Shown here: positions 1-54,917 of the stretch, in pieces
How the letters are laid out: every line of letters begins with the position of its first letter
Numbering within the stretch: position 1 is the first letter of the stretch
IMG/VR virus record: IMGVR_UViG_3300006752_000033
Coordinates: 1-54,917 of that record
Strand: one strand, 5' to 3'
DNA: 54,917 nucleotides
Source of the DNA: a virus
Program-made: the position numbers and the translations under genes
The notes under the pieces: model-generated
The model's database searches: none
What the model was told of the DNA's origin: nothing
What the model saw: only the letters and a program-made list of their open reading frames with translations

Positions 1-378
1 AGTTCCCTGATCTTGGTGTTGTTGTGAACCAAATCCAGTAACCTTGGATAGTTCTAACCAGACAACTGCATCACCGTTTGAAATGGCAATGTCAATGTCT
101 TGATCGTTTTCAGTGTTTTCTACCCATCCGTACCAATCGGTAAAACCAGTACCGTGGACATGCATGATATCAACACTGTTGCGAGTGATAGTTACTGCGG
201 CGTTTTTGTCACAGTTCCAGTGTACTCTTGTTATGTTTACTGTCGGACTAGAGGCAGTCTCTCCCGACTTGACTATATCGGTGTCGATATCGATGGTTCC
301 GCTGTCACCACCAGTGCCCGTACACCTAACAACTGCCTGCACTTGAGTCAGTTTTAAGTTAGATTTTGCGAATGCCAT
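1..378 (-). CDS. Conserved hypothetical virion-type protein, 3' end cut by window edge
   Basis: The reading frame starts at an ATG (complement of 376-378) and stays open to position 1, so at least 126 residues are present and the C-terminus lies outside. It begins MAFAKSNLKLTQVQAV and looks like a beta-rich, soluble protein with no signal peptide or membrane segment. A purine-rich GGAGATAGGTAG lies upstream of the ATG and decides this start. It is the last visible gene of the head/packaging run, downstream of the gp67-like and gp20 genes, so a small structural or decoration role is a reasonable inference. I do not recognise a named family. Confidence 0.7.
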   Translation of the reverse strand, partial: MAFAKSNLKLTQVQAVVRCTGTGGDSGTIDIDTDIVKSGETASSPTVNITRVHWNCDKNAAVTITRNSVDIMHVHGTGFTDWYGWVENTENDQDIDIAISNGDAVVWLELSKVTGFGSQQHQDQGT

Positions 379-391
379 CTACCTATCTCCG

Positions 392-739
392 TTAGTATTT
401 CTTTTTGTGGTTGCCGTGAGACGCCATTTCTTGAATATCCAAGGCGTATGTCTCACACATTTCAATGCCATGTTCAAACATAACTTTATACCACCACACA
501 TCCCCGTTTGCATCAGGTTCTGCGTGTTCTCCCATGATTGGCTTACCTTCACCAAACTTAGGATGCACCACTTTTGTAGCACAAGCGTGAGTGAGTTTGG
601 GTTCTTCAGAACTACCCTGTTTCGGGGGAGTCTTGTCTCCCTCAGTACCAGTTTCAGTAGGATGATTCGCAGTAGGCTCTTCTTTTGAAACCTTCTCTAC
701 TGGTTTGGCCTCTTCACGAAAATCTTTAAACGTCTTCAT
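392..739 (-). CDS. Small conserved hypothetical protein, possible head-core component
   Basis: This 115-residue protein begins MKTFKDFREEAK, the kind of N-terminus common on T4-type head-associated proteins. Residues 10-50 are a low-complexity charged and proline-rich linker. The C-terminal half (around residues 55-110) is the conserved-looking part, with VVHPKFGEGKPI, WWYKVMFEHGIE and a Lys-rich end. Its start overlaps the last 14 bases of the gp67-like gene, so the two are probably translationally coupled. The position between the portal/core genes and the next structural gene suggests prohead assembly or head maturation, but no function can be assigned from sequence alone. Confidence 0.7.
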   Translation of the reverse strand: MKTFKDFREEAKPVEKVSKEEPTANHPTETGTEGDKTPPKQGSSEEPKLTHACATKVVHPKFGEGKPIMGEHAEPDANGDVWWYKVMFEHGIEMCETYALDIQEMASHGNHKKKY

Positions 740-998
740 CTGACTCTTCCTCTGATTCTTCTGGGGTTGCTTCTAAACCCATCTTTTGCATTTCTGGATC
801 GTTGAAGATGCCTGGTACGATCTCGGACTTTCTGACCGCGAGCATATCATCGGCACGTTTGTTCATCATCGAAAAGAATTCGTCGTTTGCACCAGCAAGG
901 TCACCATCGGCCCACTTATCCATCATTTGTCTGATAGCATCTTGGGAACCAACTTCGTCCTGTACTTCCAATTCAACGTTTTCAACTTCTTCACTCAT
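726..998 (-). CDS. 67: gp67-like prohead core (scaffold) protein
   Basis: This 90-residue protein has a helical centre (ADGDLAGANDEFF, MMNKRADDMLAVRKSEI) followed by an acidic tail ending EESEEESDEDV. T4 gp67 is an 80-residue prohead core protein with the same plan: a short helix containing the 'xxxDLxxAxxxF...MxxRxxD...K' pattern, then an acid-rich C-terminus. It sits directly after gp20, where T4 also has gene 67, and its ATG overlaps the end of gp20. It would act inside the immature capsid and be removed by the prohead protease. The similarity is short, so the call rests on layout plus composition. Confidence 0.65.
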   Translation of the reverse strand: MSEEVENVELEVQDEVGSQDAIRQMMDKWADGDLAGANDEFFSMMNKRADDMLAVRKSEIVPGIFNDPEMQKMGLEATPEESEEESDEDV

Positions 999-2499
999 TA
1001 TTATCTCCTACTACATTATCTTCTGGTTGACCTGACCCTATTTGTTGATCTATTAAGGCAATTTCTTTGTCACTAAATCTTAAAATATTTTTCTGGACAT
1101 ATTCTTTGCTGAATAGTTGTCCAACATAAGGTGCAACCTGATTAAGAATTTCAACTCTACTTCTTAATACTTCTTGTTCTTTCGACTCAGTATAATAAGC
1201 ATCAGATGCAAATCTATACTGAATGTCTTCTTTGATTGCAGGCCACTCTGTCTCGTTAATAACTCCTTTGAGAATTAACTGAGTCTTTAACAAATCATCA
1301 AAGACACCGGAGAACCTTCTCCTCAGTTTAGAAATGAACTTAGTAAACTTTAATTCATCTCTTGTAATCTCGGCCGACCTACCAAAATTAAGTCCAGCCT
1401 GTTGTTCTAATCTAGAGACAGGAACATTGAGTGATTGATATAGTTTCTTTTGAAAGTAAACTACGTCTTCAATCTCACCCAAGTTCTGACCACCAGGCAA
1501 TGTTTGAATCTCTGTTCCTCTGCCACCCTCTTTTCGTGGTAACCAGAAGTCTTCAAGCATTGACATAAACTTTTTGTCATCTCGGATTTCTCCGGTCTCA
1601 GAATCGTACACCAACTTGTTACGATATCTGTTCATGACATCTTTAAGATATTGTTCTGCCTTTGCAGTCGGCAAGTTACCAACATCTATGTAAAATATTC
1701 TTCTTTCTGGGGAACGTGTGATACGATAAATCACCACTGAGTTCTCCATCATTCTCAGTTGGTTAGCAGGTCGAATAGCCTTGTGAAGGAAGGACAGTGG
1801 TATATTTTTATCTTGGTCAACTAGACCAGATGTACAATACGCAACCGCATCCTTACTAACCTTAATTGCTTTGTCATTAGCAACATCTGTCTTGTACAAT
1901 TGATTGCTAGTGAGAGCAATACCCTTTTCATCAAAAACAAAATACTCATTTACTTCTTTGACCAGAGAAACTTGCGACTTTGCATCTTTCTCTTTTTTGA
2001 TCTCTCTGACCTTGCGAATCTTTCTTGGATCAACGTAACGAATATCTTTCAAACCCTCTTTGGGTTTTTCTGTATCAATCACCTTGTGGAAGTAAATTCT
2101 TCCGTCAATATACCATCTTCTAAAATAATCTTGCGCCTTCGTATTGAAGTCCAAGATAGTCATGATGTTGTTAAACTCTTCTGCAATAGTTTTCTTTACA
2201 CTTGCAGAAGCGTTTATATTATCAAGATCAAGTACTACTGGTTTTTCATCGTCAAGATTTGATATAGAGTCGTTGACCACATCTTCAATAGCTGCGTCAA
2301 CATCTCCCATCATAGAGATGTCCCTGTATCTTTTAATTAGCTGGCTTTCATTATTAGCAGTACCTTCGATATCAAAGTATGTACCGTAGTATCCACCAGC
2401 TCTAATAGCTTCGAGCGACCCATCATCAGAAGGAGGTACAAAAGATTTCTCCCCCTTAGATGGTTTGGATCGCTCTATGCTATACCCAAATAATTCCAT
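991..2499 (-). CDS. 20: gp20 portal vertex protein
   Basis: At 502 residues this is close to T4 gp20 (524). The N-terminus contains the family pattern MGDVDAAIEDVVND followed by 'VVLDLDNI', and the middle holds RYVDPRKIRKVREI and RITRSPERRIFYIDVGNLP, which are typical of marine T4-like portals. The C-terminal third (LNFGRSAEITRDELKFTKFI) is the stem/crown region. Gp20 forms the dodecameric ring at one capsid vertex, nucleates prohead assembly and is the docking site for gp17 and then the neck. An AGGAT ribosome site precedes the ATG. The gene lies between gp19 and the gp67-like gene, the T4 order. Confidence 0.97.
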   Translation of the reverse strand: MELFGYSIERSKPSKGEKSFVPPSDDGSLEAIRAGGYYGTYFDIEGTANNESQLIKRYRDISMMGDVDAAIEDVVNDSISNLDDEKPVVLDLDNINASASVKKTIAEEFNNIMTILDFNTKAQDYFRRWYIDGRIYFHKVIDTEKPKEGLKDIRYVDPRKIRKVREIKKEKDAKSQVSLVKEVNEYFVFDEKGIALTSNQLYKTDVANDKAIKVSKDAVAYCTSGLVDQDKNIPLSFLHKAIRPANQLRMMENSVVIYRITRSPERRIFYIDVGNLPTAKAEQYLKDVMNRYRNKLVYDSETGEIRDDKKFMSMLEDFWLPRKEGGRGTEIQTLPGGQNLGEIEDVVYFQKKLYQSLNVPVSRLEQQAGLNFGRSAEITRDELKFTKFISKLRRRFSGVFDDLLKTQLILKGVINETEWPAIKEDIQYRFASDAYYTESKEQEVLRSRVEILNQVAPYVGQLFSKEYVQKNILRFSDKEIALIDQQIGSGQPEDNVVGDNNE

Positions 2500-2526
2500 A
2501 ATTTATCCTAGATTAACGGTTAAAAC

Positions 2527-3042
2527 TTAATCAATATCGTAGTGTGAATACTGCCAAGTCACCGTAAATTCTTCAAAAATATCATTCTGTGCATAGTTCA
2601 ATGCGATTTCTGACATCTGGATAGGGAAGGCATTGCGTAGTGTATAAGCACCACCAGGCAATACTGCATCGTTTCTATCCAAATGTTCAACAACGATGTC
2701 GGTCTGATAATCACGCGGTGTAAGAACACCAGTGTTTTCAGCACGATCATTCAGACCATTCATCCACTGTTCAAAGGGACTTCTGAGACTGAATTCAGAA
2801 TCATTTACAACCGTAATTGTCCACGGATCAAAGATTCTTTCTCCCGCCAACTTCACCTCGCGACCCCTATACTGGATGATCGCGGGGTTTACGTTAGAAG
2901 CAGGAAGTGCGGCACCAGTTACGAGCAGACTATAAGAAGTGTCAACACCAACCACATAAGATGGAAACGCGAGTTTCACCCTAAACTGATTGGGGCGAGC
3001 ACCCCCGGCGCCAAGTCTTGCCTTAAACTCTTCAATATTCAT
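2527..3042 (-). CDS. 19: gp19 tail tube protein
   Basis: This 171-residue protein (T4 gp19 is 163) starts MNIEEFKARLGAGGARPNQF and carries tube-family features: 'ALPASNV', a YRGREVKLAGER strand, 'FEQWMNGL' and a C-terminal QNDIFEEFTVTWQYSHYDID. It polymerises into the hexameric inner tail tube through which DNA passes. It follows gp18 and precedes gp20, as in T4. AGGAG lies upstream of its ATG, and an AATAAATA late-promoter-like octamer sits about 27 bases before the gene, giving a short leader. A second, more distant tube-fold protein is encoded at 49723-50241. Confidence 0.97.
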   Translation of the reverse strand: MNIEEFKARLGAGGARPNQFRVKLAFPSYVVGVDTSYSLLVTGAALPASNVNPAIIQYRGREVKLAGERIFDPWTITVVNDSEFSLRSPFEQWMNGLNDRAENTGVLTPRDYQTDIVVEHLDRNDAVLPGGAYTLRNAFPIQMSEIALNYAQNDIFEEFTVTWQYSHYDID

Positions 3043-3068
3043 CTAACTTTTCTCCTAAGTTTGTCTGT

Positions 3069-3076
3069 TATTTATT
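3069..3076 (-). promoter_or_regulatory. Late-promoter-like octamer for gp19
   Basis: The minus strand reads AATAAATA, one mismatch from the T4 late consensus TATAAATA. A start point about 6 nt downstream would give a leader near 20 nt that contains the AGGAG ribosome site of gp19. The single mismatch and AT-rich background keep this tentative. Confidence 0.4.
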
Positions 3077-3083
3077 CGTACTA

Positions 3084-5033
3084 TTAAGCGCCAAGTTCTT
3101 CAAACGAGATGCCAGTTCTAGTAGCAATAAACGTCAGAGTGATGAAGTTGATTGACTTAGCAGGTTTAATGTAAATATCTGCCCTAAACTCATTAGAGTC
3201 GATAACCTGTGGCGTGTTGTTTGTTTCATTACAAACCACACGGAAGTCGTAAATACCTCTGCGTCCCTGTACGTCACGCAAGAATGGTTCTACTAGTGCA
3301 ACAAACTGTGCTCTTGTAAACGCATCGTTGAATTCAAACAACTGGAATTTTGCAGCAGTTGCGATTGCCTTCTCAAGAACGATAAACAATCTGCGAACGT
3401 TAATTCTATTGAAAGCAGAAGGTTTGGCAAGCATTGTCTTATCACCAAACAGAACGATACCCGTTCCAGGCGTGTTGATAACAGGGTTTACACTCTTCTG
3501 ATACAGAGTATCCCTGTCAGCCTTTCTGGGAGACCAAGCAAGTTTGATAGCATTCTTAATGATGCCGCGGTTCAAACCAGCAGGAGAGAACCAAGGATCA
3601 TCACCGAGGTCAGTAATTACACAACACCCAGCAACGTCACCGTTTAGGGGTACATATGTGTATCTATCGTTGTACTTATCGTACATGTACTTCCAACCAC
3701 TGTCCATGACAGCGTAAGAAGAACGAGTGTAAGAACCGTGATCTGGTTGAGAAAGAATGTCAGCAACCTCATCACCTTCGTTGTTTACAACGTTTCCTCT
3801 CTGCGGAGAAATGAATGCGAGACAGTCTTTGCGAACCTCTGCAACGTTATCAATAACGTAATCACCAACTGAAACTGGGTGTGCAGACAGTAGAATCAAA
3901 GAAACGTCAACTAATTCGTCGTTTGCAAAGAGATCGTAACCCTGTTGAAGTTGGCCAATTGATGGTGCATCATCAATACCACCCGTGAGAGAGATATTTT
4001 GATCCGCATCATCCACACCCATGCAGGCAAATGATGTTCCACCTTCTGAAGATGCGCCCCAGTTTGTTCCACTGGCTGGATTGTCCATCCACCAAACCCA
4101 CTTAGAACGATCATTGATTACGTTCTTATAGTAGTTGGTAGAGTTGACATCATCTTTTGCGTCTTTTGCCTTTGATAGACCGGCAAACTTCTCAAGTATA
4201 GTACCAGCAACACCACTAATGGCACCATCTTCGTCAATAACGAGAATGTTTAATTCGTCGTTTTCTGCACCGTTGTTTAAAGCCCAAGTAGTAGTATTGG
4301 GGATACTGTCAAACTCGTCCTTGTATTCCCACTCAACTGCCATAACAGCAGTAGCAGCAACAGCACCAGTACCATCAGCGGTCACCGTGACCGTGGGGGG
4401 AGTTGAGTTAGAGTAACCAAAGCCTGGGTTTGTAACAGTGATTGAAGTAACGTTACCACCAGAGACAGTTGCGGTTGCAGTAGCTTGAATACCACCACTA
4501 CCAACTGCAAACAAATCAGGTGCGGCAATTGCCACTGTTGCAGTAGTTCTGTCACCAGCAGTGTCAGAAGCATCTAGTGTAATAGTTGCGACACTTAAAT
4601 TAGAAGTTGAAGTGGCATCAGCCATAACAACTTTGAGACTGTTACCAAGACCACCGGCATACTTTGATGCCCAAGGACCAACACTGTTGGTGCCCTGTGA
4701 AAATTGGTCTTGATAGTGATCTTCATTCTTAATAAGAACAGCGGTTCCTTCTGAAACGCTGTTCACGGATAGAGCACCGACTTCTCTTACTGTTAAACAA
4801 TTAGACCCATATGCCAAAAATGATGCGGTGGTCATGAAATCGTAGAAAGTCGTAGTACTTGGTCTCCCAAATCTTTCTACCAAATTGTTCTCCGAATCTA
4901 CGGACGTAATTTCGTGAACGGGCCCCCAAATGTAATTTCCAACAATCCCGCCGATTGTAGTAGCTACTGCTGGGACAACGTTGGTGAGGTCTCTCTCTTT
5001 GATTAGGACGCCAGGTGATAACTGGAAAGCCAT
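3084..5033 (-). CDS. 18: gp18 contractile tail sheath protein with an inserted Gly-Tyr beta module
   Basis: This 649-residue protein (T4 gp18 is 659) begins MAFQLSPGVLIKERDLTNVV and ends with the conserved sheath C-terminus (RRGIYDFRVVCNETNN, ITLTFIATRTGISFEELGA). It forms the contractile sheath around the gp19 tube. Residues about 183-228 hold a repeat unit (TATVSGGNVTSITV, NPGFGYSNSTPPTVTV) that is not part of T4 gp18 as I know it and recurs in gp15, gp8, gp7 and others in this window. The insert falls in the variable middle part of the protein, so exposure on the sheath surface is likely. An exact TATAAATA lies upstream at 5086-5093 and GAAGGAGA precedes the ATG. Confidence 0.97.
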   Translation of the reverse strand: MAFQLSPGVLIKERDLTNVVPAVATTIGGIVGNYIWGPVHEITSVDSENNLVERFGRPSTTTFYDFMTTASFLAYGSNCLTVREVGALSVNSVSEGTAVLIKNEDHYQDQFSQGTNSVGPWASKYAGGLGNSLKVVMADATSTSNLSVATITLDASDTAGDRTTATVAIAAPDLFAVGSGGIQATATATVSGGNVTSITVTNPGFGYSNSTPPTVTVTADGTGAVAATAVMAVEWEYKDEFDSIPNTTTWALNNGAENDELNILVIDEDGAISGVAGTILEKFAGLSKAKDAKDDVNSTNYYKNVINDRSKWVWWMDNPASGTNWGASSEGGTSFACMGVDDADQNISLTGGIDDAPSIGQLQQGYDLFANDELVDVSLILLSAHPVSVGDYVIDNVAEVRKDCLAFISPQRGNVVNNEGDEVADILSQPDHGSYTRSSYAVMDSGWKYMYDKYNDRYTYVPLNGDVAGCCVITDLGDDPWFSPAGLNRGIIKNAIKLAWSPRKADRDTLYQKSVNPVINTPGTGIVLFGDKTMLAKPSAFNRINVRRLFIVLEKAIATAAKFQLFEFNDAFTRAQFVALVEPFLRDVQGRRGIYDFRVVCNETNNTPQVIDSNEFRADIYIKPAKSINFITLTFIATRTGISFEELGA

Positions 5034-5085
5034 GTTGTTCTCCTTCGTGTTTTTATTTTACTAAATAAATAGTGTTCCTGAGAAT

Positions 5086-5093
5086 TATTTATA
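5086..5093 (-). promoter_or_regulatory. T4-type late promoter for gp18
   Basis: The minus strand reads the exact T4 late consensus TATAAATA, overlapping the last codons of gp17 and 52 bases before the gp18 ATG. A predicted start about 6 nt downstream gives a leader near 47 nt with a good ribosome site. Sheath protein is needed in large amounts, so a dedicated late promoter fits. Confidence 0.65.
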
Positions 5094-6717
5094 ATAAATC
5101 TGTTTTCTCATTTGACCACATCCAATAGTCGCCATCAATTACTTCTGCCTCTACTCCATGCCCTGTTTCTACAAACCCGAACGGAGTCAAGTCTCTTTCG
5201 ATGTACCTTATCTGTGAGTCATACAACCCTTCGCGAATATCCACATCAGTCAAGTCTTTAAAAAATTGTTGTGTAGACAACCAAGCAAACAAGACCATAC
5301 ACATGGCCAGATCATCATGATATCCTTCATCAGCGGAAAAAGAACCAGCCTTTTCCACAAAGGTTGACAACTCATTGATACAGTCGGCATCCCAAACTAA
5401 AAACTTAGTTTCTTCTACCAAACTTTTTAGTGCCAAACACCCCTGTCTTTTGACAGCCTTTGATGTTCTAACACCCAGAGTAGTTTGTTTTCCAAAACCA
5501 GGCGATACATATTGTTTGTTTTTTTCTTGCACTGTACTAAAGATATTCTCGTACTCTAGTTCTTGGTGCAGTATGTCAACTACCTGTTGACCAATATCAT
5601 TATTTTCTATTAATACATACGCATTGTTAAAATCTTTTGCCACTCTTGCAATAAAGTCTGGATACAAGAGCGGCGAAACCTTGTTGTCTCTAAACTTTCC
5701 GACAACCTTGAAAGGCATCTCTGTAATATCAATGATAACAAAAGCAGAATAATCTCCACCGATTCCTCTCGCTGTGTCAGTTGTTATTACATAGTATTTA
5801 TTTTCTTGAGGTTCTTCATAAATGTCTAACCCATCTTTCTTGTAAAGAATTTCTTTTGATGACATTACTGCCAGTGCTTTTCCACTAATAAGAGTGTTTG
5901 TTGATCCCAAGAATTCACATAAAACTTCCTGATTATACTTTACTTCACCGAGAAGTTTAAATTGTTCTTCTGCCCACTTCTCATCACGGCCAGGAATCTC
6001 CGTGTAGTGGATGAACATATTCTCAAACCCATTAGTACCCTTCTCCGATTCATTCCAGAATTTCCAGAAGTGGTTGTATCCCAATGGTGTTGATGTCAAA
6101 AGAATCTTTGTTGTCTCACCAGCAGAAATGGTTGGATATACAGAAGCAAAGAACTCATCCGCAATGTTGTTTGGGATGATCGCAGCCTCATCAATGTACA
6201 ACCAGTTTACCGACTTACCACGAATACCAGATGTTGTGGTTGCAGATGTGAAAACTCTTGATCCATTTTCTAAATCAACGTCACCCTTGTTCCAAGTCTT
6301 TACACCCTGTTGCATCCAAATAGGCAGGTTCTCATACATGATTTGATAACGAGACAACACCTCTCTGGCAGCTGCGGTCTTGTTCGCCATGATCGCAACG
6401 TTCTTATTATCTTGAAAAATAGTATAGTGCAGAATACATGCGGCCGAGGTGATTGTTTTTCCTTGTTGTCTGCCCTCCATCAAGATTGTTTTACGATTGT
6501 TCATAATAAAATCTACTTTCACTTTCTGACAATCATATAGTTTAAATGGTTGCAAACCTTTATCAAGAGTTACAATCTTACAATAATTTTCAATGAAGTA
6601 AATGGGGTCTTCAGAACACCGGACAAATTCTTCCAGTTGTTCTTTGGTGAAATCGTGTTGGTATCCAACTGCTTTTAGATTTGGATTGCCGTGGTATGAG
6701 GTTTCAATCTGGTTCAT
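5089..6717 (-). CDS. 17: gp17 large terminase subunit (packaging ATPase and nuclease)
   Basis: This 542-residue protein (T4 gp17 is 610) has the two expected domains. The ATPase shows the Walker A GRQQGKT at residues 82-88, Walker B LYIDEAA at 173-179 and the coupling motif LLTSTP near 206-211. The RNase H-type nuclease shows the first acidic motif TTDTARG around 312-318, IENND near 370 and a late YHDD acidic motif. It docks on gp20, pumps DNA into the head and cuts the concatemer. It overlaps the end of gp16 by 14 bases. All catalytic residues I looked for are present. Confidence 0.97.
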   Translation of the reverse strand: MNQIETSYHGNPNLKAVGYQHDFTKEQLEEFVRCSEDPIYFIENYCKIVTLDKGLQPFKLYDCQKVKVDFIMNNRKTILMEGRQQGKTITSAACILHYTIFQDNKNVAIMANKTAAAREVLSRYQIMYENLPIWMQQGVKTWNKGDVDLENGSRVFTSATTTSGIRGKSVNWLYIDEAAIIPNNIADEFFASVYPTISAGETTKILLTSTPLGYNHFWKFWNESEKGTNGFENMFIHYTEIPGRDEKWAEEQFKLLGEVKYNQEVLCEFLGSTNTLISGKALAVMSSKEILYKKDGLDIYEEPQENKYYVITTDTARGIGGDYSAFVIIDITEMPFKVVGKFRDNKVSPLLYPDFIARVAKDFNNAYVLIENNDIGQQVVDILHQELEYENIFSTVQEKNKQYVSPGFGKQTTLGVRTSKAVKRQGCLALKSLVEETKFLVWDADCINELSTFVEKAGSFSADEGYHDDLAMCMVLFAWLSTQQFFKDLTDVDIREGLYDSQIRYIERDLTPFGFVETGHGVEAEVIDGDYWMWSNEKTDLL

Positions 6718-7141
6718 GGTCTATGACGGTCCCATCTTTTTCATCACGAATAGCTTTAAGAATATCACTTGTAGTACCGGCAAAAACGATATTGTTCTGT
6801 GTTTCAATTTTTGGTTTATTATCGACACCAGACTTAACATCAATCCTATGTTTCTTTTCTTGGACATCCATCATGTCTTTTGCCTGTTCGCCCATCGTCT
6901 TGATTATCTGACCGGCGACCTCGTAGGCTCGGGGGTTGTCGCTATTCATTGCAACATTCAAAATACCTTCTGCGGCTTGTTCACTGTAAGACATGGCCTT
7001 TTCCATAGCCTGTCTCGCCTTTTGAAAGTCTGCATCAACATCGTTATTATCTGTCACGGCTGGGGGGTTCACCTTAGTCGTTTCAGTTGATACGGTTTGA
7101 AATGTTTTATCAAGAGCATCGAATACTTTGTTTCTGCTCAT
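6704..7141 (-). CDS. 16: gp16 small terminase subunit
   Basis: This 145-residue protein (T4 gp16 is 164) starts MSRNKVFDALDKTF and has a helical centre (DADFQKARQAMEKAMSYSEQ) followed by 'AYEVAGQIIKTMGEQAKDMM', the coiled-coil oligomerisation region of the family. It recognises viral DNA and regulates gp17. An in-frame GTG lies one codon earlier, but AGGTG spaced five bases before the ATG at 7141 favours the ATG. The gene overlaps gp17, and the two are presumably co-translated, as in T4. Confidence 0.92.
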   Translation of the reverse strand: MSRNKVFDALDKTFQTVSTETTKVNPPAVTDNNDVDADFQKARQAMEKAMSYSEQAAEGILNVAMNSDNPRAYEVAGQIIKTMGEQAKDMMDVQEKKHRIDVKSGVDNKPKIETQNNIVFAGTTSDILKAIRDEKDGTVIDHEPD

Positions 7142-7149
7142 CACATCAC

Positions 7150-8151
7150 CTATTCATATACTTGTTCAAATTCATCAATAAACCTATAAGGTTCATGCTT
7201 GTAAGGGTTGTCATTGTACTCCGGTGGTTCTTCAAAGGTGACTGTTGGAGCAGTCACATAACCAGAACCTACATCATCGATTACGATTTTTGTAACAACG
7301 CCATTGGTAATTTCTGCATGAGCCCTAGCGTTGCCATCTACAGTTATATTGGGTGGGTTACTAGAATATCCCTCTCCACCATATGTGAGAGTAATAGAAT
7401 CGACAGAACCTCCGCTTATCGTTGCAGTTGCGGTTGGAATAGTGGTTGCAATCTCAAGTTGTCTCTTAATATGGGGTCCATCCATTGACTCATTCTCAAA
7501 AACTTTTGCAATAGCTTTCTTAATAAATCCTTGATTATCGACAACGCCATAGTAATTTAACTTCATTGTGAAATTCAATGACCAAATGATACTTTGTCTC
7601 GCGGCAAAATCACCCTCATACTCATCTTCAAATCCGATGCTGTCCAATGTTATTTTGATGTCGCGTTTGATACCCATAGATGGAAGATCATTTACCGTGA
7701 CATTAAAATCGGGATTGAAGTATGGTAAAATCTGTTCTACGATCTGCAAACCGTCTTCTTGATTCTTTGCAAAGATATAAAGACCAACTTGCATATCGTA
7801 TGGAGTTGATACAAAAGTTTTTCTGAATGTATTGGCGTCATCTCCAGTACCGACAGAAATGTTTTTCTGAATCGGTGATAATTTTCTGAGAGGGTCAAAG
7901 TTAAAACCAAGAATCTCAAACCCCATTCTAGGCAATGTAATTGCAACCTCGCCTCTAGTAGTGGTGTCTGGGACTTGCGCTATACGAGATAAAAACTTTT
8001 GTTTTGGGGAGTATGCTAGTGGTACACGAACACTCTGGGCTACTTCTCCGGCAGAATTCACTCTATTGATCTGAATGTTATTGAAGATTGTACCAAAAGC
8101 TACGATTGCTTTTTTTGTATGTTGATTATAAAATTGTTGATTCTTAAACAT
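7150..8151 (-). CDS. 15: gp15 tail sheath stabiliser/terminator with C-terminal Gly-Tyr repeats
   Basis: Residues 1-235 match the gp15 plan: FGTIFNNIQINRVNSAG, 'RVPLAYSPKQKFLSRI', 'ITLPRMGFEILGF', then a typical 'MGIKRDIKITL' strand. Gp15 caps the last sheath ring and joins tail to neck. At 333 residues it is longer than T4 gp15 (272). The extra length is at the C-terminus, where residues about 240-306 contain two copies of the module seen in gp18 (SGGSVDSITLTYGGEGY; TNGVVTKIVIDDVGSGY). A short acidic/aromatic tail ends the protein. The gene abuts gp14 with a 1-base overlap. Confidence 0.93.
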   Translation of the reverse strand: MFKNQQFYNQHTKKAIVAFGTIFNNIQINRVNSAGEVAQSVRVPLAYSPKQKFLSRIAQVPDTTTRGEVAITLPRMGFEILGFNFDPLRKLSPIQKNISVGTGDDANTFRKTFVSTPYDMQVGLYIFAKNQEDGLQIVEQILPYFNPDFNVTVNDLPSMGIKRDIKITLDSIGFEDEYEGDFAARQSIIWSLNFTMKLNYYGVVDNQGFIKKAIAKVFENESMDGPHIKRQLEIATTIPTATATISGGSVDSITLTYGGEGYSSNPPNITVDGNARAHAEITNGVVTKIVIDDVGSGYVTAPTVTFEEPPEYNDNPYKHEPYRFIDEFEQVYE

Positions 8152-8894
8152 CAGATTTCCCCAAAGGGATTGACTTCACTAAAGTCAAGTATTCCCTCTT
8201 GTTCTTGGAACACATCCAGATCGTCATTGTCACTGTTGATGAGACCTCTTTGTGCAGTGAAGTCCTCCAAGATAAGACATCCATCGTCCTCTTGCAACAA
8301 TAGATCGCCACTCTCTGTCTGAAATTGGAATCTCAATGCATCAAGACTGAAGTCAGAAACAACACCGTCAAGATCATCAAGACCAGTATCGAAACTTTCT
8401 GAAGAGTACTCAAAGAGTTCGCATTGCAATTTAAAGACGTAAATCTTTCCTAGTTGATAGAAGGGGTTTTGAAACTCTACAAACTTTATTTCAAAGATAG
8501 AACCCGTCTTTTCAAAATACAACAGATCACCTTCGGCCGGTCGAGCATCCAACTGAAACTGGCCACCAGTACTATCAACCATCTGTTCCCATCTTCTCTT
8601 TGATAGGATGAAGTTTGCCGAGTCTCTTATCTCAATACCAAATTTGGAAAAAAGATCACCCTCTCCCTCAAAACCATCAACGTTTTCCAAATACATTTCT
8701 AGGGGATACGCTTGAGTAAACTGAGACAAAGAATCTTCGTCAAATATCGTGTCTCTGTTCACTACTGTTCTTGGGAGATAGTAAACATCATGTCCATATA
8801 TTCTCAGGCTCTCAATAACCAAGTCCTCGACCAACCTTTGTTCGTTGGTCGTACCCATTGTGTTACCGGACTGAAAATAAAAGTTAGTGGGCAT
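8151..8894 (-). CDS. 14: gp14 neck protein
   Basis: This 247-residue protein (T4 gp14 is 256) contains the neck-family segments QRLVEDLVIESLRIYGHDVYYLPRT (quoted in part: RIYGHDVYYLPRT), 'FGIEIRDSANFILSKRRW', and 'RPAEGDLLYFEKTGSIFEIKFVE'. It assembles with gp13 into the neck that seals the filled head and accepts the tail. The ATG lies a few bases after the gp13 stop, behind a weak GGGG-type ribosome site. No insert or truncation is seen. The acidic C-terminal third is more variable than the N-terminus. Confidence 0.94.
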   Translation of the reverse strand: MPTNFYFQSGNTMGTTNEQRLVEDLVIESLRIYGHDVYYLPRTVVNRDTIFDEDSLSQFTQAYPLEMYLENVDGFEGEGDLFSKFGIEIRDSANFILSKRRWEQMVDSTGGQFQLDARPAEGDLLYFEKTGSIFEIKFVEFQNPFYQLGKIYVFKLQCELFEYSSESFDTGLDDLDGVVSDFSLDALRFQFQTESGDLLLQEDDGCLILEDFTAQRGLINSDNDDLDVFQEQEGILDFSEVNPFGEI

Positions 8895-8897
8895 TAG

Positions 8898-9860
8898 TTA
8901 CCCCACCATAAGTGTCGGGGGAAGTTCGTACTTGAGTTGCATTTCTTCTTCTATCTGTGCAATCTCCTGTATGGCTTCTTGGTATATCGTTTCTCCGTTG
9001 AGAGTTACGCCACCAGGCATTTGAATGCCTTGAAACTTTTTCATGTTCTCCCCCCACTGTCTTTTGATAAGAGCAGTGGAGTACCTCTTGAGAAACATAT
9101 CATCATAAACTTCCGTAAATTGCGCTGGGTCTAGCACAGCGTATCCTTCTGCAACAATAAAGTCGCCGATATCATATGTCTCTGACAAATCAGCGTCAAT
9201 GTGCAATCTATTTGTTTTTCTGTTCCATCTTATTTGTCTTTCGTTTCGGAACAGTTGTTCAAGAGTTGACAGATGAGTTTTTGTCATGGCGTAATATGTG
9301 ACATCCGCCGACATCAGGTTGTACATATCGTTTAATGCAAACTGATAGTCTATATCAAATAATCCATCAGACTTAGTGCCTCCCAACAACTTTCCAAACT
9401 TAAACAACTTTGTGATGTTCAAGATGTTATTTCCTACTTCGACATAACCATTTTCAATGTCGCCCTTTGTGTAAGGTGTAGTAGAAAGTGTTGCAGTGTA
9501 ACCAGAATTTCCACCAGTGATACTTTCGCTGGCTTCCCAAGTTCCCTTGGACTTCTCTACGGAGATGTTATTACCGTCCAATTCTTTTACTATAGCTGTT
9601 GTTCCAGAAGTATTCCCAGTGATGGTTTCACCGATATGAAAGTTGCTTGCCAGCGAGGCTTGAAGGTTTACTGTAGAACCTGTTAGCGCCTTCTTAAAGT
9701 AAGTTCTTTCCGAACCATCAAAGTGATAGTCTGTCCAAAATTGAAACGCATCGTCTATTCTATCGGATACTTGGTCTTCATCGACGTTGATTTCAATTAC
9801 AGGAAACCCAAGTCGCCTGAGACAGTAATCAATCAGTTCTTGTCTGCTAGACAATGCCAT
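8898..9860 (-). CDS. 13: gp13 neck protein with an inserted beta module
   Basis: The N-terminus (SSRQELIDYCLRRLGFPVIEINV, DRIDDAFQFWTDYHFDGSE) and the C-terminal half (FALNDMYNLMSADVTYY, WGENMKKFQGIQMPGG) are those of T4-type gp13, which joins gp14 in the head-tail neck. Length is 320 residues against 309 in T4. Residues about 58-130 carry an insert with the repeated pattern GETITGNTSGTTA and ESITGGNSGYTAT. A related 'GDAVIGSVTG' segment occurs in the giant protein at 26257-33690, suggesting a mobile surface domain shared among virion proteins. Confidence 0.94.
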   Translation of the reverse strand: MALSSRQELIDYCLRRLGFPVIEINVDEDQVSDRIDDAFQFWTDYHFDGSERTYFKKALTGSTVNLQASLASNFHIGETITGNTSGTTAIVKELDGNNISVEKSKGTWEASESITGGNSGYTATLSTTPYTKGDIENGYVEVGNNILNITKLFKFGKLLGGTKSDGLFDIDYQFALNDMYNLMSADVTYYAMTKTHLSTLEQLFRNERQIRWNRKTNRLHIDADLSETYDIGDFIVAEGYAVLDPAQFTEVYDDMFLKRYSTALIKRQWGENMKKFQGIQMPGGVTLNGETIYQEAIQEIAQIEEEMQLKYELPPTLMVG

Positions 9861-9872
9861 TAGTGTCTCCTA

Positions 9873-10304
9873 TTAAGATTGTTCGTATGCGTACAACAGT
9901 GCCTTCAACGCAGTAATTTCTTGTTGAACAAATGCGGTAGTTGCAATCTGTGTTGTATCGGTTCCCGTAGACGCGGTAGGAGCAGTCGGCGTACCAGTTA
10001 AAGCGGCAGAGGCAAAGATGGTTGCAGTATCTACCGCAATATCATCTGCGTTGACTGTGATGCCTGTTCCTGCACCAACAGCAAGAGTAACGGTTGTACT
10101 TCCAGACTCAGTAAGACCAGCACCACCAACAACGTCTTCAAGAGTTACTTCTGAATGTTTTGCTAGACGAATACCACCCGCCGTACTACCATCGTGTACT
10201 CTGATGGTATCAAGGGTGGTATCAAATGTTACTTCCCCAGCAGCTCCAGTAAAACTGTTGTGTTCAGTAGTGGTGCCCCGTCTAAGTTGTAGTTTAGTAG
10301 GCAT
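9873..10304 (-). CDS. Small fibre-type protein with phage adhesin N-terminal motif
   Basis: This 143-residue protein opens MPTKLQLRRGTTTEHNSFTG followed by GEVTFDTTLDTIRVHDG, the widely shared N-terminal collar motif of phage receptor-binding fibres (as in the major tropism determinant N-terminal domain). The middle 'GGAGLTESGSTTVTLAVGAGTGITVNAD' resembles shaft repeats that reappear in the long fibre at 14078-15625. The C-terminus is a short helix (TTAFVQQEITALKALL). It is probably a virion fibre or collar subunit. An exact late-promoter octamer lies upstream. Confidence 0.8.
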   Translation of the reverse strand: MPTKLQLRRGTTTEHNSFTGAAGEVTFDTTLDTIRVHDGSTAGGIRLAKHSEVTLEDVVGGAGLTESGSTTVTLAVGAGTGITVNADDIAVDTATIFASAALTGTPTAPTASTGTDTTQIATTAFVQQEITALKALLYAYEQS

Positions 10305-10338
10305 ATTCTATCTCTTTATAAAGATTCAATTTACTACC

Positions 10339-10346
10339 TATTTATA
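10339..10346 (-). promoter_or_regulatory. T4-type late promoter for the 9873-10304 fibre gene
   Basis: The minus strand reads TATAAATA exactly, 34 bases before the ATG at 10304, in the short gap after the stop of the previous gene. The predicted leader would be about 29 nt. Confidence 0.6.
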
Positions 10347-10347
10347 A

Positions 10348-10809
10348 TTATGCGGGTTTGGTGGGCCAAGTGACCGACATTGGAAACCCAGACTGTTCTG
10401 GAATGTCTCGTAATGCTTGGCGGTAATCTAACCAGGCCTGAGAAGGAGAGTCTGTATCAGAAAACATCATCCAATCAGTTTCTCTCAATAGATAGTTTCT
10501 TTCCTGTCTAACCATCTCTTCTTGTGTAGGGTCATCAAACCCAGGCGGAGGAGGGGGAGTCCAAGCGGCCGCACTTGATGTGCCGATATCACCCACAGAC
10601 AGGGGACTAGTTTCAGTAGCAGTTTCTTGATAGTCCCAGTGTGCAACGACAAACTGAGCGTGATCTTCAATTAAACCAGTAATCGCTTCTGCTTCCCAAT
10701 TTTCTGGATTGAAGTTTTTGAAAAAATCATCCTTTCCTTCAGCGAAATATCTAACACTGAGGAACTTGTGTTTGGGTTCTGCTTTTAAGATTTCGTAAGA
10801 ATAATTCAT
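10348..10809 (-). CDS. Tail-fibre-assembly-like chaperone
   Basis: This 153-residue protein ends with the hallmark of tail-fibre assembly/adhesin chaperones: RNYLLRETDWMMFSD, 'WLDYRQALRDIPEQSGFP' and VTWPTKPA. The family usually folds or trimerises an adjacent fibre. The N-terminal half is a separate domain (YFAEGKDDFFKNFNPENW, HAQFVVAHWDYQE), and a proline run (PPPPPGFDDP) links the two. I start it at the ATG at 10809 because AGGT lies 7 bases upstream; an upstream TTG in the same frame would overlap the preceding stop. Its likely clients are the neighbouring fibre proteins at 10818-12897. Confidence 0.8.
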   Translation of the reverse strand: MNYSYEILKAEPKHKFLSVRYFAEGKDDFFKNFNPENWEAEAITGLIEDHAQFVVAHWDYQETATETSPLSVGDIGTSSAAAWTPPPPPGFDDPTQEEMVRQERNYLLRETDWMMFSDTDSPSQAWLDYRQALRDIPEQSGFPMSVTWPTKPA

Positions 10810-10817
10810 TTTTTTAC

Positions 10818-11342
10818 CTATGACCAATATACTGTATGTGTCAAATCGTCTCCATAACTAGAAACACTGTAGTCTTTAGTATATCTTAAACGTAAGTACG
10901 ACCCTGCTCCAATCGATAAACTGCTGTTGTTGTAACTATAACCACTACCAGACTGACGCCACAACTGTGATCCTCCGTTATAAACATATCCAAAGTCATA
11001 GTTTCGTTCACTACTTATTACAGCGTTCACATTAAACGTAGCAGTGCCTCCAGAAACATTAAAATAAATATTTGCCTGAGAATTGTGTGATTTGTTCTGT
11101 GAGTATCCTGTCCACTTACTACTGCTTGTTCCTGATCCAGTGTTATACCAACTTGATCTAGACACACTTACAGAAACAGCAGATGCACCATAGAAGTTGC
11201 TAAACGAGGATGCCGCACCCGACGATTTTCCTATAAGTCCACGAATATCTGAGTCGTTGATGCTACAAAGTGTACCTGATGATCCCCCAGCTTCAATGTG
11301 TATATCGTTGAGACTGATTGTTCCACTACTCTGAAGAGCCAC
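10818..11342 (-). CDS. Fibre-type virion protein, GTG start
   Basis: This 174-residue protein begins MALQSSGTISLNDIHIEAGG and continues SINDSDIRGLIGKSSGAASSFSNFYG, a short N-terminal motif repeated across many marine T4-like fibre and tail-tip proteins. The remainder is a Ser/Tyr/Gly-rich beta domain with no methionine-rich or membrane segments. The start is a GTG with AAGGAG 8 bases upstream, and it overlaps the last 17 bases of the S74 fibre gene, so expression is probably coupled. It is likely a tip or accessory receptor-binding protein. Confidence 0.75.
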   Translation of the reverse strand: MALQSSGTISLNDIHIEAGGSSGTLCSINDSDIRGLIGKSSGAASSFSNFYGASAVSVSVSRSSWYNTGSGTSSSKWTGYSQNKSHNSQANIYFNVSGGTATFNVNAVISSERNYDFGYVYNGGSQLWRQSGSGYSYNNSSLSIGAGSYLRLRYTKDYSVSSYGDDLTHTVYWS

Positions 11343-12897
11343 CGATCATCTCCTTCAATTCTTCAATTTGTTCTTGTTGCTCTTTGATTGCTTCAATTAA
11401 TAGTCCTACCATGTTTCCATACCTCACGACTTTAAATGCTTCGTCGGTATCTAGGTCTTTACTCTCATAAACAAGCTCCGGCAGCACCGCTTCAACTTCT
11501 TGTGCAATAACACCACTAGACTTACCCCCATCCTTCTTGTATGTAAATTGCACTCCGTTTAGAGACTTTACTTTATCAAGAGAGTTGGGGATATTAGTTA
11601 TATTTTCTTTTAGTTTAATATCTGATGGGTCAGAGTAGGCTGTAATATTTCCTTGACATCTTAGGCTGCCGTCATTGGCGAACGCGGCAACATCATCACC
11701 GCTCCGTCTTAATCTCAAAACTTCAGTGGAATTAGACCCAGATGCAATATAAAAACGATTTGAATGATACTCAATTTTTCCTTGATTTGATCCAGGATTC
11801 CCACTCCAACTCTCATTGCTTTCCTCAAGAAAATATAAACTAGGTGAATATCCATCGTCTGCTCGTATTCTTAATTGCCACTGTCCTGCGTGATTTAAAA
11901 ATCCTTGGTAATCATTATCAGCATAAAACCAACCCTGCACTGAACCCTCGTATTCAGCACACAGTTTTAACCAGTTAGCGCCCGTACCACCAGCAATCGT
12001 CCATCCATCGTCGTTATCAGAATAAAAATGCTGAGTAGTTGCCTGATTGTATAGACCTTTTCCACTATTATAATTGCGGAACCAGCCGTCAGAATAAGAT
12101 TCGGATGCCCTTACATTTTTACCAGAAGTGTCCCATGTATATCCGTCTAAGTTGTCAGCATTACCTCCATCAGCAGAAGTAATGTATCCAGCACCATTCG
12201 TCAATTGATTATTGTTCGTTGGGATAGTAGGTTTGCCAGTTAGATCAGCATAAGCACCAGAGAATAATGTAGGTTTACCTGTTAGGTCGGCATACGCGCC
12301 ACTGAATGTAGAATACGATCCCAAGTCACTGATCTGTGACTCAGTAATTGAGAGCGCGGCTTGATGACCAGTGACATCAGATTCGGTTACAGTGTACCCT
12401 GTGATGTATGATGCACCGTTAGTCAATTCGTTGTTGTTCGTTGGGATAGTAGGTGTACCAGTGAGGTCACTGTATGCACCACTTGATGCAACAGTAGCAA
12501 GACCCAGATTGGTCACTGCATTTGTCTTTTGCGCTGAGGTTAAGGACTGATCGTCTACATCAATGCGTAATCGATTACCAAGAGATGTTGCAGTTGTCGT
12601 AGAAAAACTAGCATCGTCTCCGAGCGCCGCGGCAAGTTCATTGAGCGTGTTTAAAGTTGAAGGCGCAGAGTCTACTAGATCGCTTGTCCGTGTGCCGATT
12701 CTATCATCAATCGCCGCCGCAGTCATAAACTTCGTGTTTACGTCTGAAAAAGAATCTGTACTATGAATAACTGCGGTGTTGGCAAATCCACTTACTTTGA
12801 GTCCTTCATCGGCAGAATCTTTGACACCTTTGTTTGTATTTTTTAAGAGTTTTCCTCTGACGTTATCAAAGAAAAACTTTCTGTTTCTACGAGCCAT
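11326..12897 (-). CDS. Tail fibre with C-terminal intramolecular chaperone (peptidase S74 type)
   Basis: The 523-residue protein starts MARRNRKFFFDNVRGKLL. Residues around 150-230 hold imperfect repeats (GAYSDLTGTPTIPTNNN, GAYADLTGKPTLF, GAYADLTGKPTIPTNNN). The C-terminal 110 residues carry the self-cleaving chaperone signature SDPSDIKLKENITNIPNSLDK and GVIAQEVEAVLPELV, with a terminal coiled coil (IEAIKEQQEQIEELKEMI). S74 domains trimerise fibres and are then cut off, often after the Ser preceding DIKLKE, which is present here. The ATG at 12897 overlaps the stop of the upstream gene (TAATG); a longer frame upstream lies inside that gene and is not used. Confidence 0.9.
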   Translation of the reverse strand: MARRNRKFFFDNVRGKLLKNTNKGVKDSADEGLKVSGFANTAVIHSTDSFSDVNTKFMTAAAIDDRIGTRTSDLVDSAPSTLNTLNELAAALGDDASFSTTTATSLGNRLRIDVDDQSLTSAQKTNAVTNLGLATVASSGAYSDLTGTPTIPTNNNELTNGASYITGYTVTESDVTGHQAALSITESQISDLGSYSTFSGAYADLTGKPTLFSGAYADLTGKPTIPTNNNQLTNGAGYITSADGGNADNLDGYTWDTSGKNVRASESYSDGWFRNYNSGKGLYNQATTQHFYSDNDDGWTIAGGTGANWLKLCAEYEGSVQGWFYADNDYQGFLNHAGQWQLRIRADDGYSPSLYFLEESNESWSGNPGSNQGKIEYHSNRFYIASGSNSTEVLRLRRSGDDVAAFANDGSLRCQGNITAYSDPSDIKLKENITNIPNSLDKVKSLNGVQFTYKKDGGKSSGVIAQEVEAVLPELVYESKDLDTDEAFKVVRYGNMVGLLIEAIKEQQEQIEELKEMIGGSSE

Positions 12898-13850
12898 TAT
12901 TGTGCAACCTCTATCGTCTTGACAATTGCAGTCCATCGAATCGTCTTACTAGCGACACCAGTTACAAACACATTGATTGCATCGTTTGTGTCATCTGCCC
13001 TAACATCGACGGACATGTTTACATCATCCTGAGCGACAGCAATTTCGTAAACATCACCTACGTCAGCGACAGTACCAGAGAAGTTGTCTGCACAACCCTT
13101 CAAGTGCCACGCACCAGACTCTCCTGTTGCGTCTGTCCTTCTAGAAACAATATTTACTTCATAAAACATTGTTGTGTTTGAGGGTACAGAAATTCTAGTT
13201 GAACCTCCTATCAATACTTCTGTCTCAGTGGCATCTGTTGTTGTGCCGTACAGAACATATTGTTTGGTGTAGAAGTCAGTCGCGCCCTGTGTTGTAGTGC
13301 CAGTGAGACCAGTGTTTCCCGTAATGTCAATATTACCCGTTCCAGTAATATCGTTTGAGTTTAAATCTAGATCGCCCCCAAGTTGCGGAGTAGTATCACT
13401 CACCAAATCTGTTGAGACAGTGGCAAAAGAAAGCGTACCACTGCCATCCGTCTTTAAAAACTGGCCAGCAGAACCGTCTGAAGTGGGATACGTCAATCCC
13501 ATTGCAGTAAGGGAAATATTGACTGTGAGACTTCTAAAGATTTCGTCGTAATGCAACAGACCCAAATCTGTTGGGGTGAGTCCATTGTTTTCTGTTTCTG
13601 CAATGGACCCCAGATCGCCAGTATGACTAAAAGTAGTTAAATCACCAAAATCCTGAGTATCGTTTGCAGAAGCAAATGTAATACTCCCAGCTGAGGAAGA
13701 AGATGAACCAAGAGAGACAACCGTACCATCAACCTTTTTAGAATGGATAGTACCATCCGCTAGGTTTATGGCAAGTTCCCCAACAGCTAAATCACTGGCA
13801 GTAGGAGCTCCACTTGATTCACTTCTTTTTGGCTTGATGATATTCGTCAT
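12897..13850 (-). CDS. Tail fibre / receptor-binding-type protein
   Basis: This 317-residue protein opens with IIKPKRSESSGAPTASDLAVGELAINLADG, the fibre N-terminal pattern 'xxPxRsxxxgxxPtxxxLaxGElAiNxaDG'. The middle has 'LVSDTTPQLGGDLDLNSNDI', a typical marine fibre shaft motif, and GNIDITGNTGLTG. The C-terminal 120 residues form a distinct beta-rich domain (YVLYGTTTDATETEVLIGGS, VRADDTNDAINVFVTGVASKTIRWTAIV) that resembles phage-tail tip domains found repeatedly in cyanophage fibres. It is adjacent to the S74 fibre, and both are presumably parts of the same adsorption apparatus. Confidence 0.85.
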   Translation of the reverse strand: MTNIIKPKRSESSGAPTASDLAVGELAINLADGTIHSKKVDGTVVSLGSSSSSAGSITFASANDTQDFGDLTTFSHTGDLGSIAETENNGLTPTDLGLLHYDEIFRSLTVNISLTAMGLTYPTSDGSAGQFLKTDGSGTLSFATVSTDLVSDTTPQLGGDLDLNSNDITGTGNIDITGNTGLTGTTTQGATDFYTKQYVLYGTTTDATETEVLIGGSTRISVPSNTTMFYEVNIVSRRTDATGESGAWHLKGCADNFSGTVADVGDVYEIAVAQDDVNMSVDVRADDTNDAINVFVTGVASKTIRWTAIVKTIEVAQ

Positions 13851-14027
13851 TTACTTCTTTTCTTTTTTCTCTTCCGGCTCGGACAACCCAGGCATTTCTG
13901 TAGCTGAATCTTGTAGTTTTGCGTTTGCATTCTCCAAGTGAGCTTTGAGAAGTAAATTCTCTTGGGTCAATTCGTTAATTTTGCTGGTCAACTTATTCAC
14001 ATAAAGTTGCAAAAATTCTTCGTCCAT
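13851..14027 (-). CDS. Small coiled-coil protein between fibre genes
   Basis: This 58-residue protein is almost one coiled coil (LQLYVNKLTSKINELTQENLL) with a charged tail ending EPEEKKEKK. I choose the ATG at 14027 because GGAG lies 8 bases before it; the earlier in-frame ATG overlaps that ribosome site. Its stop directly abuts the ATG of the next fibre gene. Similar short coiled coils accompany marine T4-like fibre genes, but I know of no assigned function. Confidence 0.7.
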   Translation of the reverse strand: MDEEFLQLYVNKLTSKINELTQENLLLKAHLENANAKLQDSATEMPGLSEPEEKKEKK

Positions 14028-14040
14028 AATATTCTCCATA

Positions 14041-14065
14041 TTAAAACGGGGGGACGTATCCCCCC
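14041..14065 (-). terminator. Rho-independent terminator after the long fibre gene
   Basis: On the minus strand GGGGGGA and TCCCCCC form a 7-bp stem closed by a TACG tetraloop, followed by GTTTTAA. It begins 12 bases after the stop of the 14078-15625 gene. The T-run is short (four), so it may be leaky or act as an RNA 3' end stabiliser. Confidence 0.7.
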
Positions 14066-14077
14066 TCAGTAAACTAT

Positions 14078-15625
14078 TTAGTAAGTACCACCATCGATGG
14101 TAGCATTAGCAATAGTTTTTGAAGTACCACCAGCCAAGAAAGTACCGACTCTTGTATCTGTGTAGTACAGGTTAGTTGATCCTTCACTGAGATCATCCGT
14201 GTCAAAGTTAGAAATACTAGAAACAGTACCAGTTACGTTACCTGTTACATTACCTTCAAGGTTTGCAACAAGAGTACCCACTGTGTATCCAGTTCCACCC
14301 GTATTGACGGTAGTGGTCGGAGCTGATTGTAGGTCTTTAAACAACTTCCACTTACCACTGTCAGATGCATCACGGAATAGACCAGAGTACAGGTCTAGCG
14401 AACCAGATGTGTCATACAGACCATAGAAACCAAGGTCAACAGAGTCAGAAGCACCGTTACCAGAACCAATTGAGAACAATGGGTCGGTCACTTCCAAGTT
14501 TGTTGTGGCAACAGTAGTTGTTGTTCCGTTTACAGTAAGGTTACCAGCGATTGTTACATCATCTGGCAGACCGATAGTGATCTGGTTATTAGAAACCGCA
14601 GTTTCGATCTCATTTGTTGTACCAGCGAATGTAAGTGTTTCACCACCAGCAACCGTGTCAGTACTTCCACTGTCAGCGGCAACATCAAAAGAAGTTGCAA
14701 TAGACTGTGTTGAAACAGCAGTTACAAGACCCTTAGCGTTGACTGTAATAACGGGAACAGCCGTTGTAGAACCGAAAGAACCTACGTTACTGTTTACTGT
14801 TGCGAGAGTAGAGGTTCCACTTACTGCTGCTGAACCATCAAAGGCAGCAGAAGTCCATGAGACATCTCCTGTCATACCAACTGTGCGAGCAGTTGCGAGA
14901 GCAGTAGCAGTATCAGCATTACCTGTTACGTCACCAGTAATATCACCAGTAACGTCACCTGTTACGTTGCCCGTAAGTGGACCAGTAATACCCGCAAAGG
15001 TGACACTAGCGTTCGTAGCAACGTCCTGACCAATACTAATCGCATCAGCGGCAACTGTAACACCAGTACCAGCACCAACATTCAGAGTGACATCACCAGA
15101 TGTTCCACCACCAGTTAGACCGGAACCAGCGACAACAGACTCAATGTCACCGGCATCGTTTGTAAATGAAATTACACCAGTAGTAGAGTTGTATGAAATA
15201 TCACCACTAGCAGATATAGCAGCTCTTGCTCTAGCAGTAGTGTGGTAAAGGTTGGTTGAACCTTCAGAGATGTCATCTGTATCGTGGTTACTAACATCAC
15301 TAACTGTACCAGTGACATTACCAGTTACGTTGCCTGTGAGTGCAGCAGTAATTGTACCAGCAGAGAAGTTACCAGAACCATCTCTCTTTACAATTTTAGA
15401 TGCGGTGTTAGCATTAGTGGCGCCATCTACCTCATCGGTGTAGTACTTACCACCGATGGTGTGAATAACTGCGTTAGAACCACTATCAACCGACTCCATA
15501 TATAATTTTGCAGAAGCACCATCATTAGAGGTATCTTGTGCATAAGCCATTTCACCGTTGAGCAAGTCGCTGGTAGCTGGAGCGGCGCTGCCCGTTGACC
15601 TTTTAATCTGAATTGTTGTTGACAT
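14078..15625 (-). CDS. Long repetitive tail fibre
   Basis: This 515-residue protein has the fibre N-terminus IQIKRSTGSAAPATSDLLNGEMAYAQ. The shaft contains short tandem units (LTGNVTGNVTGTV, LTGNVTGDVTGDITGDVTGN) and 'AGSGLTGGGTSGDVTLNVGAGTGVTV'. A block near residue 110 (NHDTDDISEGSTNLYHTTARA) is duplicated near the C-terminus (NFDTDDLSEGSTNLYYTDTRV), each preceded by GNVTGNVTGTVS. A Gly-Tyr unit (TVNTGGTGYTVG) lies near residue 450. Low-complexity beta structure is typical of a trimeric shaft. GGGAGAAAG precedes the ATG, and a strong hairpin terminator follows. Confidence 0.9.
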   Translation of the reverse strand: MSTTIQIKRSTGSAAPATSDLLNGEMAYAQDTSNDGASAKLYMESVDSGSNAVIHTIGGKYYTDEVDGATNANTASKIVKRDGSGNFSAGTITAALTGNVTGNVTGTVSDVSNHDTDDISEGSTNLYHTTARARAAISASGDISYNSTTGVISFTNDAGDIESVVAGSGLTGGGTSGDVTLNVGAGTGVTVAADAISIGQDVATNASVTFAGITGPLTGNVTGDVTGDITGDVTGNADTATALATARTVGMTGDVSWTSAAFDGSAAVSGTSTLATVNSNVGSFGSTTAVPVITVNAKGLVTAVSTQSIATSFDVAADSGSTDTVAGGETLTFAGTTNEIETAVSNNQITIGLPDDVTIAGNLTVNGTTTTVATTNLEVTDPLFSIGSGNGASDSVDLGFYGLYDTSGSLDLYSGLFRDASDSGKWKLFKDLQSAPTTTVNTGGTGYTVGTLVANLEGNVTGNVTGTVSSISNFDTDDLSEGSTNLYYTDTRVGTFLAGGTSKTIANATIDGGTY

Positions 15626-15663
15626 TTAACTTTCTCCCTAGAGTTTTTATGTTTTTATTTTTT

Positions 15664-15927
15664 TTAAAATGTTCCACCATCTATAGAATTGACACTTACA
15701 TTAGCTGAAGACAGGGGAGCGGATTCCCAATTGCCCGAGTCTGAGTCATATACTAACGTATCGCCGTCTGCCAAGTTTTGTAAGTCTACCCCCTGTAGAC
15801 CATCGATACTTGTAGAGGTCTGTGTCTTTGATGTGTTGGTTACTGCTGTTTTTAATCTAGCAGTAGTACTTGGAGACTGCGTTACTATTCTAGTCCCAGA
15901 CGAACCCAGTGTTACGTTGACAGCCAT
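15664..15927 (-). CDS. Short fibre-associated protein
   Basis: This 87-residue protein begins MAVNVTLGSSGTRIVTQSPS and contains DLQNLADGDTLVYDSDSGNWESAPL, a motif frequent at the junctions of marine phage fibre proteins, and ends SIDGGTF, like the end of the neighbouring long fibre (TIDGGTY). It overlaps the upstream gene by one base. It may be a separate N-terminal or connector piece of the fibre system. No further domain can be seen. Confidence 0.75.
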   Translation of the reverse strand: MAVNVTLGSSGTRIVTQSPSTTARLKTAVTNTSKTQTSTSIDGLQGVDLQNLADGDTLVYDSDSGNWESAPLSSANVSVNSIDGGTF

Positions 15928-16253
15928 TACTTAGTCACCTCCGGTGTTACGGTTACTATACCCTCCAAGATTCTCAGAGTTTCGACCGAACTAGCAATCT
16001 CAATGTCATAGACATATCTTCCAGATTTTATATCACTGGTCTGAGCGGCAGTCAATGAAATTGTTATCTCTCCTGTGCCGTCTACTTTTGCTGTTGTAAA
16101 ATCTGTATAAGTATTAGTATAATAACTTTTTCGCAGTTGTGCGGACACGGTATAATCTGTCAAGACTTTTGCCGTCCCGTCATCGTTGGTCAGAGTTATT
16201 GTCAAGGAAAACGTTGTACCCTGATCTATTGTGATATTCTGTACAGTGGCCAT
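15927..16253 (-). CDS. Small beta-sandwich virion-type protein
   Basis: This 108-residue protein starts MATVQNITIDQGTTFSLTITL and continues as alternating strands (YTVSAQLRKSY, GEITISLTAAQTSDIKSGRYVYDIEI, LRILEGIVTVTP). The pattern resembles the N-terminal domain of BppU-type baseplate proteins of tailed phages, found with fibre genes in many genomes. The function is inferred from fold-like pattern and position only. It is the last gene of the fibre block before the plus-strand cassette and has an exact late octamer upstream. Confidence 0.75.
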   Translation of the reverse strand: MATVQNITIDQGTTFSLTITLTNDDGTAKVLTDYTVSAQLRKSYYTNTYTDFTTAKVDGTGEITISLTAAQTSDIKSGRYVYDIEIASSVETLRILEGIVTVTPEVTK

Positions 16254-16275
16254 TTTCTATCCTTTTTGTTCTTAT

Positions 16276-16283
16276 TATTTATA
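16276..16283 (-). promoter_or_regulatory. T4-type late promoter for the gene at 15927-16253
   Basis: The minus strand reads TATAAATA exactly, 22 bases before the ATG. The predicted leader of about 17 nt contains an AAGGAT ribosome site. It lies in the divergent gap next to the first plus-strand glycosyltransferase gene. Confidence 0.65.
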
Positions 16284-16297
16284 AGAAAGAGAATATT

Positions 16298-17032
16298 ATG
16301 AAAACAGTTGTGACGGTTCTTTATGGTGAAAAGTATAGTGCGGATGACGTACACTATATTTATGATAAAACCAAACAGTACAATCATATATGCATCGTAG
16401 ATGACGAGAACAGCAAACACCTTAACAAAAATATAAAACAAATCCGAATAGAAGAACCAGAGGGACACTGGGAGAAGATAAAAATATTCAAAAATAATTG
16501 GCAAGGGGATTGCCTTTACCTAGACTTAGATGTTATAATACAGGGTAGTCTAGACAAATTGTTCGACCACTGTTCAAAACCAACAATTTGTTATTGTTAC
16601 TGGAAGGCTCCGTGGGATACCAGTGAGAATAAAATCTACAACAAACCAAAAAAGTATCATTTTGACGATGGTTCTGATGATCTACCTTGGACATATAAGT
16701 GGTTGGGATTGTGGAATTCCAGCGTGATGGCATGGAACGGGAATGACGCGAGATATATCTACGACTACTTTGAAGATAACGATCAATATTTTATGACTAA
16801 ATACTGTGGAGACGATAGATTTTTATACCACGAAAAACTCTTCGACAACACATTTCCCAAGGGATTGATGTACTCGTTTCAAGCCGGAGTAGATTACGAC
16901 ACAGACGTATCCCCAAGAGGATATAAAATAAAACCAGAATATCCAATCGTGATTATGAATGGTCTAACTGCAAAAGATGAGTTGAGAAAAAAATATTATG
17001 ATGCACTTTCTCTGCATGAAATGGGGAAATAA
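16298..17032 (+). CDS. GT-A-fold glycosyltransferase (cassette paralogue 1)
   Basis: This 244-residue protein starts MKTVVTVLYGEKYSADDV and has the sugar-nucleotide/metal DxD motif in LYLDLDVIIQ (DLD at 76-78), then WNSSVMAWN near the middle and YSFQAGVDYDTDV near the C-terminus. The same landmarks occur in the next three genes, so these are paralogues. The fold predicts transfer of a sugar from a nucleotide donor; donor and acceptor cannot be told from sequence. AAGAAAGAG precedes the ATG. The 3' end overlaps the next gene by 35 bases. It opens the plus-strand cassette, opposite in direction to the surrounding fibre genes. Confidence 0.85.
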   Translation: MKTVVTVLYGEKYSADDVHYIYDKTKQYNHICIVDDENSKHLNKNIKQIRIEEPEGHWEKIKIFKNNWQGDCLYLDLDVIIQGSLDKLFDHCSKPTICYCYWKAPWDTSENKIYNKPKKYHFDDGSDDLPWTYKWLGLWNSSVMAWNGNDARYIYDYFEDNDQYFMTKYCGDDRFLYHEKLFDNTFPKGLMYSFQAGVDYDTDVSPRGYKIKPEYPIVIMNGLTAKDELRKKYYDALSLHEMGK

Positions 17033-19505
17033 GTACTCGGCAGAATATGTAAACAATTTACGCAACATGGTTCAACAGAACTATACCAAGCGGCACAAGT
17101 TTATATGTTACACCGATGATCCAGATGGTATTGACAAAGGCATAACCATTCGATCAATACCCAGAGTTGACCCACTGCATCCCGACTACTGGTTCGGCAA
17201 AGAGAACTACTGTTGGGACAGATCAAAATTTCTAGTACTAAATTCTCACCATTGGTTGCGTACCAAGGGCCCGTTCTGTTATATTGATTTAGATGTTGTC
17301 ATTCAAAACAACATCGATGACATATTTGAACTCTCTGCAACACCACACATGTTGTATTCAAACTGGGAAAATCCCTCAGTGTTGCATGATAGACGTTTCA
17401 AAGACATAAGAGGCACTCTGCATAACTCCAGCGTAATGTTGTGGTGTAACGATGCAGGGGAAAAAATTTACAATGATGTCCTAAAACACAAGGACACGAT
17501 ATTCAAAACCTTCTGGAAGGGAACCGACAATTACTATCCTTGGAGAGAACACCAAGTGGTAGGGGATGGGTACTGGTCTTTCCTTCCCTCGGAGTGGGCG
17601 TATTCTTATAATCGCGGCCAACAATACCCAGATGATGTTACTCCGCATCTATACAGGGAAGAACCAAAGTTTTGTATCTTTGAAGCACCAGTTGTACCCA
17701 AGAGAACAAAGTTTTTTAAACCGCATGATGTGAAGGACTATAACCTTCTGATACACTGGCACGGCAAGACAGAGTTTGAAAGACTTTGGTTGCCCAAATT
17801 TCCTAGTACATTTTTTACCAAAAACAAACACACCGATAAAATATCAGAACTTTTGAAGAACAAAGACTACGATACATTGCAGTCAAAGTTTGAGAAAGAC
17901 CTGCCCCAATTGAAAGATGATTGGGAAAAGTATTCGAGTAAGTTTGAAACTCTGCGTGAGTGGTTGGGATTTGATTCCGTATCAGATGACTCACTAGAAA
18001 AAAACTACATGAATCAAGATGTGGTATCGTCAATCAAAAGTCTGGTTGACCAAAATGATTTACAATCTTTGTCTGAGAAACTAATCAAAGACTTTCCAGA
18101 ACTAAAAGAATACTTTGCCAAACCCGTGGAAGAAGTCAAAAAACTTGTTCCAGAACTAGAACGTGAAGTCTCAGACATGAAGTTTATCAGGATGATCGAA
18201 CCTCACCACAAAGGAGTCATCAAGGATTTATTTGAATCTGGTGACATGATATCAATGCACTTGAAATTTTGTGCAGACTTCCCAGAAGACAGACTACTCC
18301 AAGAAGGTGACCAATCTCTATATTGGAATAAAGATGCAGATGATATCTATGATTTTTACAAACAAAGATATATCAACAAGATGCAACGAGTAGTATATAA
18401 AGAGGCAAAAGATTGTGGGCCAGTGAGATACTTTTGGAACGTCAGCAATCTACAATGTTTTGCTCTTTACAAAAGACTTTGGAAGAATAATACACTTCCT
18501 AAAATCAAACACGATGTTATGGAAAACATCAAACAACATGGGTTACAAAGAATATTTTGGGATTCATCGGAGTCGGACATACAGGCATTGTATAAAAAAT
18601 ATTATGTTAATACTCTAAAGGAACTATTCTATAAACAAGACTATGAAAAAGTATTTGAACGTCTGTATAATATCATGCCGAAACAAGAGTTGTTGTCGAT
18701 TCTAAATCAAGACAATGTATCGGACAACGACACTCTGATAAAATACTTTCAAATGCATGGGGAACAATTCAGTGACCTATATCACGGACTGTATGATGAC
18801 GGTGCTCCAGATGGAGCTCTGATTCAATTGAGTACAACGCAGAACGACACCGGAGATGAATTCAATGACCTATTTGTAAACGGCAAAGAACACAGTCCGG
18901 CATCGATCAAGAATATATTTGACAAATTCAAAGTCAACTGGGTCACGTTTATGTGCGAAACTTCTGACCCCACAAAGTCGCAACACCTAGAGGACATCTG
19001 TAAGTACTTCAAAGAAAAAAATGTTACCATCACCGTACAGACATATAACAAAAATTTTATCAAACCAATCTACATTGACAACTTACAATATGTGCCGCAG
19101 CCACAGAAAGCAGAATCAGAAAACGGGGTAACAGAGATAATAGCAAGTGACATCCCCGTGAACCTAGAGACTTTGAAAATGTTCAAGAAGTCAGATGAGA
19201 TAAGACCGATCAAAAGAAAAATGAAAGAGAGAGACCCCGTGTGGTGTGACTCAAGAAAGTCTGGCTACTTCTATGTCAACTCAGCTGGAAATGCGTTTCC
19301 CTGCGCCTTTATTTCTAGAGACGTAGAAGAAAATAAACTATTGCCGCACCATCCCCTTGACTATACCTACAATAGACGGTATAATGATCTAAGTAAGTTC
19401 TCTGTTGGTGAAGTAATATTCAATCACGACTTTGAAAATATAAGTCAACACCTAAAACGAAAACCGTTAAACATATGCACCAAAAGATGTGGGGGGTGTA
19501 AGTGA
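16998..19505 (+). CDS. Glycosyltransferase fused to helical repeats and a degenerate radical-SAM/SPASM-like C-terminus
   Basis: Residues 1-265 are a GT-A glycosyltransferase: KWGNKYSAEYVNNL, the YIDLDVVIQ DxD (97-99), NSSVMLWC and YSYNRGQQYPDDV. Residues about 270-610 are helical repeats (ELLKNKDYDTLQSKFEKDLP; SLVDQNDLQSLSEKLIKDFP; ELFYKQDYEKVFERLYNIMP). Residues about 630-690 look like the second half of a radical SAM barrel (FKVNWVTFMCETSDPT, EDICKYFKEKNVTITVQTY), with no CxxxCxxC cluster motif before it. The C-terminus has SPASM-like cysteines: C750, GYFYVNSAGNAFPC (C769), then CTKRCGGC (C827, C831, C834). The overall architecture is unusual; catalysis by the last part is doubtful. Confidence 0.85.
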   Translation: MMHFLCMKWGNKYSAEYVNNLRNMVQQNYTKRHKFICYTDDPDGIDKGITIRSIPRVDPLHPDYWFGKENYCWDRSKFLVLNSHHWLRTKGPFCYIDLDVVIQNNIDDIFELSATPHMLYSNWENPSVLHDRRFKDIRGTLHNSSVMLWCNDAGEKIYNDVLKHKDTIFKTFWKGTDNYYPWREHQVVGDGYWSFLPSEWAYSYNRGQQYPDDVTPHLYREEPKFCIFEAPVVPKRTKFFKPHDVKDYNLLIHWHGKTEFERLWLPKFPSTFFTKNKHTDKISELLKNKDYDTLQSKFEKDLPQLKDDWEKYSSKFETLREWLGFDSVSDDSLEKNYMNQDVVSSIKSLVDQNDLQSLSEKLIKDFPELKEYFAKPVEEVKKLVPELEREVSDMKFIRMIEPHHKGVIKDLFESGDMISMHLKFCADFPEDRLLQEGDQSLYWNKDADDIYDFYKQRYINKMQRVVYKEAKDCGPVRYFWNVSNLQCFALYKRLWKNNTLPKIKHDVMENIKQHGLQRIFWDSSESDIQALYKKYYVNTLKELFYKQDYEKVFERLYNIMPKQELLSILNQDNVSDNDTLIKYFQMHGEQFSDLYHGLYDDGAPDGALIQLSTTQNDTGDEFNDLFVNGKEHSPASIKNIFDKFKVNWVTFMCETSDPTKSQHLEDICKYFKEKNVTITVQTYNKNFIKPIYIDNLQYVPQPQKAESENGVTEIIASDIPVNLETLKMFKKSDEIRPIKRKMKERDPVWCDSRKSGYFYVNSAGNAFPCAFISRDVEENKLLPHHPLDYTYNRRYNDLSKFSVGEVIFNHDFENISQHLKRKPLNICTKRCGGCK

Positions 19506-20314
19506 GAGTAAATTATGTATGTTGTAAGTGGGGAACCAAATACGGTCCACACTTCGTCAACAGATTGAAAGAGATGGCAAAAAGAAATACTCCAGACAAG
19601 TTTGAGTTTCACTTTTATTGCTACACCGATAACTCTGAAGGATTTGATGATGATGTTAATGTTATCCCTTTTCCTGACATTCCTGATATTCATCCTAAGT
19701 ATTGGTTTGGCAGTGAAAATTTTAAGTATGGTATGGCCCGCTGTTGGGATCGTCCTAAAACTTTTGTTTTTAATACCCATAATTTTGCTCCTGATAAGCC
19801 TACTGGACGTTTTGTTTTTTTTGACTTGGATGTTATCATTCAACGCGATCTTACACCTGTTATAACATATAACATGGAAAGACCCACCAAGATGAAGTCT
19901 TGGTGGCAAGACCCCAGACCAATGGAGACTAGACAATTTAAGTTGGCTCATGGTGCATATACAAACGGATCGTGTCAAGTGTGGTCAGACGATCAGTGTG
20001 AGTGTATCTGGGAAGATGTGCTAAAAAATCAAAAGAAGATTTGGTTCACATACACTGACGGAACCGATAACTATCATTCATGGAAGTGGGGTAGATACGG
20101 TGAAGACTTGTGGGATCACTTTCCTTCTTGGATGGCATACTCATACAACCGTGGTCGGTCATGGGATGAAGACGATTTGAACGTTGGTATCTACAGACCA
20201 AACTGCATCATCTGCGTGTTCAACGTTGATCTGTTGCCCTTTGAGGATAAGAGTAGAGGTCACACGAAACAAGATGAACTTGCTGATCCTAAATTACTGG
20301 AGCATTGGCGATGA
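19502..20314 (+). CDS. GT-A-fold glycosyltransferase (cassette paralogue 3)
   Basis: This 270-residue protein starts with GTG, overlapping the previous stop by 4 bases (GTGA), and reads MRVNYVCCKWGTKYGPHFV. It has the DxD motif in FFDLDVIIQ (108-110), 'GSCQVWSDDQ', FTYTDGTDNYHSW and YSYNRGRSWDEDD, all matching the other cassette glycosyltransferases, most closely the N-terminal part of the preceding fused gene. Codons between about 19630 and 19870 differ from the rest: Arg is CGC/CGT four times and Pro is CCT, while the flanks use AGA and CCA/CCC. This suggests recombination inside the gene. Confidence 0.87.
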   Translation: MRVNYVCCKWGTKYGPHFVNRLKEMAKRNTPDKFEFHFYCYTDNSEGFDDDVNVIPFPDIPDIHPKYWFGSENFKYGMARCWDRPKTFVFNTHNFAPDKPTGRFVFFDLDVIIQRDLTPVITYNMERPTKMKSWWQDPRPMETRQFKLAHGAYTNGSCQVWSDDQCECIWEDVLKNQKKIWFTYTDGTDNYHSWKWGRYGEDLWDHFPSWMAYSYNRGRSWDEDDLNVGIYRPNCIICVFNVDLLPFEDKSRGHTKQDELADPKLLEHWR

Positions 20315-20985
20315 ACATCTATACCGTAAAGTGGGGTGACAAATATAATCACCAACATGTCAACAGTATCTATGAACAGTGTTTGAAATATCTAACATGT
20401 GACTTTGATTTTTTCTGTCTAACAGAAGACCCCAAAGGATTGGACCCATCGATTAAGCCTTTGACTCTGCCGGGCGGCAACAAACTACAAAAGTGGTGGA
20501 ACAAGATGTACCTGTTCGACGACAGCATCGTGACCCAAAAAGGCGAGAAGATGTTTTTTGACATTGACACCATCATCCAAAAAAATGTTGATGTGATAGC
20601 TGAGTATGACCCAGAAGATTGTTTGTGTATGGTAAAGACTTGGTGGCACGATCTTGAAACACAATACAAAGACACTAGACACATTCCTCACAAGTTTACG
20701 GATTTAAACTCATCCGTGTTGCGTTGGAATGACAGTCTAAATACTAGAGAACTAACCGAATACTTCAACAAGTATAAAGAACAAATACTGTGGTATTATC
20801 GTGGTCTTGATAACTTCTTCTACAACAGAAGAGTAATCAAAACAAAACTGTTCCCCCTTGGATGGGTGTATAGTTTCAACCAAGGATTTGTTTTTCCCCA
20901 CGACATAGAAAAACATACCTACCGAGAACTACCATACATTTGTATATTTGACTCAATGGGAAAAAGTGAAGATGTTAAATTTTAA
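20311..20985 (+). CDS. GT-A-fold glycosyltransferase (cassette paralogue 4)
   Basis: This 224-residue protein starts MNIYTVKWGDKYNHQHVNSIY at an ATG overlapping the previous stop (ATGA). It carries FFDIDTIIQ (DxD as DID, 84-86), NSSVLRWND, YYRGLDNFFYN and YSFNQGFVFPHDI, the landmarks shared with paralogues 1-3. The N-terminal half has the FCLTEDPKGLDP stretch equivalent to ICYTDDPDGIDK in paralogue 2. All motif residues are kept, so it should be active. It is 14 bases overlapped by the methyltransferase-like gene. Confidence 0.86.
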   Translation: MNIYTVKWGDKYNHQHVNSIYEQCLKYLTCDFDFFCLTEDPKGLDPSIKPLTLPGGNKLQKWWNKMYLFDDSIVTQKGEKMFFDIDTIIQKNVDVIAEYDPEDCLCMVKTWWHDLETQYKDTRHIPHKFTDLNSSVLRWNDSLNTRELTEYFNKYKEQILWYYRGLDNFFYNRRVIKTKLFPLGWVYSFNQGFVFPHDIEKHTYRELPYICIFDSMGKSEDVKF

Positions 20986-21655
20986 TTTCTTAAATAATTT
21001 CAAACACTGGGGCGAGGCCCTAAGTATCATAGAACATAAGATGCCACACAAACTGGCAGACTTCAGACAGTCTTTGTCAGAGAACAACGTGGAATCAAGT
21101 GTTTGGTTGGTCGAGGAACTACAAAAGTATCTTGATGAATACTATGCAAAGCCTGGGAGTCTCAGAGTACTGATCCTAAATTCTTGGTTAGGAATGCCTA
21201 TGGTCCCGTTGATCTGTGAGAACCTAGACGTAGCACAGATTCACATGGTTGACTTGGATGAAGAGTCGATTGAGTTGTCAAAGATTTTTCACAAACACTA
21301 CGCTCAAGAAAAGTTTGTCAACATTCGACACTGGAATTTGGATATCCCATTTGAGTTTGAAAACCTCAACAAGATTGAAGTAGATGTTGTGATCTGTATT
21401 CACACAGAACAAATGTATCCCCTAGAAGAACTAGTTACAAAGAATCCCAATGCAGTATTCGCCATGCAAAACTCTAACGTGGTTGAAGAGATGTATGGTA
21501 TAAACTGTGTGGGTTCTATTGAAGAGTTAAAAGATCAGATCGGATTGCCTGATGCAGAATTTGAGGGCACCATCAAACAAACTTATCACTCTTGGGACGG
21601 AAAAAAAGAATACGATAGGTTTATGATTATCGGCCAGAAGGAAGGATTCTTTTGA
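20972..21655 (+). CDS. Class I SAM methyltransferase-like protein
   Basis: This 227-residue protein has a Rossmann-type core: LRVLILNSWLGMPMVPLICE at the glycine-loop position, IHMVDLDEESIELSKIF with the acidic residue expected to hold the ribose, and a later VDVVICIHTEQMYPLEEL. The glycine loop lacks the usual GxGxG, so binding of S-adenosylmethionine is likely but not certain. It would modify a sugar or another small acceptor made by the neighbouring glycosyltransferases. I start it at the ATG at 20972; earlier TTG/GTG starts in frame are possible. Its 3' end overlaps the convergent SGNH gene by 29 bases. Confidence 0.65.
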   Translation: MLNFNFLNNFKHWGEALSIIEHKMPHKLADFRQSLSENNVESSVWLVEELQKYLDEYYAKPGSLRVLILNSWLGMPMVPLICENLDVAQIHMVDLDEESIELSKIFHKHYAQEKFVNIRHWNLDIPFEFENLNKIEVDVVICIHTEQMYPLEELVTKNPNAVFAMQNSNVVEEMYGINCVGSIEELKDQIGLPDAEFEGTIKQTYHSWDGKKEYDRFMIIGQKEGFF

Positions 21656-22385
21656 TTAAACTGTCTGCAATTGATTGGTGAGTATCAATTCCGTAGTGGA
21701 ATCCTTCTCTGCCAACGTCAACGGAATTTACTTCAAAGTCCTTGTTGAAATCAAATTGATAGACTTGATGCATATTAGAAATATTTTTTAATGCCATCTC
21801 ATGCAGCAATCTGCGAGATTTATTATATCCAATGTCATTGCAAGACAGAAAAAATTCCGACAGTCCACGCAGATCAAACACCTCTTCATATTTTTGTACA
21901 TGGGTTGAAATAAGAGGGAGAACCATATCATCCATATGCGGAAGAATTATATAATTTCTTGAATCGAATAACCACTCCCACAATATAAATCTGGGAGAGT
22001 ATGTGGATAGATACCATAATAGATTTGAAATGTTTATGTCATGCGGCACACCAGGCAAAGACATGTTGTAATAGTCCATACCCAAACCTTTTGCAATAAT
22101 TGATGGGTAGCACTTATCTTCTGGAACTCCAATACCAAAGGTCTGAGAACCACCTACAACTAAGAAGTGATTTGTTTTATCAAAAGTTTTTGGTGTTCTG
22201 TGTCCAGCAAAATTGAAGTCATATGATATTCGGTGACCATAGTGTTCATTGTAGCTAGAAAAATTTGGATTGTCGGATAACAAATATTCGGTGATGCTGT
22301 TAGATTCATAACCAACAACCCGTCCATCGTCAACGGTTTTAACTTTTGGCCAGAGTTGATCGCCTTCTTTGTGCATCAAACTCAT
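21627..22385 (-). CDS. SGNH/GDSL hydrolase-like protein
   Basis: This 252-residue protein has the block I serine motif in FLVVGGSQTFGIGVPEDKCYP (Ser80 as candidate nucleophile), then YYNMSLPGVPHDINI with the Gly and Asn-type blocks, and a C-terminal block V reading GREGFHYGIDTH. In most relatives the last block has a catalytic Asp three residues before the His (DxxH); here it is Glu227 and His230. Such enzymes add or remove acyl groups on glycans, which fits this cassette. The ATG overlaps the stop of the oxygenase-like gene. No signal peptide is visible. Confidence 0.7.
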   Translation of the reverse strand: MSLMHKEGDQLWPKVKTVDDGRVVGYESNSITEYLLSDNPNFSSYNEHYGHRISYDFNFAGHRTPKTFDKTNHFLVVGGSQTFGIGVPEDKCYPSIIAKGLGMDYYNMSLPGVPHDINISNLLWYLSTYSPRFILWEWLFDSRNYIILPHMDDMVLPLISTHVQKYEEVFDLRGLSEFFLSCNDIGYNKSRRLLHEMALKNISNMHQVYQFDFNKDFEVNSVDVGREGFHYGIDTHQSIADSLIKRILPSGR

Positions 22386-22990
22386 TCTGCACTAATATCC
22401 TCTACCATCATCTCCCACATATTTTTATCTGGAACAACAAATCCAATAGTTTGTCTAGGACTAGTTGACCCCGCGCAGTGCCAATATGGTGTCTCATCTT
22501 TACTACCATAATATCCCACCTTAACAGACCATCCAGCTGGGTCTTGGGTGTTTTTGATCTCACCATCTTCTAGGTATCTGAAGAATCCACCACCGTCACT
22601 ATGAGATAATAGAATATTGTAGCCGGGACAATCCCAATTACAGTGCCACGACATGAATCCGTTTGGTGGATAGTATACATGTACCGCAGTATACTTTGCT
22701 CCCAGATAAGAAGATAGGGAAGAACAAAACTCCAGTGACTTTAATCTAGCATCTTCTGGTACATTTGTATTTCTTTGCAAACTGCATGTAATACCAAACT
22801 CTGGCGGACCTCTGTGATCTTTGCCTTTTTCTATTACGGTGTCTAGATATTCCTTGGAACAATAGTAATCCATCCCCAAACCGTCCTTGTGGTTTTCTTC
22901 GGTTGGGAGTTTAAAATCTTTCTTATTGAACCAAGAAATATAATCGTCAAGAAACTTGTGCAGCTCTTGATTTATTGGTATGCTTCTCAT
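22382..22990 (-). CDS. Fe(II)/2-oxoglutarate oxygenase-like double-stranded beta-helix protein
   Basis: This 202-residue protein contains the block YYPPNGFMSWHCNWDCPGYN, then LSHSDGGGFFRYL, 'GWSVKVGYYGS' and YWHCAGSTSPRQTIGFVV. His116, Asp120 and His171 would be the metal ligands (an HxxxD...H variant rather than the common HxD...H), and Arg179 would hold 2-oxoglutarate. The family is frequent in marine T4-like phages. The substrate is unknown; a sugar or a virion protein are the obvious candidates given its neighbours. Its N-terminus overlaps the end of the fifth glycosyltransferase gene by 44 bases. Confidence 0.65.
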   Translation of the reverse strand: MRSIPINQELHKFLDDYISWFNKKDFKLPTEENHKDGLGMDYYCSKEYLDTVIEKGKDHRGPPEFGITCSLQRNTNVPEDARLKSLEFCSSLSSYLGAKYTAVHVYYPPNGFMSWHCNWDCPGYNILLSHSDGGGFFRYLEDGEIKNTQDPAGWSVKVGYYGSKDETPYWHCAGSTSPRQTIGFVVPDKNMWEMMVEDISAE

Positions 22991-23675
22991 TTAGTGTGAC
23001 ATTTCCTAAGCTGTAGTGAGTGATGATTACATCTTGACCTTCTAACTCTTCTGGCCTTTGCCCCATACAAAAATTCCACCTCGCATCTGGTGATGGAAAA
23101 TCTCCTATCTTTATGGTATCTTTATGTTTAGTTTTATTTAGTAAGTACCACATGGTAAACGTATCCCAAGGTCTGGCCTTTTCTGGGTACGGACTCATAT
23201 CGTGATCTCTGTTGATCTGTTTGCAATAGTATTCATACCAATCGTCCATCAACTCAACTATCTGCATATTCTTCCTGTACAGAAAAATGCCACAATGGTA
23301 GATCATCTCTTCTTCTTCATTTAGTTGAGTGATCTTTGAATTGTAGGGTCGATTGCGAGTGAAGATTATATCATTGTCTTCAATATAATTAAATATAGTT
23401 TGGATGTCTTCACTCTGAACCCATGTGTCGCAGTCTACATAGAGTGTCAGATCATATGGTGTTCTTGATAGAGCCCATAGTTTTGTTCTAGTGTGATTGG
23501 GTATGTCCGTGACAATGCGATCAAATATTTCATGATCTTCTTCTTCTACCCATTCTGGTAGAGTAAATAAACAAATATTAGCTTCTGGGTGAAAATCTAG
23601 AAGGGACAGGGCAGACTCTTTCGCAGCCAGATAATATTCATATCTGACTGTCGCTACATATAGATATCCGTTCAT
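22947..23675 (-). CDS. GT-A-fold glycosyltransferase-like protein (nucleotide-diphospho-sugar transferase type)
   Basis: This 242-residue protein begins MNGYLYVATVRYEYYLAAKES and has the DxD motif in LTLYVDCDTWV (81-83). Later landmarks are EEEMIYHCGIFLYRKN, 'WDTFTMWYLLNKTKH' with an acidic residue in the acceptor site position, and DARWNFCMGQRPEEL. It differs from the four plus-strand paralogues (no KWG-KY start, no YSYNRG block), so it came from a different branch. It overlaps both neighbours (44 and 4 bases), indicating one transcript with the oxygenase-like and SGNH genes. Confidence 0.8.
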   Translation of the reverse strand: MNGYLYVATVRYEYYLAAKESALSLLDFHPEANICLFTLPEWVEEEDHEIFDRIVTDIPNHTRTKLWALSRTPYDLTLYVDCDTWVQSEDIQTIFNYIEDNDIIFTRNRPYNSKITQLNEEEEMIYHCGIFLYRKNMQIVELMDDWYEYYCKQINRDHDMSPYPEKARPWDTFTMWYLLNKTKHKDTIKIGDFPSPDARWNFCMGQRPEELEGQDVIITHYSLGNVTLNEKHTNKSRAAQVS

Positions 23676-24109
23676 TCTGACTTATTGAGTTCTTCTTGAA
23701 TAAGAATAGTCGCGATTGCTTGTACTTCGATGAGTGACTTTGATTTTCTAAGAAGTTTTTTGAATTCTTTGTTGTCAGAGTTTTTGATGTACTCGGACTC
23801 AAATGCTTGCAGTTTCATTTCAAACAGAGTTTCTTGTTTCACCCTGTTTACATGAACCTCCTGCATCTCTTCTCTTTTCTTATGTTCTTCGTCAACACCT
23901 TCTTTGTGAAGTTTGGTGTTCTCATTCAACACCTCTTCTCCAAACTCTTCCATGATCGCATCAAAGTCTTTGTTGACTAGTCCTTCTTCTGGATTTCCAA
24001 CGTTGATGTTACAGGGGCGGTAAACGTCACCAATAAGAATCTCACAGAAAACTCTGCGGTTCTCTTTGTTGATCCAGCGGGGGTTGCGATATTTTGGTTG
24101 GGGTTCCAT
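23672..24109 (-). CDS. Conserved hypothetical protein with coiled-coil C-terminus
   Basis: This 145-residue protein begins MEPQPKYRNPRWINKENRRV and has a short beta part (FCEILIGDVYRPCNINV, 'DFDAIMEEFGEEVL') followed by a long charged helix (KKREEMQEVHVNRVKQETLF) and a C-terminal helix. GAGGAA lies 8 bases before the ATG at 24109 and sets this start over an earlier ATG. Similar 'NKENxxVxCEIxxxxxYxP' proteins occur next to fibre genes in marine T4-like phages. The function is unknown; a fibre or baseplate accessory role is a guess. Confidence 0.7.
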   Translation of the reverse strand: MEPQPKYRNPRWINKENRRVFCEILIGDVYRPCNINVGNPEEGLVNKDFDAIMEEFGEEVLNENTKLHKEGVDEEHKKREEMQEVHVNRVKQETLFEMKLQAFESEYIKNSDNKEFKKLLRKSKSLIEVQAIATILIQEELNKSE

Positions 24110-24126
24110 GATATTCCTCATACTAT

Positions 24127-24164
24127 AAAAAATACTATGAGTGCATTATAACACTCATCTAGTA
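24127..24164 (-). terminator. Rho-independent terminator after the 24179-25153 gene
   Basis: On the minus strand ATGAGTG and CACTCAT form a 7-bp stem around an 8-base loop, extended by TACT/AGTA with a small bulge, and a run of six T follows. It separates the fibre-type gene upstream from the accessory cassette genes downstream. Confidence 0.75.
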
Positions 24165-24178
24165 TATATGTCAAATGG

Positions 24179-25153
24179 TTAAGCAGTTCTTATAAAGAGT
24201 TGTTTCGTTTCCTGAGTAGAACTAGAAGTTTGAATAGTGTTACCGGCATACTCACCGTAGTAAGTTCCTGAGTATGTACCAGCATAGGCACCTTCCAAGA
24301 ATCCGTTGAATATTCTGTCATAGTATCCAACATAGGAACCAGCATATTCACCAGAATAATTTTCTGAAACAATGTCTTTAACTTGGTCGGTCATGGTTCC
24401 ACCCATCTGAGCCCAAGTCCCAGTAGCAGTCGGAGAACCAGTTTGTAGTAAATATGTACCAACACCAGAAGCAATGATTCTGTTTCTGAAAGCAGGAACT
24501 AGAGTTTCTACATCAGCGTCTGCCATCTCATCAATGTTACCATCTACATCAGTTTGGAGAAGCATATTGGTATCAGAGCCTGCATCCGTTGTCGGCGCAG
24601 TTTTTTGCCAAAGATAATAGTCTACGGTAGTGCCATCGGTTTGCGTATCTGGGATAGTATACCGAGCGGTCCACGTTCCACCAGAAGGGGTAGAAGTATC
24701 GATTTTATACTGTCCTACTGTGTTAGCAGATTCCGTTGCCATTGCCTGGATAACTTCGTCTAAAATATCGGAATCAATTTCTCCGTCCGTCATTTCATCT
24801 ACGGATGTGTTTGTCCATCGCAATGGTCTGATTTGACCGGACTCACTCACACTCGCAACGGGTTGATTGAAACGAAATGTAGTTGTAGTGAGAGTGCCAG
24901 CTGCGGGGTGAGTTCCCACGGATTCCGTTCTTGCTCTGTCTGAGAAAGTACCAATCTCATCAGAACCAGCAGAACCTCCAGTGACAACATTCAGTTCAGC
25001 AGTACCAGACCCATCCGTATCAGTAGCAAACTTTTGGGTAATAACACCAGCGATCTGTTCCCTAATTTGAGTTGCTGTCAGTTCACGAAATCCCTGTAAC
25101 CCATCAGCGGCTACTGGATAGCTTCCAGCTTCAAGTGTTATTGGACCAGCCAT
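24179..25153 (-). CDS. Virion fibre-type protein with Tyr-Gly repeats
   Basis: This 324-residue protein starts MAGPITLEAGSYPVAADGLQG and contains an acidic middle with DEMTDGEIDSDILDEV and DEMADADVETLVPAF, which look like two copies of one helical unit. The C-terminal 60 residues are a Tyr/Gly-rich repeat (YSGEYAGSYVGYYDR; YAGTYSGTYYGEYAG), a pattern common in marine T4-like structural proteins. No enzyme motif is seen. AAGGAG lies upstream, directly over the previous stop, inside the loop of a small inverted repeat. A hairpin terminator follows the gene. Confidence 0.8.
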   Translation of the reverse strand: MAGPITLEAGSYPVAADGLQGFRELTATQIREQIAGVITQKFATDTDGSGTAELNVVTGGSAGSDEIGTFSDRARTESVGTHPAAGTLTTTTFRFNQPVASVSESGQIRPLRWTNTSVDEMTDGEIDSDILDEVIQAMATESANTVGQYKIDTSTPSGGTWTARYTIPDTQTDGTTVDYYLWQKTAPTTDAGSDTNMLLQTDVDGNIDEMADADVETLVPAFRNRIIASGVGTYLLQTGSPTATGTWAQMGGTMTDQVKDIVSENYSGEYAGSYVGYYDRIFNGFLEGAYAGTYSGTYYGEYAGNTIQTSSSTQETKQLFIRTA

Positions 25154-25163
25154 TTCTAACTCC

Positions 25164-26003
25164 TTAGTTAATCAAAGTGCCACTAGAATTATATACAGCA
25201 ATACTTCTGTGTTTAATCCAATCAGTAGCATCTTTACATGTCAAAGTAAATGTAGTTTTTGCGGGAAGAGTAACAGCAATGTTTGCAGTACCACCCTCAA
25301 TAGAATCTGAAGTATTCGGATACAATTCGCAATCGGTCGTTGTGGTATTCGTCACAATGATTGACAACCCCGCCGCGGCGGTAGGCAATTTAACACCCTG
25401 CGTAGAACCACCAACAGTAGTAATTATGTTGAAAGTTTCTGTGAGTTCAGTTGCATCAGATTGATTCGTTCCAGCAGAAGATACGTTAGCAGTTACGCCA
25501 ATTTTCAAGTCGCCCAGAAGTTCAGCAGTACCGTTGATTGTGAAATCTTCTACGTTACTACCACCGGAACCAACCTGACTCCAAGTACCAGTACCCGTAG
25601 CAATTAATTCGTAACCATTAGCAGTTACCAGATCGACGGCCGTTGATCCGTCAATAGTCTCTGTTCCTGCGTTACCGTAAACCTTAACAGTGTTACCACT
25701 AGTGTTAAAGACGTTTACAAGCAATCCAGCAGTAGCAGCAGGAAGTACAACACCCTGACCAGAAGAAGCAGTCGAGATGATGTTGTAAGTTTTTGTGAGT
25801 GCAGTAGCGGTAGCTGCATCAGCACCAGCGGCAGAAACTGCCGCGGCAACACCAAGGGTTAAATTACCCGATGCCGTCAGTGTTCCGAAAGATGCATTAT
25901 CACCACTCTCATATTTTGCATTATTGAGGTTCGTAAAGTTGGTGTCCACCTCGGTGTTAGTGAGCGGAGACCCCTTCGATGCCCTTAAAGTTATCGTAGC
26001 CAT
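25164..26003 (-). CDS. Fibre-type virion protein with an internal duplication
   Basis: This 279-residue protein has the N-terminal motif TITLRASKGSPLTNTEVDTNFTNLN (in part: SPLTNTEVDTNFTNLN), widely seen at the start of marine phage fibre proteins. It then carries two related units: LGVAAAVSAAGADAATATAL with GVVLPAATAGLLVNVFN, and IGVTANVSSAGTNQSDATEL with GVKLPTAAAGLSIIVTN. The duplication suggests a repeated beta domain in a trimeric fibre. AGGGAC precedes the ATG. It lies between a Tyr-Gly-repeat protein and a small coiled-coil gene. Confidence 0.82.
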   Translation of the reverse strand: MATITLRASKGSPLTNTEVDTNFTNLNNAKYESGDNASFGTLTASGNLTLGVAAAVSAAGADAATATALTKTYNIISTASSGQGVVLPAATAGLLVNVFNTSGNTVKVYGNAGTETIDGSTAVDLVTANGYELIATGTGTWSQVGSGGSNVEDFTINGTAELLGDLKIGVTANVSSAGTNQSDATELTETFNIITTVGGSTQGVKLPTAAAGLSIIVTNTTTTDCELYPNTSDSIEGGTANIAVTLPAKTTFTLTCKDATDWIKHRSIAVYNSSGTLIN

Positions 26004-26011
26004 TTTAGTCC

Positions 26012-26251
26012 CTATCTATCATTTTGTTTTAAAGAATTAGTAACTTGTATCAAGAGGTCTTTCATTTCTTGAAATTCTTCTTTCAGACTATTTATATCAT
26101 CTGACATTTTGGAAATATTTCTTTTCGATATCTGTTGTTTTGCAATACGTTGTTTGTATGCAGCAAGGGCATCATTGTCAACAGACAACAATGCGCCAGA
26201 ACCTTCATCTCTAGAAAAGTGTTTCCTTGATACTTTATTGTCCATGTCCAT
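26012..26251 (-). CDS. Small coiled-coil protein after the giant structural gene
   Basis: This 79-residue protein begins MDMDNKVSRKHFSRDEGSGA, includes a basic segment (YKQRIAKQQISKRNI) and ends in a coiled coil (DDINSLKEEFQEMKDLLIQV). It resembles the small coiled-coil protein at 13851-14027 in plan and in position next to fibre genes. There is no clear ribosome site; a CATAAATA octamer overlaps the space just before it. The second ATG (26245) is an alternative start. The function is unknown. Confidence 0.65.
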   Translation of the reverse strand: MDMDNKVSRKHFSRDEGSGALLSVDNDALAAYKQRIAKQQISKRNISKMSDDINSLKEEFQEMKDLLIQVTNSLKQNDR

Positions 26252-26256
26252 TTTAT

Positions 26257-29200
26257 TTATGCACTATCCTGTACACCAGCTTGCAAGGCAATCATTCTCA
26301 GTTGTTTTAGTCTTGGTATCACAGAAGTGTTCGATGCAAGTAATACAATCTTACACTGGAAATATTTAAATCCGGTGTGTGTTACAGTTTCTAGTTGAAT
26401 ACTACTGGGGGTGAATGTTGCCCTATCACCAATATACTGCCAAACGCAAGTCCCGTCTGATGCGGTGTCATTGAGAGCAGAACCATCAAGTGCGTGGCCG
26501 GGGTTTGTGTTCTCAGACAATGCATTGGTTGTACCAGGCGTTATACATCTGTAGATTCTTTCTACCCCAGCAGTAGTATCGGTATCAGCAACAACAGTAT
26601 TTACTGGATATGTTTCACTACCCTGATGATCCAATCCAATCTTGATAGTCGGCGCGACCCCATTAAAGTTGGCGCCTGGGTTCAATACATCAAAATCTCC
26701 CTGTAGGACTCCACTATTTATGGTTCTGAACACAATATCAGTACTTGTGCCTCCATCAACAAAGACGGTAGCCTCGTCCAAAGAACTATACCCGCTACCC
26801 CCATTCAAAACTAGAGCGGTTGGGTTGAGTCTACTGGTGTCATAAAAATACTTACCACCGGACAGTGAAGTCTGAGGTAGTTTATATTCCATATCTACGA
26901 ATGAGTTGTTGTTTAGAGAACCATTTCGGTTATTTGAACCAAAGACCATCTCAACCCAATTCTTCTCTCTCCTAATATCAATATCGTCGTGAGCGGTTAC
27001 TCCCCTAAAATATACCTTAACTTCTGATCCAGGCGGAGTAAATTGTCCAACAGACAAATGAATATCTTCTGCTTCTTGTCCGTCTGCCAGTCTAACAATC
27101 TTACTAATAAATCTAGCCCTAGCATTACCACCAGCAGCATTCTCTTCATTTGCATAATCGTTGTTCACCAAGTACTCTCTAACTTCAGCAGAAGTTCTAG
27201 ATGGATTTAATATTGGTGATACTGTCGATACAGCATTACTGAGTTGAACCCTGTGTCGGTAACTCTTTTTCTCCATGATGTTTCCACCTACGGCGAATCC
27301 CAATTCTCCACTGAGAGAATATACAGCACATTCTTGATTAGTGGGCATCAACATTGTCGGAATCATCGGCGTGAATGTACTACCTGCTTGGTTGACACCG
27401 GACGAATTTGTAACCGCTCGGAAAACTTGAGTATCAGTAGAGTCATAATCCCTGAGCGTCATATTTGTTCTAGTGACATTAATAATCTTTTTGAGACCAG
27501 CCTCTTTGATATAGAATGATTTTATCCCAATCTTTCTTTGGAACCACAAATCATCAACTTGAGGTAACAGTGAAGTATCTCCGTTTAGGATTGCAGTGAC
27601 ATCAACCTCTCTTTCAAAGGGTGCGTCTGGGAGAATGAAGTCGTATCTATCCAACACGTTATCCACTTTTTTCATTAACATCTTCTTGGGACGCATATTG
27701 ACAGTAAATCCAACACCACTACCAGTGGTAGATCCTTGTGCAAAAACAACGTCTGATTGACAAGGCACAGGAAGCAGGGTGCTGAGATCGCCGTTGATAA
27801 ACTCGAAATTGCCTTGGCCAATACTGTCTACACCGCAAGTGTAAGGCCAATTTCTGTAACTGGCGTTAGAACCATCAGAATATTGGAGTGCTTTAATCGT
27901 CAGAACTTCGCCACCGCCACCTACAGTTAGTACCTCAAACTTAATTCCACTCGGTACATTAGTTTTCGTGGAAGAGTCTATATTGATTACATCACCGACA
28001 CTGTATCCAGTTCCTGCGTTGCCAATCGAGTTCTTGAAACTATACCAAGTTCCTGGCTCGTTCTTGTCAGGTTTGCCACCAATAAAGTCTTTTGCACTTA
28101 CAAATTCTGCGTGTTCGTTGACGAATTCAACCTCACCAGTTCCAGTGGGGAATGTCCATGCATACATAACAAACTTCAAATCTTCCTGTTGATGTGGAGT
28201 CCACGTTCTGTTATTAGCAGATGTGAATAGAATTCCAGAGAAAGCTTCTTCTGCGGTAACTCTATCTGCTGCAGTACCAATTTTAGTCTCACCCAACTTA
28301 GAACACCAGATGTCATAATTCGGATCATTATTCTCTGGAATTATAATAAAAGCATATTCTTTGGTTGGATCAAGAACAACTGGTTTTTGGAGACTTTCTT
28401 GTGAAAGACCAATTCTAAAGTCAGCAACATTCCCAGTTCTGAACGAGCTTAAATCTGGACCCTTACCAAAGTCAAAGTTCGTAGAAAACTCATCTCTGAA
28501 GTCAAAGTTTGTAGCGTTTCCACCAGACAGGTCGGGTGTAGTTTTGATCGCGTTGTAAGGCAGTGTTGATCTGCCAATCACAACATTTGTTGGATAACCA
28601 GCTGAATTACACTGTCTGATTTCCATCGTTAGTTTTCTACCAGTACCAGTGTTGATTGGGCTGGTATCAAGATTGGAAATTCCGTCCTTTTCGCCTGGTC
28701 TTGATCTGAACCAAACCTTAACTCTAGATAAGAATACTTCTGTCGGTGACTGATCTACCGCGAACGACTGTGCAATAGGATCGCCAAACCTAATTGGCGG
28801 GTGGAATACATATACTGGGTTGGTTACATCAATCGTGGTCTCTACGTCTGTGATATCGACACTTATTGTAGCTGCACTATTTTCAACACCAGTTACTGTA
28901 GTACCAACAACAGCACTACTCGTACCACCCGTAGTACTACCATACTCTAGTTGATATAACTCGGCAGTCAAACTTACTTCCTGCGTTGTTTGGTGCATAC
29001 CAAATGCGGAATATTGGTTCTCTGCCATCGTAGTAATAAAGTTGTTTCTATTCGTAGGGTCATCTACAACAAAGATTCTTCTAGTACCAACAGGGAATCT
29101 ATCGCCTGGCAGATTAAGAGTAAATGCACAATCACCCGCGTCATCGGTCTTAATTACATCGGGGAAATTGACAACACCATCAATCGTTTCTCCCGAATTG

Positions 29201-32200
29201 AAAGTGCATCCGCTAGAAAGAACTTCTCTAATACTTGTCTGTCTACTAGTGGGCCAAGCCAGACCAATAGAATCATCAAATCCAGGCCCGGCAGAGGTTG
29301 ATCTGACACGCATTGACTCACAGAATTCTGTTACGTTTACGTCATCAAAGAAACAATACAGTTTAGTTTTGGGTTTCAATCCAGAACATCTGACTCCAAT
29401 TGCTTTGGCTCGCATGAACGGCAAGAGAGAAACATCTCTTACTACATCACCTATATTAAACTCCAATGAACCAGCTGATTTAGCAGAAGCAGTTAATAGG
29501 TATTCTGTTGTTGACTGCACGATACTTGAAGTTGTGGTTGTAGTATCAAAGGAACCACTAACATCGATGTTACCAGTTGTTGTTGTTGTTTTTTTGCCGT
29601 CTTCAATTTTCTCGAACCATCCATTTGGGTTGTTTGGGGTGGTTGATCCTGCTGGCAGAGGAGGGTTAAATACTTCCTCACTCTCCATTTTAAAGGCACC
29701 ATCACCGCCTGGTTCAAAGTTGGTTGTTGTCGTAGTTTGTTTGCCAGAAAAAGAACCAGGCACTCCAGCAACTGCGCCGGTAGTGATAGCACTAGAAGTA
29801 CCAATAACATTCTTGGAGGCATTCACAGAAGCAGCTGCAGCTTGTACAGCTGCTTGGTTGTTGGAAGTGAGGTTCATCGGTTCCATTGTACTAGTAGAAG
29901 CAAAGTTGTCCGATCTTGGGAACAACTCCATCTTACCAGTATAGTTGAACAACAATTCTCCAACACAATTTCTAGTCTTAGTAGCAAAACGATTTTCAAA
30001 CAATCCCTCTTTAACGTAAGGTCTTGTTATGTGTTGCCCCATAAATTTCCAAGTAGAACTCTGGTGATTTGGGTTAATAACTAGATCAACATCACTTTCT
30101 TCGTAGTTTGGTTCTGCTAGTTTTGCTATAGAGTCGTAAGCGCAGTTATAGCTGGGGTCAGCAAGATCACTAAGAAGGTCACTATCAAATGCGTTGACAT
30201 AGATACCGTTCTTAAATCTGTCGTTCCCGTTAGCGTCTAGTAATTGTGTATCCTTTGCACTCATTTCCATCAGAGATAATGCAAGATAATACTCCAACCT
30301 ATCAATTCTTTTTGCGATATTACCAATGTCAGCCATGGTATATCGTTTAGTTTGTCCTTGTAGTTCAAAGGTTGCAGACTGTTCCAGTTTGCCATATTTT
30401 ATCGCAACTTTTCTGGAAATAGACGGGAACGGAGGAATGTAAATTTGTGCTATTTGCATACCCTGTTTCAATACAGGGGGTTTAGCCTTAGCTTCTGATA
30501 GACCCTCTTTGATCGTCATTCTACCAAACTTGTCAATGAAAACTTTGTCGATTCTAGGTAGGTAATATGTTACGTCAGTGGTGAAAGCAGTAGCTGGAAT
30601 CGGATATTGAATACCATTATTAGGCAAATCCAAGTCTTCGGTCCTATAGGGGTTCTGTGTAGCACCAGCCAATGTTAGAGAACTAGCGGCAGTATTTTTA
30701 ACATATGGTCTGAAGTCAATACAGTCTCTCAAATCCATTGTGCCGAAAAGTTCTGATCTGTAGTACGGTACTTCGTGTGAGTATATACCAGTAGCACCAG
30801 TATCGTCAACTGGATAAGAATCAAAAGCAAAGTATGTTCCGTTGGAACTATCGTAGTCTGGGTCAAAGTGACTAAATTTGACCGTAATCAACTTATTTGA
30901 TAAGTCAATTGCTTCTGTACCCTTCTTAGAAATACTGGCGTGAGTATAAAGATTGTCACGTTGACCATTGTCCAAGTTAAAACTATCTTTTAAGTTTACT
31001 GGATTGTCAGCGTCATCAAAGTGTCCGCCTTGTCTTTCACCGTCTGCAACATAGATAGCTTCAATTTCATTGACATCACAAACACCAAGACTCCAAGGAC
31101 CAGATGCACCACCAGCATTATCTACTGTGCGGATTTTAACATACCGTGAAGTGTTTAAGTTCTTTGTGACCGGAACGGCATCAGTTACTTTCAGTTTGAC
31201 TTGTAAATATAAGTCAGCAGCACCGCTCATAGCTCCTACACCACCACCTGATGTGAGGTCAAAATCCATTTGGTCAAAAGCAAAAGCAGTAACCATAGAG
31301 GGGGTCATGGGAATAATTGCGCCAGGCGGATATACTACACCGCTTATAGTAACCGAATTCCCTCTGTTTACAAGATAGAACGAATCGGTCATCTGAGCAG
31401 CAGTGGGAGTGGCAGAATATGGGAAACTAAATTCAGAACCTAGACCAGCAATGGACACTTGAAACGTGCCAGCATTGTCGGTACTGAGTCCCGAAAACTC
31501 CTCCGTGTAGTAATACTGGGTGTCTAATGTATTTCCTGATTCAGCATAAAGAGTCTTCGTTGATCTCCAAGGACATCGGAATACCATCTTGTTGTGTGAT
31601 CGGCCCTTTAAATCAGCAAAGACAATGGGATCACCGTCAATGTCTATTCCGGCTTCTAAAATGATGTTTGCAAAAGAACCACCAGAAAGTCCATTGTAAT
31701 ATAAGGTTCTTGCATTTGTTATATTACCTCTAGTAATTTTTACATCATAGACAAATACTCTGTATCTAGAAGCGGCATCGCCTGGTGTTCCATTTAACAG
31801 TTTGATACTTCTGACTCGGCACTGGCCAATTTTGTCAGATGTAGCTGGTGCAGCAGTTGAAGAGAATGTACCGTCAGTGACTGCACCAGAAAGCAGAGCA
31901 GCAGTACCCGATCCAGTACCAGCGCCCGAAGCGGTGAATATAGTTCCTACAGCAGAGTCAGCGGCACCGATCAGCGTAAAGTCGGTAGTACCCGCTGTAA
32001 CGATTTGGTACTGGGAACCGACGGCAAATGAACCACCGGAAACTGTCTGGTTGGTATAGATGCCAATCGTATCGCCCGCTTCCATACTCCAATCGCCACA
32101 AACTTCTCTACACTCAAAATAGTTTCCATATCCGAGGTTAGTATCTAGTCCTTCTTTTGTTTCTGTGGCGACACCTTTTCTAACTTTTAAATATGTATTT

Positions 32201-33690
32201 GCTTCACCAGCACCAAAGTCTCTTCGGTATCCATCTACATATGCAACGCCTGGCGAGACCTTAGCAACCAAAGCATTTGGATCGCCTGGGTTGATAGGAT
32301 CATTTGAGAGATATACACCACTATTATCAAATCTGTACGAGTCTCCCGCATAGGTAAATTTTACTTCACCAGAAGTTACAGTGCCACTAGTGTGAACCGG
32401 AGGCGCTCCAGCAGCTGCTTCGGCCGGCCCGGTGTTAGAAGAATAATACAGATTGCCGTTATGGTTTACAAACTGATTTGACGCATAAGTGGTATTAACT
32501 GAAGTATTGAATGTAGACCCCTTGACTGTTTTAAGGTGTTCTAACAACTCCAGAGTGAACGGTTCAACTACATAGTTGCCCGACTCTTCGTATGTTCTTT
32601 CAGCAAGAGTTACACCAAGTCTAGAATACTCCTTCAACTCTGGATTGAGTTTCCTGACAATGGCACCGTCTTGCACCTTGTACACAGCGGTAAAGTCTTC
32701 TGGGAATGGGAAGAAAGTAAAAGTCGCACTGCCGAAAGTTTGTGAACCGGATGTGTGTACTGGGCCTGGGTTTGACTCATCAAGAGCTCCAGTAGTACCA
32801 GCTGTTGTAACTTCATACAGTTTATCATCAAAGGAAACATGTTGGCCTAAGTCATAATAGGTATTGTTTGCAAACTCTGCACCAAAAGGAACCTTCTCAA
32901 TGACGGTTGTAATCTTTGTTCGATCCGCGCCTGGGGCATTGTAGTTAAAAGCTCCTGTCGCTGGGTCTAGCAAAGTCCCATCTGAATCTGAGGTGACAAT
33001 TTCTTCTTTGAGAATTACACCAATAAAATAATTTACTCGAGCACTGTAATCATCAAGTCTAATAATTTGTCGTTCATGTTTTACAAACTTACCTTGAATA
33101 AACAAAACGCCTTCTGGAATAACAAAATCCATTGCCAGTCCATAAAAATTTTCTGTAAAACTATCAAAGTTTGTATTAGTGTCTACAACAAACGTATCGC
33201 CGTTTCTATCGGAATCGTCGGATACTACAGTAAGAGTCTCACCAGCATCAAATCTTTTGTTGGTGTTGTCGCCGGCGCCATCGGTATTACCTACTTTATA
33301 ATCTAAGTAAAGAATCTTCTTTGCTGTGACATTGGTGGACAACCCAGACTTGACCGCCGTAATATTTGCCCTAATTCCAGTTACGCTGCCAATTACCGCG
33401 TCTCCAGTATATGATTCTAGAGAGTCGTTTGAAACAGTAACTCCCGCATTATCAACGTCAGATATTTTTATGTATTCCAGAAGATTGATACTTCCTTCAC
33501 ATCCACTGACCGCGGCTCCATCAACAAACAAATGTTCTGCAAAGTCTTTTATGGTTTCATAAAAGTAATCCTGCATTTGAGTAAGTTCGCGAGCCTGCAC
33601 GGCAACGCCGGGTTTGAAGACCACACGATTAAACTTTTTATTTGCATCAAAGTCATCATAGTATGGAGATACATTTAAATTGATTGCCAT
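26257..33690 (-). CDS. Giant DUF4815-type baseplate/fibre structural protein (2477 residues)
   Basis: The N-terminus (VSPYYDDFDANKKFNRVVF, KPGVAVQARELTQMQDYFYE, HLFVDGAAVSG) is the DUF4815 signature of large marine T4-like tail proteins. The long body is mosaic: a GDAVIGSVTG unit also seen in gp13; three binding-type units with 'PVHTSG' or a similar core (about 32712-32870, 32350-32500 and 26430-26600); a YQIVTAGTTDFTLIGA unit (about 31895-32045); and Gly-Tyr modules near the C-terminus (LNGGSGYSSLDEA). A Thr/Gly/Asn-rich low-complexity stretch lies around 29500-29880. It follows gp8 and so occupies the place of T4 gp9/gp10-type peripheral baseplate proteins; it is probably a baseplate-attached adsorption protein. 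Confidence 0.88.
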   Translation of the reverse strand: MAINLNVSPYYDDFDANKKFNRVVFKPGVAVQARELTQMQDYFYETIKDFAEHLFVDGAAVSGCEGSINLLEYIKISDVDNAGVTVSNDSLESYTGDAVIGSVTGIRANITAVKSGLSTNVTAKKILYLDYKVGNTDGAGDNTNKRFDAGETLTVVSDDSDRNGDTFVVDTNTNFDSFTENFYGLAMDFVIPEGVLFIQGKFVKHERQIIRLDDYSARVNYFIGVILKEEIVTSDSDGTLLDPATGAFNYNAPGADRTKITTVIEKVPFGAEFANNTYYDLGQHVSFDDKLYEVTTAGTTGALDESNPGPVHTSGSQTFGSATFTFFPFPEDFTAVYKVQDGAIVRKLNPELKEYSRLGVTLAERTYEESGNYVVEPFTLELLEHLKTVKGSTFNTSVNTTYASNQFVNHNGNLYYSSNTGPAEAAAGAPPVHTSGTVTSGEVKFTYAGDSYRFDNSGVYLSNDPINPGDPNALVAKVSPGVAYVDGYRRDFGAGEANTYLKVRKGVATETKEGLDTNLGYGNYFECREVCGDWSMEAGDTIGIYTNQTVSGGSFAVGSQYQIVTAGTTDFTLIGAADSAVGTIFTASGAGTGSGTAALLSGAVTDGTFSSTAAPATSDKIGQCRVRSIKLLNGTPGDAASRYRVFVYDVKITRGNITNARTLYYNGLSGGSFANIILEAGIDIDGDPIVFADLKGRSHNKMVFRCPWRSTKTLYAESGNTLDTQYYYTEEFSGLSTDNAGTFQVSIAGLGSEFSFPYSATPTAAQMTDSFYLVNRGNSVTISGVVYPPGAIIPMTPSMVTAFAFDQMDFDLTSGGGVGAMSGAADLYLQVKLKVTDAVPVTKNLNTSRYVKIRTVDNAGGASGPWSLGVCDVNEIEAIYVADGERQGGHFDDADNPVNLKDSFNLDNGQRDNLYTHASISKKGTEAIDLSNKLITVKFSHFDPDYDSSNGTYFAFDSYPVDDTGATGIYSHEVPYYRSELFGTMDLRDCIDFRPYVKNTAASSLTLAGATQNPYRTEDLDLPNNGIQYPIPATAFTTDVTYYLPRIDKVFIDKFGRMTIKEGLSEAKAKPPVLKQGMQIAQIYIPPFPSISRKVAIKYGKLEQSATFELQGQTKRYTMADIGNIAKRIDRLEYYLALSLMEMSAKDTQLLDANGNDRFKNGIYVNAFDSDLLSDLADPSYNCAYDSIAKLAEPNYEESDVDLVINPNHQSSTWKFMGQHITRPYVKEGLFENRFATKTRNCVGELLFNYTGKMELFPRSDNFASTSTMEPMNLTSNNQAAVQAAAASVNASKNVIGTSSAITTGAVAGVPGSFSGKQTTTTTNFEPGGDGAFKMESEEVFNPPLPAGSTTPNNPNGWFEKIEDGKKTTTTTGNIDVSGSFDTTTTTSSIVQSTTEYLLTASAKSAGSLEFNIGDVVRDVSLLPFMRAKAIGVRCSGLKPKTKLYCFFDDVNVTEFCESMRVRSTSAGPGFDDSIGLAWPTSRQTSIREVLSSGCTFNSGETIDGVVNFPDVIKTDDAGDCAFTLNLPGDRFPVGTRRIFVVDDPTNRNNFITTMAENQYSAFGMHQTTQEVSLTAELYQLEYGSTTGGTSSAVVGTTVTGVENSAATISVDITDVETTIDVTNPVYVFHPPIRFGDPIAQSFAVDQSPTEVFLSRVKVWFRSRPGEKDGISNLDTSPINTGTGRKLTMEIRQCNSAGYPTNVVIGRSTLPYNAIKTTPDLSGGNATNFDFRDEFSTNFDFGKGPDLSSFRTGNVADFRIGLSQESLQKPVVLDPTKEYAFIIIPENNDPNYDIWCSKLGETKIGTAADRVTAEEAFSGILFTSANNRTWTPHQQEDLKFVMYAWTFPTGTGEVEFVNEHAEFVSAKDFIGGKPDKNEPGTWYSFKNSIGNAGTGYSVGDVINIDSSTKTNVPSGIKFEVLTVGGGGEVLTIKALQYSDGSNASYRNWPYTCGVDSIGQGNFEFINGDLSTLLPVPCQSDVVFAQGSTTGSGVGFTVNMRPKKMLMKKVDNVLDRYDFILPDAPFEREVDVTAILNGDTSLLPQVDDLWFQRKIGIKSFYIKEAGLKKIINVTRTNMTLRDYDSTDTQVFRAVTNSSGVNQAGSTFTPMIPTMLMPTNQECAVYSLSGELGFAVGGNIMEKKSYRHRVQLSNAVSTVSPILNPSRTSAEVREYLVNNDYANEENAAGGNARARFISKIVRLADGQEAEDIHLSVGQFTPPGSEVKVYFRGVTAHDDIDIRREKNWVEMVFGSNNRNGSLNNNSFVDMEYKLPQTSLSGGKYFYDTSRLNPTALVLNGGSGYSSLDEATVFVDGGTSTDIVFRTINSGVLQGDFDVLNPGANFNGVAPTIKIGLDHQGSETYPVNTVVADTDTTAGVERIYRCITPGTTNALSENTNPGHALDGSALNDTASDGTCVWQYIGDRATFTPSSIQLETVTHTGFKYFQCKIVLLASNTSVIPRLKQLRMIALQAGVQDSA

Positions 33691-33699
33691 CTTTTTTCC

Positions 33700-35307
33700 C
33701 TAGAACGTAAAGATTAACTTCACCGTCTCAACTTGATCTTCGTCTCTGGTGATAGGTTTTCTGTTGTCGTAATATAAAAGTTCTCCCGATCTAACATCTA
33801 TTTCGGGATTCGCAAGAGTACTACTATTTATAGTCAGTCCAGTGATGTCTTGTGTGTTATTTGTCAAAGTATCTGACTCTGCAATACCAGCAGTTATCTC
33901 TTGCAAGTAAACGGTATCGTCTGTCTGATCTTCGTTTGCATCTCTGATCTGAGTAACTAAGAATTCTCCTTGACTATCGGTTGTAATGTTATCATCTGGA
34001 GCAAAACTGGTTGGGGTTGAAGTGCCAACTGTAAAACAGGCCGTACCCGTTGCGTCATTGAAAAGTGTTGTGTTTCCATACGGATGTATGTTCTTCAACA
34101 ATCCAACTTGTCTATAATCATTGGATGTAATCAAATCTTGTGAGTCGTTATCAAAGGATATGGTAATACCAACCCTTCTGGTAAATAATTCCTGTTGTGG
34201 GTTTGAACCATGTCCACCCCAAGGAGCAATGATTGCCCTAAAGGAAGCATTAGTACCAGAACCCAAAGTTTGGGTAAGTGTTACCGTAGCCTTCGTGTAT
34301 CCAACGCCAGGGTCAGTAATCGATATCGACTCGACGTTTCCGTTTGTATTGATTACCAATGCTGCTTGGGCGCCTTGACCATCACCTTCGATCTTAACTA
34401 GTGCGTCACCGTTTACATAGTCTTGTCCGATATTATCAATAATGATATTATCAATCGTTCCTCTCACCGCAGTGGATTCTACTGGACCTTGAAGTGTGTT
34501 GGATTCGGTAGACCCCAACAAAGCATCAGCTGTCGCCAGTGTGGTAAAACCACCACCCGTCAAAACAACGTCTGCAAAACTGTATCCATAACCACCATTT
34601 GTGATGGTAATCGCAGTCACCACTCCACCGGAAACGGTAGCAGTGGCAACAGCACCAATGCCGTCTCCCTGTATAGTAACAATCGGAGAACTTGTATATC
34701 CAGCGCCACTATTAGAGATGGAAATATTATCAATCTCGCCGTTTACATCAAAGTCCGGTTCTCCTCCACCAGAAACTTTTCTCACTGGCATATAAGCGCT
34801 GGACAGAAACTTTGTTCTATCAGAAGCACCTATTTGAAATAGAAACTTCCACTGGTATCCATCAGCAGTTTCAAAAACTTCTGTTCCTGTACTAGACGGT
34901 TTCGTTGTACTCGGTGCATTAAAATTATTATTCATGCACTTGTAGACATTGAAATCTTCTGTAAGAACATAAAAGTTTGCTTCATCAAGTGATGTTGCAC
35001 CAGAGTTGGAAGTATTGGTTGGAGTCAGTGCATCGTCATACTGGTCATACACTGTATCACTTACCCAATCGATCCTTCTAGCAAGCATGGCTACATCGGA
35101 GTTTTGGACCTTCTTTACAAAAAGAATGTCTCTCCGAAATTGTGACATGTCGATCCTGTTATCAAAAGAGGTGTCAGGATCGGTGTCTACTGTCCAAGTG
35201 GAGGTACGCGAGGCAGCTAAGAAATATCTATCATTGTCATTGTAGATATCTCTATAAAATGATCTTGCCTGTTGTACCCTTGCTTGGTCTCGTATTAATA
35301 TAGCCAT
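33700..35307 (-). CDS. 8: gp8 baseplate wedge protein expanded by Gly-Tyr modules
   Basis: Residues 1-180 carry the gp8 family pattern: VQQARSFYRDIYNDNDRYFL, 'DMSQFRRDILFVKKVQNSDV', 'RIDWVSDTVYDQYDD' and VYKCMNNNF, with YQWKFLFQI following. The C-terminal part (RRVGITISFDNDSQ, ELLYYDNRKPITRDEDQVETVKLIF) completes the wedge protein. Residues about 183-360 are four copies of the module also present in gp18 and gp15, which raises the length to 535 against 334 in T4. Gp8 joins gp7, gp10 and gp6 in each wedge. Its AGGAG ribosome site is paired with the upstream stop codon in a hairpin. Confidence 0.9.
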   Translation of the reverse strand: MAILIRDQARVQQARSFYRDIYNDNDRYFLAASRTSTWTVDTDPDTSFDNRIDMSQFRRDILFVKKVQNSDVAMLARRIDWVSDTVYDQYDDALTPTNTSNSGATSLDEANFYVLTEDFNVYKCMNNNFNAPSTTKPSSTGTEVFETADGYQWKFLFQIGASDRTKFLSSAYMPVRKVSGGGEPDFDVNGEIDNISISNSGAGYTSSPIVTIQGDGIGAVATATVSGGVVTAITITNGGYGYSFADVVLTGGGFTTLATADALLGSTESNTLQGPVESTAVRGTIDNIIIDNIGQDYVNGDALVKIEGDGQGAQAALVINTNGNVESISITDPGVGYTKATVTLTQTLGSGTNASFRAIIAPWGGHGSNPQQELFTRRVGITISFDNDSQDLITSNDYRQVGLLKNIHPYGNTTLFNDATGTACFTVGTSTPTSFAPDDNITTDSQGEFLVTQIRDANEDQTDDTVYLQEITAGIAESDTLTNNTQDITGLTINSSTLANPEIDVRSGELLYYDNRKPITRDEDQVETVKLIFTF

Positions 35308-35314
35308 TCGGCAA

Positions 35315-35339
35315 ACTCCTAAAAATTAAGATTAGGAGT
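35315..35339 (-). promoter_or_regulatory. Hairpin sequestering the gp8 ribosome-binding site
   Basis: On the minus strand ACTCCTAA (which contains the upstream stop TAA) and TTAGGAGT (which contains the AGGAG site of gp8) form a perfect 8-bp stem with a 9-base loop. No T-run follows, so it is not a terminator. A ribosome ending translation of the upstream gene would open it, coupling gp8 translation to that gene. Confidence 0.6.
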
Positions 35340-35781
35340 CGCTTACAGTCAGCGTCCAAGTAATTTTTAACGTATCCGCGGCAGCCTTATTCACTACTGA
35401 GAATACTGTTCTGCAAAGCAGATCACCACCAGTAACGTTATTCAAGACACCGGCTTCAACGACAGCACCAGTACCAGTACCAGCAGGAAAATCTCCGACA
35501 TAGGTAATAGTATTACTGGAAACGGTTGTTGATGTAAGAGCGACTCGACCAAGTTCCACTCCAAGGGTACTATCACCAGCTGCAGCAGCAGTGTTGTCAG
35601 AACCAACAGCCATGTGAGACATGACAGTTGTAGTAGCGTCTTTCATACGCTCGGTGATATAATCAAGACCGTCACTAACAACAACGTTAGTCGTATCTTC
35701 TGTGTGAATAAGGTTGCCTTCCTTATCAAACTGTTGAATGGTCAAACGACCTTTGGCATTTAAGGCAGTAGAATGTTGCAT
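35332..35781 (-). CDS. Conserved structural-type protein upstream of gp8
   Basis: This 149-residue protein starts MQHSTALNAKGRLTIQQFDK and contains VVVSDGLDYITERMKD, 'MSHMAVGSDNTAAAAGD', LGRVALTSTT and a terminal strand (LKITWTLTVSD). This plan (N-terminal strand, helix, 'xxxMAVGxxxTxxxxxxTxLxxExxR') is widespread among tailed-phage tail-tip and collar proteins, but the function is not established. It has AAAGGAG before the ATG and an exact late octamer further upstream. Its stop pairs with the gp8 ribosome site. Confidence 0.8.
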   Translation of the reverse strand: MQHSTALNAKGRLTIQQFDKEGNLIHTEDTTNVVVSDGLDYITERMKDATTTVMSHMAVGSDNTAAAAGDSTLGVELGRVALTSTTVSSNTITYVGDFPAGTGTGAVVEAGVLNNVTGGDLLCRTVFSVVNKAAADTLKITWTLTVSDS

Positions 35782-35821
35782 TTGTATCTCCTTTGGGGAT
35801 TTGTTTTGCCTGTGATCTTCT

Positions 35822-35829
35822 TATTTATA
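35822..35829 (-). promoter_or_regulatory. T4-type late promoter for the gene at 35332-35781 (and gp8)
   Basis: The minus strand reads TATAAATA exactly, 40 bases before the ATG and just upstream of the gp7-like stop region. The predicted leader of about 35 nt contains AAAGGAG. Confidence 0.65.
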
Positions 35830-35835
35830 ATGTTT

Positions 35836-38800
35836 CTAGAAGTTAATTACGGAATCTGCAACATAATCTTCAGCAAAATATGTTAAGTCTTCCATATAAG
35901 ATTGAGATATTAAACTACCACTATCAGCGGCACCAAATGTATCCGTAGTTCCGGTAGTAATATCAAATTCTGTTGATTCATTTACATTTGGAGTTTCTGT
36001 CGGTGAAGTCGCTACTTCAAAACTTGTGCCATCTCCGAATGCGATTGTATCACTCGGTCCAACACCAATGTCAAATTTGTCTAGGGAGTCAGCCAGTGCA
36101 AATGTATCTGTGGTAACTGGTTGAGCTTCAACCGATGGGATGTCCTGCATGTTCATCGTATCAACAGCAGTTGTAGTCACATCAAATTCTGTAGAATCAT
36201 CTACATCGTATGTGTCAGTAACAGGTCTGGTGACATCAAACACAGTAGAGTCATCGATGTTAATGGTGTCTGACTGTTCTGTAGTTATCTCAAATCGATC
36301 AAACGCATCAGCAAACAAGATATCTTCTGCAAGAACCCTATTCAATTCTGGCACTGCCGTGTCATCTATAGTTACAGATTCTTCGTCAAAGTCTGTCGGA
36401 GAAGTTCTGAAGAAAATGAAGGCGACTGTAATACTCGAATCGTCTAAAGTTATTTCGTCTCCACTCGGAATTACTCGGCGCACATAATCGTCGGCAGAAT
36501 CTGGATTTTGGAGGAAGTATGGGTCTCCGGTAAGTGTACCATCTGAAGTAGCATATAATCCATCTACAGGAGAAACGCCACCTGCAACTTCGATGTGAAC
36601 ACTTAAACTAGAAACAGCATCATCTATAAAGACAAGTGTTGTTCCTCTCTCTGGGTCTGCATCTAAAACCAATGCATAATCTTCTAAGAAATAGTCGGTA
36701 GCATATCCGCCAGTAGTAGTGGAGTCAAGCACCATCTCAATATCTTTGAATGGGTTTCCTTGTTCTACATAGTCTTCTAAGAAGTAATCACCATTCGCAA
36801 ATCTTTCTATGTAATCATCTTCCCTATCCCCGTGGACAAAGAAGTATGGAGCTCCCAAGATAGTTCCATCCTCGGTAGCGTAGACGTTTTGTACTTCCGT
36901 ACCTTGCAGTGTATAGGGCCCAAACTCATCTGACAATTCAAAGGAATCGGTTTTGCCCTGAGTAACATCAAATTTGTTGACCACCACTCCGATATTTTGT
37001 CTGGTTGACAGACCATCGCCTGGGAATATCGAATCCGAAATCGAGGGTTTGTGCATATCTTTCGCAAAGTCATCATCCGAAATCAATATCTCTTCAATTT
37101 CTGGATATTTGAAGAACATGTAGACATCAGTCTCAACAACAAAGTTTGAGGACAAATCAACATCTTGTTTAATCTGCAAGTTTCCAAAGACACCAAATCC
37201 AATTGGGTGAGCAGCTCTTTTGACATACCCATCCCATTCGGCCTGAGGTCTTTCACTCTCAATTTCATATGAGAAGTGTTGGTAAATTCTGTTATCAAAT
37301 ACTTTGTTTGCATCTGACAAGAAACTTCCGGCGTCTTTAAACACACCAGCGAGAAGCGCATTATATCCAGTGGTTACGTCGATTGTACAAGTTTGATCTG
37401 AGTCAGAAACAATATCAAATTTGAAGTCAGCTCTGTAGTATCCAGCGCCAACAGCAATTACTTCAAATTCACTTGGGTATCCGTTGTCACTTAAAGCAGT
37501 AACTTTGATATATCCATTATTAGTGGCGCCACTAATCGTGTAGTCTTCTAAGAAGTAATCTATAGCATACTGGCCAAGAGTTGATCCTGTTTCCGATACT
37601 TTGAAAGTATCACCAATATTAAAACCACCATTCGTAGTAGAAGATGATGGAGATATTGTATTGAAAGTAGAACCATTTAAAACTCTAGTAGGAAAAGCCT
37701 TTAATTCTTCTTCACCTTCTAATGTGATATAAGAAAACAGATTAGCAACGTTTATTTTGAGTTCTGGTGGGTTGTTATATCCAATCCCTCTAGCGTTTGA
37801 GATGAACGAGGTAGAAGTGACAACACCATCAGTTATTCTTGTTGAAATGGCTGCATCGGATAAGATAGTATCAGCTGGGTTTGGTTTAATCGTCACGCCA
37901 GGATTTGCACTAAATCCAGTACCACCATCAGTAATTAGAACGTGGTCTATCTTACCAGAAGTAATTGTGCCAACTTTAAACTTTACGGGAGGCGTTCCAG
38001 CGCCCCCAAATACCGTTGTTGGTATTTCAAAAATTTCACCAAGAACATAATTACTGCCAACTGAATTAACAGTGACACTATCTATGGAGTTTCCTTGGAT
38101 TACTACTTCAAATTCTGCGCCAGTGCTTGATGTTGTCTTGTGGTCATCAAAAGATAGGAATCGAAACTTTGAGGTTCCGTTCAAGACTTCTCCACTTTCA
38201 TGTGTGGGTCCAGTACCAGACGAATCAGTTGTCCCTTCGTTTACAGTAACGTACAGTTTACCGTTTGCCGTGACATACGTCCCTTTTGGATACTCAACAT
38301 TATTTTGATATTCAACATCTAGATAAGATGTGTAATCGGACTCGGTAATTGTGTATGTTCCATCGACTACGCTGGAACTGGGATTTTCAAAAATTCCACC
38401 AGTACCAGTGCCGGTTATCGTGCCAACGTTACCGCAGACATAAGCAAACAACTGATCGTCATATCCATCTTGTCCAACGCCGGGCCCAACCAGAGTAAAA
38501 CTGGGAGGTAAGTCCAATACCAACTCAAATGTTTGCGGGTTGGTGTATGATATTTTTGTAGCTCGTTTTACTGTAGTAGTTTTAATTAAATTCTGTGTAG
38601 AAGCCCCCTCGGAAACAGAATAGTGGAGGTCGATTCTCCTGCCTTCCAACTCCAAGGGGTTGTTTGGATTCGATTCTGATTCAAAAACTTTAATAACATA
38701 GTCTTGAGTAAATTGGTTTGATGAAGGTCTAAGAATAAATTGACCAGAGTTTACTACACCCACATCTTCGTTGTACAGAGCTTTGAATAGATATTTGATC

Positions 38801-39699
38801 GCTTCTGGACTACCCTTTGCAGTATAGAACGAATTGATATCTTTGATAACTCTTGATAACTTTGCGCTCTGTTTCAGAGGAAAGTCTTTAGCATAGTCTT
38901 TGAAAAATTCTATTAGGAAATTGTCATCGGTGATTGGACTACCATCATCGTTAAAGTCAACATCAAGTTTGCTAAGAAAATCTTGAAGTACCTTCAATGG
39001 TCCGTGATTGGTACTGTCCGATGTATTTGTTTGTTCTAAGAACTGATAGTATTTTTCAAAGAAAGTCTTAAAGAGCGGGAAGTCTACTTGCAAAACTTCT
39101 GGAAGTTGGTTTCCGACAAATGGAGAAATTTTTGGTTGAACGTAAACGTCACCAGCATTTAATTTTGATATTGTAGAACTTAATATTGCTGTCGTTCCAC
39201 CATTGATTTTTGTTATCTGAGCGGTGATCGGGTCTTCATCTATGTTTCCACCAATCAAATTCGGTTGGATTGTTATTGTGTCACCAACCGTATATGAAGA
39301 GTTTCCTCTGGAAGCAGTAACAAGACTTACTGAACCAAAGGAATCGATGGTGACATTGACAGTCATACCTTCGCCATCCGTTGAATCGGATTCTACTGGA
39401 ATACTGTCATGGTATCCAAAACCATATAAAGCAAGACCAGAAGTGATTCCATATTGTGAGGGAAACCCAACAATGTATGGTGTAGGTGGTGTAGTGTATC
39501 CGTCGCCCGATTCTGTTATAGTTACGGAAGATATGCTTCCAAAACTGTCAAGAGAAACCGTTCCCGTTGCTTGAACGAGATTTCCGTGGCCCCTATCTGG
39601 AGGAGGAATTACTAATCCAGGCGACCCAAAATAAAATTCGCCGGCAGAATCTATAGAAATAGATTCAATGAATTCTTTGAATGTAGAAACTTTATTCAT
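35836..39699 (-). CDS. 7: gp7-like baseplate wedge protein, enlarged and repeat-rich
   Basis: The recognisable core, around residues 190-330, matches the C-terminal part of T4 gp7: DFPLFKTFFEKYYQFLEQ, 'KLSRVIKDINSFYTAKGSPEAIKYLFKALYNEDV' (compare the T4 STKGIEASYKFLFKVLYNEEV). Further on, KRAAHPIGFGVFGNL equals the gp7 VHPVGFGF element. Added parts are Gly-Tyr modules near the N-terminus and around 37740-38130, a 'GPTHESG' unit near 38150-38300, three YFLEDY elements, and C-terminal 18-19-residue repeats of the TDTFxxxDSxxFDVTT type. Length is 1287 against 1032 in T4. It overlaps gp6 by 8 bases. Confidence 0.85.
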   Translation of the reverse strand: MNKVSTFKEFIESISIDSAGEFYFGSPGLVIPPPDRGHGNLVQATGTVSLDSFGSISSVTITESGDGYTTPPTPYIVGFPSQYGITSGLALYGFGYHDSIPVESDSTDGEGMTVNVTIDSFGSVSLVTASRGNSSYTVGDTITIQPNLIGGNIDEDPITAQITKINGGTTAILSSTISKLNAGDVYVQPKISPFVGNQLPEVLQVDFPLFKTFFEKYYQFLEQTNTSDSTNHGPLKVLQDFLSKLDVDFNDDGSPITDDNFLIEFFKDYAKDFPLKQSAKLSRVIKDINSFYTAKGSPEAIKYLFKALYNEDVGVVNSGQFILRPSSNQFTQDYVIKVFESESNPNNPLELEGRRIDLHYSVSEGASTQNLIKTTTVKRATKISYTNPQTFELVLDLPPSFTLVGPGVGQDGYDDQLFAYVCGNVGTITGTGTGGIFENPSSSVVDGTYTITESDYTSYLDVEYQNNVEYPKGTYVTANGKLYVTVNEGTTDSSGTGPTHESGEVLNGTSKFRFLSFDDHKTTSSTGAEFEVVIQGNSIDSVTVNSVGSNYVLGEIFEIPTTVFGGAGTPPVKFKVGTITSGKIDHVLITDGGTGFSANPGVTIKPNPADTILSDAAISTRITDGVVTSTSFISNARGIGYNNPPELKINVANLFSYITLEGEEELKAFPTRVLNGSTFNTISPSSSTTNGGFNIGDTFKVSETGSTLGQYAIDYFLEDYTISGATNNGYIKVTALSDNGYPSEFEVIAVGAGYYRADFKFDIVSDSDQTCTIDVTTGYNALLAGVFKDAGSFLSDANKVFDNRIYQHFSYEIESERPQAEWDGYVKRAAHPIGFGVFGNLQIKQDVDLSSNFVVETDVYMFFKYPEIEEILISDDDFAKDMHKPSISDSIFPGDGLSTRQNIGVVVNKFDVTQGKTDSFELSDEFGPYTLQGTEVQNVYATEDGTILGAPYFFVHGDREDDYIERFANGDYFLEDYVEQGNPFKDIEMVLDSTTTGGYATDYFLEDYALVLDADPERGTTLVFIDDAVSSLSVHIEVAGGVSPVDGLYATSDGTLTGDPYFLQNPDSADDYVRRVIPSGDEITLDDSSITVAFIFFRTSPTDFDEESVTIDDTAVPELNRVLAEDILFADAFDRFEITTEQSDTINIDDSTVFDVTRPVTDTYDVDDSTEFDVTTTAVDTMNMQDIPSVEAQPVTTDTFALADSLDKFDIGVGPSDTIAFGDGTSFEVATSPTETPNVNESTEFDITTGTTDTFGAADSGSLISQSYMEDLTYFAEDYVADSVINF

Positions 39700-41605
39700 C
39701 GGATACTCTTGGGATCATTGTTACTGATAGTCCCCGCCTAATATTAGCAACAACATCTTCAGAAGAATCATCCAACTGCAAAATAATATTCTTAGCAGGG
39801 AAAGCTTCAACCGCGTAATCTGCTTCTTCTGTTGACCTAACAAGAATATCAACCGATATATTTCTAGCAGATTCATGTGGAGTACAGATAATTCTCAATT
39901 CGTTGTTAGCAAGACCAGTAATGTTTTCAATGATGATACCAGTGATATCAATCTTTCCTGTATCATAATCTACTGTACCAACATCCTGCGCCAAAATCTC
40001 TCCTGTCGCCTTACTTTTGAGAACGAGTGTACCTGTACCACTGTATACTGGAGCAACAACGGTTGGATTGGGTACATCACCCAGAGACACTTCTGTCCTA
40101 GAACCATTTAGATTTACAGTAAAATAATTTGATCTTATTGCTAAAGGCATAATTTTGTTATTGAACGTTGCCTCATATCTAGTACTGGTTGAGTATGTGG
40201 GAGCAATCTTCTTAATAAGTCTCATCTCAACGTTAGTCGCAACAATAGAATCAGAAACCAATCCAATCTCTCTAGTCAGTTTGGAAAGATAGAAGTTCTT
40301 TTTTAACTGATTAACTTGAGCGTCAAAGAAATTTTCTATCCGAGCAACAATCAAAGATTTAAGTGCATCAGAAGACAACGTTGTAAGTTTATCATCGAAT
40401 GTGGCAGTAACTCCCAATCCCAACTGTACATATTCTGGGTCAACAAATTCTGGAAGTAGTCCAACCGGCATTCTTGGTTCTAGTACACCATTAAGAATAG
40501 TTTGTTTGTCTGCGTCACTGATTACATATCCTTGTTGTGGTTGCATTGAAATAAACACTTTGCCGTAAATGGCAGGAATGTTATCTTCCCCACCCCAGAC
40601 TGACACGGACTTGATATTTGGATTAGAGTTTTTAATTGTTGTTTCGTAATCCGTTTTTGTTATTGTCCTTCCCTTTGCAGCATTGAAACGAGGAGCGTTA
40701 AATCTTATACTGTCAGCAGTTTCCGCTTCAAATCCGCCGGCTGATGCATCAACTAAAGTACCATTGATTGTCTCGCCGGTTCCAGTGAGATTGGACGGGT
40801 AGTTAAATACTCTAGCACCGTTAGCAAGAGAACCGTTAGTAACTATATAATCTACGATTGCGATATTACCAGCTTCTAATTTTTTACCAAGAACACCATC
40901 ACCAAATAGAATTTGATAATACCCGTCTGTTCTTTCTTCAATATAAAAAACGCTTGAGGTTGATGTAACTTCTAATACATTAGATGCAACGGTAAATGTT
41001 TCCGTAGATTGATTTGAAATGGAATTCTGGACTCTAACCCTAATTGTAGTAGTGTCTACATTATCGTTTATCAGAACAACTGGTCCAGAAAAATTTAAAC
41101 TGTTAATAATTTCTGAAGTGGTGGTTCTTGTTCCTTCAACCAACCTGACATTTTCAAATCTAAATGCTGGCACATCATCTATCACCGATTTTGTTACGGT
41201 ATAATCTTCTGATGGAATAAAATTATAAGAAATGCCGTTGACGCTACTAGAAAAAAGTTTATCCTTTTGCAGAGTCAACGTAGAACTAGTGTACAAGGAT
41301 GAGGGGAATACGGTGATATTCATAACAGCGGCGGCCGCTCGAGCCGATCTGGGGGTATACCCCATAGTCTTAGCAATGGATACAACCGAGTTTCTTTTTA
41401 CAGCAGAATCAAGAAAGGCTTCGTTTGAAACCATGTGTGCAAGTACCGCATTGTAGTGCGTGTTATATGCAAGTAAGTCCACAAGAGTAGAAAGTCCAGA
41501 CGCTTCAAAATTGTAGTCTGAGAATTCATCCTGATTCTGCAAAAAGGTTCGTAGACTACTCCTAATTCTTTCGTAGTCTAATTCTGTGACATTCTTAACT
41601 GCCAT
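39692..41605 (-). CDS. 6: gp6 baseplate wedge protein
   Basis: This 637-residue protein (T4 gp6 is 660) starts with the family segment VTELDYERIRSSLRTFLQNQ and continues 'FSDYNFEASGLSTLVDLLAYNTHYNAVLAH', NEAFLDSAVKRNSVVSIAKT and GYTPRSARAA. The middle has TGETINGTLVDASAGGFEAE and 'RFNAPRFNAAKGRTITKTDYE', again typical. Gp6 dimers form the continuous inner ring that drives the dome-to-star switch of the baseplate. AAGG precedes the ATG. It lies between PAAR/gp25 and gp7, the T4 order. Confidence 0.96.
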   Translation of the reverse strand: MAVKNVTELDYERIRSSLRTFLQNQDEFSDYNFEASGLSTLVDLLAYNTHYNAVLAHMVSNEAFLDSAVKRNSVVSIAKTMGYTPRSARAAAAVMNITVFPSSLYTSSTLTLQKDKLFSSSVNGISYNFIPSEDYTVTKSVIDDVPAFRFENVRLVEGTRTTTSEIINSLNFSGPVVLINDNVDTTTIRVRVQNSISNQSTETFTVASNVLEVTSTSSVFYIEERTDGYYQILFGDGVLGKKLEAGNIAIVDYIVTNGSLANGARVFNYPSNLTGTGETINGTLVDASAGGFEAETADSIRFNAPRFNAAKGRTITKTDYETTIKNSNPNIKSVSVWGGEDNIPAIYGKVFISMQPQQGYVISDADKQTILNGVLEPRMPVGLLPEFVDPEYVQLGLGVTATFDDKLTTLSSDALKSLIVARIENFFDAQVNQLKKNFYLSKLTREIGLVSDSIVATNVEMRLIKKIAPTYSTSTRYEATFNNKIMPLAIRSNYFTVNLNGSRTEVSLGDVPNPTVVAPVYSGTGTLVLKSKATGEILAQDVGTVDYDTGKIDITGIIIENITGLANNELRIICTPHESARNISVDILVRSTEEADYAVEAFPAKNIILQLDDSSEDVVANIRRGLSVTMIPRVSDE

Positions 41606-41619
41606 CTTATTTTACCTTA

Positions 41620-41913
41620 TTATATTGTTACAGTTGTAGAAAGTGTTTTGGGCGCAGCAGGATCAATACCATCTCCGCATGATGCAGCAGAACTCTGTGT
41701 TGCGATTCTTAAACCGTTGATTAGGACTGTAGACGGACCCAAATTAGTATCTATTGTTATTGGCGCCGTGTGAGTGCCGTGTGGTGCTACAACGCTACCC
41801 TCAAGAATTGGTGTACTACCATTAATAGTAACGTTGCAAGGAATGGGAGTAATTGCACCATTCCCCTCGGTTGCGTTAAAAGTAAAGCCCGGAGAAATCC
41901 AAATAAATGCCAT
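41620..41913 (-). CDS. 5.4: PAAR-repeat spike-tip protein (gp5.4-like)
   Basis: This 97-residue protein shows the PAAR plan of short beta hairpins with metal ligands: Cys in ITPIPCNVTINGS, His in VVAPHGTHTAPI and Cys in SAASCGDGIDP, plus the VLINGLRIAT strand. PAAR proteins bind a metal ion and form the sharp tip on the central spike; in T4 this is gp5.4, encoded between gp5 and gp6. Here it lies between gp25 and gp6, close to gp5-like. Its ATG overlaps the gp25 stop (TAATG). Gene-length and layout agree with T4 (97 residues). Confidence 0.85.
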   Translation of the reverse strand: MAFIWISPGFTFNATEGNGAITPIPCNVTINGSTPILEGSVVAPHGTHTAPITIDTNLGPSTVLINGLRIATQSSAASCGDGIDPAAPKTLSTTVTI

Positions 41914-42317
41914 TATCTCAACCTCTCCAAGACAGTTTCTAATGTTTGCACACCCTGTATACCAATAATAAAAAATGAAATAACTATATCATATTCCAGC
42001 GTGTCAAGATTCGGGTCACACAATATTGATTCGATACGCACTCTGGGTTCAAAGTTATCGATTGTAGTTTTTATCTCATCCTGCAATCTAGAAGAAGTCT
42101 CATTGCTAAAATTATCAAACAATAATGATCTTATGTTACTTCCGAATTCTGGGTTGAATGGTTTTTCATAATACTGTGTATTGAGTAACAATTTCAAAGC
42201 TTGTTTCACAGCAGAAACATCCACCTTCTTTGAGATGTCCAGTGTATTCGGATTTCTTGTAAAAGATATATCGATATCTTTATAAATCTTCGTCGGATTG
42301 TTTTGTGTTATAGGCAT
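41913..42317 (-). CDS. 25: gp25 baseplate wedge protein (lysozyme-like fold)
   Basis: This 134-residue protein (T4 gp25 is 132) has the signature IYKDIDISFTRNPNTLDI, 'VKQALKLLLNTQYYEKPFNPEFGSNIRSLLFD', RLQDEIKTTIDNFEPRV and DLDTLEYDIVISFFI-type end. The EPR motif in 'NFEPRVRI' is the conserved gp25 core. Gp25 joins gp6 and gp53 in the inner wedge and starts sheath assembly. There is no ribosome site; an exact TATAAATA ends five bases before the ATG, which would put the transcript start at or next to the A of the ATG. Confidence 0.95.
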   Translation of the reverse strand: MPITQNNPTKIYKDIDISFTRNPNTLDISKKVDVSAVKQALKLLLNTQYYEKPFNPEFGSNIRSLLFDNFSNETSSRLQDEIKTTIDNFEPRVRIESILCDPNLDTLEYDIVISFFIIGIQGVQTLETVLERLR

Positions 42318-42322
42318 GATAC

Positions 42323-42330
42323 TATTTATA
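42323..42330 (-). promoter_or_regulatory. T4-type late promoter abutting gp25
   Basis: The minus strand reads TATAAATAGTATCATG. In T4 the octamer covers about -13 to -6, so +1 would be the A of the gp25 start codon, giving a leaderless mRNA for gp25-PAAR-gp6-gp7. Confidence 0.6.
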
Positions 42331-42335
42331 CTCTT

Positions 42336-43271
42336 TTAGAGGTCACCGCAGGAACATTTGTCATCAGCTTCATCTTTGATTTTGTCATAATGTTCATGCG
42401 CCTCTAGACCACTGAAATCCAAGTCTTCTAAAGCATCTAATAATTTTGTAATCCAAGGAGAGGCGCCCTCTTCTAATATTTCTTTCAGAGGAATTGGGAA
42501 TCCAAGACCAAATTGTTCGCTGGTTACCTTGACGCCCCCCTTCTTGTCGGCCTCATATTTTGGGATCATATTGCAAAGTCGTTCAAAATCAGAACCGAGA
42601 GCTCTTATAAATCCAGATGGATTCGCAAGAATCTGGTCCAGACTAGGATCAAATCCGCCCCACTTCTTCTGCATTCTTTTAACTTCTTTTTGGAAATTAT
42701 AAGAATCCACTCCCAGTTTATACAGAGCTTTTAACTCATCTGTGAAAGAAGGTCCGCCGCCGACACTTGGCTCTCCTCCAGTGCCCTCACCTTCGCCTAC
42801 CCCCGCCCCCATGGCTTGAATCTCTTTGAACACATCTTCCGATTGAAAGTCTTTCTTGAGACCAGCTCTGAACAGTGCATAGTCAACGACCCACTTAACA
42901 ACAATTGCGGGAATACCCAAGAAGTTGGATATTTTATCGACTAACAAATCTACTAGTTCGTCAAATTGCTCAGAAAGTTCATCGATTTGATCTGATAACT
43001 CTTCAAAGAATTCACCAACCGCATTACATGGATTTTCCATCGCAGCGATTTCATCGATCTGTTTATCAATCGATTCGCTAGAGTATGGGTATGCAAGAGG
43101 ATCGTCTTCTGGCGGCCCGACGAGCTCCTTATCTACATCGGGCACCCCAACTTCAATTGGAACCCTAGGCTTTGCTGGTTTGATGCCAGACACCTTGTCC
43201 TTCGACGCAGAAGAATTTGGTGAGTCTTTCTTGCCAGGAAAAGGTGGAGTTGTTATAAAAATTCCTACCAT
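42336..43271 (-). CDS. Conserved hypothetical baseplate-region protein
   Basis: This 311-residue protein has a Pro/Lys/Ser-rich N-terminus (residues 5-60), a coiled-coil segment (FFEELSDQIDELSEQFDELVDLLVD) shown here as ELSDQIDELSEQFDEL, then 'FLGIPAIVVKWVVDYALFRAG', a Gly-rich linker (GAGVGEGEGTGGEPSVGGG) and a helical C-terminal half with YNFQKEVKRMQKKWGGF. The last residues contain a small cysteine pair (CSCGDL). Genes of this kind lie between gp5 and gp25 in marine T4-like phages. A structural role in hub or wedge is plausible, but nothing in the sequence names it. Confidence 0.75.
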   Translation of the reverse strand: MVGIFITTPPFPGKKDSPNSSASKDKVSGIKPAKPRVPIEVGVPDVDKELVGPPEDDPLAYPYSSESIDKQIDEIAAMENPCNAVGEFFEELSDQIDELSEQFDELVDLLVDKISNFLGIPAIVVKWVVDYALFRAGLKKDFQSEDVFKEIQAMGAGVGEGEGTGGEPSVGGGPSFTDELKALYKLGVDSYNFQKEVKRMQKKWGGFDPSLDQILANPSGFIRALGSDFERLCNMIPKYEADKKGGVKVTSEQFGLGFPIPLKEILEEGASPWITKLLDALEDLDFSGLEAHEHYDKIKDEADDKCSCGDL

Positions 43272-43282
43272 ATGACTATTCC

Positions 43283-45568
43283 TTAACCAATATTAATGAC
43301 ACTACCATTGATATCGGTCGCCCCTAGGCCACCCAATGTAGTTTGTGTGCCACCAGCGAATATTCCAGCACCTGTCGCGGTCACAGTAACCGCACCAACC
43401 GCAGTCATTGTTGCGGCCGCGCCGGCCTGAATAGCAACAGCTCCTGCCGCAGTATTTGTGATCGCCCCACCAGCAGTACTGGCAATCGCAGCAGCAGAGT
43501 TAAGCGCAACACCCGCCCCACCAGTGATAACATTTAATCCGACAACAGCAGTAGAAACAATTGCACCTACTGCGACAAGAGTATGATAACTACCACCAAG
43601 AACATTGTTGAAGATTCCGCCAGCGGCCACGGTACTGTTAATTCCTCCAGCAGTAACATAATTATTAATTCCACCAACAGTAAGTATCGTGTTGAATATT
43701 CCACCAGCAGCCAAAGTATTTGTCATAACACCGCCGAATACGTTGCTGTGAATACCACCCAACAGAACATTATTGGTAATTCCACCAGCAGTAACAAAGT
43801 TCTGAATGCCAGGCAGAATAGTAAAGAGTCCGGTATCAACACCTTGAATATTGTTGATTCCAACACTCACCTGTCTTGTTGCAAATCCTGGCTTTACAAT
43901 GATAGACGCAGCACCAGTAAACATGGAAGTAGGTCCAATCTTTTCATATAGGTCCATTGTTGCAGCCAAGTTATATCTCATAGTAACAATACTAACTGAT
44001 GGTAACGGATTTAGTGGATAGGCGATGTCTGGAACAGGACTTGTAGCAATAGAAACATCCTGTTGTGCAAAAAGTTCCAGTTTAGACTTTCTCTTTAATT
44101 CACGTTCACCCAGCTCTGCCTTTTCATCACTGGGTCCACCTTTTATTGTATCCCCAACAGCACTTGCACTCGTCTTCAGAATTTCTCTTAAATCATTTTC
44201 ATACTTTGGAAATACGTTTATTTTGTGGTTTCCAAATGTGATATCTTTTCTGTCAGATATAGCGATGTTCTTCATCTTACCTCTGACTCTAACATTTCTA
44301 TCACCAGTTATTCTTAAAGAATCATTTGATACCGTTGCTTGTTTTTCGTCCTGAGAACCAATCTGGACATTTCTGTTTCCCCTGATGTGAGTATGAGAAG
44401 TACTTTCAACGTCTAGTTCGTCGTTACCTTGGACCTTAGTGACTCTAGTTCCTCTTACAGTCTGGAAACAGTGACCACTAATATGTTCTACTTTACTACC
44501 CTTGACATTCAAGAAGTAGTCGCCATCAACGGTCATTGTATAATCACCCTTGATGTATATCAATTTGTTTTTTAGATCGATTTCAAAATCATCACCCACA
44601 ACCTTCGTGACTTTATCACCAGTTGGTTGAACCTCATAAAAAGTTCCGGTGCGGTGATACTCATGAATTCTTTCTGCGCCCAACGTATCGTCAACTTCAA
44701 ATACATGACCAGATTCAGTTTCCGTAACATGGTTGAATGGATACTTTGACTTTGATTTTTCTGCTTCGGCGGTAAAATCAGGAGGAGTTTGCTGAGGATG
44801 TGGTTCGTTCCAGAATCGAATTCCAAAATCTACGTCTTTGATTTCAATAGATTCACCGAATTCCGGTCCAGCTGGATGAGTAAACCCCTTCGGTTTTGTG
44901 CCGCCACTAACAAGGTTGGGCATAGCAATTGGTATATCCGTGATTCGACTCTCTCTCTTACCCTTTAGAGAGTAGTGTTCTTCAACGTGAGGTTGTTCGC
45001 CTGGGACACCCCTAGAAAGTCGGGAAGAATCCGCTTCCTGCAAGATGTTCTCACCAACATCATCGCCATCATCACTGTACTCTGGGTTTTCTCTGGGTCT
45101 ACCGCTCGAGTGAGTGACACCATCTGCTGGTTCTGGTTTCTGTTTGTTTGTAACCTTTCTCTTTGGATATCGATAGTGTGGGTGTGTACCTTTTGGATCA
45201 TAGAATCCTACGAGACTTCTGTCGATAGGTAATACCGCACCAGTTTCGTCTTCTCTTGGCAAGTGTGAGGTAACACCAAACGATCCCATGATAACAGGAA
45301 TCTGGCCTTCATGTCCATCTGCAAAAAATCCCATAACAGAAGAACCCTCAACCAATCCTGTCGGTGAAGTTCCAATGCCAGAAATAGCGGCAGAAGAAAT
45401 TGGTTGCATGGGAATAGACCAAGGAAGATGTGCAGTAGGCAACTTCTCTTTGTTCTGAGTGTGGTATCCCAAAATGCGGACACGATATCTTCCCATCAGA
45501 GCAGGGTCATCCCTGTCCTCTACAACACCCTGCCACCACGAAAATTCTGGATATCTACCTTGTTTCAT
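43283..45568 (-). CDS. 5: gp5-like central spike/hub protein without lysozyme domain
   Basis: Residues 1-110 form the gp5/VgrG-type OB-fold: FSWWQGVVEDRDDPALMGRYRVRILGYHT (in part), 'LPWSIPMQPISSAAISGIG', 'GSSVMGFFADGHEGQIPVIMG'. A charged linker (residues 140-270) takes the place of the T4 lysozyme domain, and no lysozyme motif is visible. Residues about 280-430 are spike beta-helix repeats (GDYTMTVDGDYFLNVKGSK, VRGTRVTKVQGNDELDV, IRGNRNVQIG). The C-terminal 200 residues are Gly/Ile/Asn repeats (GGITNNVLLGGIHSNV, GGIFNTILTVGGINNYV). Length is 761 against 575 in T4. With the PAAR protein it would form the membrane-piercing needle. Confidence 0.88.
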   Translation of the reverse strand: MKQGRYPEFSWWQGVVEDRDDPALMGRYRVRILGYHTQNKEKLPTAHLPWSIPMQPISSAAISGIGTSPTGLVEGSSVMGFFADGHEGQIPVIMGSFGVTSHLPREDETGAVLPIDRSLVGFYDPKGTHPHYRYPKRKVTNKQKPEPADGVTHSSGRPRENPEYSDDGDDVGENILQEADSSRLSRGVPGEQPHVEEHYSLKGKRESRITDIPIAMPNLVSGGTKPKGFTHPAGPEFGESIEIKDVDFGIRFWNEPHPQQTPPDFTAEAEKSKSKYPFNHVTETESGHVFEVDDTLGAERIHEYHRTGTFYEVQPTGDKVTKVVGDDFEIDLKNKLIYIKGDYTMTVDGDYFLNVKGSKVEHISGHCFQTVRGTRVTKVQGNDELDVESTSHTHIRGNRNVQIGSQDEKQATVSNDSLRITGDRNVRVRGKMKNIAISDRKDITFGNHKINVFPKYENDLREILKTSASAVGDTIKGGPSDEKAELGERELKRKSKLELFAQQDVSIATSPVPDIAYPLNPLPSVSIVTMRYNLAATMDLYEKIGPTSMFTGAASIIVKPGFATRQVSVGINNIQGVDTGLFTILPGIQNFVTAGGITNNVLLGGIHSNVFGGVMTNTLAAGGIFNTILTVGGINNYVTAGGINSTVAAGGIFNNVLGGSYHTLVAVGAIVSTAVVGLNVITGGAGVALNSAAAIASTAGGAITNTAAGAVAIQAGAAATMTAVGAVTVTATGAGIFAGGTQTTLGGLGATDINGSVINIG

Positions 45569-45570
45569 TA

Positions 45571-46974
45571 TTAAGGTTCCTCATGCGAGTCTCTAATACA
45601 CTCTAGTTTCATACGGTGGTCAAACTCATCACCAAACTTAAATTCGTGTCTGATACCAACGATCTGATATAAACCAGAAGTCTTTTTGTCTTCTACTTGG
45701 GCGCCCTCATTTGCTACCCCCATACCCTTTGGACCTACATCTGGGAATCTCAAATAAACTAACTGTCCCAAATCAACATCTGTCCTGCCGTTCACCGAGA
45801 TGCTTATTTGATTTCTGACAATCTCTTGCATACCAGTATCTCTATAAACGGTATCTTGGAAAAACTTTTTTTCGTATCCAAATTCTTTGTCGTCCCAGAG
45901 ATTATGATTGCCAAGTTTCATTCTGATGTTTGAGTAGGGATGGAATTTTACTTGATCGTGAATCGGGTTGATCCCACCATCGGCGAGGTGGTGGAAACTG
46001 CCAAACTTCTCTTTGATAAGAGCCTTGTTTCCTGCAACCGGAGGCAAGCCAGGAACACCCGCCTGATTCGGCGTGTAATCAAACATCATGTGATAAGGCA
46101 GTCTCTTCATCATGTCGAAACCAATACCAAGCGTTCCCATGAAACCGTTGTTCAAGTCGCCGATTACGTTACTATAAACTGGTGCTGACAGACCCTGCAT
46201 TACATTAAAACTTGGGTGAATAAACGGGTGTATATAACTATACCCAGATGGTCTATTATTACCTGATTCCGAATCTAAGTTTGGAACGTATTCAAAATAA
46301 TCATACAAAAGTCTTGAAGACTTGTAAACATGTCTCATTCGTGACAGACTAGTACAGTAGTTTTTCTTGTCACTTTGAAAGAATAAAACGTTCAACATAT
46401 AGGGAAGATTGGGTGCGTTCTGTTTGCAGGCGTAGTTCATCGCCCTAAACCCAGACCAGTAGTTTGCAGTCATAACAAACTCTGGTTTCTTAAATGTCAC
46501 CCCAAAGAAATCCAACCCCTTGCCAATACTTACAAACTCATCATAAATTTGTTGTAAGACCGCCTGTGGTTCGCCATCAAATCTTTTTGTGGCAACCCTA
46601 CTAGCATCATTATATCCTTCTTCTGATATGCACTTTAGAACGTAGAATTGTTCCCTGTCTTCTTTAGTTGACCTATTTTCAATTCCGGCGACGATGAATT
46701 CAAAAGTTAGAGGATCACCCCTGTTTGGATAATCGGACTGAAAACTTATCTTTACCTTTTCATTTGCACCACCACCTCTAAGTTGCAATTCTTTAATGAG
46801 GTTTTTTGAATCACCGATTGAAACGTCAGCAAAAATACAATTCGACAAAACGTTCTCATAGATGATTACTTCCAGAGCAAAAAACTTTAAGTCCTGCGTC
46901 CCACCAGAAGCAGACAGGGTAATTGTATTGGGTTTAAATCGGCCGGGTGTTTGACGGATTTCTTCTTTAGCCAT
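45571..46974 (-). CDS. 27: gp27-like baseplate hub protein
   Basis: This 467-residue protein lies directly next to gp5-like and gp53, as expected for the hub. It has hub-type features: an early 'FFALEVIIYENVLSNCIFADVSI' beta element, KVKISFQSDY, 'ENRSTKEDREQFYVLKCISEEG', and a C-terminal domain IVGIRHEFKFGDEFDHRMKLECI, which matches the last strand pair of gp27/gpD-type hubs. In T4, a gp27 trimer holds the gp5 spike and joins it to the tail tube. It is longer than T4 gp27 (391). Direct similarity to T4 gp27 is too low to judge by eye, so position and fold-like pattern carry the call. Confidence 0.75.
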   Translation of the reverse strand: MAKEEIRQTPGRFKPNTITLSASGGTQDLKFFALEVIIYENVLSNCIFADVSIGDSKNLIKELQLRGGGANEKVKISFQSDYPNRGDPLTFEFIVAGIENRSTKEDREQFYVLKCISEEGYNDASRVATKRFDGEPQAVLQQIYDEFVSIGKGLDFFGVTFKKPEFVMTANYWSGFRAMNYACKQNAPNLPYMLNVLFFQSDKKNYCTSLSRMRHVYKSSRLLYDYFEYVPNLDSESGNNRPSGYSYIHPFIHPSFNVMQGLSAPVYSNVIGDLNNGFMGTLGIGFDMMKRLPYHMMFDYTPNQAGVPGLPPVAGNKALIKEKFGSFHHLADGGINPIHDQVKFHPYSNIRMKLGNHNLWDDKEFGYEKKFFQDTVYRDTGMQEIVRNQISISVNGRTDVDLGQLVYLRFPDVGPKGMGVANEGAQVEDKKTSGLYQIVGIRHEFKFGDEFDHRMKLECIRDSHEEP

Positions 46975-46977
46975 TAT

Positions 46978-47484
46978 TTAGTTTCTCAAAAGGTTTTCAA
47001 ATTGTCTTGCGAATTTTTCTATTAAGTCTTTTTTTATGAGTTTTACTAATCTCTTTTTTTCGTTTTCGGCAACTTCATACTCATAGTTTGTCACAGGAAT
47101 AATCATGTTGCCTTCGCCGCTATGTTGGTCAAAGTCTACCCGCACATCGGTATCCGCAAAAACGTAGTGATGTGGGACTCTTAGCATTTCCGCACTACCA
47201 TATTTATCTATGGCATAAGAGTACAAATCGTCAGAAGACTTTAGCCATTCATGGTATGGGTTAATAATGTTATTCGCCAACAATATTGTCCAATAGTATC
47301 TTGTGAATCCATAATAGTCATATGAAAGTGACTCAGGAGTTTGTCCATCCCTGAGTGCATAAGTTTCCAGAGATAGGGATTCACTAAGCTTGTCGTTTGG
47401 GGCAACTCTGAGAAAGATATCATCTACACTAAAAGATGAATTATCAATAACATAGTCGGTCAGAGGAAATTTGTCAAAAAACAT
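46978..47484 (-). CDS. 53: gp53 baseplate wedge protein
   Basis: This 168-residue protein (T4 gp53 is 196) contains the family core YALRDGQTPESLSYDYYGFTRYYWTILLANNI (in part: DGQTPESLSYDYYG and YYWTILLANNIINPYHEW), a LysM-like element, followed by 'DLYSYAIDKYGSAE'. The C-terminus is a basic helix (EKKRLVKLIKKDLIEKFARQF). Gp53 staples gp25, gp6 and gp7 together in the inner wedge. Gene order gp48-gp53-hub here resembles T4 with hub genes moved in. Spacing to both neighbours is under 12 bases. Confidence 0.93.
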   Translation of the reverse strand: MFFDKFPLTDYVIDNSSFSVDDIFLRVAPNDKLSESLSLETYALRDGQTPESLSYDYYGFTRYYWTILLANNIINPYHEWLKSSDDLYSYAIDKYGSAEMLRVPHHYVFADTDVRVDFDQHSGEGNMIIPVTNYEYEVAENEKKRLVKLIKKDLIEKFARQFENLLRN

Positions 47485-47494
47485 TTTTTATTCC

Positions 47495-48646
47495 TTAATC
47501 AATATGACTTCTGTCTCTCGTAAAGACTTCTTTGAACGAGAGAGTTATAGTGATTTCTGTTGGAGTACCTTGTGAATTAGCAAAACTGGTCATGAATCCG
47601 CCGTGACCATATTGCACGTTCATGTCGGTCAAAATACAAGAGTTTACGGTTGGCAAAAACTTATTTTTCCCCCCACCATACATAAATTCTACTTTAAATT
47701 CTGATGGATAGATCAAAAACACAGGAGTTTTTTCTGGGTGCATGTGTCTTTCCAATTCCCTAATAGCGTTTTGTACCTGAGAGGCTTCCGCAGCACTAGA
47801 TGGAGCAATTTTAAACTGCATGGGAAATGTTCTGAAGTTCATGGTTTTAAACAACTGTTCCCTAAAGGGGTTTTCCACTTTTCTAGTAGCAGCGGAAATC
47901 ATATCCGGTGCCGTGCCACCCAGAGCTAATTGTTTAACAGTAGTGGCCAATCCAGCAGCCCTCCTTATCGCGGCTTCTGTCATTTCCCCCAAACCGTCCT
48001 TGGAAATCTGTTCTAGGGTATCCAGCATCGTGTTACCTTTTCTATAACTTTCCAACGCGGCGCCCAAGAGACCAAAGTCGGTTCCATCCCACTGTGCAGA
48101 CATTCTGTTTTCTGGGGAGTTTGTCAAGATAAATTCCATAGTCCCCAGAGTTCTACCTGTACCAGAGGGGATTGCCGAACCAGCTGCAGAAGGACCATTG
48201 CCGGCTCCACCATCAGACAGATTAACTCCATTGCCTGCGCCGCCACCGCCTCCTCCGCCGCCGCCAGATTCAGCTGAAGAAGAAGCATTACTGTTGCCGC
48301 CAAGTTGATTACTGGCACCACTGGCATTACTCTTGGCCGCTTTGCTGGAAGAAGCCGAGTCACCACCACCCCCTCCTCCGCCGCCACCAATGGCAGTTAT
48401 CCTGACGGTATGCATCGTGTCGCTGCCACCAGATCCTGTCCCTGCTCCACCACCGCCGCCAATTGTTGAGTCCCTGCCGGTGAGGGCTCGACTTGCCGCC
48501 CCTTTCTGGGCATCTGTGATATTTTTAGCAGTATCCATCGGAAACTTATAAAAAAAGGGTTTTTTCAATCTAGGCGGAACCGTCACAAAGTCAAGGTCGC
48601 CAGTATTATAATTTCGTTGAGTAACTCCAGGCGTAGTGTCTGGCAT
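47495..48646 (-). CDS. 48: gp48-type baseplate tail-tube cap protein with poly-Gly insert
   Basis: The C-terminal half has the gp48/gp54 family pattern: FRTFPMQFKIAPSSAAEASQ, 'IRELERHMHPEKTPVFLIYPSEFKVEFMYGG', NSCILTDMNVQYGHGGFM and ITITLSFKEVFTRDR. This family caps the hub and starts tube polymerisation. Residues about 60-160 are a Gly/Ser/Ala-rich low-complexity insert with two runs of nine glycines (87-95 and 128-136). Length is 383 against 364 in T4 gp48. I prefer gp48 to the related gp54 on length and neighbours. An exact late octamer lies upstream at 48681-48688. Confidence 0.85.
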   Translation of the reverse strand: MPDTTPGVTQRNYNTGDLDFVTVPPRLKKPFFYKFPMDTAKNITDAQKGAASRALTGRDSTIGGGGGAGTGSGGSDTMHTVRITAIGGGGGGGGGDSASSSKAAKSNASGASNQLGGNSNASSSAESGGGGGGGGGAGNGVNLSDGGAGNGPSAAGSAIPSGTGRTLGTMEFILTNSPENRMSAQWDGTDFGLLGAALESYRKGNTMLDTLEQISKDGLGEMTEAAIRRAAGLATTVKQLALGGTAPDMISAATRKVENPFREQLFKTMNFRTFPMQFKIAPSSAAEASQVQNAIRELERHMHPEKTPVFLIYPSEFKVEFMYGGGKNKFLPTVNSCILTDMNVQYGHGGFMTSFANSQGTPTEITITLSFKEVFTRDRSHID

Positions 48647-48654
48647 AACATGTA

Positions 48655-48662
48655 CCTAAATA
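48655..48662 (+). promoter_or_regulatory. Possible CTAAATA-type late promoter for gp4
   Basis: The plus strand reads CCTAAATA. CTAAATA is a late-promoter variant reported for marine T4-like cyanophages. It lies 26 bases before the gp4 ATG, giving a leader near 20 nt. It is within the gap between divergent genes and is supported only by motif and spacing. Confidence 0.4.
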
Positions 48663-48680
48663 GTTTAGTTATTATTGGAC

Positions 48681-48688
48681 TATTTATA
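48681..48688 (-). promoter_or_regulatory. T4-type late promoter for gp48, divergent
   Basis: The minus strand reads TATAAATA exactly, 34 bases before the gp48-type ATG. Its upstream edge directly abuts the gp4 start codon on the other strand, so the two genes share a 42-base intergenic region. Confidence 0.65.
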
Positions 48689-49129
48689 ATGCCATATAGA
48701 AAAGATTTGCACCAAGGACGATTTATTCCTAAAAACCCCAAAAAATATCGTGGGGATTCGAGCAAAATCATCTATAGGTCTGGATATGAATTAAAATTTA
48801 TGAATTGGTGTGATATGAACAGAGATGTAACCTTCTGGTCCTCCGAATCGGTTGTGATTCCATACAGGTCTCCAATGGACAAAAAAATTCACAGATACTT
48901 TGTTGACTTCTACGCAAACATCAAAGGCAAATCATATCTGATAGAAATAAAACCATCTAGGTTTACAAAACCACCAGAACCAAGAAAGAAGACTAAAAGG
49001 TATTTAGAAGAGGTAGCACAGTGGGGTGTCAACGAGGCCAAATGGAAGTCCGCAAAGGAGTTCTGCGCTGATAGGGGATGGAAGTTTATGATTGTCACAG
49101 AAAAAGAATTGGGTATAAAGTATAATTAG
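48689..49129 (+). CDS. 4: gp4 head completion protein (PD-(D/E)XK nuclease-like)
   Basis: This 146-residue protein (T4 gp4 is 150) starts MPYRKDLHQGRFIPKNPKKY and has RGDSSKIIYRSGYELKFMNW with the first Glu, 'VTFWSSESVVIPYRSPMDKKIHRYFVDFYA' with the catalytic Asp, and YLIEIKPSRFTKPP with the ExK pair. T4 gp4 acts on the filled head before tail joining. The ATG at 48689 matches the family start; a longer upstream extension exists in frame but is not conserved. It is divergent from gp48/gp53, as T4 gene 4 is from gene 53. No ribosome site is visible. Confidence 0.93.
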   Translation: MPYRKDLHQGRFIPKNPKKYRGDSSKIIYRSGYELKFMNWCDMNRDVTFWSSESVVIPYRSPMDKKIHRYFVDFYANIKGKSYLIEIKPSRFTKPPEPRKKTKRYLEEVAQWGVNEAKWKSAKEFCADRGWKFMIVTEKELGIKYN

Positions 49130-49139
49130 AATTTAGTAT

Positions 49140-49147
49140 TATAAATA
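49140..49147 (+). promoter_or_regulatory. T4-type late promoter abutting the gene at 49153
   Basis: The plus strand reads TATAAATAGTCCCATG. The spacing of exactly 5 bases to the ATG is the same as at gp25 and again puts the expected +1 at the A of the start codon. No ribosome site is present. Confidence 0.6.
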
Positions 49148-49152
49148 GTCCC

Positions 49153-49722
49153 ATGGCAAACCCATTTGAACAGATAAGGGCCAATTCCAACGATCAGTCA
49201 AAATCGTTCAATTGGTATATGAATCAGGTCAGAAAAGTTGCAAGGGGAATCAACAACCCTAGCACTGCGATGTCTTCTAGCATTTCAAAAAGACAGGCCA
49301 TATATGACATTGGTGAAATGTATCTGTTCAGATATGATGCAAAACATAAAAACACATTGCCGTACTTTGATGCATTTCCACTATGTCTACCGTTTGAACC
49401 AACAAAAGATGGATTCTGGGGAATGAATTTACATTATCTACCGTATCTTTTACGAGCGCAGTTGTTGGGTAAACTGTTGGAAACTCTGGATGACAAAGAA
49501 ATAACTTCTCAGTCACAGATGAGATATAGTTGGGAGTTATTGAGTAGTGCTGCCAGATTTCCAGAAGTAAAACCCTGTGTAAAAAGATATTTGACTACAC
49601 AAATGCGTAGTTCTTTTCACAGGATAGACCCTCTTGATTGGAAGGCTGCAATATTCCTTCCCGTAGAAGATTTTAACACAAGTAAGTCCTCGGTATTTTC
49701 AGACTCTAGAGGTATGATGTAA
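49153..49722 (+). CDS. Conserved T4-like virion protein, candidate gp2 (DNA end protector)
   Basis: This 189-residue protein has AIYDIGEMYLFRYDAKHKNTLPYFDAFPLCLPF (in part: IGEMYLFRYDAKHKN, LPYFDAFPLCLPF), 'GFWGMNLHYLPYLLRAQLLGKL' and 'RFPEVKPCVKRYLTTQMRSSFHRIDPLDWKAAIFLP'. Such proteins are conserved in marine T4-like phages. The T4 order 3-2-4 divergent from 53 would make the gene after gp4 a gp2 equivalent, but T4 gp2 is longer (274) and I cannot confirm similarity by eye. The gene ends directly at the ATG of the next gene. Transcription probably starts at its own late octamer. Confidence 0.6.
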   Translation: MANPFEQIRANSNDQSKSFNWYMNQVRKVARGINNPSTAMSSSISKRQAIYDIGEMYLFRYDAKHKNTLPYFDAFPLCLPFEPTKDGFWGMNLHYLPYLLRAQLLGKLLETLDDKEITSQSQMRYSWELLSSAARFPEVKPCVKRYLTTQMRSSFHRIDPLDWKAAIFLPVEDFNTSKSSVFSDSRGMM

Positions 49723-50241
49723 ATGGCAAATTTTGACCTAAACAGTTTTCTCAGTCAAGTCAGAAGTAGTGACATGGCGAGAGCAAATAGATTTGAGATT
49801 GAATTAATGAGTCCGGTTGGAGGAGATAGATTGCCATCTCTTCTCTGTGAGGAAGCTTCTATTCCTGGCTTACAGGCACTATGGGCCCCAACTAAGGTTG
49901 GTATGTGGACAGAAAACAGAGTTCACGGCGTAGAATATTTTGGAGAATCTGCTGCGTTCACATTCTATTGCGATGTGGATTGGACTCCCAGAACATATCT
50001 AGAAAACTGGATGAATCAGGTCATTCCTGCTGGTGGCAAGGAACCAAACTATTACGATACATATGCTCCATCTGGCAGTGTAAAAGTAAAAGTATTGGAC
50101 CGAGAAGATGCGGTAAAATCAAGTTGGATGCTCTATCATGCGTTTCCTAGATTATTGAACATCACTCCTGTTGCACAGGGTGGTGATGGTATTGTTAGAG
50201 TATCAGTAACATTCTGCTACAGGTGGTGGGAAGCAGCATGA
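49723..50241 (+). CDS. Tail-tube-fold protein (gp3-like completion protein or second tube/initiator protein)
   Basis: This 172-residue protein has tube-family features: ARANRFEIELMSPVGG, 'SLLCEEASIPGLQAL', AFTFYCDVDWTPRTYLENWMN, 'SVKVKVLDREDAVKSSWMLYHAFPRLLNI' and VRVSVTFCYRWWEA. It is distinct from gp19 (2527-3042). The strand pattern fits T4 gp3 (176 residues, tail completion), and the order gp4-(gp2?)-this gene mirrors T4 4-2-3. Equally, it could be a tube initiator next to the hub genes. The ATG follows the previous stop without a gap. Confidence 0.7.
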   Translation: MANFDLNSFLSQVRSSDMARANRFEIELMSPVGGDRLPSLLCEEASIPGLQALWAPTKVGMWTENRVHGVEYFGESAAFTFYCDVDWTPRTYLENWMNQVIPAGGKEPNYYDTYAPSGSVKVKVLDREDAVKSSWMLYHAFPRLLNITPVAQGGDGIVRVSVTFCYRWWEAA

Positions 50242-50268
50242 AATTTTTAAAATAATTGGAGTTTAATA

Positions 50269-50970
50269 ATGGCGTTACCTATTACAGAATATCCTTTGGT
50301 AGACATTTATGTGTATTCAAAGAAAGAAACTCATCAGTTCAGACCGTTTCTAGTAAAAGAAGAAAAACTTTTAGTTATGGCTTCAGAGACCAACGAAATT
50401 CTAGACATGGTGAAGGCAACACAACAGGTTATCACAAACTGTTCGTTTGGTAAAATCGATGGAGATGAATTACCCATCTTCGACATGCAAAGTATATTCA
50501 TGCAGTTGAGAAAATTATCGATTGGTTCTGAAATTGAGGCACGATTTGCCTGTGGGTTTTGCGAACAAAAACAAGACGTTATTATTGATCTAAACAACTT
50601 TACAATAACTGAAAATGAGAATCATACCAAAACGTTGAAAATATCGGATACTATGACTGTAGAGATGCGATACCCAGTGGCATCGGAGTTGAAAGAGATC
50701 GCTGGTACAGAGGAAAATGCAGAAATTTATTCGGTGGCTGCTGCGTGTTTGGATAAGATTTATATTGAAGATTCTATATACGAGGCGAATGAAGTATCAG
50801 AAGAAGATAAAATGGAATTCATAGAAAACATGACAACAGATCAGTTTGAAAAAATAAGAGATTTCTATGAAACAATGCCTACATTGGAAAACAAAATTGA
50901 ATTTAACTGTAAGGCATGTGGGAAGGAAAATTATATCTTCATGAATGGTTATCTCGATTTTTTCGCATGA
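50269..50970 (+). CDS. 26: gp26-type baseplate hub assembly / tail assembly chaperone
   Basis: This 233-residue protein (T4 gp26 is 208) begins PITEYPLVDIYVYSKKETHQF, has YRPFLVKEEKLL-type and 'MVKATQQVITNCSFGKID' segments, and carries two Cys pairs (C95/C98 and C214/C217) that would form a zinc ribbon. It belongs to the T4 baseplate protein family of gp26. GGAG precedes the ATG. The last four sense codons read GAT TTT TTC GCA before TGA, giving a T-TTT-TTC slippery heptamer at 50958-50964. A -1 shift there would extend the protein into the next ORF. Confidence 0.9.
   Translation: MALPITEYPLVDIYVYSKKETHQFRPFLVKEEKLLVMASETNEILDMVKATQQVITNCSFGKIDGDELPIFDMQSIFMQLRKLSIGSEIEARFACGFCEQKQDVIIDLNNFTITENENHTKTLKISDTMTVEMRYPVASELKEIAGTEENAEIYSVAAACLDKIYIEDSIYEANEVSEEDKMEFIENMTTDQFEKIRDFYETMPTLENKIEFNCKACGKENYIFMNGYLDFFA
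50958..50964 (+). promoter_or_regulatory. Candidate -1 programmed frameshift site
   Basis: The heptamer T-TTT-TTC is in the correct phase (X-XXY-YYZ) relative to the gp26 codons, four bases before its TGA stop. After a -1 slip the next codons are CGC ATG AAC, entering the small ORF at its own start codon. The product would be gp26 residues 1-232, Arg, then 58 residues (291 total). Confidence 0.6.
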
Positions 50971-51143
50971 ACCTCTTCCATGAATCTCTGCAAAACTATT
51001 TTAAAACAAACTTTTTGTTGATGCAAGAACATAAATATAGTTTAACAGAGGTTGAGAATATGATGCCGTGGGAGAGGTCAGTTTACATCGGAATGTTGGT
51101 TACTCACCTCAAAAAGAAATCAGAAAAAAACAACTACACATAG
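50967..51143 (+). CDS. Small tail-assembly-chaperone-like partner of gp26
   Basis: This 58-residue ORF starts at an ATG overlapping the gp26 stop (ATGA), in the -1 frame. It is helical and contains EVENMMPWERSVYIGMLVTHL; the pattern 'M/I-P-W/x-E/x-R...Y...L...L' is typical of the C-terminal part (T or E' type) of tail assembly chaperones. It sits immediately before the tape-measure candidate, the place such chaperones always occupy. It may be made by coupled re-initiation, as a -1 fusion to gp26, or both. In T4 terms it could relate to gp51 or gp28, but I see no clear match. Confidence 0.7.
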   Translation: MNLFHESLQNYFKTNFLLMQEHKYSLTEVENMMPWERSVYIGMLVTHLKKKSEKNNYT

Positions 51144-51150
51144 GCTAAAA

Positions 51151-53046
51151 ATGGGACTCGCAAAAACTGGTAATCAAATATTAAACGCCATCGGCGACGG
51201 CGCACTGAGCGGTGCGAGAGGCCTCTTTGGCAAAGCTAAAGGTGCTGTCGTGAGTGGCGGTAGAAAAGTTAAAGGATTACTAGGCGGCGGCGTGAAATAC
51301 GGCGCGCCAGGACTTGGTGTACTATCGCTCAACAAAAATCTCAACGATATTGAAGATAGCATAGAAGGAATGGGAGCCGGTGGTGGTTCGGGCGTAGGAT
51401 TCTTTAGTGGCGCCGGTGGTGCCGGCATGGTAAATTCGGCCGCTGCAACGAGCGCCCTATCAGATGCAGACAGTTCCGATCCTGTAGTAAGACAACTACA
51501 AGATATTGAAAGAGTTTTAGTATCGATTAAAGGTGATACTGCAACAATTGGTTCTATGATGAACAGACCAGTAGCAAACAACGGCAATGCAGCTAGAGGA
51601 ATGTTTGCTGGGTCTGGAGATAAACCAGTTGGTGATCTAAGATCATTTTTGGGGCTCGGTGCCGGCGTGGGCGCCCTGTTTCTTGGTGGTAAAGGCGATA
51701 CGACCGACAGAAATGCAGACGGGATACCAGACAGTGAACAAGATAAAGCACAAACCTCAATTGATAAAGAAGCGCAAGACCTGCTGATGAAACCAAAGAC
51801 CACCAAGACCGCCGGGGTCTTGGCCGCGAAAGCAGGCGCTAAAATAGCCTCGAGCAAAACGGGTCAAGCAATCGGGAAAGCGGGAGTGAGAGTCGCAACA
51901 TCGGCAGTAGAATCAACTAGAGAAGCTGTCGCCAAAGCTACTGGCAGAGGTGCCACTACCGCAGCAGCAACGATTGACTCTGGACCGAAATCTAACGTTA
52001 CCCCCATCAGTAAAGACATCGATATGAATGGCAAACCTGTCGCGCAACCAGCTGCTGCTGGAGCTGCGGGTGGGCCCAAAACAATCACTCCACCCGTTGA
52101 TCTTGCTACAGCTGCAAACGATGTCCCTGATGCCCCTGGCAGTAATAAAGGTAAAATAGCTAAGGCGATCACAAAACGCCTCAGCACTGTAGCTGCAAAA
52201 GCAGTACCCCTCTTAGGAGCTCTTGTCAGTGGAGGATTCGCAGTAGAGAAACTTTTCGCTCGAGACTTCCGAGGCGCGATGATGGAGGCGGGTTCTATTT
52301 TCTTACCCAGTGTTTCGGGAACAGCGCTTGACATAGCTACTGCAGCTAGAGATGTGTACATGGATGTCCATGACGGTAGAGACCCGACCACCTCAGAAGA
52401 AATGAATAGTGAGGGATATGAACAAAGATGGGATGAAGTTCAGCAGGCCGTAGGTGAGTATGCAGCAAATCTTTTCAAGAGTGCAGATGAAATAAAGACG
52501 GCGGACTCGGTAGAAGCAAGACCCGTCAAACAAATGGGAAGATCGGGTGAATTGAAGAATGCAGATTTGGAAGAAAGACAAGCAAATTGGGATGAGAAGT
52601 TTGGTGCCACGCACAATGCAGATGGAACCCCCACAGCGGAAACCCAAGCCCAATTTGAGTCAACTCAGCCCACACCCATAAATCAAGAACGAGGGTTCTT
52701 CGGTAGACTGTTTGAAGGTCGAGTAGGAAATGAAATTGATGAGGTCAAAGAGATGGGAACTACGGTCATGGATGCAGTAGACCAAACCCTTCCGATGTTG
52801 GGCATGAGTGCAGATAAAGTTGAGATCAATACAGATTCAGCAGTAGCCAAAGATAAAGAGAAAACAGCAAGTCAGCTTGCTGCTGGAGTTGGCCAAAGTG
52901 TCGCAGAAGGACAAAAAATCCAGTCTACCGGAGTAACCCCGATCCAACCAAATATCAACGTTAGTGTCGCGAACGCCAAAACAACTTTCCCGCAAGGCAG
53001 TGCGGAACTTATGATGATTATGAATAATGGTTCTTATTATACCTAA
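51151..53046 (+). CDS. Candidate tail tape-measure protein (gp29 position)
   Basis: This 631-residue protein (T4 gp29 tape measure is 590) lies 7 bases after the chaperone-like ORF. It is Ala/Gly/Lys-rich with hydrophobic glycine stretches (VGALFLGG; KAVPLLGALVSGGFAVEKLF) and long helical parts. A calcium-loop-like element, TDRNADGIPDSEQD, lies near residue 190. No transglycosylase or peptidase motif is visible. Position and length favour tape measure; the composition with many glycines also fits a membrane-active hub protein. It converges with the radical SAM gene, the two stop codons overlapping. Confidence 0.6.
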   Translation: MGLAKTGNQILNAIGDGALSGARGLFGKAKGAVVSGGRKVKGLLGGGVKYGAPGLGVLSLNKNLNDIEDSIEGMGAGGGSGVGFFSGAGGAGMVNSAAATSALSDADSSDPVVRQLQDIERVLVSIKGDTATIGSMMNRPVANNGNAARGMFAGSGDKPVGDLRSFLGLGAGVGALFLGGKGDTTDRNADGIPDSEQDKAQTSIDKEAQDLLMKPKTTKTAGVLAAKAGAKIASSKTGQAIGKAGVRVATSAVESTREAVAKATGRGATTAAATIDSGPKSNVTPISKDIDMNGKPVAQPAAAGAAGGPKTITPPVDLATAANDVPDAPGSNKGKIAKAITKRLSTVAAKAVPLLGALVSGGFAVEKLFARDFRGAMMEAGSIFLPSVSGTALDIATAARDVYMDVHDGRDPTTSEEMNSEGYEQRWDEVQQAVGEYAANLFKSADEIKTADSVEARPVKQMGRSGELKNADLEERQANWDEKFGATHNADGTPTAETQAQFESTQPTPINQERGFFGRLFEGRVGNEIDEVKEMGTTVMDAVDQTLPMLGMSADKVEINTDSAVAKDKEKTASQLAAGVGQSVAEGQKIQSTGVTPIQPNINVSVANAKTTFPQGSAELMMIMNNGSYYT

Positions 53047-54548
53047 GATAATATTTTTTTAGAGATATATCCATCAACGTGATCCAACACATGTTCGGTT
53101 CTTCTTTCCATGTGAATCTTTGTAGCAAAGTCTGACCACTCTACGCTGGGGTCGATAAAGAATTTATCGTACAGAAATGGATCAATTAAATTCTTCGCCT
53201 GATACTGACTGAATTCCTCTGCACAGAAACGCATAACTTCTTGTAGGTTTGTGTGTTCGTTTCTCCAAAACAAATAGTATCCCGTAGACGCAACCCAATC
53301 ATACAATTCTTTATAAAACGGGTTTCTACTCTTTGACCAATCAATATCGTCAATCGGAATAATCTCTCGTCGATACCCGTAGTCAAACCACTTTTTATCA
53401 AACTCGGAGTTGTGATTCAGTGTTTCTGAATTGTTTTCCAAGTCCTTTATCATCAGAACATTCATGTGATAACTATTCTGATTCCAGTATTCAGACAACC
53501 ATCTGCCAGTGTCTCGCAACGTATCTATCGTCTCATGAGGCAGTCCAGCAATCAGAGATATGTGACCCTTGTAAAATCCTGCACTGCGGAAGTACTCATC
53601 AACCTCTAACAACCCCTCCTTGATTCTGCCACTGTCCATACCTTTACCGATAGACTTGGCAGACTCATGGTTCATACTCTCCACACCATAGAAGTGTGAG
53701 GTGATTCCCATCTTGATTAGATTATCCCAATCCCGTTTTCTGGTGGTCATCAAGTCTGCACGAATGTATGCAGTCATCTTCGGTGTGAATGGCAGTTTCT
53801 CTATGACACTGGCAAACTTCTCAATCTTCTCACTGGAATCGTTGAAGGTTTCATCAAGTACAATGTAGTGTTCTGTACCCCACTTGTCATAGTTCTCTAG
53901 CATCTCATCGTACACACTTTGAGCCGTGCGAGAGTAATCACCCTTGACACCTAGAACGGGGAAACTGCAAAACTTACATTTGAATTTGCACCCACGGGCA
54001 AACTCCAACAACAAAATTTCTCTGGGGTTGATAAAGTCGGTGTCCTTGTATGACACCCTGAGATCGTCCTTGGGAAAAGATTTGTAGTTGACGTAACAGT
54101 TTATTGTCTTGTTTGCATGAATCGGTTCGGGTCCACCCTTGAAGTGATCGATCAGTGCAAGGATGGCATTCTCACCCCACCCGTACACATACCAATCCAT
54201 TTCCAAGTGTTTCATAGAATTGTTTTGACTGCCGGCGACAAGGGGAATGTGGGGATACGTCTCTTTCAACCATTGTATAAAAGAAAGTATCGTAGGCGAG
54301 TCGAGATAGAACGTAGAACCAAAACCAAAGAACAAAAAGTCATCCGTGACTCTGGGTTCAACATATTGCTTGAGTTGATCTAGCGACCACCTGTGGATAT
54401 AGTCAACGACTTCAACATCGTATTCGTGTTGTCTGAGAAACGTGGCAATTTTATGTCCGCCAGAAGATCGTCTGATACTGACCTTCGAGCTATCAAACTC
54501 TATACCCAAATCTTCAAGTTGGCCACCAAAAATAATACTATGCATCAT
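53043..54548 (-). CDS. Radical SAM protein with B12-binding-type N-terminal domain
   Basis: Residues 1-140 are Rossmann-like with SSGGHKIATFLRQHEYDVEVVDY, FLFFGFGSTFYLD and 'YVYGWGENAILAL', the plan of cobalamin-binding domains that precede radical SAM barrels (the DxHxxG motif itself is not seen). The barrel begins with RGCKFKCKFCSF (C187, C191, C194: CxxxCxxC for the 4Fe-4S cluster), then 'YIVLDETFN', MTAYIRADL and 'FYGVESMNHESAKSIGKGM'. Such enzymes do radical methylations or rearrangements; the substrate is unknown. It lies between the hub/tape genes and gp32 and is convergent with the former. The start ATG is behind GGTGA. Confidence 0.85.
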   Translation of the reverse strand: MMHSIIFGGQLEDLGIEFDSSKVSIRRSSGGHKIATFLRQHEYDVEVVDYIHRWSLDQLKQYVEPRVTDDFLFFGFGSTFYLDSPTILSFIQWLKETYPHIPLVAGSQNNSMKHLEMDWYVYGWGENAILALIDHFKGGPEPIHANKTINCYVNYKSFPKDDLRVSYKDTDFINPREILLLEFARGCKFKCKFCSFPVLGVKGDYSRTAQSVYDEMLENYDKWGTEHYIVLDETFNDSSEKIEKFASVIEKLPFTPKMTAYIRADLMTTRKRDWDNLIKMGITSHFYGVESMNHESAKSIGKGMDSGRIKEGLLEVDEYFRSAGFYKGHISLIAGLPHETIDTLRDTGRWLSEYWNQNSYHMNVLMIKDLENNSETLNHNSEFDKKWFDYGYRREIIPIDDIDWSKSRNPFYKELYDWVASTGYYLFWRNEHTNLQEVMRFCAEEFSQYQAKNLIDPFLYDKFFIDPSVEWSDFATKIHMERRTEHVLDHVDGYISKKILS

Positions 54549-54557
54549 TCACCAGAT

Positions 54558-54587
54558 AAAAAAAGGGCGCCAGTATTTATGGCGCCC
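54558..54587 (-). terminator. Rho-independent terminator of gp32
   Basis: On the minus strand GGGCGCCA and TGGCGCCC form an 8-bp stem with a 7-base loop, followed by seven T. It lies 21 bases after the gp32 stop. The strength is high by both stem GC content and T-run. Confidence 0.9.
54574..54581 (-). promoter_or_regulatory. Late-promoter-like octamer in the terminator loop
   Basis: The minus strand reads CATAAATA, one mismatch from TATAAATA, within the loop and stem edge of the gp32 terminator. The expected start would be about 20 bases before the radical SAM ATG, giving this gene its own late transcript downstream of the terminated gp32 transcript. Confidence 0.4.
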
Positions 54588-54607
54588 AAGAGAGACGAGA
54601 CTATGTA

Positions 54608-54917
54608 TCAGTCATCGTCTGCCAGTCGGGAGAAATACGACATGGCATCTTCATCATCAGATGATGAAACTGTAACTGTTTCTGTTGATGCGGTGGTTTC
54701 CGCAACAAAGATATCGTCTTCAATATCATCGGTTTGCGATGATACGGTAGGTGCGGGAGCGACAGCACCACCCAAGACAGCAGTCAACTTTTGTGAGAGT
54801 TCATCGTAAGACTTGAATTGACTAGGATCAACGATCTCGTTAAGAGAATACTGTTGTGCCCAGATTGCATCAATGGCTTCGTCAGATTCGGCAACAGGAC
54901 GAACCTTGGAACCAAAC
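54608..54917 (-). CDS. 32: gp32 single-stranded DNA-binding protein, C-terminal part
   Basis: The frame runs in from the right edge and gives about 103 residues to a TGA at 54608-54610. It reads FGSKVRPVAESDEAIDAIW, then 'NEIVDPSQFKSYDELSQKLTAVLGG', which matches the end of the T4 gp32 DNA-binding core (FKSFxEL-type segment). It ends with the acidic tail typical of gp32 (SSSDDEDAMSYFSRLADDD), which recruits replication and repair proteins. The N-terminal and zinc-binding parts lie outside the window. A strong hairpin terminator follows, as expected for a highly expressed gene. Confidence 0.9.
   Translation of the reverse strand, partial: FGSKVRPVAESDEAIDAIWAQQYSLNEIVDPSQFKSYDELSQKLTAVLGGAVAPAPTVSSQTDDIEDDIFVAETTASTETVTVSSSDDEDAMSYFSRLADDD

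Follow-up and report, generated by a model that had tools for sequence, protein, structure and literature searches.

A conserved slippery heptamer at the end of gp26 very probably directs programmed -1 frameshifting, through which this uncultivated marine T4-like phage would produce its tail-assembly chaperone in two sizes, short (233 aa) and long (291 aa). The locus lies in a linear virus record from IMG/VR (IMGVR_UViG_3300006752_000033), the 54,917 nucleotides of which are referred to here as the window. Four features read from sequence carry this interpretation: the phase of the heptamer, its conservation, the continuity of the -1 frame, and homology to T4 gp26 and gp51 (Table 1).

Table 1. 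Features of the gp26 slip locus in the window.
Feature	Coordinates	Strand	Profiles and remarks
gp26, short form, putative 'G'-type tail assembly chaperone, 233 aa	50269..50970	+	PF12322, phrog_150
Slippery heptamer T_TTT_TTC in -1 phase	50958..50964	+	Six T's invariant in 244 distinct junctions
gp26 stop codon TGA, 0 frame	50968..50970	+	
-1 frame continuation carrying the gp51-type 'T' domain, 59 residues past the shift	50964..51143	+	phrog_634, phrog_150 C-terminus
58-residue ORF, its ATG sharing bases with the gp26 stop, possibly translated by re-initiation	50967..51143	+	
Gene that follows, 631 aa, candidate tape measure on positional grounds only	51151..53046	+	

Organization of the slip site and reading frames

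In the frame that begins at 50269 the last codons of gp26 are CTC GAT TTT TTC GCA TGA, such that the heptamer is read T_TTT_TTC, the phase required for tandem -1 slippage. The initial annotation had placed TTTTTTC at 50958-50964 in exactly this phase, as we find, and had put four bases between it and the gp26 stop, where the actual spacer is three (stop at 50968-50970). No stop interrupts the -1 frame between 50913 and 51140, and the ATG at 50967 overlaps the gp26 terminator as ATGA and opens the 58 residues previously described; no purine-rich ribosome site is present directly upstream of this ATG. The proposed 291-residue fusion is also recovered, with 232 gp26 residues followed by 59 from the -1 frame. 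An ORF in the -1 frame that overlaps the end of gp26 is found in the window, in the isolates, and in the IMG/VR surveys described below.

From these features we infer that slippage occurs, at some rate and with some ratio of short to long product, and that the products act as chaperones. Ribosomes translating gp26 would encounter T_TTT_TTC, and most would carry on and terminate at the TGA, yielding the 233-aa short form. A fraction would move back a base as both Phe-tRNAs re-pair with TTT TTT, and would then read CGC ATG AAC and onwards to produce the 291-aa long form ending in the gp51-type domain. By analogy with lambda gpG and gpGT, the tape measure protein would be covered by many copies of the short form and few of the long form, and the tail domain of the latter would recruit tail tube subunits.

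For the window alone, the arrangement is weak evidence and only mildly unlikely to arise by chance, because TTTTTTC is not enriched (21 occurrences against 21.1 expected) and in-phase X_XXY_YYZ heptamers are common, with about 90 in 17,259 codons.

Identity of gp26 and the -1 domain

Profile matches place the first protein in the T4 gp26 family, as it passes the curated cut-off of PF12322 (E 7.6e-54, 183 bits, cut-off 24.5) and matches phrog_150 (E 1.2e-55). The -1 domain matches positions 58-112 of the 121 in phrog_634 (T4 gp51, 'baseplate hub assembly catalyst'; E 3.4e-22) and also the C-terminus of phrog_150 (positions 238-280 of 282), and this extension of gp26 is the only gp51-type domain in the window. 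The downstream ORF had been described as tail-chaperone-like, and this can be refined to a gp51-type domain, which already goes by the name gp51 in cyanophage records.

The AlphaFold2 model of gp26 is well predicted (pLDDT 89.3). Among its viral fold matches are gp26 proteins and, from Acinetobacter phage ZZ1, a T4-type gp51, along with further phage proteins, of which many are unnamed. Neither a fold search with the model (best E 0.18) nor a sequence search finds a match among solved structures in the PDB, and we therefore do not claim homology to lambda gpG; what we propose is a G/GT-like mode of action for gp26 and its membership of the T4-like gp26/gp51 family.

Conservation of the heptamer among relatives

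Four sets of relatives were compared: isolates, IMG/VR loci found via the downstream domain, and two IMG/VR surveys seeded with gp26 only. Among the isolates, T_TTT_TTN is present in phase and 0-6 nt upstream of the stop in S-ShM2, P-HM2, C48C1, S-B05, S-SM1, S-SSM6b, phiM7, Milchi, LPCS28, IG49, RHph_I9, ValKK3, Aeromonas 65.2, Aswh_1, ACP17 and Mendera. A gp51-type domain follows in the -1 frame in all 16 except Mendera, for which the junction alone was read. The alignment of eight very diverse downstream domains is too divergent for scanning. The downstream-domain search patterns did not cover the heptamer, which is present in all 79 of the loci so found with a readable gp26 end, and the gp26-seeded surveys, blind to both the heptamer and the downstream domain, contain the heptamer together with a -1 gp51 domain in 78/78 and 76/76 loci. 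The check proposed in the initial annotation, that marine T4-like relatives should keep the heptamer and its phase while the flanking codons vary, is thus passed in every marine T4-like relative covered, including all three IMG/VR sets.

When distinct junctions are pooled, the in-phase core of six T's is kept in 244 of 244, which makes the evidence strong, unlike that from the single sequence. These junctions are not independent events because of their shared ancestry, and thinning the first 93 to under 70% nucleotide identity leaves 63. At the wobble position providing the first T the entropy is zero, compared to 1.37-1.90 bits over the 20 wobble positions before it. The codon that contributes this first T varies (AGT, GAT, AAT, TCT, CAT, GCT, ACT, GGT) and always ends in T, and the residue before Phe-Phe may accordingly be Ser, Asp, Asn, His, Ala, Thr or Gly. 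The seventh base of the heptamer is C in 156 junctions, T in 83, A in four and G in one, including Phe-to-Leu changes, which is within the variation that a slippery heptamer allows. Five junctions retain the heptamer at the -1 entry point although their stop is 24-27 nt further downstream, and GC-rich phages also retain it, as in ACP17 (59% GC; CTC GAC GAT TTT TTC). Taken together, the comparisons point to a slippery heptamer that is held in phase and conserved above coding constraint.

Three other explanations were weighed against these junctions. The first is termination at the TGA followed by restart at the overlapping ATG, giving a free 58-aa gp51-type peptide. The ATGA overlap in the window would suit such a restart, and public annotations imply it in that cyanophage records list gp51 as a gene of its own; however, an in-frame ATG lies within 6 nt of the stop in only 41 of the 244 junctions, 73 of 164 in an earlier set have no ATG, GTG or TTG in the first ten -1 codons, and the records annotate truncated versions (P-HM2, C48C1) or none. 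Re-initiation also gives no account of the invariance of the heptamer, and we regard it as quite improbable.

The second, to which we give even less credence, is that RNA polymerase adds or drops bases on the T run such that some mRNAs encode the fusion in frame. Runs of eight or nine T's, which would favor this, occur in 31 of the 244 junctions, but 161, including the window, have six T's only, mostly with C at position 7. Six-T runs are poor substrates for transcriptional slippage, a process that moreover has no need of an exact codon phase, yet the phase is invariant.

The third holds that gp26 has to end in [D/S/N]-Phe-Phe, that the run persists for this reason alone, and that the -1 frame is a coincidence. 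It draws on the Gly-Leu-x-x-Phe-Phe ending also seen in T4 gp26, but is contradicted by the sequence comparison and has a negligible probability: synonymous positions are frozen (naive log10 P of about -18.7 and -15.1 for the two wobbles in 93 sequences, kinship ignored), the T's persist where Leu takes the place of Phe, in-phase T_TTT_TTN occurs only six times in 18,523 gp26 body codons, and the -1 domain is always present.

Relatives without the canonical heptamer

A branch of Ackermannviridae and vibriophages keeps the -1 gp51-type domain without a canonical heptamer in six isolates and 18 IMG/VR records, most of these 24 sequences being near-copies. In these sequences, the vibriophages among which are D503 and SUMAE, NTT TTC precedes the stop, with gp26 ending in ATT TTC AT[T/C] TAA (GAA ATT TTC ATT TAA in Kuttervirus), or in CTT TTC AAG TAA or CTT TTC AGA TAA. 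Relatives lacking any slippery site had been named in advance as evidence against frameshifting; none is found among the marine T4-like phages examined, all of which keep the heptamer, whereas the 24 sequences of the Ackermannviridae/vibriophage branch lack a canonical one. One tentative explanation, which we consider possible but somewhat doubtful, is that this branch makes the gp26-gp51 fusion at a non-canonical NTT_TTC before the stop rather than at X_XXY_YYZ. If so, NTT_TTC would be an unusual slip signal inside an otherwise invariant poly-T family.

Stenotrophomonas phage IME-SM1, considered as a counter-example, lacks one of the slip-site T's of Mendera, the one near relative that was read (GAT TTT TTC GGC TGA). 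The missing base is likely a sequencing error or a mutation, because the IME-SM1 slip region is one base shorter than that of 14 near-relative records. We note that this base, probably a sequence error, distorts the gp26 annotation of IME-SM1.

Signals flanking the slip site

Folding just after the heptamer is stronger across relatives (mean z -1.01) than elsewhere in gp26 (about -0.4), and some lineages (P-HM2, L049, L060 and L067) have stable stem-loops about 5-6 nt downstream of it, which are candidate frameshift stimulators. The window has no stable stem-loop downstream of the heptamer (z -0.6), and RNAalifold finds no consensus stem there in one aligned group of 17 sequences; a stimulatory RNA is not claimed for the window. 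An upstream Shine-Dalgarno-like GG at -11/-10 was also discarded, as its two bases belong to a Gly codon that is conserved and whose third base varies freely.

Two genes in T4 and RB49

Genes 26 and 51 of T4 and RB49 are separate and divergent. The T4- and RB49-type gp51 proteins match PF12322 or phrog_150 over nearly their whole length, with phrog_634 at the end; T4 gp51 spans positions 13-280 of the 282 in phrog_150, and a profile of the conceptual fusion aligns with RB49-type gp51 in one stretch across the junction (positions 20-289 of 294). By these alignments, T4/RB49-type gp51 is a gp26 paralogue that carries the gp51-type domain in frame, and in T4 and RB49 the short and the long form are seen to have a gene each, 26 and 51. 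From the gp26/gp51 comparisons made here, we take these to be the chaperone genes of the Vladimirov study discussed below. T4 gene 26 lacks both the downstream domain and the heptamer (TTC TTT GAG TTA CTA TAA), in keeping with the earlier remark that T4 is not known to frameshift in gp26. The assignment of gp26 as the G-type and of the fusion as the GT-type chaperone also gains support, as RB49/T4-type gp51 corresponds to the same fusion in frame. T4 gp26 is thus homologous to the short form and T4 gp51 collinear with the fusion, and T4 differs from the window in having separate divergent genes and no frameshift.

In the gp26 tree, the rooting of which is not resolved, T4-type gp51s and gp26s form two distinct groups, and the ancestral state can therefore only be inferred. 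The frameshift layout is also present within the Straboviridae, in ValKK3, Aeromonas 65.2 and LPCS28.

Known systems and database annotation

Tail assembly chaperones of T4-like phages were identified by Vladimirov, Gautam and Davidson (2022, Virology 566:9-15). As cited in the PRFect paper (PMC10885494), that work indicates that some T4-like phages have a separate long gene instead of frameshifting, and as cited in the paper on phage Adele (PMC12846349), that T4-like short-form genes are known to contain poly-T slippery sites. On these accounts, chaperone frameshifting in T4-like phages is already known and the window locus is a further case, with the same kind of proteins, from an uncultivated phage. 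The lambda gpG/gpGT system (Levin 1993; Xu 2004; reviewed in PMC5009743) likewise yields a short chaperone and a -1 fusion, encoded among the tail genes by a pair of overlapping frames, and differs in its slippery site, which is not T_TTT_TTC; gp26 is also larger and has paired CxxC motifs. The chaperone frameshift of Vandenendeviridae and Andersonviridae, as in Adele (PMC12846349), uses a conserved T-rich site, GTTTTT; it shares the T-rich slip site and an open -1 frame before the tape measure gene, and occurs in other phage families.

Cyanophage gp51 was described as reduced, without the first ~200 residues, by Sullivan et al. (2010; PMC3037559), with no mention of frameshifting, and the T4 hub factor gp51 was listed as of unknown function in the same year (PMC3004832). 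Most likely, the 'gp51' of marine T4-like phages is the frameshift tail of gp26, and the T4 hub factor gp51 would correspond to the long chaperone. Many of the records examined annotate the gp51-domain region wrongly or not at all. In public records gp51 is truncated (31 codons with the stop in P-HM2, 35 in C48C1) or the -1 domain is left blank. The gp26 loci also provide natural sequence data on a very large scale for a single slippery site.

Genomic neighborhood

Upstream of gp26 are head closure, DNA end protector and tail tube genes, and on the opposite strand are tube cap, baseplate wedge and hub/lysozyme genes. The 631-aa gene directly 3' of the slip locus has the position expected of a tape measure gene; it has no convincing Pfam or PHROG family and no BLASTP similarity to T4 gp29. 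Among the other genes of the region, we note that the head-closure (gp4-like) protein (48677-49129, forward strand) has a match (E 2e-19) to PF08722, a TnsA-like endonuclease domain. A gene at 53043-54548 on the reverse strand, which adjoins the tail genes, has a CxxxCxxC cluster (ARGCKFKCKFCSF) and resembles radical SAM enzymes.
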